NCBI GenBank assembly: GCA_000442125.1
Contig: KE546972.1
Span: 1,510,022 to 1,574,021, forward strand
Direction of reading: 5' to 3'
Length of the DNA stretch: 64,000 nt
Source: Opeltia flavorubescens
Lineage: Eukaryota > Ascomycota > Lecanoromycetes > Teloschistales > Teloschistaceae
Shown: positions 1 through 64,000 of the stretch, in pieces
How the letters are laid out: each line of letters starts with the position of its first letter
Position numbering within the stretch: position 1 is the stretch's first letter
The notes under the pieces: model-generated
What the model saw: the letters and a program-made list of their open reading frames with translations, nothing else
Database searches by the model: none
What the model was told of the DNA's origin: nothing
Made by a program: the position numbers and the translations under genes

Positions 1-102
1 AGCCCCCTGGAGCATGTAGCCCCGCCATGATCGAATGATCTAGGTTTGATTTTCCAAGAATACCAAACCCATCCATCAATCCACCAAGCAACAACTCTCA
101 AC

Positions 103-569
103 ATGACATTCACACCCAAAACCCCCGCGTTCGAGAAAGCAATCAAGGACAGCCGCAACCTGAAAGCAAAGCCTGACAATGATGAATTACTTGAGGTAAT
201 TGCTCTGCGTTCTGCACCTCCCATTCCCTGATCTAGCTCTTACCATCTTTCTGCGTTAATCTGATGGCTAATATATAACATTCACGAAATAGCTATACTC
301 CCTCTTCAAACAAGGCAGCCAAGATCCCACATTCGAAGAAGCCACCAAGCCGGGCATGTTCGATTTGACCGTACGTGATTCCCTCCTTCCCTCCTTCTCA
401 AAGACTGTATGAAGACGAGAGCTGATTTTTGGCGGGGTGAATGCAGGGCAAAGCCAAATACAACGCTTGGAAAAAGGTCGCGGATGAAGGGTTGACGTAT
501 CAGCAGGCGCAGGAGAAGTATGTGAAGCTGGTTAATAGCTTGAAGGAGAAGTATGGGTTTGAGGGGTAG
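103..569 (+). CDS. ACB1: Acyl-CoA-binding protein (ACBP)
   Basis: Small cytosolic carrier that binds medium- and long-chain acyl-CoA esters and delivers them to lipid synthesis and degradation. Three exons are read: 103-195, 293-370 and 447-569, giving 97 residues, close to the usual 85-100 of the family. Conserved features seen are FEKAIKDSRNLKAKPDNDE at the N-terminus, LYSLFKQG, the GMFDLTGKAKYNAW block that forms much of the acyl-CoA site, and the C-terminal YVKLVNSLKEKYG helix. Both introns have GT..AG ends and splice the conserved LYSLFKQ and GKAKYNAW segments into frame. The start is the first ATG that precedes the conserved region. Nothing unusual; family assignment is secure. Confidence 0.95.
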
Positions 570-952
570 GGTGACAGTTTTGAGTGGAGGAAGAGGGAGG
601 GAGGTGGAATACTGTCTATCGGAGGGAGGTGGCATGCTTTATGAGGCATTCATGAAAGGCCGGCCATAGAGACTAAAGGACAGCATAATTACTGTACACG
701 ATGCCTACTCGTGCGTATGGAATGTCTTTTTGAGATGTATTTGTCCAATTGCAATCATAACCCTACGGAATCCAACAACAAGAAAATACACTTCGCCAAT
801 GTTTGCGAGAATTACACAAGCCAATTTCAAGACATGCCCCCAAACCCAACTGCAAATCAAACTCCTTGCGGTGGTCAGAGAAGTTGGGACGCACAGTGTC
901 CGCCGCGCAAGCACGCTGAATGTTCCAAATTTTCTGACCGCCGCGAGGCTCC

Positions 953-1486
953 CTAAGCCTGGTCAAAGATCCCGAGCTTTTCAACCACCTTCTCCGCCGC
1001 CTCCATCCCCCCATCCAAATACGCGGCTCCCACCACCGCCTCCACAGTCGCCGTCATAGTCTTCTGGGTTACGGCTCTCGCCCCCACCGCCAGCGTCACG
1101 AAACGATCCAGTCCATTTCTCCTCCCCACAGCGTCGAGATTTGCATTGGAGGTGATGTTGTTCCGACCAATGTCAAATGTCACACGTTCTTCCCAGGTAG
1201 GGTACCAATGGAGAGCGAGGAGGAGATCGAGAATCCTATCACCGAGGATGGCGAGGCGTTTATTACCGGAGCTGAAGCGTGGGTGGGAGCTTAGAGTGAG
1301 GTAGCTACCGGCGGCGAGGAGGGCTTCGTGTAGATAGAGGGGGTTTTCGAAGGTGTAGCCGAGGGCAATTTGGCAGGCGTGGATGGTTTCGAAGGTAAAG
1401 ATTGAAGGGTCGGACATTCTGGGGAGATGAAGCGGCCTTCGGTTTTGGTCCCTAGCATCGAATACTCGGAGTGGTGGGAGGGACAT
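953..1486 (-). CDS. Small RNase III-fold protein, catalytic residues partly lost
   Basis: Intronless, 177 residues, essentially one RNase III domain. The signature helix is at residues 75-87 (NKRLAILGDRILD) and the second conserved helix at 145-158 (TATVEAVVGAAYLD). Against the family consensus NERLEFLGDSVLD and ADTVEALIG, the Asp of GD (D83) and one Glu (E149) remain, but the other metal-binding acidic positions read Ala (A79, A146) and the first Glu reads Lys (K76). No double-stranded RNA-binding domain follows. By inference this is a structural, non-cleaving member, comparable to RNase III-like mitochondrial ribosomal proteins of fungi. The start chosen is the ATG at 1486; a downstream ATG at residue 24 is also possible. 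The upstream in-frame codons run through a GAT microsatellite and look non-coding. Confidence 0.75.
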   Translation of the reverse strand: MSLPPLRVFDARDQNRRPLHLPRMSDPSIFTFETIHACQIALGYTFENPLYLHEALLAAGSYLTLSSHPRFSSGNKRLAILGDRILDLLLALHWYPTWEERVTFDIGRNNITSNANLDAVGRRNGLDRFVTLAVGARAVTQKTMTATVEAVVGAAYLDGGMEAAEKVVEKLGIFDQA

Positions 1487-2505
1487 GATGATGATGATGA
1501 TGATGGTATTTTGCTGGAGTTTATGAAGTTTTGGGGGGAGCTTATATAGAGGGAAAGTGGGAATAAGATGATATGGAAGAGAAATCTGTTGGCTGCGTTG
1601 ACTCGTGGATATATACAAGAAGGGGAAACAAAGAATCCGCGCATATTGATAGCATCTTCTACGATTTGAGTAATTATTCCATTGAAATCAAAGAGAAACC
1701 GTGACTTAGCTGTTATTTGACTCAAATACTGTGATTTCGCGGACCGAATGTCTCATATAGCAGATCTTGCGACAATACCCCTCTAACGCAAACGATGGGA
1801 GCTAATCTTTGCTTCTCAAATCAACTCCTCAAAACATTGCAGGATCACGAGGTGTCAGCTCTTGCTCGACTTAAACTTCGTTAGGGAATTAACCGCAACA
1901 AATGAGCACGATTGGTGTTTGGCTCGTTGTGGGCGGAGTCATGAAACTGAAGTTCATCAGAGCAGAAACATCACAGTCTGTATTCGTCTCCTAGTAGAAT
2001 ACGTGAGACCGGTAAGAAACCTGATTAAATTGCTTTCATTTCTAAGGATCTAAGAATTTGTCTGAAAATGGGGTTCGCCTACGCGCCTAAGGTCACATGA
2101 TCAAGAAACGAAAATGCCGCGAGTCAAATCCCTGAACTGTAACAAACTCGTCATCTCGAATTCCCCGAGTAAAGTATTATAGAGGTTTTAAAATCCTGGC
2201 TAGTCGTCAAACGCCGTAAATGGTCCCAGTAGCTAAGTGCAATGATAGATGACACACGGCATGCAAACATTCTCATCTCCAACTGCTTTCTTTGGAGATT
2301 ATTGATTCTGCTGAGAAGTGCACCCCGCTCAAGTGAAGCCAGTGGCTCTACTCCAGTACAGCAGGTACACGCGCTTTGCGGCTCGTGAATATGTATGAGT
2401 AGGGTGGGATTAATGCAATAGAGCTATGGTATACACGGCATATGTACTAATTCCATGACCAAAGAAAATCGAACATAAGGATCATCAGCAGTAGTATTCA
2501 TCCCG
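1487..2505. other. Intergenic, about 1 kb
   Basis: This lies between the 5' end of the RNase III-like gene and the 3' end of the phosphate carrier. A short GAT/ATC microsatellite (about 1485-1506) sits at the gene start. I see no convincing coding segment, tRNA or repeat. Confidence 0.5.
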
Positions 2506-3709
2506 TTAATGACCACCCGTTGTCGGTAAGCCCAAAGAAACCTTAAAGCTATCGTAGATCAGCCATTGGAAGGCTGTCAGTGTTCCAATCTGCAAAAAAG
2601 TTTCTATCAGCCAAGATCTGAAACAATTACATCAATTTGGAATCCCTTACCATCGCAATTCGCACTGGCAGACCATTCCACAGACCCTTGAAGCCGATGT
2701 TGCCGTATATTCTCGACATGGCTTTCCCGCCGCTTTCACCAGCTGTCATCCCGTTAGCATACCAGCGGATGCAATGAATTCGGTCCAACGATAGGGAAAC
2801 TCACGTTGTCGGTCCGCGTTCAACTTGCTGACCATCACGTCCGCCGGATGACTTATGACCGCGCATCCAATACCCGCAATATAGCCTCCGAGGAACGATA
2901 CTCCCGTCTGCTGCAGTGCGTTATAGCTCTCCTTCGGTTTCCCTAGCGTCTTGTATATCTCATTCACAGTCGTCTCAAACGTCGCAAATTTGACCATAGT
3001 ATACGGGATCTGTCTCCCCCAGAGCGGGTACAATCCCTTATACAACCCGCCAATTCCCTCCTTCGCCGTCACCTTCGTCCAACCTTCCCTCAGCGAGTTT
3101 GCATACGGCGGCAACGTCGTCTGCATCCTGACTTTGACGGCTTCGAAGGGACAGAGAGCAATATCGGCGAGGAACTCCGCCGAGGCAGAAGCGCCGAGGT
3201 ATACGAATGTTTTGTTGGTATTGGGGAAGAGCTTTTCGCCGTAGTAGTATTTAAATACTTCATAGAAGCCGTATTTTCCGGCGCCTTGAAAGGAGTAGCC
3301 GACGAAGGTGGGAGCCCAGCCGAAGAAGACGCCTCGGAGGCCTTCTTTGGCGAAGATACTGCGCCAGGCAGAGAGGTTGGAGGTGTAGATGCTCGGGTCG
3401 ACTTGGCGCCGACATTTCACCTGTTGTTTGGATTTTTAGCTAGAATGCCACATATGCGTCGTTTGTGGGCGATGTATGGGTGAGATGACTAACAAGATCG
3501 AGGGGTGTGACAGCTACGATGAAATTAGCCTCGAGCAACTCAGATCGCTCATACATGGGTCATTGAGTGTGAATTGACGAAGGCTTACATGTGTGAGTAG
3601 GACCGCAAGATATAATGCCTCCGAGACCGCAAGCAGCGAAATAGGTTGGTGAGTAGAGCTCAATGTTGCCCTTCGACGGGGCGCGGCCCTCCATCTTTGT
3701 GGCAGCCAT
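2506..3709 (-). CDS. Mitochondrial phosphate carrier
   Basis: Inner-membrane mitochondrial carrier family protein importing inorganic phosphate for ATP synthesis (Mir1/Pic2 group; some Pic2-type members also carry copper). Five exons: 3589-3709, 3494-3513, 2805-3420, 2651-2742 and 2506-2589, totalling 310 residues, normal for the family. The first repeat carries the carrier signature as [13 protein letters not shown], split by two introns. The second has [12 protein letters not shown], followed by [21 protein letters not shown], typical of phosphate carriers. The third has [16 protein letters not shown], continuing to [17 protein letters not shown]. Exon 2 is only 20 bases long and encodes the start of the first PxD motif. 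Whether it is the Mir1 or the Pic2 orthologue cannot be decided by eye. Confidence 0.93.
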
Positions 3710-4065
3710 TGTAGGCAATTGTGAGGTAGGTAACTTCCAGGATCGATCTGTAAAGTTGAAATAGGTTATAGTTCTTCTGTGAAAGACCTACAAGCTCGCA
3801 GAAAACAAGAATCGCTGTCGGATCGTTTGGAATCGGAAGCGGTGATAACGGGCGGAAACGGCGGGAACACCTGTGACATCATCCGTGAAAGTCGGCATGT
3901 CGGCATATCGATTTGCGGGATTGTACGGCAAGAAAGATTACACCATTGAGGGTGGCTTAGGTGGTATGAGGTGAGCAGTAGTAAGGTACGGCTATCCAAC
4001 GGCTTATTCGAGAGAAGAAAAAACCAAGTGGTACAGCGGAGACGAGTTTTGACAGAAATCTAATC
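3710..4065. other. Intergenic between phosphate carrier and hydrolase
   Basis: About 360 bases serve as the upstream region of the phosphate carrier and the 3' flank of the hydrolase. I see no gene. Confidence 0.5.
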
Positions 4066-5450
4066 TTATGTGTCTGATGCTATGCCATCGATCTGCACAA
4101 TATCTGGACCTATCACTTGCTGAATCATTTTCGTAAGATCCTTCAGCCCCTTTGTCCGCTCGGCTTGTGTATCAGCTAGAAAAAGAGACACGACAGGCCA
4201 AGCATGAATCTGACCTGGCTCTTCTCGTACCCTAACGGCGCAACCGCTCCTTCGGAGCAAGGCAATGAGATCCCGGACTTCAGGCCCGAAAACCTCCTCA
4301 GAACCATACATGAAGCAAAACCCACTTGACGGGGATGCTCTTACCCACCAATCCCGGTCCTTACATACGCCTGGGGAGACGATCGGATCTTTAAGATTTG
4401 CTGAGTTGCCTGCGTACTGACGGCCATAAAGATGAAGACTATCCGCATTGAGATAATCGCTTGGAGTATCTCGATTCTTGGGCGTTACGAGTGTTACCCA
4501 TGGGGATATCAGCGTTGCAAAACCTGGACGTCGTTTGGCGGGATATGATGACTTCGATAGACGAAGGAGGAGACTAAGCTGGAGGGTGGCGCCAGCGGAA
4601 TCGCCAGCCAGGCAGATTCGCGAGGAATCTTTAATGATGTGACAGACGTGATCATAACCGGCTACAGTCTGTTCCAGTTGACTTGGGAACTTCTCATCTG
4701 GTACCAAGGTGTATTCCAAAGCGAATATTGCGGGATTACGATACCCGGCTTCACGAAGAAGAGTGAGCCACGCTAAGAGAAATTCGAGATAGAAATAGCT
4801 GGAACCCATGGAAAAGCCACCACCTATATCGTTTAGTCATCTGGAAGAAAGGCAAAGTTTTCGGACGAACCATGACAGTAGTAGATCACGAGGTCTGGTC
4901 GCTTGGATTCTTCTACAGTCACCCATAGGCCTACAGTCTTCGACTTATACGGAGTCCTCTGAAGCAGAGTAAGTGTTGATTTTCATTTAAGTTCATCTCA
5001 AAACACCAAAAACCTACAAGGGTGACTTCACGCCATGTTAAGGGCGAATGGAGGAATCCGTGGCGTAACATGCGGAATCGGAGGAAAGGGAGTGCAACAC
5101 CCTTGGAGAAAAACACCCGACCAATATCTGCAGGAATAAAAGCGAATGCATATCGGACAATGCGAATTACCAGGTNCTGGAAAAGTGAGGCATGTTGGAC
5201 GAAAGGGGATCTTTCTCGTTTGCGTGTGAAGTACCGCTCGCGGCAGAGTTGGTAGGGTAGTTGGAGGACTGAGTTCGTTTCAACTCTGATCCAAATTCTC
5301 CTTCGTTTCAACAGCGGACTTACGGACAAAAGGCACTGCTTTCAGGACACAGGCTAAGAGCTGGAAGATGTTCACATGGAGAAGAAGCTGTGGAGCTAGG
5401 AAGACAAGGAAGACAAGGCAGTCCAGATAAGAGATCTGCCCGAGTATCAT
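4066..5450 (-). CDS. Alpha/beta hydrolase, hormone-sensitive-lipase-like esterase
   Basis: Four exons (5324-5450, 5018-5268, 4871-4958, 4066-4823) give 407 residues. The N-terminus (residues about 5-40) is a hydrophobic segment rich in Leu/Val/Phe ending AVPFV, as in fungal membrane-anchored members of this group. The oxyanion motif HGGGF (155-159) is assembled across the third intron. The nucleophile is S231 in GDSAG. An acidic residue in GSEEVFG (near 331) and H362 in GQIHAW complete the triad. The substrate cannot be read from sequence; relatives include esterases and steryl acetyl hydrolases. One codon in exon 2 contains an N (5176). It shares a 440-base upstream region with the divergent RING/RS gene. 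Confidence 0.85.
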
Positions 5451-5890
5451 TACAGATAATTTGGAAACGAGCCCACTATTCAGAAAATTCACAATGAAAA
5501 TAGAGTGCAAAAAGAATGAAAAAGGCAAAGTAAAACTCAACAGAAATAAATCGAGCAAAAACTGTCGAGGCATATAGAGCAATAATCATGACAACCACGC
5601 CCCTGGTCTGGCGCTTACTAAAAGAGGATTAGAGCTCGCGCTAGGACTTCACTGCCCTATCAAACTTTCGTGCATTAAGCTTTTCCACTACAGCTGTTCA
5701 TCACATACAGCTATTGTAATTGTGAAGATTGTTGTATTGATTGTCACATGGCATTGCGGCTGCTATTGTGTCGAGGCAGACGCCTATCTTCATCAGTTTT
5801 CGGTGGACTACCTTTCCAGAACCCTTAACCTCTCAATCCAACCAACCTCGCCTTTTCCATTAAACTTCAAGCTGCAATATCACCTTCACC
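5451..5890. promoter_or_regulatory. Shared divergent upstream region
   Basis: The 440 bases between two divergently read start codons must hold the promoters of both the hydrolase and the RING/RS gene. No specific element is assigned. Confidence 0.4.
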
Positions 5891-8800
5891 ATGGATCCAA
5901 TACTATCGAGCATTGCCGAGTGAGACTTCCCAACTGGTCTCTCGTACCCACGTTGCGCAAGCTGACTAGTAGCTCCAGCTCTCTTGCCATGGAGGATATC
6001 CCAGTAAAGCTCCGATGCGCAGCCTGTAACAAGCTTGCTACCAACGCGTTCCGTACACCATGCTGCGATCAATCCATTTGCGAAAACTGTAAGTTGATGA
6101 TCTCAGAAGTCGCTTGCACTTGCTTCTTGGACTAATTGTTGCAAGGCCAATCCTCGCTGCCCCAAGCTTGTCCCATCTGCTTGCATGAACCTGTCAAAGG
6201 CGAAGATTGCAGACCCAACAGAACCCTTCGAATGACAATCAAAGCTTTCTTAAAAAAATTAATGACCGAGAGAGAGAAGGCACAAAAAAAGCAGGCCGTG
6301 GAGCACGCAAGTATTACCCCAGCTGCAGTCCAATCAGCACCTGGTGAACAACCTTCCTCCGCTGCACCTGGAATCACCACTGCAGCCCAATCAAACTTTC
6401 AAAATGGTGCCCCGCAAGGCTCGCAAGAAGTTGGAAGCAAACAGCTCTCAACCGATCCAACAAAGCCTTCGACAGCGAGCGAGACTTTGCCCACGGAAGC
6501 GCAGAAGGACGTTCCCCAACCATCTATCGAGGTAGGTCTGCTGCTCTATTCACGTTTGATACATGCTAATTCACGGCAGACTACTGAGGATCATGTACGA
6601 GAAGACTCATTTCAAGAGCAGGCTCGGGAGGAAGCTGCGGCCTTGGAACAGACCGGCGCCCAGAATGACGGTTCACAACCATTACAGAACCAGCAAAATG
6701 CACAAACGCAAGGCTCGGGTCAGCAATGGCTCGCTGCAAATGGAGTAGGTCAAGGAATGAATGGTGGAGGTCTTGGATTCGACGGAATGAATAATGGGTT
6801 CCCCAACATGGGTTTCGCCAACCCTGGGGATTTGAGTGCTATGATGCAATTCATGCCAAACAATGCTATGAACGGCTTCCCCAATATGATAGGTCAGTCC
6901 TTACCTATGATATCCTTTGGGTTCACAGCAACTTTGCTAACGTCTTCCTAGGTATGCCAGGTATGCCGGGAATGGGAATGGACGCAATGCAAGCCATGTC
7001 TCAGAGTATGTTCGGTGGTTTTGGCGGACCGGGCATGGGCATAAACGGTATGAATGCGGGTATGGGCTTTCCCGCAGGACAGGGGTGGAATGGAGGATTC
7101 AACGGGCAGCCCGGATCTTGGATGTCAGGACAAGATAAATTCAATCAAAATGCATATGGCGGTCATGCAAATGGTATGGGAGGTGACTTTGGTGCCAATG
7201 CTGGCTATGCTGGATATAACATGCCATCGCAACAGGGCAACTACAACCAGATGAATCACCACCAATTTCCTAGTCATGATTTCCAAAATGGGTACCATGG
7301 TCAAGGCTTTCATAACAGAGGACGCGGTCGAGGCCGTGGCTACTCGTATTCTTCTCGTGGCCGGGGAGGATATAATCAGGTAATGTCTGGTAATCATACT
7401 AACCATGAACCTTTTCATCACCAGTATCCGCAGCATCAAGACAATTCGTATCCTCAAAACTCGCAGCAGCCCCAAGAATCAGAAGATCTAGTTGACGAAT
7501 TTGGACGTGACAAGACCAAGCACGCGAAGGCTGAAGAAGCCACGGATGAGCAGATTGCTCGAGAAATGGCTCCGGGAGATGCAGATGAAAGTCCAGAAGC
7601 ACCTGCCGCTGCCGTACTGGAAGACACCAAAGTTACCACAGACGTAAAATCTGAACCGCAGAACAGCTCCGTGAAGAATAACAAATCCCAATCGGACTCC
7701 AACAAAAATGATGCGGATAACGAGAGACAGGCTAATGGTTGGAGAGAAGAGGCAAGGCCCGCCCCAATCCAAACATTCATCTCGGATGAGCAATCACAAG
7801 AAATGCCTACACAACCTACTTCAGCTGTCGCTAATGGTAACACCATGATGCCCCCACCTAGTCCTGCGACTGTACAACCCACACATCCATCTTCCCATGT
7901 CGAAGGACCCTACGACTACAATGCTCGAAGCCATGTATCAAGTCGAGGACTTCCTCGAGGTCCCTCCGATCCACGAGGGTTTGGTAGAGGACGCGGATCA
8001 GCCCATCTTCCTGATGAAACCACTAACCACATAAGACACGGCTCGCATTCATCCTCAGCACCCATTACTACTCCGATCGAACCCAAGGGTCTCGGCGTAG
8101 AAGGTGCTCCCAAAGGGCCCAAGGCTATGCGAGAGGGTCTACCCAATACGGGAATCCGTGGTGGAAGAGGCTTCTCAATCGTCGGTCGCGCATCGTCAGC
8201 GGCGCATGGTCGACCAAATGGGAATGCCCGATCGAGAAGGTAAGCACTCCTCCATTACGAAAGTTCCTTGTTTTCTATCCCAGCCTCACACCGATTCTAG
8301 CCGATCTCCAACTCGCTCTCGCTCCCCCTCTCGACACCGATCCCGTCACCACCGCTCTCACCGTCACCGGTCTCCCAGCGCTTCAGACAGCAGCGAACAC
8401 GAGCGCGAGCGTGAGCGCCGCCGTGAACGCCACCGCCGTCGTTCTCACAAACACGACCCTTCAGACGAAGAGAAAGAATCACGCGCTTCCCCCACCCACC
8501 GCTCCTCCCATCGAAGCCGTCGAGACCGATCCCAAGACCGTGACGAAGACGGCCACAGCACCCATCGCCGCTCCCACCGTTCCCGCCGCGAGCGAGACCA
8601 CGAAGGCGAATCCCGCTCCACGCGCAGACGCTCACGTACACCACCTACCGAAGAATCCATCAACCACAGCAATAACAAGATAACCGACCCATCATCCACA
8701 TCCTCCTCGCGAAAACGCCGAGAACGGGAGTACGACCGTGAAGAGGAAGAAGACTACGAACAGCAGCGTCGCGAACGAAAACGTTCCCGCCGCGACTATG

Positions 8801-9234
8801 AATATGCAGACGAAGCAGCACATCCCTCCACCTCACATACAATAACATCCGAGAAACAAATCCCCTCCTCATCATCCGCCCTCCGCAACAGTGATTCCCA
8901 ACAACAATCCTCACGACATCACCATCACCATCAATCTAACCACAATATATCCAACAACCATAATAAAACCTCCACAAACAAAGAATCCAATTCCTCCCTC
9001 GACCCCCACGAATTAGAGCGACAAGCAAGAAACAAAGAGCGTCTGCAAAAGGAACTCCAGAGACGAGAAGCCATGGAGGGGAAAGGCGTTGCAGGAGGAG
9101 GAGGAGGTAGAAAGAGCGGGGGTGCGGCTGGTGGAGGAGGGGCGTTGGGAAGGAGAGTCAGCTATAAATATGAGGATGAGCTGGAGGGGCATGATAGGGT
9201 TGAGAGGGAGAGGGAGGCGGGGAGGTGGGCATGA
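5891..9234 (+). CDS. RING finger protein with RGG-like and RS-rich regions
   Basis: Six exons read: 5891-5919, 5970-6088, 6146-6531, 6580-6892, 6952-8239 and 8301-9234 (1022 residues if no further intron is removed). The N-terminus starts MDPILSSIA and leads into a RING-type motif: CAACNKL, then CCDQSICENC, then CPICLHE, followed by a conserved KAFLKKL helix. The middle is low-complexity Gly/Met/Asn/Gln, ending in RGRGRG and SSRGRGG. The tail after the last intron is an RS/RE region (SPTRSRSPSRHRSRHHR) with a basic coiled segment ending GRRVSYKYEDELEG. RING plus RS parts recall the RBBP6/Mpe1 family, but the N-terminal DWNN domain and a zinc knuckle are not seen. Likely a nuclear ubiquitin ligase acting on RNA processing (inference). 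Two introns, 6532-6579 and possible 7380-7424, are multiples of three without stops. Confidence 0.82.
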
Positions 9235-10325
9235 TTTTTCCGGAGGCCTTGGAGGAGAGGGTACTGTGGATAGGGAAGCGGCCAGGGAGAAAGGTGGTTC
9301 GCAATAAACAGGGTCATTTGGAGCGGGAATTCTAAGAGACAGTGACCCCTTTTCCGGATGATTTGCTTGCAAGGGGCGAGAACACAGAAAGACGGAAACG
9401 AAAAGCGGAAACCAAATACCTTCCTAGAATTTTTCATGGTGATGTACAAGCCTAATAGATAGTGGGCTGAGCTTGGTAGTGAAAGAACCCATCCATTTGA
9501 TCCTGATCTTTAAGTAGTTGTCTCTTCGCTGCCTGCACGCGTGATATCCTGTGCTCCTTATATTCTTTATCCTTGTTTGATATTCTTCAAGACTAGGAGA
9601 ATTTAAATGCGTGAAAGATGTAGAGTAAATGTCAAAACATCCAAATCGTGTCATTATCAAACCGCCGCTGCACGGTTGGTTATATTGGAGCAAAAACACC
9701 GAATTCATGATGGTGAATATTGATTTTTGAGGCAATCCGAATCTTCGCTATCTGAGGTTTGGGATTTACGGTAGAGAATCTTTTTCTCTTATATCTTAGG
9801 AATCTGGAATTTAGATTTTCCTAGAATGATTACTATTCTGCAGACATGTGAGTCTTCGGGATGAAAGCTCCCCTTAGTTTTCGATTTTCTTGAGAAACTT
9901 ATTTGTAGGAGGAGGGAACAGTAAGATAAGATCATGGATTACTGAGGTCCGAGATATATTGTTGTGTAAGGTGATAGCTATGAGAACGATCTATACGATA
10001 GTATATTGAAGATCGTAAATAGACAGATGTCTGTCTTTGAGAGATATGATGAGCCCCGACTGTATCCTTACAATATGAGAGACGCCCTATCGCTAAGCCA
10101 ACGAATGTCCGGGCAGAGGTAGTTGGTAAACGATTGAAGGCTCGGTTATCAGGCATAATGAAATCTGTTTTCCGTACAATCTTGAGCCGAATGTGTCCAG
10201 GATGAACGAGTGAGATCATGCAATGAATCCGATGCAGCCAAATGCCATTGAATCAACGAATGAAGGCCGAAATTTATGCAGCAGGAGAGGTTCACACTGC
10301 ATGGTGTCGTAAGAGCATTTGTGGC
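9235..10325. other. Convergent 3' intergenic region
   Basis: About 1.1 kb between the 3' ends of the RING/RS gene and velC. It is moderately AT-rich and I find no supported gene. Confidence 0.5.
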
Positions 10326-11530
10326 TCAAGATTTTGTTGAAGCTCTGCCGTCGTTGCCTCTTCTGACACTGACAGAGGCGCCTTGACTTTTCAGATTCAT
10401 CATCAAATCTGTACTGGGTGTCATTCCAGGGAAGTCCTTTGCAGTAAAGACTTCAAAGATTTCGCTCTCGATCACCCCTAGTATAGGTGAATCGCCGCTA
10501 GGGACCAGGCCTTCCAAGCGCTGCTGAACAAGCTGAAATCGGAGTCGATAGTGACCCGCTTGCCGACAGGAGAGATCAGGAAATATGAAGAAACAACCGA
10601 GTCGTGCATGTTCAATCTTCGAAGCAGGCGCAGCCGGGTCAACGCCAACAAACGGAGAAACCATGATGCTACCGGTCAATCCACGGCTCATTCTCCGTGG
10701 ATCATGACTGTCTCGGGTCTGAGTGATGTCGGAGCCAAAACGATCAACAAGGGAGCAGTGGAGGCTGTTGTGGGGGTTCCGAAGAGCGTCAACGTCAGCT
10801 GCAGACCTGGGGTCGAAATCTCTCAGGGATAATTGAACGATTGGAGGCGGATCAATGACCCGGCGATCTCGTTGACCCATGCCGCAAGCACGGGCAGCCA
10901 TAGGCTGCTGACGAATTGTGAGATCATAACGGCTTGTGCTGGGATACATCATTAACAATAGCTGCATCTGAAACTAATTGAAGTATTTTACCTGTCGTCC
11001 GCTTGATAATCGAGGCCCCCGGAATTACTGCGGTGTGACGCTGGAGTAGTTATGCTGGTCCTAGAGCCCGTTACTGACGAAACAGATCCATATCCGTAGC
11101 TCGGAGCAAAAGGATCGACCCGCGGTTGATGGTCCCTTGGGGTAGGTTCAAGAATCGATGGATTGAAGCGACCAGGTCGCGGAGGCCCTGTAGAATTCAT
11201 TGGCGTCTGGTAAGGGCTCAATGGCAGCGAAGGAGGGGCTGAATATGGTGGCTGATATTGTACAGACTGATGTGAATGATTGGGATAAGACGGAATGGAT
11301 CCTAGTGGATTTGAAGTAGTTTGCCACGGGTTGCCGTAGGCAGTACTGCGAGCACGGTTTGAATGCAAGACATTGTGATGATCTGATTGAGTCTGTTGGA
11401 TGGGTTTTATGTATGTTGACTCCATCAACGTTGGTGACCGATGAGCCAAGGAGGCTTGCGTCTTGTCCTTCTTGTCGGATGGCGAAGGAATCCGGTACGG
11501 GCTCATCGATGGTACTTCTTTGTCAGCCAT
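10326..11530 (-). CDS. velC: Velvet-domain regulator, VelC type
   Basis: Velvet proteins are NF-kappaB-like fungal transcription regulators that pair with each other to control sporulation, sexual development and secondary metabolism. Two exons are read: 10992-11530 and 10326-10938, joined through a 53-base intron, giving 383 residues. The first half is Pro/Ser/Gln-rich and disordered. The velvet domain fills the second half: YDLTIRQQPMAARACGMG, RDRRVIDPPPIVQLSLRDFD, then NSLHCSLVDRFG, LTGSIMVSPFVGVD, LGCFFIFPDLSCRQAGHYRLRF and EVFTAKDFPGMTPSTDL. A C-terminal velvet domain after a long disordered region is the VelC layout; VosA and VelB differ in motif or order. The true start may lie in an upstream exon, since the frame is open to an acceptor-like AG near 11618. 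Confidence 0.85.
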
Positions 11531-13380
11531 CCCACGCTCTGATGAAGACAGAAGGGCGTGGGGTTGAAGATTTTCATCTGGGTGCAATGCTGCTGGCTGT
11601 TGAGGCTTAAGCAGAGGCGCTGAGTTACACAGTCACCAATGGTACGTCGATGGCGTTGTTTCAGGACATGTGAGTCCACAAGACAGACCGCTAGTATCAT
11701 GACAAGAAGTAATGAACAGGAAAGATGTAAGAGAGAAGCCGGCGGATGTACAAAAAAGGGTGGCATGTAGCAAGAGAACATCGCTAAGTCCCAAAAAGGG
11801 TTGAAGGAGCAATAAGCGAGAACGTCTACGTATGATTATCCTATGATTTCAAGGCACCAGAAACGGTGTACGACGGAGAAGACGAAGGCCGAAAAGCCTG
11901 GGAGGTCAGAGGCTTGAAGGAGCGGAGAATAAGGTAGAAATGAGGTGAAGATGGTGTCCAGTATCAGCGTTCGCTAGAGTGGGGCCCGTCGCTCTTTCCT
12001 CGTAACTTCTATTTTCTACTTAATTTTCCTATTGATTTTCGCTGCCCAGAAATTCAAGCTAGCAAACTTTATTTTGACCATGTCCACGCATTTCCTCATT
12101 TGTGTTCCCTCATGCAGCCAGCTACCTTTTCTATCCAGAGCTGAAGCCGGAGCTGACTTGCGATCTGCCCTTTTCTGGGTGCCCAGTCTTGGATCGCCGA
12201 TGGAACATCGCTTATGTTCTTCCACCCACGCTTATGCAAGTAGAACTACACTACAGACCACAGGGATAAGATCCTCTGACGGCGTCATCGATCTTAGATC
12301 TCAATCTAGGGTCTGTTTTGATTAGTTCTTCTGGTAGTAGGTTCCGTTTGGCTATTGAGCTTTTCTGACATACGGAGATCCTTACAAAGTTCAGATGTGC
12401 ATTGTGATGACTGATTAGGGACTTGATCCAATACAAAAGAGTCTCTGGACATGCTTCCTCGTTCCAATTAGTTACTTATGTTAATGTAACGACATTCAAT
12501 CGCTTATTTCAGCACCTCAAGAAGCGATTGACCACAACGCATTTCGCCCTGCCACCATTGAAGCAAGTGAGAAAAGGGCGTTTGAGGACCAATGAGGTTG
12601 AACTAACTTTCCGCTAACGATGACGGAACCCTCTGTAACCTGCATGCTGGGCTGAGACCCGGGAAATCATTATGCATCTGCACCTAGGATCACACGGCCC
12701 GACTCGCTTGGCTTGTAAATCAGAGAGGCGCCTGTTGCTCTCAAGTCACAACAGCCCATTCCTTTCACCATCAAAGCTTGGTTCATCTTGGCTTTGTGCA
12801 CGTTTGATGGCTGATCCGATCTACTCGCCAAGCAGGGTCAATTACACATCAGCTCAAGTGGATGCTCGCTATTACAGCTGGACCATGCCCTTGAACAAGC
12901 CCGGCGCACCTTTCGGCATCGCTTCTTGTCGCCCATGGTTCTGAACGAGGCAACATTTGCGATAATGTGTCTGTGAATCTCCGGACCTGTCACTACTCTA
13001 CCTACCGGAGATGGAGTCTCACGAGCTCAATCAGAATCACGAGGACAATCAAGTTTAGGTGCTCATGCATGCGAGGCATGGCAAGCAAACACAGTGATGG
13101 AGTCACCTAAGCCCAGGAGAGTCAAAGCTCAATTCTTCCCTGGTATGCGCAATCGTTGAATATCATCGAGGAGATCTGGAAAAGTAGCTGCGATCTGGGA
13201 ATGCAGATCCATACGATAACCGGTAACCCATCGTTGCGGATCGGCGCCGCTGTGCAGCTGCCTTAACCGGTCCCTTGGGACGATGACCACTGCATCGGAT
13301 AATGTCAAACTTGCGCAAGCTTGAGGCTATGATCTTTCGGGAAATGACAGCCAATGACCGTTAATTTAGTGACTTCTTTA
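11531..13380. other. Gene-poor upstream region of velC
   Basis: Holds the velC promoter and probably 5' untranslated exons. Nothing beyond short, unconvincing open frames is seen from 11.8 to 13.4 kb. Confidence 0.45.
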
Positions 13381-13384
13381 TGCT

Positions 13385-14740
13385 GTGCCTACAGCCGCAG
13401 TTGCAGCGATTAACAAGTTTCTTGTCCATCGGCCTTCGGACATGCTCGCTTCAAATAATGCGGCGAATCAGCTCTGCAGTTTCCAGCTTGGCAGGTGCAT
13501 CAGAACCATGGGGTCGCGCTACAAGGCGTTTGCCAGGGAGGCGCTATTGGCTCTGTACTCTATTAACAAGTCTCATGACCCTCAACGGAGACCACCGTCG
13601 GCCATCTGAACGTTTTCAAAAATCCGTTGTTCAGAAGTAAGACTGGGTCGGGTACACATGCGTTTACGAGGCTCTGTACCTCTTCTATGGTAGGGTGATC
13701 TATTCCACAGATCGCTCTCTAGATCTGAGGAGAGAGCTATTCCGTTACCAAGGCCACCGACTCACGAACAGCTATCGATGACTGCCAGAACTTGGACTTC
13801 CGTAGCTTCCGTCTGACGCCAATTATCCCTTGAAGGCGTTGTGGCTAAGCTTGTACTTCTTCACTCGCTTGGCGCAACCGGATTTGGACATTTTGGCAGA
13901 CCGGTATGTCACCACTACCATATATGGTATCTTGGAGCCTTCATCGGTAGGTAAGATCTCTTTATGGATGGCACAAATGGAGGTTAGCTCCGCGGCCAAG
14001 GGAGATCTTTGCCACAAGAAACTTTAGGTACATCAAACGTAACGGCCAAGTGTTGGATGAGGCTGTCGACCAGAGCTTACGTACTTGGATTCAATCTTTT
14101 TATCTCTTACGGCCGTATCGCTCTGGTCTGCCTCAAGAAGCGTTGAAAGACTGGGAAGTTGTCTTGATGTCACTTCCACACCGACGCCGCGACACAAAGA
14201 TAGCAGCCTATATCCGTCTCTGGGCATGGTACTGTACGCATCGGTAGGCTGTCTTGCCGAGAATCATTATGCCATGCGTAGCCAAAGACGAGATCCTGGG
14301 TATGGCTGCCGCGTTTCACGGGAGTCCACAATCCGCGCGTCACTACAGGCTCGATGGAATTGCCGGAACCTACTCCAGCTTCAGCGCCAGTTTGGGAAGG
14401 TCGTGGTGCATTCGTCCTGCCGTGCTCACCGGGTTGGTTCTCCACATGCCAACTCTAGAGACTTCCACTGAAGGCGTCTCCGCGGTGTCCTTTTGCCGGG
14501 TTAACGACATACCCTTTCTTCTGAAATCTGAATTGAGTCTGCACCCGTGGTATCGACGTTCCATCAGTCTGACACGGACCTCTTTGCTGCTGCTAGCCGT
14601 GCTGCTTGTTCCGATAGTTGGGCTACACGTGCTGCCAGTTGTGCTGCTTGTTTGGTCAGGTAAGCGCCTTGTACAGACAGCAGCTGTCGGATTTCTTGGC
14701 CAGAATCTGCGGCTTCCGCAAGAAGTTCATCCCTAGCGGT
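13385..14740 (+). pseudogene. Possible decayed reading frame of unknown origin
   Basis: Three stretches of protein-like sequence lie in a row on the plus strand: KFLVHRPSDMLASNNAANQL (from 13409), LWLSLYFFTRLAQPDLDILA (from about 13839), and RYIKRNGQVLDEAVDQSLRT followed by WAWYC. They are separated by in-frame stops and at least one change of frame. Introns could explain some breaks, but I could not build a single intact model. I do not recognise the family. On the minus strand at 14564-14830 there is also an Ala/Gln-rich coiled-coil-like frame (TKQAAQLAARVAQLSEQAAR) with no gene attached. Confidence 0.3.
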
Positions 14741-14844
14741 CTTCTGCTGAACAGTATCGGTAACCTCTTCCTTGATGGCTTCTCCCTGACGCTCTTGTGA
14801 AGACAAGTCTCGAAAAGCCTGAACGATGTAAAATGTTTATTCTA

Positions 14845-16257
14845 TCAATGCGCATGCCCTATCTGCGTAATCAATGGTAATAGCATCCCTGCTACGGCTG
14901 CAAAGACAAGCTTCGAGCTCCTGCCTTCCTTCGCCTGCCGCGGATCCCTTCGATGCCCTCCGTCTAAGTAGCCATTGCCAAATCCACTGAACTCCTCTAC
15001 TGCGCTACCAGAATCTACTTCCTGCATTGTGTGCATCGCTACGTATCTAGGGTGACTATATCAGCTGCCGAAGTTGCTCGAACGGATACGGTCTCACAAA
15101 GAGAGAAGGAATATAAGACTTACAGAAACGTCCCCCCCGAAAACAATAACAGTACTCCCGTCCACCATTTCGTGTGCATTTCCCCCGCCGCTCCAGCTTC
15201 CGCTCCACTGCCTCCCCCACCAAGAATCCTCACCACAATCCACGTACCCAGCGCCCCCGCGGGTGCCGCAAGACTGAATACCACCAAATGCGCTCTCGCC
15301 CCCCTTTTTCCGAGCCCCTGCTTCAGCAACACGCTGGTGAGCCCGAACGCCGCGGGCGCCTTGTGTATCATGATCGCCAGAAAAATGACCAATCCCAACG
15401 ACGTACTACTGCCAGAGGAATGGGACGCCCCCAACGCAATCCCGTCGGCTGCTGCATGGATCACCAGTCCTAGTGTTGTGGAAAAGGAACGCTGGGAATG
15501 TGACTGCTGTGCCGTGTGTGAGGGCAGGGAGGAAGTTGACGAGAGGTCGGAGAGAGAGTATATATTTTGGGGGCCGCCGCTGCGGGAGGAATTTGTGCTC
15601 GGGTGGAGGAGGGGAAGCGTGTCGAGGAGGTACATTAGTATGAAACCAAGGATTAGGGAGAGCCCGATCCAGGCGTGAGGGGTGCGGTGGGGAGTGGTAG
15701 AGGGGTTCGTTGATGGTGGGTGCGGGGGAGTGGATGAGGGGGAAGCGGATGATTGGGAGGAGGGGTGGGCTTCGAGGATTGAGATTTCGCCGGGAGTGGT
15801 CGGCGTGAGGGGTGGGTCTTTGGAGGAGGAGGAGGAGTCTGTTGAGATGCCATCAGGTAGGACGGGGCCTGGCATGCTGTAAGGGTGTTCGGGGATGGGC
15901 TCGACTTCTTCGCGTTTCGAAAGGGGGAATTTGGGTTGGTAGTGCCATCGTATGTCCAGGGGTTTGGTCGGTTGGTATCTTTTCACATGGGTATGAGATG
16001 ATTCGCTGGCGCTGTAGAGGGTATCGACGCCTTCTGGAATAATGACTATCAGCGATGTGCCTACCAGGACGCCCATGCCGATTGTTGAGATTAATTGTAG
16101 TCGGGATTGCGAGAGAGTGAAGGATAAGGGGAGGGAGCCGGCGAGGAAGGATCTGGGTGGACAGTCAGTTTGCGCTCGTTCTTGGAAGTGGAGAGGGAGG
16201 TTACGCGATGGCCATGACGGTGCTCAGGGTGAGCAGCATAAAGAGTCCGTCGAGCAT
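14845..16257 (-). CDS. ATX2: ZIP-family metal transporter, Atx2/SLC39A9-like
   Basis: Three exons (16205-16257, 15124-16152, 14845-15046) give 427 residues. N-terminal membrane segments read MAIASFLAGSLPLSFTLSQS and STIGMGVLVGTSLIVIIPEG, matching the Atx2/ZIP9 subgroup (Golgi-localised manganese or zinc transport in known members). A Pro/Ser-rich cytosolic loop of about 120 residues follows. The ZIP metal-site helix HAAADGIALGA and the next helix HKAPAAFGLTSVLL are intact. The last exon supplies YVAMHTMQE and the terminal membrane helix LVFAAVAGMLLPLITQIGHAH, as in the family. Predicted to move Mn/Zn across Golgi or endosomal membranes (inference from family). Confidence 0.88.
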
Positions 16258-16960
16258 CTTGACAGAAACCCCTTGTTCACATCTAGGTAGATTCGTGGTA
16301 TTTCTTCATGGGATAGTCGACCAGGTATTACATGGCTTATATTAATGGTGCTTCATGGCGCTTGCTCCAGTACTGGTGGCTCAATGGCAGTTCGCTGCTA
16401 TGCTGTCATAGTCGTTGCAACGTTTTTGACAGAATCGGCGCATGGAGCTGGGGAGAAGTTCAGCCCTATCGATCTGTTTTACTTGAAAACGGACTAGTAC
16501 AGACACTCAGCCCTGCGTCATAAATAGATTTCTCCTACATCACTGCTCTCGAGTTGTCTCTTGTCATCATAGTTGGAGATGTATCTGGGACCTAGAGAAG
16601 TATTACGTCCCTCCGTGACAGGAAATAAAGCTACCACATATCATCTTGCATGTCCAAAGGTCTGGATGGTTGAAACTGCATGTACATATTGTATGACAAG
16701 AACCTTATGCCATGAAGGTGACTGGTAAATCATGGAAGGTACAGACTACCTAGTTGCACCTACTGCAATGCCTTCCCTTTTTGATCAGATGGGACGGCTC
16801 TCCAGCAACCGGTCGTTGCTCTTTCCTTACACACTGCGAAGCTCGAGTTATCTTCCCATGTTTGGGCACATGCAATCTCAAACATTGCTTTCGTACTTGA
16901 TCCACACATTCAGTTTATTCAATTCATTACATTGCTATATCCCCTTTCAAGCTCCTCGAT
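16258..16960. promoter_or_regulatory. Divergent intergenic region, ZIP / NUDIX genes
   Basis: About 700 bases between two divergent start codons, so the promoters of both genes must lie here. I see no coding sequence and no specific element I can name. Confidence 0.4.
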
Positions 16961-18121
16961 ATGTCGATTTCCATCAAGTCTGAATCGTCAGGCGATACCA
17001 AGCCAGTCGGCGAATATCATCCCTCACTTCCCTCACGTTTGGACCCTTCTGGTGAACGGCCATGCCATGATCTTCGCGACGAGAAAGACATCCCCTCGGT
17101 TGCCAATGGTGCTGGGTTCCCATCTCGTCTACTGCACCCAAGACCTGGCAATGGACAACAACCGCCAATCTTGAGTACATACATTACTTACAATGGCGCA
17201 ACTTGTGCCGGAGGACGATACCAAATGCCGACACTAGGTTACGACAACTATGATATACATCTGTTGCAACAGCGGCTCGTCGCAGCGCAGCTGACTGCCC
17301 TAGCACAGATGCAAATGATTCAACCACCAGTGACTACACCCAAGGAGTCTTCGCCTTTGGCAGACAGAGCATTGACTCGGGAAGAAGAAATCACCAGGAT
17401 CAGCCGTTTATTTCAAGGCAATCCAATTTCTAAAGACTGCTGTCTCTTTCGCAAGACCTACAAAGAATTCAATATTCGTCACCCCTTTTTTGACCACGTA
17501 TTCATCTCTGCGGCAATTTTTGCACACCATCCCGGCACTACCACGGAAGGAGGAATCACCGTGAGACTGTGTGAACCTCGTCTGCTTCTGCTGAAGCGTT
17601 CGGCACACGATCCTAACGGCTATGCAAATCGCTGGGAGATGCCGGGTGGAGCCTGCACCAATGAGAATGAATCCATCCTGAACGGCCTGGCCCGTGAGGT
17701 GTTCTTCCAAACACATCTCAGTGTATCTAGGATTGTGCGTCAGGTTGACAAGGGCCACCTTTTCTCATCGGAGTACAAGGTCAACCCAGAGGTACCAGAC
17801 GATGAGAACTGGTACAAACCTTGCATCGAAGTGCAGTCCATGGAAACCGAAGGCCTGCCGATGGACCAGCTATGCCACAGCCAGGCAATCTTTCTGCGGA
17901 TGCCTAAGATTCCTGTGGTGATACGGAAGGAGCTCCACCAGAACTGGTCGTGGTTGACGAAAGCGGGGGTGCAGTACATGCTGGATGGGCAGATCCCGGG
18001 AGAGCAGTTTGTGAACACGCAGCAGGGGAGAAGGGCGGTCATGGCCTTTGAAGCCAGGGACAGCGAACAGCCGTCTCGGGGACGGAAGCGGGCTAGGAAG
18101 GACAACACAGACAGTGCATAG
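16961..18121 (+). CDS. NUDIX-like domain protein with altered Nudix box
   Basis: Intronless, 386 residues. The first about 170 residues are low-complexity and Pro/Ser-rich. A NUDIX fold follows: strand RLLLLKRSAHD, RWEMPGG at 224-230, then the region equivalent to the Nudix box at 229-253. It keeps GG, ESILNGLAREV and a hydrophobic end, but the two consecutive Glu of the REUxEExGU consensus read Phe-Gln, and the loop before the first Glu is one residue longer. Those Glu bind catalytic magnesium in active members, so hydrolysis is doubtful. The C-terminus has a basic cluster, GRKRARKD, that could act as a nuclear localisation signal. Similar fungal proteins exist as uncharacterised NUDIX-domain proteins. 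Confidence 0.8.
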   Translation: MSISIKSESSGDTKPVGEYHPSLPSRLDPSGERPCHDLRDEKDIPSVANGAGFPSRLLHPRPGNGQQPPILSTYITYNGATCAGGRYQMPTLGYDNYDIHLLQQRLVAAQLTALAQMQMIQPPVTTPKESSPLADRALTREEEITRISRLFQGNPISKDCCLFRKTYKEFNIRHPFFDHVFISAAIFAHHPGTTTEGGITVRLCEPRLLLLKRSAHDPNGYANRWEMPGGACTNENESILNGLAREVFFQTHLSVSRIVRQVDKGHLFSSEYKVNPEVPDDENWYKPCIEVQSMETEGLPMDQLCHSQAIFLRMPKIPVVIRKELHQNWSWLTKAGVQYMLDGQIPGEQFVNTQQGRRAVMAFEARDSEQPSRGRKRARKDNTDSA

Positions 18122-18472
18122 GGGGGTGAACGGCTGCTGAAAGGGACGGTTACGAAGTCGTGGTATGGTTTGGCTGTTATAGATAGGTGGCTTGCCGTTA
18201 CAATGAGAAGTTTATCGTTCTGCTGTTATTGTAAGACACATTGACAGTCATTCTCTTCATCAATTACCATGGCAGCGGAACACAAGGAAGACGATGTCTC
18301 GATATATACATTCATTGTAAGTCAATTACAATTTCGTGCTAAATATGTACTGAAACCACTACCACAGATATGTGCATGATTCATCAATGGATAATTGTAC
18401 AGGTAGAAGCAAGCACCCTTTCCCTCCGAGACTCCAAGTCCATTATCTCCCTTCCTTCAGCAAACGATGAAA
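18122..18472. other. Convergent 3' region
   Basis: About 350 bases between the stop codons of the NUDIX-like and glycosyltransferase genes. Nothing is seen beyond expected 3' flanks. Confidence 0.45.
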
Positions 18473-19825
18473 TCAACCAAAAGTCGAATCATGCTCCACC
18501 CTCCACTGATCCCCTTCCTTGTACCCCGCAGACGCGATATTACACCCCTTATGCCCCCATTTCTCCTCATTGATCTTCGTGCCCACTTCGATCGTCATCT
18601 GCAGCGCCTTCTCAAACCCATCCGGATCGTAATAGTACGGTTCTCCTTCCCCGCCGTTCTGCCTCAGCTGCCATGAATTTCGATATTTGTCCTCCCGCTT
18701 GTCCTGTGCCATTTGCTCCAGTGTGGCGTTCAGGTTCTGCCAGCCTGGGCCGCCACGTTCGTCTTCTTCTGTGGAGTCTAGGTAGGATTGGTTGGGGGAT
18801 GGGAGAGTGGAGTTGTAGCTTCCGGCTTTTCGGTCGCTGGTGTCGCGGCGTTGGGGCTCTTGCTGTTTCTTGGGGCGTCGGCGGTAGAGCACCTCGAGGT
18901 CATCGAGGGAGGTGGTCACGTCGAAGACTTTCCCGGCGTCCTGCACCGGTTGGGCGTAGTCGTTCATGGAGAGCCGGGAGTACATGTCGCAGTCTGTGCC
19001 GTAGTAACCGACCATGCTGTCCCAGCCACCCAATTTCGAGAATGTTTCGACGTTGACGAGGGAGAGCCAGTCGTAGGCGAAGAATTGGATGCCCCATTCC
19101 CGTTTGTGCCCGTTTTCGTCGCGGAGGTAGTCTGGTTTCTGGGTCTCGCGTATGACGTCCACGGCGGCCATGTAGAGGGATTTGAAAGGCTCTTTGTGCT
19201 CGTGGGGTAGGACGGCGACGTCCATGTGCGACCAGAAGTAGTAGGTTAGGTTGTTGTTGATGGCTTCTGAGAGGTAGAGGTTTTGGAGCTGGGCGAATGT
19301 TTGGAGGGAAGGTGTGGTGATTATGTTGACCCCGAGAAGGCGAGTCAGGCGGTCGTAGTCGAGGTAAAAGGGGTTTTGTATGGTGAGTTGGCCGCGCCTG
19401 TTGGCGTCCATAGTTCCGGTGTTTTCAACGACGTAGATATCCTCTGGTGGCCAGCCGGCTGTGATGTAGCTGACGACTACTTGCTGCAGGAGCGGCCAGA
19501 ACCTCGTAAAGCCTATGTATAGTCTCGTCGCTTCTGGAACATGCTCTTCCGGTGGGCGGTTCCAGGATGGTATCGGAGGAAGGTCGGATGGGGAATTTGC
19601 CTTTGCGGCGAGGGGGAAGTATTCGGGGAGCGGAGGTGCAACTTTGCGGGTGGTGTTCTTGAAGATCGGGCCTTTTGGTGGTTCTGGCGGCTCCGGCGGC
19701 CTTTGTTCTTCAACGATTGGCTCTGATTCGTGGCCGATCTGAAGACGAAGAAAGTATAGAGTGACCGCACCAAGGGCAAGGATAAGAGGTAGGAAAGTCC
19801 AGCGAGATCTCAGGGAGATTCCCAT
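18473..19825 (-). CDS. Type II membrane glycosyltransferase-like protein
   Basis: Intronless, 450 residues from the ATG at 19825. Layout is a short basic cytosolic tail, one membrane anchor (WTFLPLILALGAVTLYFL), a Pro-rich stem, then a catalytic-like domain. Within it FWSHMDVAVLP (acidic residue near 202) resembles a DxD-type metal site. GGWDSMVGYYGTDCDMYSRL (D278 and D280) resembles the GGxD..GxxxEDxDxYxRL block of beta-1,4-galactosyltransferase-type GT-A enzymes. The C-terminal part is hydrophilic and rich in Gln/Asp/Glu. This places the protein in the Golgi with a lumenal transferase domain; donor and acceptor are unknown. Homologues are common in filamentous fungi as hypothetical glycosyltransferase proteins. 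Confidence 0.7.
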   Translation of the reverse strand: MGISLRSRWTFLPLILALGAVTLYFLRLQIGHESEPIVEEQRPPEPPEPPKGPIFKNTTRKVAPPLPEYFPLAAKANSPSDLPPIPSWNRPPEEHVPEATRLYIGFTRFWPLLQQVVVSYITAGWPPEDIYVVENTGTMDANRRGQLTIQNPFYLDYDRLTRLLGVNIITTPSLQTFAQLQNLYLSEAINNNLTYYFWSHMDVAVLPHEHKEPFKSLYMAAVDVIRETQKPDYLRDENGHKREWGIQFFAYDWLSLVNVETFSKLGGWDSMVGYYGTDCDMYSRLSMNDYAQPVQDAGKVFDVTTSLDDLEVLYRRRPKKQQEPQRRDTSDRKAGSYNSTLPSPNQSYLDSTEEDERGGPGWQNLNATLEQMAQDKREDKYRNSWQLRQNGGEGEPYYYDPDGFEKALQMTIEVGTKINEEKWGHKGCNIASAGYKEGDQWRVEHDSTFG

Positions 19826-20592
19826 ATTGTAGCTAGCCGTCACCAATTGGCGCTCCTGTAGAACGAGTCTGATCTCAAGTCATGGCATCTGGTAGAAAAT
19901 GAGGGATGACTGATGTTTCCATATGGAAGCTGTGAAATAGGGTAGTTGCCCAGCTTTGATAGCCCAGACTCCTGATTGAATTAAAATCTGCAGGAGTGGA
20001 TAAGATAATGAGGCTCTGCGGGAGATCAACCAAAAATCGATCCTTGACATCCATCCAGTCTTGTTTCTTTCAACCTCCGTACTGCTTGTCTTCCCGGTAC
20101 TCTCATTGGGTTCGTTCAGTATGCCGGTATATATGTGTACAAACATCCACAGACACACCCATCACGGTGCCTCTTTCTCTTCTATCCTTATCATATACAT
20201 CTATTATCAATCACCTTGTATGTCGATGTTGTTCTCCTTTGTTCCCTTTACGATATTTTGTTTTTTTTAGTTGATCCAAGTGTGTCATCGTCATCACTTT
20301 TTCAACTCAATTGCATTAATTAAATGGTAAAGGTAGGCCTACATGGAGTTTATTTCAAAGCTCTCGGATGCCTTCAATGGCATGTCATCTTGTAATTTCT
20401 ATAAAGTTGGCCAATCCGGACTCCTGACCATTTCCATTGATGGAATTGCAAGTGATGTGTTCATAGTCAACATGAAAGTGAATGGAATAATCAATTTTTT
20501 TCAATGTCTCACTTTAGCATTGTTTTGCAATATGGCTTTCTTACAATCACTCCACCACTCATCATCTCAATTCAAACTTTCAACCCTCTAAA
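19826..20592. promoter_or_regulatory. Divergent intergenic region
   Basis: About 770 bases between the glycosyltransferase gene (minus) and a hypothetical gene (plus). It has long T-rich and pyrimidine-rich runs around 20220-20320, common near fungal transcription starts. No gene is seen. Confidence 0.4.
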
Positions 20593-21347
20593 ATGGGCTT
20601 CCTTTCAAGAAACCTGCCAGCACCGGTATTCCACTCCCTCAAGAGGGCCATCAATCCTCCCAAACCGCCGCAAGATAAAACTAAGCGATACACCGATCTC
20701 CTCGTAATCCTTGAGATCTCTAGGGAAAGGATGGACTCCTCTCTCCGGCTATTAAAGGACTTCGTCCGTCAAATTCACGACAACGTTCCAGAGGTGACCA
20801 GATGTGAGATGCACGGACACCTCATTGAGGGCCAAGATTATACAGTCCATCTTCTGTACGATATAGCCCGATCCTTATCTCTGAGACCAAAACTAAATGA
20901 CAAAACAGCCTTCGATTTACTGATGAAGACGGTCTTCAGAACTTCGTGGTCGACGAAGTAGATTTTCAAGTTTGGCTGGCGAGAAAGGAAGATGAGGGGT
21001 GTTGGACCTGTTGCATGTACCACATGGGCTTCACTCTGCTGGCTGAATTTGATCGAGAAAGATCAGAGCGGACAATTCTACCATCACGATCGCACGCTAA
21101 ATCCCGCAGAACAGATCTTCCCCCAAAACCAATGCCAGATCGTAAGATTGCCGCAAGCAGCATATCAAACGTGGCCGGCAAGCAGAAGGCGAAGGGAGAG
21201 GCAATGGCAAAGCAGTCCGTGACACCGTCGATTGCGCCACATGGGCGACGCGGGGATATCGAAATGCAGGAGATACCGGTGACTGAAGCAAAGGTTAGTC
21301 GTGAGGAGATGTCGGAAGTGCGGCAGGGAAAGGAGAGAGTGCGTTGA
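20593..21347 (+). CDS. Hypothetical protein, 233 residues
   Basis: Two exons, 20593-20855 and 20909-21347. The 53-base intron has a GTACGA donor, an AACTAAATGAC branch-like site and a CAG acceptor, and its removal joins VHLL to RFTDEDGLQNFVVDEVDFQV in frame. Without splicing the two halves look like overlapping frames. The first part is helical (KRYTDLLVILEISRERMDSS). The middle contains DEDGLQNFVVDEVDFQVW and a Cys pair in GCWTCCMYH. The tail from about residue 130 is charged and disordered. I do not recognise the family. No signal peptide or membrane segment is evident. Confidence 0.62.
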
Positions 21348-21656
21348 GTACATGGGTGACGATGATGAAGATAATGATTATGATGATGCAAAAAAAGGTG
21401 ATCACGATTGAAGGAAAAGTATCCGGAGTATATACAGCATAGCTAGCGTCTCAGTGAAGCGGCTTGCCTTTGAGTCAATTTCTTTATTCACAACTGTTTC
21501 CAGTCTTCACTTGCTCTTTCCAAAAAACTGTCAATCTCTAAGTGGGCTTTCTACAACATCACAAAAAAGCATGATGCAATTCCCCACACAGTTCTTTGGA
21601 CTATTTCCCATGCAAACTCCCTAAGCCCTTCTCATCTTATCACCTGTAACCCAAAG

Positions 21657-22352
21657 ATGGATCCACCACAAGATCCCACATCCGGTGCTTGGAGCCATCA
21701 GCTACCCTCCCGGCCTCCATCTAATACCTCGTACAATCCTTACGTGACGAGTAATTCGAGCTCCCCAGTTCGCGGCAACCCCTACAACCCACAATACCAA
21801 CCACCATACGGACCATCATTCAATCAGATGAACGAACGCCAACGCTTGGTCTACGAAATCACCCACCAGAACCGTCAAAACGCCACTCCTCGTCCTCCCA
21901 TGAACGGCATGAACGGTATCAATGGAATGAATGGTACGAACGGCTTCAATGGCATGAACGGCGGCGGCCCTCGTCCTTATTCAGGCCACCCTGCTCCTCA
22001 TCCGTTCCAACAGCAACAACCTCCCTACCACAACATCCCCCATCTACCTCCACGGAACGAACTCAGCGAACATCAACGTTACGTCGGTGACCTCATCGCC
22101 AAGCTCGAGGGGGATAAGAAACTACTACTGGAATCTCGCAAAGCTACAACCAGCGAATTAAAGCGTCTGCGGATGGAGGTTGAGGAGCTTGAGGCCAAAC
22201 AACAACATCAAGAATACCTCCGCTTGATCTACCCTTTGCAAGCGGAGATTTCAAAGATGGAGGATGTTCATGATGGGTATGGAAGGGAGTGGGAACATGT
22301 GGAGGAGCTGTTGGAGTTGTGCTGGGCGGAGCTGGCGTGTCCAGAAGGTTAG
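21657..22352 (+). CDS. Hypothetical Pro/Asn-rich protein with C-terminal coiled coil
   Basis: Intronless, 231 residues. Residues 1-135 are disordered, rich in Pro/Asn/Tyr/Gln, and contain a short repeat of the form NGMNG/NGING (about 82-101). From NELSEHQRYVGDLIAKLEGD to the end is a long helix with heptad-like spacing (LKRLRMEVEELEAKQQ), ending in WEHVEELLELCWAEL. The upstream 300 bases are pyrimidine-rich. I do not recognise a named family. The combination suggests a scaffold or RNP-associated protein, but that is only a guess from composition. Confidence 0.68.
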   Translation: MDPPQDPTSGAWSHQLPSRPPSNTSYNPYVTSNSSSPVRGNPYNPQYQPPYGPSFNQMNERQRLVYEITHQNRQNATPRPPMNGMNGINGMNGTNGFNGMNGGGPRPYSGHPAPHPFQQQQPPYHNIPHLPPRNELSEHQRYVGDLIAKLEGDKKLLLESRKATTSELKRLRMEVEELEAKQQHQEYLRLIYPLQAEISKMEDVHDGYGREWEHVEELLELCWAELACPEG

Positions 22353-22826
22353 GAAGGTCACAGAGCTGGTGATGACAAGCATTGCTTCTGAGGCTTTACG
22401 GCCAACACGCGGATTGTTGAGAAGTCGTATGCTTCTGTCTCTGGAATTGCAACGGAGTCTCTTTGGCGGGGAATCTCATCATGCTGGAAGGTAGATGGAA
22501 CCTTTTCACTAATTTGTGCGCCAGTTCAGGCTTCATAGACTTCATAGAGATATCATCTAGAGCATTCCCAAGACAGTAGACGGGGATAGCTCATAGACAG
22601 GCAAATGAAAAAATCTTTGCTGTTTAGCGTCGCCGTGCTTTTAGCTTACTCAAGGAACTAGAAATTAAATCATGAGAAATCATAAATAAAGAAACTATGT
22701 TTCACAAGCAATCGCGTTGCGGGTACCATTCTGCTAACGAACCTTTCCTTACTCTGCAAGTGAAGAATATCAATGCCGAGTCTTGTTATGGTTTGATAAT
22801 TATCTAATGCTGAAAGATAAGACGTA
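22353..22826. other. Intergenic, about 470 bases
   Basis: Upstream region of the TDP1 gene. No gene, repeat or RNA is recognised. Confidence 0.45.
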
Positions 22827-25044
22827 ATGAGCTCAAGAAGCATTAAGAGACGACGTCTCTCGGAGCCTGACCGCAATGATCATGTTGACGAGGACTCAGA
22901 CCTGGAGGAAATCTCTGCTACGGTCTGGAACTCTATGGCGCAGAATAGAGACTTGGAAACCCATACATCGAAGATATCCCAACGCCCCATTAGCCCTCCA
23001 CCCATTAAATATGCTGTCCAAGGACCTCCTATCATCAGACCCGATGACAGCCTTCATGCATCCGAAAGCCCGTCGATCGGTGCTGCTGGTATATCATCGA
23101 CCGCAAATGACAATCGAAGGACATCCACACCGCGTGTGATCCCTTCTCCAATCCAACTGAGCACCGTTGACCTCCTGCCTGCTTCACATAACGTCGATAC
23201 TGTCACTCTGAGGGATATTCTAGGTGATCCTCTGATCAAAGAATGTTGGCTTTTCAATTATCTCTTCGATGTCGATTTTGTCATGTAATTTACTCTCTTT
23301 CCCTCCTGGAGTATTTCAATCTAGATACTACTGGATTGACGGCAATGCTAGGTCTCTACTGGACGAAGATACGAGGGATCTGGTTCAAGTGAAGATCATA
23401 CATGGATCTTGGAGGAAAGAAGATTCGAATCGCATCCGTATTGAGGTAACGACGACCTTAGATGGCGGAGTAGGCGTCGAACTAGGATGAGACGTTGCTA
23501 AACCTCCTTCGCTACGTAGGAGTCTGCGGAGAAATACAAGAATATCCAGATCATCACAGCCTACATGCCAGAGATGTACGGTAGGGACCTTCTTCAAAGC
23601 TTGTCTTGATCCACCTCTCACAGTGCTCCGGCTAGGGACCCATCACTCCAAAATGATTATCCTCTTCCGACACGATGAGCTCGCCCAAGTCATCATCCTT
23701 ACAGGAAACTTCATTCCCCGCGACTGGTCCATGTGTCAAGCCATCTGGCGCTCTCCTCTTCTCCCTCTCTTGTCCACTTCCCACACAAACCCTCAAGCAA
23801 CAGCAACGGAGCCACCACCCAAAATCGGCAGCGGCGCCAGATTCAAGAAGGACATCCTAGCCTACCTAAGAGCCTACGGCACAAAGAAAACAGGCCCCTT
23901 AACCACTGAATTGGCTAGATATGATTTCTCCACCATCCGCGCCGCGCTCATTGGCAGTGTACCCGGAAAACAGGTTCTCGCTGAGATCGATCCAGACTCA
24001 GAAACGCTATGGGGCTGGCCAGCTCTCCGATCTATTCTCTCCTCAATCAAATCAACGACAACTACGGGCATGAAACCGCATATAGTAATGCAATGCTCCT
24101 CCGTCGCTTCCGTAGGCGAGAAATGGATGGAAGATACCTTCCTACCAGCCCTTTCTTCGATCTCAAAACAAAATATGAACACCACATCTCAATCAAAGCG
24201 GCAGCAGGAGGAGGTAAAGAAACCGAAATTCTCACTCATATTCCCCACCGCGGATGAGATCCGTCAATCAGTAGATGGGTACAGCTCAGGCAGCTCCATA
24301 CATATGAAAACGCAAACGCCCGCTCAGCTTAAGCAACTCGCGTATTTGAAACCGATGCTTTGTCATTGGGCTGGAGATCAAATTCAAGATCCTGATCTTA
24401 CTACCAAATCCTCCTCCGTTGCTATGAAAATCAAAACTCCATCGGTTGGTGAAGCGCTGCGTCGAAGAGCAGCCCCCCACATAAAAATCTATATCCGCTT
24501 CTCAAACTCAAACTCCCAGAACCCATCAACGACGAGCATGAGCATCGACTGGGCCATCACAACCTCCGCGAATCTCTCCAAGCAAGCTTGGGGCGAAGCT
24601 CCCACCGCAAAGGGAGAGGTGAGGATCTGTAGCTACGAGATTGGCGTCGTGGTATGGCCTGGTCTGTGGACTGAGGACGAAGATGGGAATGGTAAGGAAG
24701 TGGAGATGGTTCCTGTTTTCGGAAGGGATACGCTTGATGAGGAAGAAGATGATGATGATGGGGGCGAAGGAGAAGACTGTATTATGCAGGGAGAGTTGGA
24801 GGGACAGGATGGTGATGATAATGATGATGATGAAGAGACGACGGATGAGGAGGGGGGAGTAGGGGTGCGAGAGCCGGAAGTTCAACGGCAAAGGAATCTA
24901 CGGAAAATGAGGGTGGGATTGAGGATGCCGTATGACCTTCCGCTTGTTCCTTATGGGGTTGATGAGAACCCATGGTGCGCATCGACGCCGTGTGCAGAGC
25001 CGGATTGGATGGGACGGACCTGGGTTGGTTTCGGAAAATCTTGA
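22827..25044 (+). CDS. TDP1: Tyrosyl-DNA phosphodiesterase 1
   Basis: Removes stalled topoisomerase I and other adducts from DNA 3' ends in the nucleus. Four exons: 22827-23284, 23352-23445, 23520-23580 and 23624-25044, giving 677 residues. After a disordered N-terminus, IKECWLFNYLFDVDFVM continues across intron 1 into DEDTRDLVQVKIIHGSW, a TDP1 hallmark. The first HKN motif is H212-S-K214 in GTHHSKMIILFRHD. The second is H490-I-K492 in PHIKIYIRFS with N521 in TTSANLSKQAWG. The acceptor for exon 2 was chosen (AG at 23350-23351) because an earlier AG gives a stop at once. Unusual is an Asp/Glu-rich insertion at about residues 580-622, between SYEIGVVVWP and the conserved MPYDLPLVPYG-PW end. Confidence 0.93.
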
Positions 25045-25234
25045 TTAATTAATTGAATGTTTGGGAAATCGAACAGCATAAGAGGAGCGTGGAGATACAA
25101 AGAGTTGCTCGAGTCTTTCTGCAGGTGGCTGGAAATCATAGCTTAGGCATGCAATAATTGGGTATACCACAAGATCAGCCTCCCGGCCAGCTAAGCAGGC
25201 CCTTGTGGAAAAAGAAAGGAATAGTTCCGTCCAG

Positions 25235-26989
25235 CTACCCAGAATGCACCTCAAACTTCCCAACATTCCCCTCAAACCCAAACCTCCAATCCACCCCCTC
25301 CATCCCCTCCCTCCTCTTAACCCTCACCCTCACATCCCTCACCGGCGGCGGCACAGCACTCGCCACCTTCCCATGCGCCCAGTCCGGAACACTCCACCCC
25401 CCCTCCACAGGTAGCATATCAAACTCCATAATAAACATCGCCGTCACAGCACACAACTCCGCAGTAGCGAAATGTCTCCCCGGACACAACGTCGCCCCGC
25501 CTCCAAACGAGCGAAAAGAAGCTGGATGCTGCTTCTCGGTCTTCGACTCTGAGGTTTTGACGAAACGACGGGGGTTGAAACAATCGGCGTCAGGGCCGTA
25601 GATGGAAGTCATGGCGTGGACTGGGTGGCCGGGCATTTGGATGACGTTGCCGGCTTTGAGGAGGTAGTGGTCTGCTAGTAGGGTGTCCTTGGTGACCCAG
25701 CGGGAACTGGTGTTGTGGGTTTGGAGGCGGAGGGTTTCTTGGTAGGTGGAGAGGAGGAGGGGACATTGTTCTTTGAGCTTTGAGATGACGATCTTTCGGA
25801 TTATCTTCTTCCCCTTCGGCTCATCATATAATACTTCGGTAGTGACGCCGGATATCTCCCTCCTTAGATCGGAGAGAAGTTCTGGCCGGGAGTATATGTG
25901 AAGGAGGATCCAAAAGAACATGGGCGTGGCGTTCACGAGAACGCCGATGAGATTCCCGATCTCGAAGCGGCCGGAATATTTGGTAGCGCCGTACTTTCGG
26001 TTGTATTTCCAGCGGGCTTTTATGAGATCGGAGCCGGTGTCGGGACCATCGGAGGCGAAATATTGGTCGAGAGCATTGGCGAAGCGGATGCGGGCTTGGT
26101 AACCTTTACGAGCTGTTATGGAGGGCATGACGCCGAGAAGGATCATGGTGATATCGCTCTCGAAATCCCTATGATAAAAGAAAGAGTCAGCGTTTTCAGA
26201 GTTCGTCTCAAAACCGCCCGACGTACCAGAACGCAGCTTCTAGATCGGGATCGTGATTAAACGGATTCTTTGGGCCGTAGACCTATCGAGAGAAGGTCAA
26301 TCCCATGAAGCCCAGACCTCGAGATAGTCTATACATACAGCTTCCGTACTGGACACTGTCATTGCCTTCCTAATCCACTTGTACAGATCAATCTCTTCAC
26401 CATCTTTGCTGGCCGCCAAAGGATCGACGTATTCCGTCATCTTTGTGAGCATAACCCTTGTCATCCAATTCAACGACTCGCTCGGTGCCAAAGCGCTGTG
26501 CATGCCACTCGATGTGTCTGACAGTAATCCCCAATTGCCCTTCTCGCCACCGATGTTTTCATTGACGATAGCCATAGCCTCCTCACCCACCCCGAAGACT
26601 CTGGGAGACATGAAGCTGACGAACGGATTGAAGGTGAGTGTCTTTGCATTCTTCTGAACAGCCGCTATCAAATCTGGGGAATTGACGACGTAGGTTTTTC
26701 GACCCAGTGTTTGGAGGGTAAAGATTGGCAGAGGATGCTTTGCACTGCATGAGCTTCAGTAAGCGGACAGGATTTAGGTATAGACTAGATGACCTAACCT
26801 CAAGATCTCAAAGTATTGCAATCCATGCTGAAGTAGGCCTATGATATGGCCTATATGGGGAACCTTCTGGTGAATGGCTGGGGGCTCGTTTGGATCATGC
26901 GTAGGTCCAAAGAGATAGCTGACCGTTGCTGCCACTACCGCAACAACTGCAATCCATAGAGCTATGTTACCTATGCCTTGAGATTCCAT
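25235..26989 (-). CDS. Cytochrome P450, CYP7/CYP8-like
   Basis: Four exons: 26799-26989, 26339-26744, 26227-26282 and 25235-26168, giving 528 residues. An N-terminal membrane anchor (IALWIAVVAVVAATVSYLFG) suggests the ER. ExxR is ETLR at 362-365. The heme-binding loop is FGGGATLCPGRHFA with C446. The I-helix at 294-304 reads VLVNATPMFFW in place of the usual A/G-G-x-D/E-T; the Asn/Pro..FW form is characteristic of the CYP7 and CYP8 groups (sterol hydroxylases, prostacyclin synthase) and of fungal relatives. Substrate unknown. It lies in the same orientation as a DHA1 transporter gene just upstream (540 bases between), which could be a small metabolic pair (inference). Confidence 0.88.
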
Positions 26990-27527
26990 AGGTGACTTGA
27001 ACGACCAGGCATGTCCTTCGCTGAATGAAGCAATCTTCCAAGTCCTTGCGAATGAGCATTTTCAGCTCTTCCATAGCGGGGGCTGAATGCTATTGGACTG
27101 AAGCGCTAGTAATTGTCGAGGTTTCATATCAGTGTTTATTCGGAAGCTGACTAATCCAGACAAAGACACTCGGTGTCGTTGTGACTGAAGGTTGTGCAAC
27201 TTGGCAAGGAGTGATGAATGCTAGGGTCAGACTACTCAGACCACCTCCTATTCTCTACTCAGCTATTTCTATACAAGTGTGTCGGAGGCCTTCTCCCGCA
27301 ATGAACTCTCCTGGTCATTATAGGGGCAGCGAATATTGGAAGGAGCAGATGTTGCACAAATATATTATGGCCAAATTCAAGCTCATGTGTACTTGCTTTC
27401 CAAGGGTATATGTTTCAAACTCAATATCGAAGCGAAGGTATTCCCATACATTCACACATGACCCCAAAAGTTGCCGTTTCCAACGTGATTTCTCGGCTTG
27501 TATATCTCCAACATGATAAAGAATCCC
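26990..27527. other. Intergenic between MFS and P450 genes
   Basis: About 540 bases, comprising the 3' flank of the transporter gene and the promoter of the P450. No gene is seen. Confidence 0.45.
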
Positions 27528-29282
27528 CTACTCGACTTTCTTCTCCTCTTCTCCTTGCTCCTTTGCAAGTTCAGCAAGTCGTTTCTGCGCATAGCTCTGC
27601 TGTCTCTGACCAATTCCTGGCAAGCTTCCCCCACCGTAACTTGCGCTGCGAGAGCCACGAGCGGAACCACCATAGCCGATATGAGACATTCTTCTACCAC
27701 CGACAGACTCGTTTCTTGCCTTGTGAAGATGCTGGGCGAACGGTGAGCGTTTCCGGAGTGTCGGACCCTGCCAATATATGACATATACAGCAATGACTAG
27801 CACAAAGGCGATGGCAAATAGTATGGTGGAAGCTATTTCAAGGTGATGTTTGCCGCCAATATTGGTAAAGAAAGGCGTTGCGGGGATGGTCAAAACACCT
27901 GCGAGAAAGTCTCGAGACCAGCCGTTACCACCTGTAGCGGACGCAGAGTAAGGACCATATGCACATATCATATAGTCGATGGTGGCCATGTAGATTGCAT
28001 AATTGGCGATACCAACGATGGCAGCGAAAACCATTGATCCGAACCAATGAATAGGCGGGCCACCGCTTGTCCATGCGAATCCAATGAGACCAATAGGTAG
28101 GCACGGAGCGGTGTAAAGTAAGAACCAAAGCCGTGATTCGTATTGCGCATGTTCATCGTCAGGTTTCGCTTTGCGTTGGGCAATATTTCGCTTGATCGCC
28201 GGGATAAAGGCAGCCCAAGCAATGAAATAGCCAACCAGGATGGGAAGGAAGGAAAGACCTATAGCAATGATGCCGAAATCCCATTGCGCATAAACTAGAG
28301 TAAAAGATTGGATGAACATGAAAATGAGGGCGTCACTGAATCCAGACAAGAGTGAAAGGACCAGGACGATTGGTTCGGTGAGGAACATCTTGAAAGGGCG
28401 AATCCAGGTTACAAGAATCTCCTTGGCAGAGAAGCGCTCTTTAAAGGGATGGATCTCGTCTGGTCCGTAGAGATTAGGGGCTTGACCGCTCTTACGCCTT
28501 TTCTTGGCAATGTTGTTCATCATGATGGTTGTGCGAGTCTCCGGCACGAAGATCAGATGAACCAACTGAACGGCACAGCCCACGATCAATTGGACCCAGA
28601 TATTCCATTGCCATGCACAGTATCTTTCAACAAAGCCTCCGACGACAGGTCCAAGAACCGAGCCTCCGACAGAAGAAAAGACAACAAAAGCAACTGCGTA
28701 TTGTTGGTGATCAGATTCCCACATGTCGGCGATCATGCCTAGAGTGACGGAGCCGCCGGCAGAAGAAAGACCGCCTAGAGCACGGCCGGCCATGATGGAA
28801 CCGAAGTTGGGGGCGAGCGCAACAGGAAGCTGCCATATATTCACAAGCAGCAAACTAAGCTGCAAGATAGGCTTGCGCCCGAATTCTTCACTCCATGGAG
28901 CCCAGAGTTCGCATCCGAAGGCATAAGTAACCAAAAAGATCATAGCACCGGCACGGGCAGCTTGGGCGCTGACATGATAGTCCTCCTCGATGCCCTTGAG
29001 CCCATTCGAGTATAAACTGGTATTGAAGTTCATCGAGACCTGGACAGCAAAGATAATGGAGAGTATTGTCCATTTCTTCCGGTTTGAAAAACAGAAGCCG
29101 AGCTCGTCATAGCAATCCTCTTCGGTGATTTCGATACGGTCGTCGGGATTGAAGGAGCCCTTTTCTCCAAAGGCAGGTTCGCCATTCTCATGCTCAGCGA
29201 CCTGATCGGCTTTGGTATTGGAGGAGACATCGGAAGTGTCTCCCGGAGCCGGCTGGGTGTCGAGGTGGGCGACGTTAGACAT
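27528..29282 (-). CDS. MFS transporter, DHA1 (drug:H+ antiporter-1) family
   Basis: Intronless, 584 residues from the ATG at 29282. A hydrophilic N-terminus of about 70 residues precedes twelve membrane segments in two sets of six, separated by a cytosolic loop (RTTIMMNNIAKKRRKSGQAP to FKERFSAKEILVTWIRPFK). The first loop reads WAPWSEEFGRKPIL, the MFS motif A position, and the fifth helix has VGGSVLGPVVGGFVE, the antiporter (DHA) motif C. The C-terminal cytosolic tail is Ser/Arg/Gly-rich and ends in a charged helix. Closest in layout to fungal plasma-membrane polyamine and drug exporters of the Tpo/Flu group. Substrate cannot be told. It sits directly upstream of the P450 in the same orientation. 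Confidence 0.9.
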   Translation of the reverse strand: MSNVAHLDTQPAPGDTSDVSSNTKADQVAEHENGEPAFGEKGSFNPDDRIEITEEDCYDELGFCFSNRKKWTILSIIFAVQVSMNFNTSLYSNGLKGIEEDYHVSAQAARAGAMIFLVTYAFGCELWAPWSEEFGRKPILQLSLLLVNIWQLPVALAPNFGSIMAGRALGGLSSAGGSVTLGMIADMWESDHQQYAVAFVVFSSVGGSVLGPVVGGFVERYCAWQWNIWVQLIVGCAVQLVHLIFVPETRTTIMMNNIAKKRRKSGQAPNLYGPDEIHPFKERFSAKEILVTWIRPFKMFLTEPIVLVLSLLSGFSDALIFMFIQSFTLVYAQWDFGIIAIGLSFLPILVGYFIAWAAFIPAIKRNIAQRKAKPDDEHAQYESRLWFLLYTAPCLPIGLIGFAWTSGGPPIHWFGSMVFAAIVGIANYAIYMATIDYMICAYGPYSASATGGNGWSRDFLAGVLTIPATPFFTNIGGKHHLEIASTILFAIAFVLVIAVYVIYWQGPTLRKRSPFAQHLHKARNESVGGRRMSHIGYGGSARGSRSASYGGGSLPGIGQRQQSYAQKRLAELAKEQGEEEKKVE

Positions 29283-30814
29283 GGTCGTGCAAGCTGGCTC
29301 CTGCCAGGCTGTGGCGAGGAGTTCAATCAGGGATGGAAGGAAGGGCAAATGCTGAGGCAGCAGCAGTAGCAAAAGAGGTGTTGAAGTAGAATTGAAGGAG
29401 GGATGTCGGTGATGAAATGGATAAACATAGCGGGCACCCTTCGCAAGCCCTGGGGAAATTAGGCTAATCAGAGAGGCTCGAGTGCTCGGGGGATTTGGCC
29501 ACGGGACGACAAGGCGGCGCGGACAGGCTTGAGCTTGGTGAGCTTGATCCTGTTGGATGACATCACCCTAGTCAGACGAGGCCGACACTACAACTTCTCC
29601 GCCATCTAGCATCAATTTCATTGGCTTCTTGTACACCTCAATCGTTGGACTGTCGCACTTTGCACTGCGGTGCCACTCGACTTGCACCATAGCACCAGAC
29701 ACTCGGGCTCTCCCACAGACCACAAGAAGCCCTATCATCGATAGGCATCTGCAATGGCTGACTCCAGGTAGATATTCGACTGTCTGCATCTTTGCTTGCA
29801 GCCTGTAATCCTGCGGCCATGTTCCGATTGGCTCGTCTTGCTGTCGATCAAAACCAGGCGTCTATGATGTCTCCTCTACCTAATGGTGCCCGGTCATATC
29901 ACCCTTCGGAGGCCAATCCGCCTACAATTTCTTTGGAGTCTTTCAACGGTTCACGTGGCCAACTAGGTTACCACTAACCCCACAGAAGTCCCTCACTCCA
30001 CTGTGGAGTACATCAAAATTTAGCTGCACCAGCAGCTAGCGTTGAACCGACTGCTCTTTGTTGCCTCCTAGGGCAGCATGGCTATTATACAATTAAATCG
30101 AGAATTGTTATAGATTGAATCAAGAATCACCAAGGAATCCCATCGGTTCCTCGAATTTCTCTTCAAGACTTGAACAATTGACTGGAATCATACAATGACG
30201 TAAGACTCGAGTTACACCCAGCATGAACGAAGACCATGCATTTTACATCGCCAGAGATGAAAGAGAACACATGTATTGAACATTACCAACGTGACTTGGT
30301 AATGGCGATATCCTTGGGCTAAAAGTACAACAACGTTCGCTTGTTTCAGTAAAAGACGCCCGTTGTAGCCGTTGGAACATCTACCATTGGTCGCTTGGCC
30401 GTTGTTTCACTACTTCACAATAAGCCTTACACTACCTTAAACTCACGGCACTGCATATAGCAAAACACCAGATACTTTTCTACCCATTAGTCAGGAGTGT
30501 GCTTTTTTGGCTTGTCATCCTGAGACGAGAAACAGACTGCCTGATCTTCGAGGTAGCACGTTCTCCTAGCCTGGATGTAGCAAAAGCCTGGGGAAGTCAG
30601 TAAGACCAGTCGCGAGTCGATCGATATTCCGTCATGTGACTGTTGGATGGGTGACATGAATCGCTTTTCAACGATCTTTGAGTAAGTCTTGAAGAAGCCC
30701 AAGGTCTCGAAAAGCGAAAAACAGCTATTACTATGACCAGAGTATCGCCAATGCGGGATATATACAAACGCTAAACCACATAAAGTACAATTCAAATGAA
30801 ACAAGCAAAGTACG
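29283..30814. other. Intergenic, 1.5 kb
   Basis: Promoter side of the MFS gene and 3' side of TLG2. No supported gene, tRNA or repeat is found; the small open frames have no coding character. Confidence 0.45.
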
Positions 30815-32035
30815 CTATAGCATGTCGCCCAAAGAATCCAAACCGCCTGCCGATGATATTCCACCTCCCTGCCCCGGGCCAGGCGTCGGAGGAGGTGCAG
30901 GAGGAGGTCGACTTCCCTTTTTCGGCTTCACGAGTAGTATGATGAACATTCCAACCACGAGCAGCAATAACAAAAGTAGAATTTTGCGCTTTGTGTTTTT
31001 CTTCTGATAGCCTGTTGCAGCAACCAATTCCTTGTCTGCCGCTTTGACATCTGCAGTCATCCTCTCGACATTGTAGTCAATTCGATCAAGCACCGTTCCT
31101 TGGTCAATGACCATGGTCTGTAGGTCCTTGAAAATGTCCGCGAGCTCGATGATACCTTTGGCAATATCCGTGATTTCCCTTTCGCGCTGAGCAATGGCGG
31201 CATCATTGCTGTGGACACGGGTTTGTTTCTGCTGGCTGGCCATTTGTAGGGTAGATTGCGAGAAGGACTTGTCGGTTTCGGATTCTATCATTGAGGGGTC
31301 GGTGTAGGGGTTTTGGGGGTTGGAGATGGGATTGCGGTCGAGGGGAGCCGTCATGCCACCGAGTAATCGCATCTCTGGTCTTGATTAGTCCAGACGATAC
31401 ACATTAAGGAGGCATCTTACTCTTGAGATAATTGCTCTGCTTCTTCCTGAATCCGGCACTTGCTTCTTGCACCCTACTTGCGAGAGATATTTGAATATTA
31501 CGGGCCATCGTTTCATCTCCCCTACTCACTCCGCCTTGCCGCCGCGCATCTCTGACCATCATCTCTATCCTTTGTATTGCCTTTTGACAGTCATGAAAGC
31601 CTCGGGTAATCTCTTGAGTGAGTCTTTCAATCCGGTCCTCCTCTTCTCTCTTGACGTCCTCCTCCTCAAAGCCCGGGAGGATATGTTTCTGGTGCAAGCG
31701 CTCTAGGTCTACCGACTTGGTGGCTATAGTTCCAAGGATTTCAGTCACCTCGTCCTGCACGTCGATCCATCTGGGGGGTAGAAGATCCATCTCGATGATA
31801 GCATCCCCTTCATCTTCGAATGCGCCCGCCGACATAAGCCCCCGCCGCTCTTCCGAGTCACCGGCATTACTGGCAAAACCATTTGTATTGGGACCTGTGA
31901 AACGTCGCTTCTTGGCTGGGTGATGAGCGTAGGATTGTCGATAGGAGATGTAGCTGGTTTTGTAGCTTCATCAGCTGAGACCACATAGCCTTTCTCCATC
32001 TCAGAAACGTACAGATTAGTCCTATCTCTCCACAT
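30815..32035 (-). CDS. TLG2: t-SNARE syntaxin Tlg2 / syntaxin-16 type
   Basis: Mediates fusion of endosome-derived vesicles with the trans-Golgi. Three exons: 32013-32035, 31421-31953 and 30815-31374, giving 371 residues. The N-terminus MWRDRTNLYISYRQSYAHHP is the Tlg2 hallmark, with exon 1 supplying only the first eight residues. An N-terminal helical Habc region (PPRWIDVQDEVTEILGTI and following) leads to the Qa-SNARE motif (REREITDIAKGIIELADIFK), whose central Gln lies in DLQTMVIDQGTVLDRIDYNV. One membrane anchor follows (KILLLLLLLVVGMFIILLV), then a Pro/Gly-rich lumenal tail, also known from yeast Tlg2. It is head-to-head with the calmodulin gene, 340 bases between starts. Confidence 0.93.
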
Positions 32036-32375
32036 TGTACCGGCGTCTTCCGATCATGTATCACCAATGAAAAGATGCAATGAGCTTCCTGGTGATCATA
32101 CTTGCATAGCAATCTGTACTTGGTGAGCTTCCGTAATCGTAGGATCTTCACGCCGAGAATTCTCCGGTGAACCCCTGGCCGATTTGATTGGATGCCTTCC
32201 AAGGCAACCTTGATCCAGCCCGCGCTATGTCAACCTTCAATTGAATCTCCCCTCTCCCACGTTATTGCAGCCTTACACTCCCCAATTCTTGCCTAAACGT
32301 CTGATTCATTATCTTCGAGCCTGCTATCTCCATCCTTCTCGTTTTACGACTAATCTCTTTAGTACCAACGTGGTC

Positions 32376-33242
32376 ATGGTATGTCAATCCAACCCCTCCA
32401 ACCCCGCATTTCGAGGGTTCCTTCTAGTAGATGAAGACTCTTCCAGGGGACTGACACGATCACAGGCCGATTCTCTAACCGAAGAGCAAGTCTCAGAATT
32501 CAAAGAAGCATTCTCACTCTTCGTAAGTCTTAGGCCGTTAAATATGCAGCTAACCCTCACTGACCATTACCAGGACAAAGATGGCGATGGTAGGTCGCAT
32601 GCTCCTTGTAGCACATGGATTGCTCTGCAACCATCGCAAAGGCACTTCCCTATATCTCTACACTGAATAATCCACATCATCCTCGAAGGGCTTTGAAATG
32701 CCAGCAATGAATTATCGTGGTTTGCCTGACCGAACGCTAACTCGACCTGGCTCCACAGGACAAATTACGACAAAAGAGCTGGGGACCGTCATGCGATCTC
32801 TTGGCCAGAACCCTAGTGAATCTGAACTTCAGGACATGATAAACGAGGTGGATGCAGACAACAACGGAACAATCGATTTCCCCGGTAAGACGAGTTTTCA
32901 ACGTGGCTGGAATGGTCATCAGTGGCTGATATCGGACACAGAGTTCTTAACAATGATGGCAAGGAAAATGAAAGACACCGACTCTGAAGAGGAGATCCGA
33001 GAAGCATTCAAGGTCTTTGACCGTGACAACAATGGCTTCATCTCCGCGGCGGAATTACGCCATGTCATGACCTCAATCGGGGAGAAGTTGACGGATGATG
33101 AGGTTGACGAAATGATTCGAGAGGCAGACCAGGATGGCGACGGTCGAATTGACTGTACAGTCCCTGATCCTAATCATTTGCCAGATCACGATAGCTAATG
33201 ATTTCAGACAACGAATTTGTGCAGCTCATGATGCAAAAATGA
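32376..33242 (+). CDS. cmdA: Calmodulin
   Basis: Calcium sensor that activates calcineurin and calmodulin-dependent kinases. Six exons: 32376-32378 (the start codon alone), 32466-32522, 32574-32589, 32759-32884, 32942-33154 and 33208-33242, giving exactly 149 residues. Four EF hands are intact with loops starting [32 protein letters not shown] and [12 protein letters not shown]. The linker reads [12 protein letters not shown] and the end is FVQLMMQK. This multi-intron layout, with the first intron directly after the ATG, is typical of Pezizomycotina calmodulin genes. Fully intact. Confidence 0.98.
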
Positions 33243-33762
33243 GGAATCTCTGTCAGCTACCACTTAATACTCGCTATGACCTGGGAACGAAGTAGTAAAG
33301 GCCCCCAGGACGATGATTTTGGATGACGATTGGTGAATGAAGAGAGGAGACTAGAGGAGGATTTCCCTTCTTCGTGCTGTGCACGCCTATGACAATACGA
33401 TCCTACATAAACATCTCTGAACCACCGAACTTTTACCCTGTGTTCTTGCGATTACTCCCGACATCAATCAACGTATCTTCAGCAGGCAATTGATGTTTAT
33501 CTGTAGCTTATCCTGTCGAGTAAAGGCTTTTGATGCCAAAGGATTAATGAACGGCCCTCTGTCCCTTATATCATAATGAGTCTCCCTCCATCTCTAACCA
33601 TAGTTCTCAACTCTAGTCTATATTTCATGGATAGAATTGCATGAATCCATCCTCATACAAGCATTTCTACGGGACGAAAAGTCGCTTACGTAAGCATCTT
33701 TCTCTCCGAACTTAGCACGTCAATACTTCACCATATGAGCATTAAAGAGCGACAACCCAAAT
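33243..33762. other. Intergenic, about 520 bases
   Basis: 3' flank of calmodulin and promoter of the complex I subunit gene. No further feature is seen. Confidence 0.45.
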
Positions 33763-34829
33763 ATGAGGAGTACAACCCGGCTCTTCGCTACCGTCAAATC
33801 CGAAAAATTCCTTACAGCCGGCCAGCCCACCGGCCTCACAGGTCTTCTCACCCACCCAGCTCCTCGCTCCCAGCTCCTTTACATCTACACTTCCACTCTC
33901 TCTAAGCTCGCCCAACTGCCCGCCCATAGCGTATACCGACAATCGGCCGAAGCCATCACGAAACACCGTCTCAGCGTCGTTGAAGGCATAAAGCCGGTTG
34001 GGTACGAAGAATGGGTTCAGCGTGCACAGAAGTATGTCAATGAAAACCCCAAGGTCTTTGGGGAAGGGGCGGATGTAAGGAAGGTGTTCGTACAGGCGAA
34101 CATGACGAGAGAAAAGGATAAACTGGATGTTGAATGGGATGGGGGAAAGGAGTATGTTATTCTCTCAAATCTGTTGGGGCGGTGGAGGTTGGCAGGACGC
34201 AGAGACGAAATGAGTGCTGACTTTCTCGGGTGATAGTGTTCCATTCGGATTAGAGGGGACGAGGACGCAAGAAGAGAAGGACGCGAGGCAACTCCTGATT
34301 GTTCGGGCTGAGAGTCAAGGGTCCGGACTGATGGAGTGGGAGAATGAACCACCTTTGGAGGCGAGTCAGTACGTGATCACTATGCACTTCTTCAGAGGCC
34401 TACTGCTGGAGAGACAGCACAGCAAGCTGTCTTGCGTTCCCGTGCTAACTGACTTCTAGGATCGCAGAGATGGAGGACAAAATCGGAGGAGGTCTCATAG
34501 AAGAAGTCATACAAGTGGCAGAAGGGGAACATCAGCTGGTTGATGTGATGTTGGAGTCGAAATCGTAAGATTTTCACATATCGAGCTTAGATGCGGTTTT
34601 TGAGACGGATGCTAATATGCTTCAGATGGGAGGAGCTTGAGGAGAAAGCACCAACGGGTATGTCTATCAAGCTCAAGCTGCATCTCTTAAACTCAACGTG
34701 ATATAGGTCAATGGGATTATTTTGCAAGGGATCAGCACAGTAAGTTCTCCCAGCGCTATACTTACGTCTTTTTACTCATCATGCTCGAAAGCACCCGGAA
34801 CCCAAGAACCGCCTGATGCCAAAAAATAG
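33763..34829 (+). CDS. NDUFA5: Mitochondrial complex I accessory subunit (NDUFA5/B13, fungal 29.9 kDa)
   Basis: Accessory subunit of the matrix arm of NADH:ubiquinone oxidoreductase. Six exons: 33763-34151, 34237-34368, 34460-34564, 34626-34657, 34707-34739 and 34792-34829, giving 242 residues. The N-terminus MRSTTRLFATVKSEKFL looks like a mitochondrial targeting sequence. The family core is LLYIYTSTLSKLAQLPAHSVYRQSAEAIT, HRLSVVEGIKPVGYEEWVQR and AEGEHQLVDVMLESKSWEELEEKAPTGQW. All five introns are short with GT..AG ends, and splicing keeps the conserved C-terminal block in frame. Fungal members are longer than the 115-residue mammalian protein, as here. Confidence 0.9.
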
Positions 34830-35547
34830 ATGTATATTCTTCTCAATCCTCAGACACTCGATACCCCGGAACCATTGAATATGATCAGTCGTGTAAGCAC
34901 ACTAAGAGGAATGCATGGATGCCTCCATGGCTGAAGTCTGGCGACGGAAGTCTTGTCGTATATCTCCTTTATTCCCACTACAAGGCTCCTTCACCACCCT
35001 CATCGTTTTCTATGTAGTTTGTATCCTCTGCTATGCAACTTTCTTCTTATTGAACCTATATCGTTTTCCTTGATCACAAGAACAGAAGTGGCATTCGTCT
35101 CACGGCACGTCTTCGTTTACAAGTCTCGAGGATCTAAGTCACGTGCACTATCGTCTCATAATGAGGTACATGGAGTTTTATGCTTCCTTGAGAGGCCGAG
35201 CGTTGCTCCTCGATGAACCGGATTGGCTGACAAGGTTGTAGGGTTTGCGATGAAATTCAAGGAAAAGGCTATCTATACTTTTTGTCGCTGATGGAGTGTA
35301 TGTCGAGCTCCAGATGAATGTTGAGCCTCACCGTATAATCCCGAGTCCATTTTCAGATTCTTTAATTATTTTCTATACTACTTGACATTTGGTTAAATTC
35401 TCGGTACAGCAGCCGGCATTTCCTATTTCCGCCCTCAAGCGGGGATCTACAAGCTCTTCCACCATTACCTCATTCTTCCCTTTGAAAAGACTACCGACTT
35501 GGTGCCTCCAAACATGACCTTCCCACAGCACATATATCGACAGAACA
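34830..35547. other. Intergenic, about 720 bases
   Basis: Promoter side of the dehydrogenase gene. No supported gene is seen. Confidence 0.45.
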
Positions 35548-36934
35548 ATGACTACTTCTCCCCCCAAAATTGCCTTTGCCGGCCTCGGCGCAATGGGCTA
35601 CGGCATGGCCTCCCATCTCGTCAAATCCGGCTACCATGTTACTGCATTCGACATCTACCAACCCTCCCTCGACCGCTTCAGCAACGAAAACAAGGCAGCT
35701 TCCGTAGCAAAGACACCCCGTGGAGCCGTCCAAGACGCTGATTTCCTGATCATTATGGTCGCAACCTCCGTGCAAGCGAACCCATTACTTTTTGACCAAG
35801 ACACCGGCGCCGTACAAGCATTGAAGCAAAACGCAACCATCATCATGACCTCCACGGTCGCTCCGGCTTACATCACTGAACTTCAAACTCTCCTCGCTGA
35901 ACAAAACCGTAAAGATGTCAAGCTCATCGATTCCCCCGTCTCCGGCGGTTCTATCCGCGCAGCGGACGGTACGCTCTCCATCTTCGCTTCTGCAAATGAC
36001 CCGCTCTCCTCCTCCGCGCGCGATATTTTGCAGACCATGAGCGCGCCCAAGAAATTATACGAACTCGGCGAATTGGGCAATGGCTCCAAAGCGAAACTCA
36101 TCCATCAAGTTTTCGCAGGCGTGAATATCGCTGCGACAAGTGAAGTTCTGGGGTTGGCGGCGTTGGCGGGGTGGGATACGAAGGCTGCGTATGAGGCGCT
36201 CAAGAATGGGGAGGGAGGTAGTTGGATGTTTGGGCATAGGGGTGGATATATGTTGGATAATAAGGAGGGGGAAAAGGCGCGGTATAGTGCTATTACGATT
36301 ATTGCGAAGGATGTGGTAAGTTCTGTGTGTCTTTCAACTATGCGCGAAAGTTATATTGATGTTGTGCGATCAATTCCAGGCGATCATAACATCAACAGCC
36401 CGTCCCCTAAACCATCCCCTCCCCCTACTCTCAACCGCGGAACAACTCTTCCTCCATGCCCTCTCCGCTGGTTGGGGCCCTGAAGACGACTGCGTGCTTG
36501 TGAGGCTATATATCCCACATTCACCAAACCTCGTTGCTTCCTCTGCCTCATCCCCTTCAACTCAAAACCCCTCCATATCACTAGACTCACTCGCCCACCT
36601 CCTAACAGCAATCCATGTCGCCGCCGCCGCAGAAGCTATGTCCCTTTCCACTCTGTTGCAGCTCCCTGAAAGCACAATCTTCGACATCGTCTCCAACGCA
36701 GCGGGTTCTAGCGCTGCTTTTTCCAACTATTTTGAAGAATTGAGAGAGCAAGGCTGGAGATTAAGGGGTGAGAAGTTGGGGGGAGTGGGGGGGAGATTAG
36801 GAGAGGTCGTTCAGAGCGTCAGAGGGGGAGGAGAGGAGGTAAGGAGGTATCCGCTTTTTCTGGCGGAGAGAGCGCTGGGAGAGTGGATGAGGGATGGCCT
36901 ACAAACTAAAAATGCAGCTGCTGTGAGCTCGTAG
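35548..36934 (+). CDS. L-threonate dehydrogenase-like beta-hydroxyacid dehydrogenase
   Basis: Two exons (35548-36315, 36380-36934) give 440 residues. The NAD-binding Rossmann motif is IAFAGLGAMGYGMASHL at 8-24, with the acidic D35 of TAFDIY favouring NAD. The substrate-binding DSPVSGGSIRAADGTL block and the catalytic Lys region NGSKAKLIHQVFAGVNIA follow, where the residue three after the Lys is His rather than Asn, as in the L-threonate dehydrogenase (LtnD) subgroup. After the intron a second C-terminal helical domain repeats this pattern (HLLTAIHVAAAAEAM and FDIVSNAAGSSAAFSNYF). The likely reaction is oxidation of a C4 sugar acid or a related beta-hydroxyacid; the exact substrate is unproven. 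Confidence 0.82.
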
Positions 36935-38030
36935 TAGTGATTTGATATCATTCAAGTTTTTGTACAAGAGACCTACAGAAAATCACAAAGCACCATGTGT
37001 GAAAGTATCAGGTATGCCGAATTTTTTAAACAAGTTCGTATCCCAGAAAGCATTAAACGTCCAGAATATACTATTACACGAATTCAACGCGAGCAAAGAA
37101 AAATACACGCCCTTTTCATGGAAGCGGAGGCACTGTGCTTGCATAAAGTTATGCATGTTTATTCCTGAGACAGATTTTCCACTACGTGCGCCGATCAAAC
37201 ATGTCTACTCCGCGACTTCCTCATCAACATGAACCCGGTTAGACTATGGTGTTCTCCTTGCTTTCTCATTTTCTATCACATGATTTGTATTTGTCTTTTG
37301 AGCAAGAAAAAGCTTCTTCCATGAATCACGAAGCACTCGACGTGTCGACTTCCCTGGCAGACTCTGTTTCAACTCCGCTCTAGCTAACGGGCCGTTCATA
37401 ATAGGCCAGATATTGTTTATTTCTATTTTTACTTCTCCCAGCTTTCTGTGAGCCTTCAATATACCACTACTTTGTCGTCAGAGTAGCCTCTTCGTTCAAA
37501 ACGACATGCTGCATTTGTGCAGCAAGCGTGAGACGATGACGGAGCCGGACTAGGAAATGGAACGCTCCGTGTCCTGACAGAGTAAGGACTGCGCCCTGTG
37601 CCATTCCTTTTTGCCATTGCACACGGCAAGGAGATTTACTCGGTGGGTCGAGCCAAGCATGTTTCGTCGTCCGAAAATATAGCATGCCACGCAATAATTA
37701 TGTCTTACTCTGGAGGCGGGTCGTCATATGTCGCACCTACTTCGTTTCACGAGCTACCAAGCTTTGACATGGGAATCTTCAATGTTCATCTCTGTTTACA
37801 CACAGGGACGAGCGACGGCTGAATACTTGGCATCATGAACGATGGTTTCCATACCTTGCTCAACCAGCTCGAAGACCCATGCTAGGTTATGTTGGCGAAA
37901 AACAATGACTTCTCTCCACAAACACATAAAGTCGGTCTCGGACCCGTTGAACAGATAATGTTTTACTCCAGCATTGTCTCTCCTCGTGTGAACGAGAGTT
38001 TTGATCTGCAGACACCTGAGACCCTATACC
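36935..38030. other. Intergenic, 1.1 kb
   Basis: Upstream region of the secreted Cys-rich protein gene. Short open frames on both strands lack coding character. Nothing else is recognised. Confidence 0.45.
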
Positions 38031-39717
38031 ATGCAGTCACGTCGATCTATCCCAATGATTTCACTATGGTCCGTGTTCTGCCTTCTTGCCTCCCTCCTGG
38101 TACAAGTCTCGGCATCAACCGTCTCCGTTGGCGCAGCAGCAGTATCGCAGTCACGCAAAGACAGCGGCGCCAACACCTGCGGCGATGCTCAGGAGTTCAA
38201 CTGTGTCAACGACATTTGCGACCAATGCGCTGGAGATGGGGCGTGTCGGAAAGGCGAAGAATCCGAAATCATCGTAGGGACAGGTTGGGGCGCAACAACT
38301 TGCAACCCGGGTGAAAAATGCACCAATACGCCAGGTCATTGCTTGGAGAGTAAATGGTGCGCTGCTGGGCGACACACAACTCCTCCGGCTGATGGAAGCC
38401 TCGGCACTCCAAAGTTTTTCAAATGTGTCGCTGTCGCCGACCCTTTGCCTGCGAATGAAGTTCTTGTGGTTTTCACCAATCATGATTTTACTGGTGAAGC
38501 TTGCTTCATTCCCTCCCCGGGTATTTGGGCTACCCCTGGAGATCAGAAATCGCAAGCTATCAGCGCCGACACGATTGATGGGAACTTTACAGTATGTCGA
38601 AAGGGTGGCCAACCCGACAAGAAGGGCACAGTGGGACCTGCTGATTCCGGCTTTCTTCTGGGGGCTACTGTCCCTGTTGTCGGCGCATCTGTAGCCGGAG
38701 CGATCGGGATACCTGGTCTCTTTGCGGCCGACCCTGCGGCGGTTTCGGCTGCCAATGAGGCAGCGGGTGAAAGCCAGGAAGAAGAAGGAGATGATGACAG
38801 TGATGACGACAATCAGCAACCAAAATGTACAACCGACGACGACGACAACGCTACTGAAGATGGTGAGGATGAACTAGTCTGTCCCTTTACAAGGAGACTG
38901 GTCCGGCGTGCGGCCGCCAAGTCACCTTCTTCAAGGCTTAAGCAAGGTCAGTGAAACATATGGCGGCTCACAAAAACCATGCTGACACGATATATTAGTC
39001 GTGAGCTATTCCACCATTTACAAGAACAAGCCATTCTGGACTGCAGGAGATCCCACAACCGCTGCCTTGAAAGTCTACCAGACTCGAACGGAAGGGACGT
39101 CTGGAAATGAAAATTGTCGCCACAAGGCTGAAATCGACCACATTGTCGAAGCTCAGAGTATCGTGGAATTCTTCAGCGGACCGAACCCGAAACCCAATTT
39201 CATTGATCAGGCGAAATGGGACAGTCTGGTCTCAGCTGTTTTGACGGGTACTCCAAAGGTCACCAACCCACCTCAAGCTGCCACGCCAGGCTTCAATGAG
39301 CTTGGTTTGGCGCTGGGTGCGATTAATAATCTTCAAGCGATAGATGCGAGGGTGAACTCTATGAAAGGGAAGATTATGGCAAAGGTAAGAATTTTCCCAC
39401 CTTTTTCACCAAACCTCCCTCACCATCCTCACTCACATATACAAAAATAGGGCACATGCGACTGGGCCAAAAACGGCTACGGAAGCTGGAAGAAAAGCAC
39501 AGCCGAAGTCCTCAAAGTTTACCTAGGTCAGGTGCAAGATATTGCCCTTCAGAACGCTCAGGATATCGGCTCTGCGGCGGATGATTTTTTGGGGACGAAG
39601 GATCGGGGGATTTGTAGCTCGGCGTTTAAGCAGAGGGTGCAGGAGATTTGGCAGGCGGCTTTGGGCCAGTTGGGGGATAGGCTTAAGGATGGGAGTGTGA
39701 GTTGGAAGGCGGAATGA
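38031..39717 (+). CDS. Secreted Cys-rich protein with HNH-nuclease-like C-terminal domain
   Basis: Three exons (38031-38946, 38999-39384, 39451-39717) give 522 residues. A signal peptide is clear (ISLWSVFCLLASLLVQVSAS). A Cys-rich module with eleven Cys follows to about residue 131, then a Gly/Ala-rich hydrophobic stretch (LLGATVPVVGASVAGAIGIP), a long Asp/Glu run, and a basic cluster TRRLVRRAAAK at about 290-299 that resembles Kex2-type processing sites. The C-terminal domain has AEIDHIVEAQ (D352, H353), INNLQ (N415, N416) and VNSMKGK (N425, K430), the order and spacing of an HNH/His-Me finger nuclease. It ends with GTCDWAKNGYGSWKKST and a helical tail with one Cys. I know no named family. 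A secreted, proteolytically released nuclease-like effector is my inference. Confidence 0.65.
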
Positions 39718-40230
39718 TTGCGAGGGCGGAATTGGGAGGTCGATTGCGTGTGGTCTGCGTATGTATTATTTGAAATAACATGTAGGAGAAATTGGAACAC
39801 ACAAGAAAGAATTAACGAAATAACACAACTTTAATTAGGAAATCTAATCTTTTCACTGCCTGAACATACGGTCTCGGGAGCTGTATCTTCCTACGTCTCG
39901 TTGGGAGAGATATGGAGAAAAACGTATCGATGAAAGATTTTCCCCCAACATCCATAAGGTTTCAGCGGAGAATAACCACTTCGCTACCGCCTAAAAACAC
40001 CGATGGCATATCTACCAGAGCGGTTCTTCCCAATCGAAACAGATAGTCTCTTCCCAACCGGAGATAGAATAGATATGAGAGAGACATGAAGATATATCAA
40101 CGCCGCTCGCTATGCAAAAATCGCCTTTTTGCCCCTTTTACAAAATTGAACCCGCCCTTGATCCCTTACAGATTTCCCATGGAGCGGAGAGGAATGAGAA
40201 GTTATGCCACCCCACCCGTCTCGGTTTTTC
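39718..40230. other. Convergent 3' region
   Basis: About 510 bases between two stop codons. No gene is seen. Confidence 0.45.
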
Positions 40231-42739
40231 TCAACCCTTGCTCACCCCGGGCGTTACTTCCCCTTCCACTTTCCTGCTTTCATCATCTCCCTCCCCCTCT
40301 CCTTCTCCCTCCTCCCCGCCCTCTACGAATCCTTCATCCTCTTCTCCCTCAGCGTGCTCAACATGCTGCCTCGGCCTCGTCGCATCAGGCACCACATCTC
40401 CACCACTCATCTGCCACTCCATCAACTTCGTAAACGCCCCATCTTTCCTATTGCTTAGTTCCGCATACGAGCCCTGCTCCGCTACTTTGCCGTCTGCAGA
40501 AAGCACGATGATGGTGTCGGAGCGCTTTATAGTCGAGAGGCGATGAGCGATGCTGATGGTTGTGTTATTGCCCCTGAGGAGAGCGGCGAGGGCGCTGTTG
40601 ACGAGGGTTTCGGATTCGGCATCGAGGGCGGATGTCGCTGTTGAAGATGTTTAGCGGATAGGTTTCAAGATGATGGGACGGGGTTGATGAAAATAATGGG
40701 GGAAAGGAGGGAGAGGGCAAAGGGGAGTTGGCACGTACCTTCATCCAGGATCAAGATATCCGGGTTCTTGACCAAGGCGCGAGCAATCGCAATTCTCTGT
40801 TTCTGACCACCGGAAAGCTGTGCGCCTCGGGCGCCGACAAAGGTGTTGAGACCGTCCGGGAAGTCTTCGATGAATCTGCAATTTGCCTTCCGAGCTGCAG
40901 CGTTAATCTCTCCCTGTGTGGCGGTGGGTTTCGCGTAAGCGATGTTTTCGGCAATGGTGCCTGAGAAGAGAACTGGTTCTTGAGCCACGATGCCGATTTT
41001 TCTTCGCAGAGACTTGACGTTCATGGTGGAGATGTCGACGCCATCGATCTTGATTGAGCCTTGCGTGGGAGTGTAGAAGCGGAGCATGAGCGATGCGATA
41101 GTGGATTTGCCGCCGCCAGATGGTCCGACAATGGCGACATTTGTTCCTTGGGGGATTTCAAAGTTGAGACCGTTGAAGATGTCTACGGCGGGTCGGGTTG
41201 GGTAGCTGAAGGTAAGGTTTTCGAATCGGATTGGACCTCGAGCAGATTTGACAGGGGTGCCTACGGTTGGTGAGATTGTGGGATTTCGGTCTTGGAGCTC
41301 GAACAATCGACTGGCTGCTCCGACACCTTTCATGAGTTCGGAGTAAAAGCTTGAGAGCCCGAAGATGCTGGAGCCGGCATAGACGGTGTACATGAGGAAG
41401 GAGGAGAGTTCGCCAATGCTGATGGCACCTGATTGCACCATCCCGCCTCCGACATAGAGGACAGCCAGTATAGTCAGATTACCAAGAAGACCAGTCTAGA
41501 ATTATTAGTGAATGTTTCCATAAGCGCTCATGCTCTACTTACAGTACTAAAGAAAGTTGCGCTGATGAAAGCCTCCCGTTTGCCCAGGTTGAATATCTTC
41601 TTAACTTGTTTATTGTACCGAGAAACCTCCAGTATTTCACCAGCAAATGCTTGACTCGTTCTGACATTGCCTAGTCTTTCTTCGGCAATCTTTGTAAGGG
41701 TGCCTAGACTTCTCTGGATCTTGCGGCTGAGATTCCTGATCGCTTTCCCGTAAAAGAAAGCTCCAACACCGATTGCAGGAAGCATGATTGTAAGGATACC
41801 GGTAAGTTTCATGCTCACGAAAGCCATAAGACCAATACCAGCAGCCCCACTGACCAGGGAGCGAAGGCCATCTGACAGGTTTTGGGTGATGCTTTTACCA
41901 ACTATGATTGTATCCGAACTTAAGCGTGATATGAGATCGCCAACACGGTTTGCGTCGAAGAATTCGGCATTCTGAATGAATGTCCGCCGGAAAAGTTGCG
42001 AGCGCAACCGGGCTACAATTCTCTCGCCAACGATACGCAGAATGATTATCCGGCCATAATTCGCGCCAGCGCCAACCGCCAGTATTCCGCCGAGGGCAAC
42101 ATAGAAGGTTGTGAGATCCAGTCCGAACAAGTGATCCGTTCCGGCCTCTGGCTTCGTTGCGACATCCAAAATCTTTCCTATGGAGAATGGCACGGATACT
42201 GAAATGCCAGATGATACAAGCAAGAACAGAAAAGCAACACTCAAGACTTTGGCTTCTGGTCTAGCGATTTTGACAAGTCTCCAAATTTCCCAAAAGCCGG
42301 CATATTGACCCTGTGGTTTGCCCTCTTTTGACAGACGAGCGCTGAGATTCACCTGAGCTGCCTGAGAAGCCTTCTCCGATTTCTCAAACCCTCGCTCTTG
42401 CTCCTGTTCCAAGCCAAGCTCGGCGTCATCATCTTCGCTCGTCTGGGTTGCCTTTGTCTTAGTTGCTGTGGTAGGTGTGTCATGATGTGTTGGAGTCTGG
42501 GAGAAAGCCCGGCTGGATGTCACAGATGGCTTGAAGACAGTATCGTGGAGGAAAGGGCTTTGTAATGTTCGACGATGAGGAGGCGGTTTCTGCGAAGTAA
42601 TTGTAAGGAGGGGGCTGGAGCTGTAAGCTTTGCAAGAAAAGTGTCGTTTGGAATCATTAATTATTGAGCGAGCTGAGCGAGGCAATATGCAAGGTCCTTT
42701 GCGACTGAATTGCTGAGCAAGNAGCTGGGAGCTGCGCAT
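40231..42739 (-). CDS. MDL1: Mitochondrial ABC transporter, Mdl1/ABCB10 type
   Basis: Half-size ABC exporter of the inner mitochondrial membrane; yeast Mdl1 exports peptides made by matrix proteolysis. Three exons: 41543-42739, 40739-41495 and 40231-40637, giving 786 residues. The long N-terminus is basic and Ser/Thr-rich (KRHFSCKAYSSSPLL), a mitochondrial presequence, then a charged linker. The transmembrane domain starts near FWEIWRLVKIARPEAK. The nucleotide-binding domain has Walker A GPSGGGKST at 523-531, the Q-loop in GIVAQEPVLFSGTIAENIAY, the signature LSGGQKQR and Walker B ILILDEATSALD, the last split by an intron after the Glu codon, with SIAHRLSTI as the H-loop. The C-terminal tail is Gly/Glu-rich. 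One codon contains an N (42722). Confidence 0.93.
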
Positions 42740-43076
42740 TGTATAATGTTACCGATCGTCAAGGACATCCATAATGTTCAATGAGCGGCGCAGGCACGAT
42801 CTGTGAAGCTTAATCTGGTCGTGCCAAATCTAAATATCCGAAGCTAGCGATGATCTCGTCATTACCTAATTTGGCGCCGTACTAAATAGATTAGATTCGC
42901 GGCACCGATGGGTGACGTTTAGGGGGTGTGAATATCCTCATGAACTTAAAATAACACCCAAGGGATGGTCCTTCGATTCAAGAGCCCGCACCGTAGCAGT
43001 CATTCAATGTCTAACCAATTTTTCTACAGAAGTATGTTCAAGATAAATACCATATCAAACCCTTTCAAAACACACC
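42740..43076. other. Intergenic, about 340 bases
   Basis: Promoter side of MDL1 and 3' flank of PRD1. Nothing else is seen. Confidence 0.45.
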
Positions 43077-45372
43077 TTACGCAAGGCCCAGTTCCTTATA
43101 AAATGCCTCCGTGCTCGGTTTCCGGCCTAGGAAATCCTCCAAAGTCTGCATCTCGTCCTGACTCCCGCCGCGCTCCAGCACGGTATGTCGGTATCTCCGA
43201 CCTTCTTTACCGTTCATGGGATCTTTGGCGAAGACGGTGTGGAACATGTCTGCGCTGTAGACTTGCGAGCTGTAGTGGGAGGGTGGTTAGTTTATGTGTT
43301 TTTGGGGAGTGGACTTAAACCACTCGGAAGGGGGGAGGCGGATATGTACCTGAGGTAGCCATAATAGCCAGCGTCATAACCGCCGATCAAATGGCCGAAT
43401 GTTGCATGACCGTTACCTATATGAATATCTTAGTAACCAATGATGGAATTTCAAGGGTAATTGGACTTTACGAACCCCATTTATAACCCTCACCCAAATC
43501 CTCCGGTCCATCCAGCCCCGAAATCTCCTTCCTCAACCGATTGTACATGTCCGGGATATCATAGCTCTCCAATTCCTCATGACTCTTCGGTTCGTGAACA
43601 GCCATATCGAACATCCCGAAATGCAGCTGCCGGAGATTAAATAGCGCGTCATTGACATGTTTTGTCTTGACGAGGTTCTCGATCAATTCATCTGGTAACT
43701 TGACTTCAGGCTTGCTCTCCCCTTTTGCTTGCTCTTTCCATGCGGCTTCGTATTCTGGTGATAAGGCAGAGTAATGATGGCTTAGCGCTTTCAGTTGACT
43801 GGGTGTCCAGCACCAGTTTTCGAGCATTTGGCTGGGCGCTTCGACGAAATCTCGGACTGTGTTTGTGCCGTGGAAACGTGAGTAGATTGTCCTGGAGACG
43901 AGGTCGTGGATGCCGTGCCCAAGTTCGTGGAAGAGTGTGACGACTTCGTCGTGCTTGAGCAGACTGGGTTTCTTGGGTGTTGGCTTGGAGAAGTTGCAAA
44001 CTAGAGCAGTGGCCGGATATCTCCGCTTTCCATGCTCGTCAATGTATCCGGGTTGGATGTTGAAGTTTGCTGCATGTCCGTATTTCCCGTCTCGGGGATG
44101 CAAGTCTAGGTAGAGGTAGCCGACGAAGCCACTGCCTTCGTTTTCATCATCCCAAACACTGTAGAGCTTTACATCTGGGTGCCAGATTATGTCATCGCCC
44201 CTGCCTGAAGGAGAGATTGATGATCGATCAGAGTCTTGAATTTCGACGAAGACGAGTCCGAAGAGCTGTTCAAAAATCTCAAGCATTCCGCGTATTGAAG
44301 TCTGCAGAGGAAAGTATTCGGCTAGTTTCTCTTGATCTAGAGAGTAATCCTTCTCCAACATCAATCGATCGTAAAAGCGATTGTCCCAAAGGAAGTAATG
44401 ACCATCAATAATTCTCTGCTCGCCCCGAGCTTTAAGATCCTTCTCCTTAAGCTCGTTGAGCGTCTTCTTCTCCGCCGCTCCTCCTTTAGTCAGGCGTTGT
44501 CGAAGATCACCAAGAAAATCGTCCACCGTCTTTGGGGTTTTAGCCATCTTGTCCTCAATCTTGAACGCTGCATGGTTGGGATAGCCCAACAGTCTAGCAG
44601 CTTCGTCCCGAAGATCGATAGCCTCTCGAAACAATGGTACATTCTGGTTGCACTTATTCTCATTCGCGATGAAGACCTGCTTCCTCGTCTCGATATTCTT
44701 ACAGTACTTCAAGGTAGGGAACAGATCCGGATACTTGAAGCTCATCCTCAGCTTGCCCGCATTCTCGCCTTCACCCTTCTCGAAAGTCGACAGAACATCC
44801 GCTGGTGTACCGTCCAATTCCTCTGGTGTAAACCATAAGCCTCCATTCTCCTCATTCAGATTCTTCTGGAACATGATGCTGATATCGCTTAGCTTCTTCT
44901 TGATGTCCTTGAACCGGTCCCTCTTTTCACCAGCAGGTATTCCCAGCCCATTTCGTACAAAGCCCTTGTGCTCTTTCTCTAGCAACCGCTGGGATTCCGG
45001 CTCTAATTTCTCTTTCTTTTGCAGGGTGGCATCGACGAGGTGGAAGATATCCTCCCGCATTGACGACTCAATGGAGAAGTCGTTGATGAGTTTTTCGGCC
45101 TCGGTGGAAGCATTCCGTAGAGCTTGGTCGGTGGACACGGCTTGGTAGAAGCCAATGATTGGCGCTGATAATCCCATCCTATTCTCATCTTGAGCCATTG
45201 GCAGCAGAACATCCTTGAAAGTAGCGTCACTAGACTTTACATCTGCAACGATCTTGTCCTGAACTCCTCGTGACTTCTCAATCAGGCTTTTGATGTCGTC
45301 TATCACGGACGTAGGGGTGCCCGTGAACATGGGAGGTTCTTGAGGTGGTTTCTTGAAAGCTTGCGGAGCCAT
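43077..45372 (-). CDS. PRD1: Metallopeptidase M3 (thimet oligopeptidase / saccharolysin)
   Basis: Zinc oligopeptidase that degrades short peptides in the cytosol and the mitochondrial intermembrane space. Three exons: 43476-45372, 43350-43416 and 43077-43269, giving 718 residues. The zinc site is HELGH (H482, E483, H486) with E511 in VEAPSQMLENW as third ligand. Substrate-side motifs follow: NGHATFGHLIGGYDAGYYGY and YSADMF, spread over the two short last exons. The ATG at 45372 gives a cytosolic-type N-terminus. However, the frame stays open upstream to about 45550 and encodes SSLLSAFYYKIPPLASRPFK, basic and hydroxylated like a mitochondrial presequence, after an AG at a possible acceptor. 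A second, mitochondrial form is possible. Confidence 0.93.
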
Positions 45373-46007
45373 AGTGGCGGTGGTTAACGGACGAATACCG
45401 GTAGCAGTGGATGTTTTGAAAGGTCTGCTTGCTAGAGGTGGTATTTTGTAGTAAAAGGCGGATAGCAGTGAGGAGAATCGAGTGGTAGGTGCCAGGACGA
45501 GGATGAGAGCTATGAAGAGGAAGAGGCCAAGGAGCAGGAACTTAACCGATCTAGAGACTGCCAGAATGAAGGGAGTCGGGTGTCAATACAAGTAAGGCAG
45601 GGAGCAGGCGAAAAGGTGTAGGTTGTGTTATTTGAGATCGGGAGTCTGATTCTCTAGATGTACATAAACCGGGGCGTTCTACGATTGGTGGGGCTTCGGG
45701 AGCAAGAAGCTAATGACCGATATGGAATACATCTTAGCCTTGGCTCATTCTACCAATCTCAGACCTGATATTCCTTACAGCCTGTCGCTGTCATGCTATT
45801 TTGTCTCTGCTTGCTGATATTCCGCCCCTCGCTTCCTCAACTCAGCGTTGTGCAAACGCAGTTCGCTAACAATAATGATGGATCACTAAGTTCCAGTATG
45901 ATATCTCCACTGTTTTCACCGTTTCAATACAGAAGTAATGCAGCACTTGGATACCATCAATCTCCAAGATGATTCCCCAGTATTTTGATTGGCCGATCCC
46001 AGTAGTT
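45373..46007. other. Upstream region of PRD1
   Basis: About 630 bases. The first about 180 may be coding in an alternative PRD1 first exon; the rest shows nothing. Confidence 0.4.
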
Positions 46008-46422
46008 TCAATTTTCCGAGCTTTGAAAGAACAAAGGGGCTACGGATGTTGTCCTCAAGGTGAGCTTTGCAGCATCCAGTGCTTTTTCAACAACCCTCGG
46101 AAAGATGGTAAAAGCCGGCGAGAAGGAGTATTCGACTTCTAATTGGTGGAAGGTAGTTTGCATCGCCGTGGTAATTGTCCATACGGTGAACCTCGCAGCA
46201 TGCGTTGGGTATGGAGTTGAAGAAGCGTTAGCTATATTCACAATATATGATGTGTAGCCACGAGATTTAAGGTGAGGAGAAGAAGCGGCATTAAGCAACT
46301 CATCCATGAGTCTGAGAGCCAAGGCTATGCCTAGGCACGTCAGTCTGGAGAAACCGAGACGCTCCTCGCCGATGCTTACACTTGGTCGTTATTGCAGGAG
46401 CTGTCTGTGTCATATTGTACAT
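46008..46422 (-). CDS. Small hypothetical protein, 121 residues
   Basis: Two exons, 46380-46422 and 46008-46330, separated by a 49-base intron with a GTAAGC donor, a GACTGACG branch-like site and a CCTAG acceptor. Splicing yields MYNMTQTAPAITTK joined to CIALALRLMDELLNAASS, then TSYIVNIANASSTPYP and FTIFPRVVEKALDAAKLTL. No signal peptide or membrane helix is clear and I do not recognise the family. The frame upstream of the ATG stays open a further 27 codons, so the start is uncertain. It sits at the edge of a gene-poor AT-rich block. Confidence 0.5.
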
Positions 46423-47880
46423 GCGGACTGTGAAATCAGGAGACGGCCACGGATTTTGCTTGGAAACTGTATGCAGTCTACGACGATGTCTTCTATTAGT
46501 CTAGTGGACAACGAAAATGATATGAGGAAGAGAAAGAGAAAGAGAAAGAGAAGAAGAGTAAGACGAACTCTACACAGGAGGATGAGAGATCAAGGCCTAA
46601 TTTCATTCTTTTTTCTGGACTTGAATCATCGCAGGACAAAGAACCAGTCTCATCATTCATGACTCCGGGAAGGAAGGGAGACTTAGCTCATAACTACTTT
46701 CTCGCTGTCAATTCGGCTGTCGGGCCCTAGGGGAATTTCGAGCTTGCCAGACCGTCCTTTCGCGTCTACGACATTCCCTCGATGGAAAAAAGTCGTTTCA
46801 GTGCATGTACAACGAGACCGCCTTCTTCTATGGAGCCCGGATTCTCTTTCAGGGTTAGGAACACCCCGTTATATTTCGACCGGAAATTGCGCCACTTGGT
46901 TTCTTTGCGGGCCCGAGTAACCTTTCCCAATATCCCGTATGTTAAAACGCTTCAGAAAGTTCTGCGGATGGATGCCATTTGAGAGAGTCAACTCCGAAAG
47001 TACTTCGATGTGCCTGATCGAGCTGTAATGCGAGCGAAGGAACCCCGATGGCTCCCTAGGGTTGATTTACTCAATGTCCAGGCCCTGCCGATATATATCA
47101 CAATGAAGATCGAGATATTCATGTGGTTTTCCATATCGAAAGTGATATTGGGGTGAGAGACAAAAGTATTTGATTCTCCGAAAGGGAATCTACGTGTTGA
47201 TGTACTCAGAGTCTAAGTCTGTTTGCCGGGGATAATACAGTTTGGAAGAATGTCATTGGCTGTCGAACGAATATTTTAGTCCGTGAAAATTTCATGTCTG
47301 TGTGGAGATTTCAACGGTTAGAGCAATACGCTTCTTATTAATTCCGTGCCATGATGAAAGCTTCTGTAGGGGGAAGACTCGACGTTGCCACATTAGAGAA
47401 TAAGGTACTTCGAGGAGGGTTTAAGTGGATTACAATTGAGACAAGACTTTCTAGACGAAGCAAACATCATATTGATACAAGAAGGATGGAGAACAGTAAT
47501 TGAAAACAGGGAAACAGACAGACAACAATGTGCCGACAGGAGAAACGCAGGACTGTAGCGCAAAGCTATAGTAATGAAACTTCTGCAGCCCTTGCAATGG
47601 AAACTTCTTGAGACATAGCCGCCAGCTGGATTTAATAAGAAGAGTAGAGAATATCCAGAGGGAAATTATACAGAACAAAACTTGTGTTGAAGAAATGAGA
47701 TACGGCAGGGNAATATTAGTGATGCCCTGGGTTGCAGTAAGATCCTCAAGGCCCATCAGCTTCCGAATGAATTTGTTGTTTTGGGTGATTCTTGGGTTGC
47801 CGTAACTTGTGCAAAGCTGTAATAAGGCTTATCCAAGATCAATATCTGATATTAACCAGCAGTGATAAATGCGTAAAACA
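46423..47880. other. Gene-poor region with purine microsatellite
   Basis: No supported gene. A GAGAAA-type purine repeat lies at about 46524-46558. The rest is unremarkable and moderately AT-rich. Confidence 0.45.
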
Positions 47881-47887
47881 ATTAGAT

Positions 47888-48580
47888 TTATGAGTTAGTG
47901 AAATTTCCGTAGATAAGAACCATACCAACCGCGAAATCATCGATACGGACTTGATAAAGCGGAGTATCTTGCACGCCATCCTTCTTAAGATCCGCATTCA
48001 TATAGAGCGGATAGTGGTCATATTCGCCAAGTGAGTCTGGAAAAGGGAAGACGATCTGGATATCTTCAAGGTCGATAGCTGGTGTCCATTCTTTATAGCG
48101 AAAAGTATCGAACATAATATGACAATTAGCAACGCACGCACAAGGAGTAAAATGCGGGAGTAGAATAAACTGACTTCCGTGCGGTGGTACCAGGTTTACG
48201 TTTTGTATGATATGAACTGCATTCATCATCCAGGCAGAAAAATACATAAGAAGCCTAAAAAAGAGAAGGTTCAGTGATGAGATCGATTTATATTAATGAT
48301 TATTGCCATCATTGATACAACGAGCTTATTTGTAACCTTCTTGAAGCAAGCAACCCTCTTTGCTGTCCATACGTGCCCTTTTCACCGTGATTGATTCCCG
48401 GCATAGGGAGTGAGATGTGTCCCACGCATGATGAGGAACCATGACGCCCTCCATACGGCGAGTTTTACAACGGGGATCACGTACCTGAAGCTTCCTTTTC
48501 CATTTCGACGTCACTGAAAAGTGGGATATGTCTGGTAAATGGGATTGATTGCTTGAGATTATGCGAAAGGTCGATATTAT
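47888..48580 (-). pseudogene. Probable relic or partial gene, fungal HNH-like protein
   Basis: Two protein-like segments lie in order on the minus strand. The upstream one (about 48330-48560) reads KWKRKLQVRDPRCKTRR. The downstream one (47888 to about 48257, after a T-rich run ending in AG) reads VANCHIMFDTFRYKEWTPAI and goes on to PFPDSLGEYDHYPLYMNADL and VRIDDFAVG, where a GTATGG donor with a CACTAAC branch-like site follows. RDxxCxxT and the CHxMFDxFxF pattern resemble the fungal HNH_2 endonuclease family, often found as lone or decayed genes. No clear start, and the last exon was not found. It may be a partial gene or a decayed copy. Confidence 0.35.
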
Positions 48581-48722
48581 CGATGAATCTGACTCTGTGG
48601 TAAAGAAGTTGAAAAATTTCACTGATTGTGACGTTGATGTGTTGATGTGTGTAACACGTCTGATTAATGAGAGTGATGACTTTCCATCACTTATAATGTT
48701 CAGTTGCTCGAGTGAAATTTGT

Positions 48723-49258
48723 GGGTTTAAAATTCTCTGTTGCTGTAATAGGTAGTAGATTTGTAAGATAATTTATAACCGTCAGTACTGGCGATAGTGG
48801 AGTTATAGAATGGGTTATAAGATATAAAGAGAGTCGAAGTATAGAAGTCTACGACTTGAGATGCTGAAAGTAAAAGGACTTGTAGTATAAAAGGGGCAAG
48901 GAGAGATTAACGATATATTATAGATTAAGAAAGCATTCGAGTATATTGTATCCGAATATATACTGGGTAATACTATATATCTGAGTATATGGGTTTAAAA
49001 TTCTCTATTGCTGTGATAGGTAGTAGATTTATAAGATAATTTATAACCGTCAGTACTGGCGATAGTGGAGTTATAGAATAGGTTATAAGATGTGAAGAGA
49101 ATCGAAGTATAGAAGTCTGCAACTTAAGATGCTGAAAGTAAAAGGACTTGTAGTATAAAAAGGGTAAGGAAAGATTAACGATGTATTATAGATCAAGAAA
49201 GCATTCGAGTATATTGTATCCGAATATATACTAGGTAATACCATGTGTCTGAGTATGT
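48723..49258. repeat. Two-copy tandem repeat, 268-bp unit, transition-only divergence
   Basis: Copy one is 48723-48990 and copy two 48991-49258. They align without gaps. By hand I count 20 differences, every one a transition; 16 fall where one copy has TpA and the other CpA or TpG, the context attacked by repeat-induced point mutation (RIP). The unit is AT-rich and has no coding content I can see. Confidence 0.9.
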
Positions 49259-50018
49259 GGTGTATGACATGAGATGGAGGCGGGATAGAGACAAGTGACA
49301 AGAGAGATGAGACGCTTGAATAGTTATTGCCCACCCACTAAGCAAACCATTCACTTCAATGAAGATACATACTTCACATGAGATGAATGCCTAAACTTTA
49401 GAATGGAGCTCAGAATAACTTCATCCATTGAACCAATGAAGCTACAAAACACACCCTTCACCCAACAATAATCTCTCATCATTTAACACACTACCCAAAT
49501 TTACTCTATCCCCAAGGGGCGCGTGATTCTTGTGAATTTTTTCTCTCTCTTCCTATCAAAATCTGAACATCCTGATTTGTGTTGTTGTTGCGCCCAATTT
49601 CTATCCAAGAGCAACCTACAGCTGGGAAAACAAAGGTTTTCTTTCCTCCTGCATGCAAAACAAGGGCAAAAAACAAAGAAAAAAAAAACAATAGGTAATC
49701 CTGAAAAAAAAGCTCCCACCCATGATGCTAGACTCCTGTTGATGCTGCTGCTGCTGCTGTCGTGAAACGAAAAAAATCAACTCCGAGTGTGCTCATGATG
49801 CAGAAAACGCCATCGTAGGAATTGGAGAGTACTGCGGTCTTTGCGCCATCGCGGTCTCCGAAGATCAGTCCTGACCCTGTTGCATCGCCCGTTGTCCGCT
49901 TCCTGATACCAAAAAAGCAATAGACCGAGGTGTTGGGCGATAAGGAATGGAGTGGGGTGAGTTATAGGAAATGTGAATGCCACTGCATCGGCCCGGTGGT
50001 ATCATGACACGTTCGAAT
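49259..50018. other. Intergenic, 3' side of flbA
   Basis: About 760 bases with A-rich runs near 49674-49715 and a CTG trinucleotide run near 49741-49760. No gene is seen. Confidence 0.45.
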
Positions 50019-52301
50019 CTATGCTCTTGCTTCTCTTACAACACGACTTCTGCTTCTTTCTGGTATTGTCCTTTCTGGTAATGAAAGTGCCGGGCGCGAT
50101 GAGGTGGACTGGTGATCGATTTCGTGTTGGCTGAGCATGACGGCATACTTTGGTTCCTTCAAGAACTTCGGCACAGAATCCTGATTCACATATTAGCAAA
50201 GGAGGTTGATATCAAGACAGAGATTGATCACTCACGCTTGACATCAACTTGAAAACGGATGCCTGAGCCTCTTTGAATAGTTGTACCACTTCTTGTAAGC
50301 CATGGAGCATATCCCTGTCATCTCCAACAGCACGCGTCATCCGTCCAGCGAGGCTGTTCCGCAAGTTGTGATCGATGTTCAGCTCACAAGGTGAGCCTGG
50401 TGCCAAGAAGGCATTGTACAAACCTAGTTTCGGTCAGCTTCACCAATTGCTACGACTGTTACTGTAGACCTACCATATGCCGCTGCAAGATTCTCTCTAA
50501 TGGCGTCTGCCCTGACAAATGACCCGGCTCTATCGGCTCTATCATAACTGATAGTGAAGTCCCTCACTTCAAGATAGAAGGCAAGATTCTCTTCGCAATG
50601 CGTATCGCGTAGAAACTCGCGAAAGAGCAGGCGTAAAGCGGCGTCATTGACAATAACTTGTAGTCTGTTGTTGTTCGAGTCCCGTGGAGTTCCACGATCT
50701 TTCTTGCCGTTACTGCTTTTCGTTGGGGTGTGAGTGTCTTCGCTGTGAGGTTCGTCAGGTCGCCAGCCGGCGACTCGTTCACCCTTTTCAGATAACGTGA
50801 AAACGGCATTCTTGGTGGGCTGGAATCTGACCGCGCCAGGGTTTTGATGAACGAAGACCTTGTCCTCCAACACCGACTCCACGAGCCCGTGGGAGACGAA
50901 CAATTCAGCTATTTCATACACTTCCCGCCGGTCGACAGTAGTGCAACAATCCATCAGCCAATCCACTGCCGCTTTACCCGTGAATGAATTCTTGTACACG
51001 TGATCGAGAATCTTCCGCTCCCTGGCCATCTTGACCCCTATCAGACCATTGTAATAATCACTGAGTGAATCGGAGTCGGATGATGTGACGCTGGATTTCA
51101 GATTGGGACCGTCCTGCCCAGCAAATCGACGGAAGATAACTTCGATTGTGGCACGGTCATGAGACAGCTTATCCGATGCACTGTCTCTTTCCAATATGAC
51201 CAGCTGCATTGTATTCCGCGCACTATCCAATACATCCAAAACATGTCTCTGATTTATCCCGTTGCGCTGGCAAAAACGGGTGAGCACGTGCATGCCCTTC
51301 GGAGTCAATTGCCAAACGGCATTCTTCAACGGAAAGCTCGATATGATCTTGCCATCAGCCGACTCGATGAACCGAGCGTCCATGAAGCGCTGACATACAG
51401 ACCGAGCCATCTCTTTCGCCATGGAAAATGTGGTGGTCGTTGTGGTGGTGACTATCCTTGAAGGGTCTTTCGGATCAGGCATACGATTTGATTGGGAGAA
51501 CTTCAAAGAGCCGAGGTTGTTGATGGCTTCTTCTGAAGTGAATGTATGCTCCACCTTTTGGAAGCGGACTCTATGTGCGGAAAGCGGCAGGCTAACGATG
51601 AGAGTGGAGAAGAGATCCTCAAAGTCTCGTGTGAAGGGCCGCTCTTCGTCCGTCATGCGGAGAAGGCGGGAAGAGGTTTGATGCATCTTGTTGAGGGCGC
51701 CCTGGAGGTTGCGAGTAGTTGGAGCTGATTCAGGTTCCTGGCCTGGAGAAGGAGTCCTCTTGACTTGAGATGATTGGCTTTTAGCAGTCGACGTCGGCTG
51801 GATTGTGGGAGCGGGTCCTGCACGCTCGACCGTCCTGCTGACGTCAGCCTCAATCGAGGTCTGATCCACACGAGTCCGAGTCGAATCGGATGGCACTGGT
51901 TTAGAGTTTGCAGCTCGTTGGGCAGCGGATGTTGTCGCAAGCACGTCAGGTTTCGTCGGACTTTCGGAAGAGGAAGAGGACGAGTGTAAAGACTGTGAGG
52001 ATGCTTTAGGTCGAAGAGAAAAATTGGCGAGTGCGTTGTTTGTTTTTTCACGAGCGAGGGCAGCTAAGGAATAACGATGATGTCTAACGGTCGAGGGAGG
52101 AATGTCTGTCTCATGGGTCGTCGCGGCGAGAGCGGTTGAGGCAAGAGGTGGAGAGGTACGGGGAGAGGTGTGGTGAGGGTCGACAGCGAGGGCGGAGTCT
52201 GTGGTCGGAGGTTTGGGTCGGTCGCGGTGGGTAGGGTCGGGAGGTTTTTGGAGGGTCGAGTCGGTGGAGAGAGGTTGAAGGATGGACGACAAGCCCGTCA
52301 T
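50019..52301 (-). CDS. flbA: RGS protein with DEP domains, FlbA/Sst2 type
   Basis: GTPase-activating regulator of the heterotrimeric G-protein alpha subunit. In Aspergillus FlbA ends vegetative growth signalling so that conidiation and secondary metabolism can start. Three exons: 50474-52301, 50236-50423 and 50019-50180, giving 725 residues. The first about 210 residues are Ser/Thr/Pro-rich. Two DEP-type domains follow: one with FMDARFIESADGKIISSFPL and KNAVWQLTPKG, the second with KILDHVYKNSFTGKAAVDWL, VYEIAELFVSHGLVESV and KNAVFTLSEKG. The RGS domain begins LRLLFREFLRDTHCEENLAF and runs over both introns to VGDDRDMLHGLQEVVQLFKE and SDSVPKFLKEPKYAVML. The start used is the ATG at 52301. It has an unusually long upstream gene-free region. 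Confidence 0.93.
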
Positions 52302-55300
52302 GTAAGGCAATCGGCAACGCAAGCGGTGGGTTAGGAAGCGGACCCAAAAACTAAGAACCCTGGTGACACCGGTGGAACAGTAGCTCGATGGGGTGGATGG
52401 GCGATGGGTATTGGAGGAAGGAAGCTAATGAGTCAGAAGCTGAGGGGATGTCATTGGACAATTTTGGAATGGGTAGAGAGGATAATGGTAAGAAGAATGG
52501 AGACGAACTTCTTAGTATGGAGGACAAGGAGGCAGCTAGTTTGGAACGACGGAGGAGCCTGGTTGGCTATGTGGGGGAATCTGTACAAGCCTGGGAAGGA
52601 CGAGGTTAGGAGTGGCGCTGGGCAAACCACGGTCAAGTGAATGGGTAGTGCTTGATAGGCGGTATGTATTCCGTGACAGCCGTGTGGACATCCAGGTAAA
52701 ATGAATATCAATACTAGCGCCCACTCATTCACCGTGCCAGGAAGGGTTCAATGTAACAGGCTCGATTATTGAGGATCAACTTCTGCTGCCTCATACTGCT
52801 ACCGCACTTCCCTCACGTGGCGCTGGGATGTAATGTGGACCACGCTACAGATTGCGGAACCACAGCCTTTTCCGTTTGAAGCGCCCATGATGTCATACTT
52901 CTGACTCGCGTCCCCCCCTGCATCCGTCCAGCTGGGTCGACAAATAATCATGTCAATGAGCAATATCTTCTATTCATGAATTGAGCCTGTCCATTTTCAA
53001 CCAGTAAAGGATGTTCAATCTCTCATGTTTAGACAAACGTTGCATACTCGATGTGTAAGGATGACAACGGGTGTTGGAATGCTAGGTGAGACGCTTTTCT
53101 TAGTGCTGATCACCAACATGGTCTTCTCCGACCTGAATTGCCGTTCGGAACTTTAATGAGGCGACTAATATTTAGAGCGGAAGCACACAAATTTTGAAGT
53201 TACCAGGCACCAGGATACTGATAACTCGACTGCTTCAGGCTGTCCGACGAACCTCGGTCCATCCGGAAAACCCCGTAATCCAGTATCCGTACCCGTACTT
53301 TGGCATATTATCTGCCATTACGGACATTCGAAGATTGTGTTGCTACAGAAAAGCTGCTTATGCTGACTGAGATGGTTGGCTGGATCACCGCGGATTCCTA
53401 TTCCCACCGGCTGAAGAATCGTGAACATGATGGCTCGAGCCTCGTCATGAACACATAGCCGCACCATGTCACATGTTTTCTATGCGTTTGACGATGCTTG
53501 TACATGATGACCATTCTTTTGCCGCTTGGTCTTGGCAGAATGTGCCTCAACAGGAGCCCATGAAGGAAGCGTCGTTAGTGTGCAAGGACGGCAAAGAGTT
53601 CCTCCGACTCGACTCTTTCGTGGTGGCCGACAGACTATCCAGCGCCTATCCTGATTTCTGGCGCCTCGCAAAACATGCGAGTTTCAAATAACGGCAGCCT
53701 TAGAGCTGCTAAGTTTCGAGACGGTCGAAAGCCTCAGACTGCTAGGCTGACCTCAAAGACTGCGGTCTGGGCGTCGGGCGACAGCCGTCATGCCTAGCCG
53801 CTAGGAGCTCATCGAAACTGAGAAGGCTTGATGCCACGTGGTCAGCTTCCTTTCCCGCAGATGTCTTGCCCGAAAATCCTTCTAGCGGCAAGTTCCGTAT
53901 CGGCGTTGAAGATCGACCTCAAAAACTAGAAGAGCATGTACCAACAGTGAAGAGTCTCTATGTCCTATTCAAAGATGGAAAACGTCTGTAACAGAGAGAG
54001 GAACTCAAAGCGAAAGGAAGAGGAAGAGGAAGCGGAATTTGGCCCCACGTTGCAAGTAAAAGCAGGGGTGCCGCGTGGGCTGCGCAGCTCGGTGCTTATA
54101 TTTGCAGCCAACCAAATCGTTCGATCAGTGTTAACGCTGCAAGGATCTGGGATAGTCGTTTCGGGTTTAAGGTCAATGCTGTAAGCCGAAGCCTCGGAGC
54201 ACAAAGACCAGGTTTCTGCTGTCGCACAAATCTTGTACGTGCGACACCTACGATCCCCAAAAGTCGCCCAAGAAGTACCAGTGGAACAACGATTCGATCA
54301 CCTTGATAGCGCTCGGACAATGATGGCCATCGAAAAGGGAAATTGCGAATCCTCTTCCATGCCGCGCTGAAAAGCGTCTGATGATTCCTCAGGCTAATCG
54401 ATGGTGCTAAGCATGGAAACACACGGCACATCTCGATGGCTTCCACGTGGTGATCGGAGTGATGCAGGCATACCACGCTAAGCAATTCTTTTTCTGACTA
54501 AGGTATCTTTAGAACCAGGCGATGCGACCGCAATATGCACGTCACACCCTTGGCACTTAATTGACCCCTTTTCTTTTCCCTGATGCGCTTTCTTGCACCC
54601 GAAACGTATCATCGATGAGCAGGAAGCCGAACCGTGCATAACGAACATGTAATAGGTAGCCGATTGCCATGTGGCTGGGCTGGCAAGGGCACACCTCGCC
54701 GGTTACTTGATGAGAACGTCAAATGCGTCTATCGCTTTTCTTTGACTGGACGGCGCCGATCGGATGTACCGGAAACTCCTGCATATACAAAACTCTACAA
54801 TCTGTAGACCTGCAGGCATATTTGACAGCCTCTATGCAGGTGGGCCGGTCAAAACCGTCCAGATTTTATTGAGGCGTTTGTCCATGGCATGTGGAAGATT
54901 TAATTGCACCGACTCTGAGTACCGCCGTGGAAACTGCACCACACCAAGTATCAAGATTCTAGATGTTACAAAGTATCTTTACTAGGTTACTCCTATGACC
55001 CGTGCTCAAAAAGGTTTGAATGCGGTCCATTCGAATAATACCCTCAAATCCTCACGGATATCATCCTGTAACCACAAATTTTATAGTATTCGAGTATTCC
55101 ACATGAAGGTCACGTGATATCGAGAACCTGGTGCTCATTCCGTTGTGTTTCAACCACCGTTTCTGGCGATAGGTATTCCATTGAGATTTCATGCAAAACC
55201 TATCCAGGACGAATCTAAATGATATCTTTACCAGCTTACCTCACTGTAGGCAGGACGATCATTGCGTAGGAGTTTCGAGTTGTGTCTTTTTTCCACTTAC

Positions 55301-56907
55301 AATATATATAGTAAAGTCTTTGATACACTGAATTTACACGCACTCGGCTGGTATTCGGTTTCTTCAATGCCATAGTGAGAGAATGCGTTTCCAATCTTAT
55401 TTCATTCATCATGTTCTTTCATTCGGGCTCGTTTCAACGACCAAGATATTCATCAAGCCACTCCTAAAACCGGTCTTCAATCTCTCCCATATGCCCCTTG
55501 GCCCATCACCATGAACCCTCACTCCTGTCATAGACTTGGCCCTGGCTAAACCCCGGCAAACCTCAAGTATCCCAATATTCAAGAGAACGATAAATTGAAA
55601 ATTGCCCACTCTCCCCTCATCCTTTACACCTTCCCCACATCTCCCTCCCAATGCCTTCCATCTTTTCTCGTTCTACAAAGCACACCTCTCACCACGAGCC
55701 TCGAAAACATATACTCAACCAGCGACCACGAGAAGAATATATAGTAAAAAAACCATACAACCCACCCGCCTTCCTAGGTACCCTGGCAGCGAGGAATTCG
55801 TGCACTGTCATCAAGCTAGGATATAAAAAGCCCATATGGTCCCTCCTATTTCCACCTAAATCCACATCCTCGACCTATTCCCTCCTCCCTCCTCTCCATT
55901 TCCCAACGCACCTCCACACAACGTGAAAAACGAAACAAAAATACGAAGTCAACATCTCAACAAACCCCCTCTCCCCCCCTTCTTTCGATACCTCAACATC
56001 AATAACCTCATCCAAGCACCAGCCTTACGTACCCTCCAACCACGCCTTGACCCTCTCCCGCCTCCGCCACTCCATCCCCACAACAATAAGGCTTGTCCAG
56101 TCCGTAACTTTATAAACCTGTCAATTTAGTTTAGTCTTAGACTTTCACTTCCTGATTTTACTCCTAATAAGAAACGAACTGCTTTACCCCACTTCCTGCT
56201 CCATCAACCTGTCATATCATCTTTTATTTGCCATACATACTCTTAACTTCAATTTCCCCTCGTTGAAAAAGAAAATTAAAAAATGAAATTTAGGAAATAT
56301 CTCTCTACTGGCATTAATTAAATCTGATTGGAAAAAATTGCGCGGTTCGTTTTCGCCCTGGTATTCCGTGCTAAGAGATTATGACTCCTTTTTTACCTAG
56401 TTTTGCAAAAAGCATTCATTTCTTACTGAAGAGACGTCTTAACGCCCGAGTAGTGTACACAACAAAATATATACGTTCGCAAAAGAGAGAGAGAGCCAAA
56501 AGGAGGAGGAGAGAAAAAAAAGAAGGATATAAACATTCCAGAATCAACGGAACCTAATCGAAACAAAAATGGATTATCCCGAGGAGGGAGGTGACAATGG
56601 CACTAGATTCACTAATTCGTGCTAAGAAATTTATTATGATCACGTACATAGAATAGAATACCTTCTATCTTCGCTATAGGCAATACCTATTCTACCCAGG
56701 CCTTCGTCTCGAATATCTATCTACCATCGAAACACTAAACCAATGTTCCTTTTATGGATCTATGTAAAAACGGCAGGTCGCCGCCGTCGTCGCTACCGAT
56801 GCTTAATCAAATTACTCCACGTCCTTCAACACTGTACGCCCAAGTGTACGCATTTCTGGTCTTCGCTTCCTCGACCGAAAAAACCCCCTTCTACCATACG
56901 CCCCATC
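52302..56907. other. Gene-free stretch of 4.6 kb upstream of flbA
   Basis: This lies between the flbA start and the ALG10 stop. No gene could be supported. From about 55600 to 56120 the plus strand is strongly pyrimidine-rich, with long CT tracts like a fungal 5' leader. One open frame there (55651-55926, beginning MPSIFSRSTKHTSHHEPRK, 91 residues) might be a small protein or only an upstream frame in a leader. No repeat, tRNA or transposon is recognised. Confidence 0.4.
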
Positions 56908-58917
56908 TCACCACATAAACCTCTGCACCCTCCCCCTCTCCTGCACCCACTCAAACCCCCAATACAAAAACACATACCCAACCGCCCAATTCACAACCCC
57001 AAACCACACCGTCTCAAGCCAAAGCCTATGATCATGTCTCTCCCAAAACACCGCTCGTATCCAAGTGCGAAATCTGCGGATCTTCTTCCTCCGCTTCGTG
57101 GCCGCTTCCTCCCCTGTCGGCCACGGAGATGGCATATGCAAGCGCCAGATAAGCCAGGGGATGATGAAGTAGCGGGGCTCGACGAGCGGGGCGGTGACGA
57201 GTGAGAGGGTGGTGGCGAGGAGCCAGATGACAGCTGTGCTGACGCGGTGGCCGCGGCCGTTGGTGGACCAAGAGAGTGGTTGAGGGGGGAGGCGATGTAA
57301 GCGTCTGGTGCGGCGGACGACGTTTGGTTGCAGATGTGGGGTGGTGAGCTCGGTTGGTAGCTGGACGTTTGGAAGGCCGCCGAGAGCGGTGATGGTTGCC
57401 CAGGCGCAGAGGAAGTAGATGGGTACGACGAGGTATTTGATTGATGGGTGGCGGAGGAGGAGACGGAAGACGTAGAAGGTGTAGTGACGGTTATCTGCTA
57501 GGGTAAAGGGGTGGACGATGGTGTTGAAATGCACGATAAGGAGCATGATGCCCATAATGGGTACTGCGACGATGAGTCGAGGGAGCTGGTGTGTGGTTGA
57601 TCCAGTTCGTAATGGTGAAGGTATGTACTTTTGTGGGATGAAAGCATTGAGGATGTATGAATACAAGAGCGGGAAGGAGAAGAACATGAAGTATGGCCAG
57701 ATGTAGAGCATTTGAGCCAAATGGATCGAAGCAACGTGATTCTCTTTGTCGCCTGACATATGTTAGCATGAAGCCTTGTTCCTATCGAGGGAACCACTTA
57801 CCAAGTACGACTCCTCCATTCCGCAAGACAAAAAGCCCGAATGCAACGAGTAACGTGAGGTATGACTTCAAGTATGGATACAATTGAAAGAACCCGGAAA
57901 TTGATCCCGCGACGAGGGACAACGTAAATTTGATATAATCTGGAGACATCTGTTAACAAAACAAATCTATACTCGAAAAAGTGCCCTACCTTCGAAAGAG
58001 GCCTGGCTAATGAGAGGGTCGTAATAGCAAGAATGCTGCCAGCTTCCAGTTACTACATCCATGATCGATACCGTGGAAGGATATTCTATCCCAGGCCGCC
58101 CGAGCTTAAGTTCCCGAACGACCTCAGAGCCGCCAAGATATATGGCAACCCAGAAGATATTAGTTTGCCGGAAAAGGAGAGATGCGATGCCTGCTGCCAC
58201 TAGAAGTTTCCTCCACTTCCTCAGGAAGAATTGGACGGTGGTCAAAACAGCAAATACAGACCACACATCTGTGTAGTACAATCCGTAGAAAAAGAACAGA
58301 GGCGGGAAGAGACATAAGTTGAAGACGGCATGATTCAATTCAGCGACAGACCACATCATCGGGAAAGCTATGAGGTCGGCTCTGTACCCATCGTAGCCGA
58401 CCAGGATCTCATTTAGGACGAACCAGAAGTGGAACGGTATTACGCAGGCAACAAAGATATTTGTCCGTCTCAAGTCTGCAACGTGGACATAGTTGATAAT
58501 GCGAATAGCTGATAGAAAACTGAGATAGAGCAGCGAGACCAGATATCTTCGAAGATTAGTACATCATGAGCAGAGAGTGTAGAACAAACAATGTCAGAAC
58601 CTACAGTCCAGGCGGTGTCGTTATCTTGGGGTGCCACTCGTCGAATCTTCCTTGGAGATACAGCTCAGCTTGCTGAACGTGGAAGAATTCATCCTATCAT
58701 TCAACTTAGCCCCTTCTCTCTCAGGTGCGGAGGTACATATAGGTCAACGTACCAGGTAAGGCTTGGGTACTTCTTGCTCGATACGATAATGCCAGTATAA
58801 CGACAGACCTACAACAAATAACCAAGCGGTATATGTCGATTCGGCCATCTCATGTAGGCCTTTCATGGCGTCACCTTTTCTCAATCCCTCCTCCATCTCA
58901 CAAATGCTTTCGCTCAT
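56908..58917 (-). CDS. ALG10: Alpha-1,2-glucosyltransferase ALG10 (Die2)
   Basis: ER membrane enzyme that adds the last glucose to the dolichol-linked oligosaccharide before N-glycan transfer. Five exons: 58753-58917, 58605-58693, 57990-58546, 57802-57939 and 56908-57752, giving 597 residues. Exon 2 begins with [20 protein letters not shown], the signature near the ER-lumenal active site, and continues [16 protein letters not shown]. Later hallmarks are [35 protein letters not shown] and [19 protein letters not shown]. There are many membrane helices throughout. Exon junctions were fixed by these conserved blocks, and all splice sites are GT..AG. The protein is longer than yeast Die2, mainly in a basic C-terminal loop ([13 protein letters not shown]). 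Confidence 0.92.
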
Positions 58918-59480
58918 TTTGACGAACACCCGGCAAGCCAGGCCAAAGATATGGTATTTGGTAGATCATGTTGAATGTAGGATCGAACGGATACTAAGCA
59001 ATCGTGTTGGATGGTCGCTCTTTCCAAATGGAGTCTACTAGAGAGAGTTTTTTACCATGTCTCGTGTACACACGCGCCGAAATCACGTTGCTTGGATACC
59101 GAGGTTCAACCGCCTTATTAGGTATAGACACGACAGCCCGTATTTCTATCTTGGGTCCAAGTATCCTACCAAGAGCATTATCGACTATTCTGAAGCCATG
59201 ACCTCTACGTGTTTCTGGGATCATGATGATGCTATTATTATCTCACTTGCAGAAGCCTAAAATGTAATTTGATTTCTCTATGATTTAGCGACCAAATCTA
59301 TGGGCCGTACTCATTTCGAGTGACTTGGATGGTTGATAACATGCAAGAATTGTCGTGGCTATCGCGGAGTGCTTGTAGGATATACCATTTTTCTGCTGCC
59401 GCGTTCATGTCAAGATTGTGGCGGATATTGTGACGAAACAATGCCATCCTAAAAACACTCCATTCGCCGCTCGGTATTCC
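58918..59480. other. Intergenic, about 560 bases
   Basis: Promoter of ALG10 and 3' flank of PSF2. Nothing else is recognised. Confidence 0.45.
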
Positions 59481-60312
59481 TCAAGTGTCCATCTCATCAT
59501 CATCATCATTATCATCGTCTCCTGCCCGCCCTAGCCCAGCTTCCCTCTCTTCTGCCTCTCGTTCGCGCCTTGATGTCTCCTTCCCAGCCCCAATCTTCCT
59601 CAACCCATCTACGACTTGGGTAATAAAAGCCCTACCCTCGGCAACTTCCATACCCCCTACTCCGTTCATTTTGACCTCCCGCCCTCCATCAAGTACATCT
59701 ATCCCAGCTCTCATTTTCGCCAATCTCACTTCTCGGAGATCTCGCATCAATCTCCGCACGGTATCCGGCTCCGAAATGTCGTCACTGGCACCCTCCAGCA
59801 ACATCTCCCCGATTTCAAGCCAATGGTAAGGTAATGCATCCGGAGCAACATCCGCAGTGGCGCTGGGGAGAAATGGTGGGCTGGCCGGTATGCTCCCGCT
59901 AGATGAGTAGGAACTAGGTGGAGGATCGGAGAATTGAGGACTAGACGTTTCGAGCTGGAGAATTGTTTCCAAGGACGAAGGGGAAAGCCATGGTGGTGGA
60001 AGAATGTTGGCTCGGCGTTGACGCTTCAAGAGTAGAGCCAACCAGAGAGGAAGGGGGGTGCGGTATGGTGGATTGAGCGGAGGTGTGGAACCCTACACAA
60101 GTAAAGACGTGTAAGTCAGCAGTGAACATTGGATTAATAAGCAAACTTGAAGGACTGTCTTGGAGACATTACCTGTGATAGTTTTCAACATTACTCACCC
60201 CAAGTAGCTGAAGACCTTCGAGTCGTTGGCGGGGAATCACAGTCACGAGCTCCATCTCACAGAGGAAAGCGACTTCGGGAGGGGAAAGGCCGGGTGGAAG
60301 TGGAAGCGCCAT
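59481..60312 (-). CDS. PSF2: GINS complex subunit Psf2
   Basis: Part of the GINS tetramer, which with Cdc45 and MCM forms the replicative helicase. Two exons, 60199-60312 and 59481-60092, give 241 residues. The N-terminus [20 protein letters not shown] and [16 protein letters not shown] is the Psf2 hallmark. Exon 2 continues with [20 protein letters not shown] and [16 protein letters not shown], then, after a Ser/Pro-rich insertion, [20 protein letters not shown] and [19 protein letters not shown]. The C-terminus is an Asp-rich tail encoded by a GAT/ATC microsatellite at about 59485-59520. The start is the ATG directly before ALPLPPGL. Confidence 0.94.
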
Positions 60313-60690
60313 TATCGGGTCTCCCTTCAACGCGAATCCAAAGTGCGGCCATCGGCTACCTTTGAAATTGAGAGAGCAATAATCGTTGACGACTCGACTA
60401 GGTACGGTCTGGGCACTGGTCCTGAATCGGATTAGCGGCTCCTCGTTGAGCCTTGTCACGTGTTGCATCTTCTACACATCGCTACGAATCGTCTCTTTGG
60501 CACTACATAATAAAGAGTACCTGAATAGTAAACTGGGCCTGCTTGCATCTTCGTTTCTTTGAAATTACACTATGCTACAACTGCAACAGAGGTTTGAACC
60601 GCCGTCACGTTTTTGTCCTTCCGGATCTTTTTCTCAGTCGATCCTGACAAGAAACTCATACTTTGAAGGTAAGCGATATTCTTACGGACG
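60313..60690. other. Intergenic between PSF2 and the NRPS remnant
   Basis: About 380 bases, the upstream region of PSF2. No separate gene is seen. Confidence 0.4.
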
Positions 60691-63600
60691 GCAGCTCTGA
60701 ATCGGCTATTATCTTACCCTATGACCTCTGGAGCATTGCACGTCGTACCCAACTTGCCTTGTCCCAGCTCTACTGTTTCCAGAAGAGGCCACAAAGGACG
60801 CTTTTCGTCCCGCGTCTCAATATCCAAGTGAAGCTGTGTTGCCCAGCCATCAGTGTCCAATGGACGTATCTCACACCCAAGCTCTTGCTTTACTATGTTC
60901 TAGTATTCGTGTAGACCAAGTCCATCGAATATCTTTACCACTTTTGGTTTCTGTTGTGGTAGAGTCTCTGTCTCGGCACCACAGCAATCTAGAACGGTAG
61001 CTGCAACGCAGTCAACGTCAGACGAACAGCCACGAATTGGCGTCATCGGTATTATATGACCTGATATTCGCGCAGCCTGCCTTCAACCTCCAGATGACGT
61101 CTTCCGCGGGCGAGGTGCTATTATCCATCCCACCAATGATATATCCTGGTTTGATGATTGAAACTCTCTGCCTTGAAACTCTCTGCTGACGCGGAGCCGC
61201 GGAGCGTGCGTACTCTTTGACCATTAATTCTGACAATATTTTAGTTTGCGCATACCCATTGGACTTTCCAGCTTCTTCGGCCATGTTAATGTCATTGTCG
61301 TCTTCGGATTTCGGTTGCTGTCCGCCAGAAATGAAGAGAAATTCGGTCAGTACAGTCGATTCAGACGCTGCTTTCAAAAGATCAATGGTAGCATCGACGT
61401 TTGTTGCCTTCAGGGCTGAAAAAGTAGTATTCCAGTTGATTTCGGCTCCGTTATGAATGATGGTCGTCACGCGGTCCCGAGGAGACCCATATCCACAGAG
61501 TTGATTCGAATGCTCCGTACTCAATCCAAAGCTTGGCTTCGCTAGATCTCCAGCCCAAGCCTCTATTTTCCTGGTGAAGTCCTGGGTCCACCATCCGCCA
61601 AGGATAGATAATTGTACTATTCGCTGCAAAGCCTGCTGGTCGCTTTGACTACAGACGTGCACCATGATTCGATGTACTTGTGGATCTTGACAGAGCTCAC
61701 GTAGTATACGAGAGCCGACGAAGCCAGTTGCACCATTCAACATGACGTTCACATTCGTTGCTCCGTATTATTTGACCTCCACCAGTTCTTTTTTCTTATA
61801 TGTCTGGAACCAGTCTGCAAGGTCAATTCTACGCTTAGTCGTCTTAATTCCGTTACTTTGCATCACACTTTCGACGGCCCTGCCAATGCTGCCAATGGTC
61901 GCTTTCGGATTGGTCAAAACATCCAATTCGATCTTGACACCATACCGTTGACGAAAGTACATTATTAATTTGATAATCTTGATAGAATCCAGCCCCATCG
62001 CGGCCAGAGCAAAGTCCGTTCCATCGAGGCAGTTGAAGAATGTACTGCCGGGATCTGATACTAGTGACAAGACTTTGGAGCATATTTCGAGACTTATCGA
62101 ATCGTGTGTTGGCAGGACGGTCTTCAGACTTTCACTTGGATGGACTGAGTCAGTGGGCCGTGAAGTACGAACTAGCCAGGCATCAACGATCTTCCGATCG
62201 ATTTTGCCAGACACCGATAATGGTAGCTTTGTAACAATCAGGAAGTGACTCGGGACCATGAAATTCGGTAACCTGGCTCCAAGGAATCGGAACAGCTTAC
62301 CCCGATCGAAACTCGTGGACAGCACATGTTCGTGGGATAGGTAAGTCAGCTCATTTCCTTGTTCTGGTGGAATACCGCGACGTAAAACCAACTGCATTAT
62401 CGCAACAAGTGTTTGCGCGTAAGGGCCCGATTGAGGCCTCGCGACCATTGATAAAGCAATGCCTGGGAATGTAGCAATATGATGCTCGACTTCTCCGATT
62501 TCAACGCGTTGGCCTCGGACTTTGACTTGAAGGTCTTTCCTTCCCACAAAGTCAAAGGTACCATTACAGTTTTGTCTCACAAGATCTCCAGTCTTGTAAA
62601 TCCGACGGGCGCGCTTGCTCTTTGCGGTGTTGGGCCATGTTGGGCTTTTGACAAAGGAAGCTTGCGTTTTTTGCGTATCATCAAGGTAACCTCGAGCCAA
62701 AGTTGGTCCTTCGACAACCAATTCCCCGACGGCACCTATGGGAACAAGTCGGTTGTGATCTTCAGGATCAACAACCCAACAAGGCTCGCCTCCAAATTGT
62801 CGACCAACGTTGGCTGGCCGTGAATCTGGACAGAGGAACTCACCGATTGCACATGCGCCACATTCTGCCGGTCCATAGCAGTTGAAGAGACGAACCCTGC
62901 CAACCCATCGTGATACGTTCTCTTGCTTGACTGCTTCTCCGCCATATACCAATGTCTGCAGTGTGGGAACGTCTTCGGGGTGGATCAACAACGCAACAGA
63001 TGGAGTGAATAGCACCCAATTGACACGCATACGATTGATTATAGTGGTAAAGCTTCCCATCCGGTCTTACTCTGACGGAATGCAGACGCAACCGCCATAT
63101 ATCAGAGTCGTGAAGATATCCATCATGCTGACATCGAATGTGAATGCAGCATATTGGAAAACTCATGAACGAGATGATATGTTTAATGCACGGCCATGCG
63201 CTAAGGAACTCGTGCAGACCGAAGAATGTTCTTGGAGGATGCCTTTAGGCTTACCAGTACTACCTGACGTAAAAAGTACGAAAGCAGCATGATCCGGATG
63301 AACTGTCGGAAGTGGATCCTCAGAAACCAAGTCAGGGGACTGCAGGATCGAGGAAGTAAATTGTAACACAGTCACGGAGGTGTCCGTGAACAAGTGAGCA
63401 GTCTCTGNAGAGGTTACAACAACTGCTGCCCTTACTTTCTCCACGAGTGCTTTCAGTCGATCCTGTGGGTGGGATGGGTCTAGAGACACAAATGCACCCC
63501 CCGACCTGTGAATCGCGACCATTGCCACGATTGCAGTGAAAGACTTCCTAAAACAGACAGGTACCAGCTTCTCGGGTCCAACTCCAGCCTTGACTAGTAC

Positions 63601-64000
63601 CCGAGCCAAACGACTTGACATTTCGTCTAGCTCCTGGTACGTGAAGTTTCCATCCCATGAGCATATCGCTGGAGCATTTGGAGAGACCCTAGCGTGCTCC
63701 AAAACCAATTGGTGCACGCAAGCGTTGACCTTGGAGGGGGGAAGGCTGATTCCAGGAATTCAGTTGATCCAAATCTCTTAAAGTGAAGAGATCTATATTC
63801 TTGACATTTCGAGTAGGGTCAGTCACGATCCCCTGAATAGCCTGCATGCAGGTATTTGCAACATTGAGCGCAGAAATGGTCGATAGTATCGATGAACCAT
63901 AGTGCAGAGTAGCCAGCAGTCTACCCTTCGAAAGGTGTACATCGACGACCACCTGCGGCTCATTGGAGACAAGTTAGATTGGTGCAATTTGACATGCTAT
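60690..64000 (-). pseudogene. Remnant of a nonribosomal peptide synthetase with terminal reductase
   Basis: Continues beyond the right end of the window. Reading from 64000 downwards, domains in order are: the end of a condensation domain (LDQLNSWNQPSP); an adenylation domain with FTSGSTGKPKG, NCYGPAECG, YKTGDLVRQN and GRKDLQVKVRGQRVEIGEVE; a carrier domain with MGLDSIKIIKL around the phosphopantetheine Ser; and a thioester reductase domain with an NADPH-type GATGFVGSRILREL and SNGYAQTKILSEL, trailing off at about 60700 in FDGLGLHEY-like sequence. The product would have been released as an aldehyde or alcohol. The reading frame is interrupted about five times within the window, so as assembled it is a fossil of such a gene. 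One N lies within it (63408). Confidence 0.8.

Follow-up and report, generated by a model that had tools for sequence, protein, structure and literature searches.

The window analysed here, a stretch of 64,000 nucleotides from Opeltia flavorubescens, a fungus closely related to lichen-forming species, contains a spliced gene for a putatively secreted protein on the forward strand. Reading from an ATG at 38031, through two GT–AG introns, gave 523 codons including the stop, in agreement with the coordinates and gene model of an earlier note on this DNA. The features of the locus are as follows.

38031..39717, + strand: whole gene, three exons, 522 aa (orthologues P0002 and P0003)
38031..38946, + strand: exon 1, encoding signal peptide, head, linker and dibasic sites, ending in phase 1 (gene model)
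38031..38114, + strand: signal peptide, residues 1–28 (hydrophobic core; cleavage point judged by eye)
38115..38615, + strand: Cys-rich head, residues 29–195, 12 Cys, perhaps βγ-crystallin-like (weak structure match, motif, concerted Cys changes)
38472..38495, + strand: Greek-key signature FTNHDFTG ([FYW]x4[FYC]xG), residues 148–155 (pattern in 26 of 27 family proteins)
38649..38729, + strand: hydrophobic Gly/Ala-rich stretch, residues 207–233, clade-specific (sequence comparison, Kyte–Doolittle)
38769..38873, + strand: acidic run, residues 247–281, clade-specific (sequence comparison)
38892..38909, + strand: RRLVRR, two dibasic Kex2-like sites, residues 288–293 (RR at 288–289 and 292–293; sequence)
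38947..38998, + strand: intron 1, phase 1, at the head/tail boundary (GT–AG)
38999..39384, + strand: exon 2, the HNH-like part of the tail, residues 306 (part)–434 (gene model, tail comparison)
39136..39150, + strand: DHIVE, residues 352–356 (DHxxE in the homologous tails)
39325..39366, + strand: NNLQ...VNSMK, residues 415–428, with N416, N425 and K428 (pattern in the homologous tails)
39385..39450, + strand: intron 2 (GT–AG)
39451..39717, + strand: exon 3 with stop, the C-terminal helical region, residues 435–522 (helices in both structure models)

The gene is real and intact. Predicted proteins from two other species, P0002 of Letrouitia leprolyta (521 aa) and P0003 of Teloschistes flavicans (511 aa), were colinear with it across both exon joins, which bears out the earlier claim of an intact gene with good splice signals. 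Chance could be dismissed because exon 1 was 84% and 75% identical in these two species and because shuffling the P0002 tail 200,000 times never gave an HNH-type signature, a pattern written after the sequences had been seen. Exon 1 ended in phase 1 directly after an LK motif, between linker and tail; in two paralogues of the same genome (L003 and L004) it also ended in phase 1, directly after an LR motif. The gene had been described as standing alone. A scan of 10 of the 39 long frames of the window revealed no recognisable partner gene next to it, but the two paralogues lie elsewhere in the genome.

With exon 1 as query, four proteins were retrieved: P0001, a 402-residue prediction with an identical exon 1 that duplicates the window protein and ends before the second tail region, P0002, P0003 and P0004 (74% identity to exon 1). 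A second search, with P0002 in the lead and scoring limited to the 7996 candidates that shared most words, contributed a single fragment, P0005. The heads of the paralogues then retrieved 26 proteins (E ≤ 1e-3), of which 22 had not appeared before, resulting in the set P0001–P0027. Its eight named members came from seven organisms, all presumably lichen fungi: Letrouitia leprolyta (two members), Teloschistes flavicans, Flavoplaca austrocitrina, Polycauliona sp., cf. Caloplaca sp., Xanthomendoza sp. and Caeruleum heppii. According to a taxonomy look-up, Letrouitia belongs to the Teloschistales and Caeruleum to leotiomyceta incertae sedis. The search reaches only those relatives that share short exact words, and the family may also occur elsewhere. 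No credible match to it came from Pfam, NCBIfam or PHROGs, and the earlier statement that it has no name holds as far as tested; it is a real and apparently undescribed protein family.

In the genome (34.4 Mb, 23 contigs), where the window spans C8:1510022-1574021, three copies were found: the window gene, L003 (C1:2778271-2781816) and L004 (C5:42131-45664). The two paralogues, both with a tail, were located at distances of about 20 kb and 43 kb from the ends of their contigs; CCCTAA telomere repeats were present at the end of C5 and not at that of C1. Four checked exon stretches of L003 were contained letter for letter in P0006. In a tree of 22 heads, constructed without the incomplete heads of P0005, P0016, P0020, P0022, P0026 and P0027, the window type (P0001–P0004) was split off by a long branch with 100/100 support; 13 of the 19 inner branches were open. 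Most database members of 275–314 aa appear to consist of the first exon with read-through into intron 1, because they end shortly after 'LRxG'. Ten of these (P0008, P0012–P0015, P0017–P0019, P0021 and P0023; 275–301 aa, ending near the LR boundary motif) resemble products of intron-blind gene callers rather than natural head-only proteins. In P0024 (272 aa), a Ser/Thr-rich stretch follows the head in place of the usual linker. The head may also be used in another architecture, as in this protein, which is possibly cut because its contig has only 1478 bases.

The predicted signal peptide agreed with a hydrophobic start (19-residue Kyte–Doolittle mean of 2.09 from residue 6) and with a helix at residues 10–24 in the structure model of an orthologue. 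Behind it, the earlier note had counted an eleven-Cys module. Eleven cysteines are indeed present at residues 50–158, but C189 is conserved with them, so that the head has 12; C266 and C284 are additional cysteines of the linker. βγ-Crystallins are defined by two Greek keys that each carry a [FYW]x4[FY]xG signature. In the family heads one signature was visible and a second was not seen, and outside the window clade, in paralogue-type members, the inner F of the first is replaced by C. The structural match to βγ-crystallins, such as the domain of the Neurospora crassa abundant perithecial protein (5z6e) and 1hdf (which we take to be spherulin 3a), was weak, with a low Z. The family head differs from these in a large Cys-rich insertion and in the nuclease-like tail attached to it. 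It is possibly a βγ-crystallin domain. If it is related to fungal βγ-crystallin proteins such as the perithecial protein, one alternative is a structural or fruiting-body protein with a non-enzymatic tail, in which the DHxxE, N, N and K residues would be structural or metal-binding; in view of the tail comparison below, we consider this quite unlikely.

A Gly/Ala-rich hydrophobic spacer and an acidic run had been proposed as modules of the protein. Both are present here (best 19-residue Kyte–Doolittle mean of the spacer 1.89) but restricted to the orthologue group P0001–P0005 and absent from the paralogue-type proteins; the linkers of other members differ and mostly contain Pro. The hydrophobic spacer is outside the common architecture of the family. 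In contrast to these stretches, the basic cleavage-like cluster of the earlier note was supported: of the 25 members that extend to the domain boundary (P0024 and P0026 not counted), 20 had a dibasic pair in the 50 residues ahead of it, the exceptions being P0008, P0009, P0010, P0013 and P0022, and it was also missing in L004. When these 50 residues were shuffled in 2000 rounds, the mean was 9.2 and the maximum 16, figures that give no probability because the rows are related and some are near-duplicates (P0005/P0002, P0016/P0007). At the sequence level, the protein has a predicted signal peptide and a dibasic site between two domains, features typical of Kex2-processed AB toxins. The same signal-peptide-like start, together with paired cysteines and a nuclease-like tail, would also fit an extracellular nuclease acting outside cells, on free DNA or in biofilms, whose head would serve for stability or wall binding. 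Such an enzyme would not require a cleavage-like site between its domains, and most secreted scavenging nucleases are members of broad families, none of which matched this one; this explanation appears very unlikely to us.

The window type had 12 cysteines in the head, two in the linker and three in the tail, an odd total. L004 and P0010 had 13 ahead of the boundary and a single tail cysteine, P0007 combined with the tail of P0016 would match this, and P0006 had one more. Head and tail may be disulphide-bonded in some paralogue-type proteins, an idea suggested by these counts rather than a result.

The residues named in the earlier note as a DH...NN...N..K tail (D352, H353, N416, N425 and K428) are present, and their conservation was compared in distinct homologous tails. 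Eleven reached the DH region (the window protein, P0002, P0003, P0006, L004, P0010, P0011, P0016, P0020, P0022 and P0025), and all 11 contained DHxxE; its D, H and E (D54, H55 and E58) were invariant in alignment A6. The second region was reached by the same set without P0011 and with P0009, and its pattern, NL[RQ][GA]xxxR[IV]N[ST][LM]K, was found in 10 of 11. The exception was P0025 from Caeruleum heppii, which keeps DHVVE but has ATRGVWGRLDSLK, without the N residues, as its second region. P0011 has DHIVE and an unrecognisable second region, and P0009 has the second region and no DH; these gaps are probably gene-model faults, and if they are counted as misses the fractions become 11/12 for DHxxE and 10/12 for the second region. 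The motif was conserved although window-type tails share only 18–24% identity with the others, and the reading of the earlier note thereby survived the condition it had set against itself, a loss of the D-H and N residues in homologues. In a tail this divergent, the polar DHxxE and N..N..K are among the most constant positions, which speaks against the structural-protein reading and in favour of an active site. At the motif level, the D/H–H pair, a downstream N and an N or H nine residues on, as in HNH nucleases, were all found.

The model of the paralogue protein P0006 placed these residues as a ββα-metal core would need them, on strand, strand and helix. D335 and H336 close a strand at 332–336 (block pLDDT 77), N401 lies just ahead of a strand at 402–406 (block pLDDT 69 at 401–410), and N410 and K413 are at the start of a helix at 409–420 (block pLDDT 69, and 54 at 411–420); pLDDT was 46–53 at 421–440 and 75–85 in the C-terminal helices. 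The window-type orthologue was poorly modelled in the tail. This placement was not decisive for the proposed likeness to His-Me finger nucleases, as no HNH nuclease was among the matches from Foldseek, VIA-align or BFVD. A Pfam search up to E 10 also matched no HNH family. Alignments with hhalign to single sequences of CAD and HK97 gp74, a Pfam HNH member, were weak; the CAD score was reached by three of 200 shuffles, with an alignment of five residues only. The N-x8-[NH] spacing of the tail equals that of CAD (1v0d) and gp74, whereas the K spacing differs and the H-to-N loop is longer (63 residues vs 36 in CAD and 30). These search results, the longer loop and the homologue without the N residues count against the HNH reading. 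We consider an HNH fold of the tail somewhat probable, and the chance that it is an active nuclease about even. The note's reading, a modular secreted effector with a releasable nuclease-like domain, was partly right: the motif residues are conserved and the dibasic site is supported; the spacer is clade-specific, and the searches gave no match to an HNH nuclease.

The motif recalls two clades of polymorphic toxins listed in Table 2 of Zhang et al. (2012; PMC3482391): Tox-HNH-CIDE, marked by DHxxE, and Tox-DHNNK, marked by DH, N, N, N and K and listed in ascomycetes and basidiomycetes. The tail is like Tox-HNH-CIDE (CAD/DFF40, SphI-like HNH) in DHxxE, found in every tail that reached it, and in the N-x8-[HN] spacing of the 1v0d segment. 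It differs in the 63 rather than 36 residues from H to N, in a last position occupied by N rather than H, in the lack of a significant profile match and in its junction to a secreted Cys-rich head. With Tox-DHNNK, compared by motif list only, the tail has the DH, N, N and K residues in common, as well as occurrence in ascomycetes, but a third N could not be assigned and the E of DHxxE is not in the motif list given for that clade. The same source reports that at least 13 polymorphic-toxin domains have reached fungi and names fungal killer toxins as their nearest eukaryotic counterparts. Our family might represent a fungal line of the polymorphic-toxin superfamily that has diverged strongly and is joined to a secreted crystallin-like head.

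K28 is an AB killer toxin, and such precursors are cut at dibasic sites between the binding/entry and effector parts. The family resembles the yeast AB killer toxins in its putatively secreted precursor with a predicted site of this kind, and a nuclease effector, putative here, is described for the Kluyveromyces lactis γ-toxin and PaT. In contrast to those toxins, to which the searches above brought up no sequence relation, the family gene is chromosomal and spliced, and its effector would be HNH-like rather than of the tRNase type.

We therefore hypothesize, with a confidence somewhat short of even, that the gene encodes a secreted, proteolytically matured, AB-toxin-like protein of two domains with a nuclease tail. 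The signal peptide would direct it into the secretory path, the disulphide-rich βγ-crystallin-like head would fold outside the cytosol, and Kex2 would cut at the dibasic sites just ahead of the domain boundary. The head might then bind a target cell or aid entry into it. There the tail, freed or still held by a disulphide, might cut nucleic acid as in AB-type killer toxins, acting as a metal-dependent HNH/His-Me finger nuclease whose DHxxE precedes an N and an N..K carried by the following strand and helix. The protein would most likely serve to antagonise other cells within the lichen thallus. A broader version, in which lichen-forming fungi possess an undescribed chromosomal family of bipartite nuclease toxins, seems rather unlikely to us; here a βγ-crystallin delivery head and a CIDE- or DHNNK-like HNH tail would be separated by Kex2 before the intron-marked boundary, possibly stay disulphide-held until the target cell, and police the microbial community or the partner.

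Alternatively, the protein could be a symbiosis effector secreted toward the algal partner, its tail regulating or controlling algal growth from inside the algal cell instead of killing competitors. The seven named organisms, if all are lichen fungi, agree with this, as does the rise of small secreted proteins reported for Cladonia grayi in coculture with its alga, where a KP4 killer-toxin-like gene is tabled at 150, which we took as fold induction (PMC6652019). A nuclease tail suits a lasting partner poorly unless tightly controlled, however, and among the named matches of the short-word search the family was absent outside Teloschistales-type species and Caeruleum. We regard a role of this kind as unlikely.

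If our main reading is true, lichen fungi own a family of cleavable nuclease weapons or effectors, and a concrete protein candidate exists for control of thallus bacteria, yeasts and algae by the mycobiont. AB toxin designs known so far would then gain a crystallin-like head for delivery or binding, and the HNH signature DHxxE, common to the animal apoptotic nuclease CAD, would be added to secreted fungal proteins.

The surroundings of the gene looked ordinary. Upstream, the region 35518–36931 encoded hydroxyisobutyrate-dehydrogenase-type domains; downstream, on the other strand, the region 40668–45582 held two frames with ABC transporter domains and one for an M3 peptidase. Between 45.6 and 50.4 kb of the window there were no open frames of at least 170 aa, and the two 2-kb blocks at 46001–50000 had a lowered G+C content of 0.44 and 0.40.
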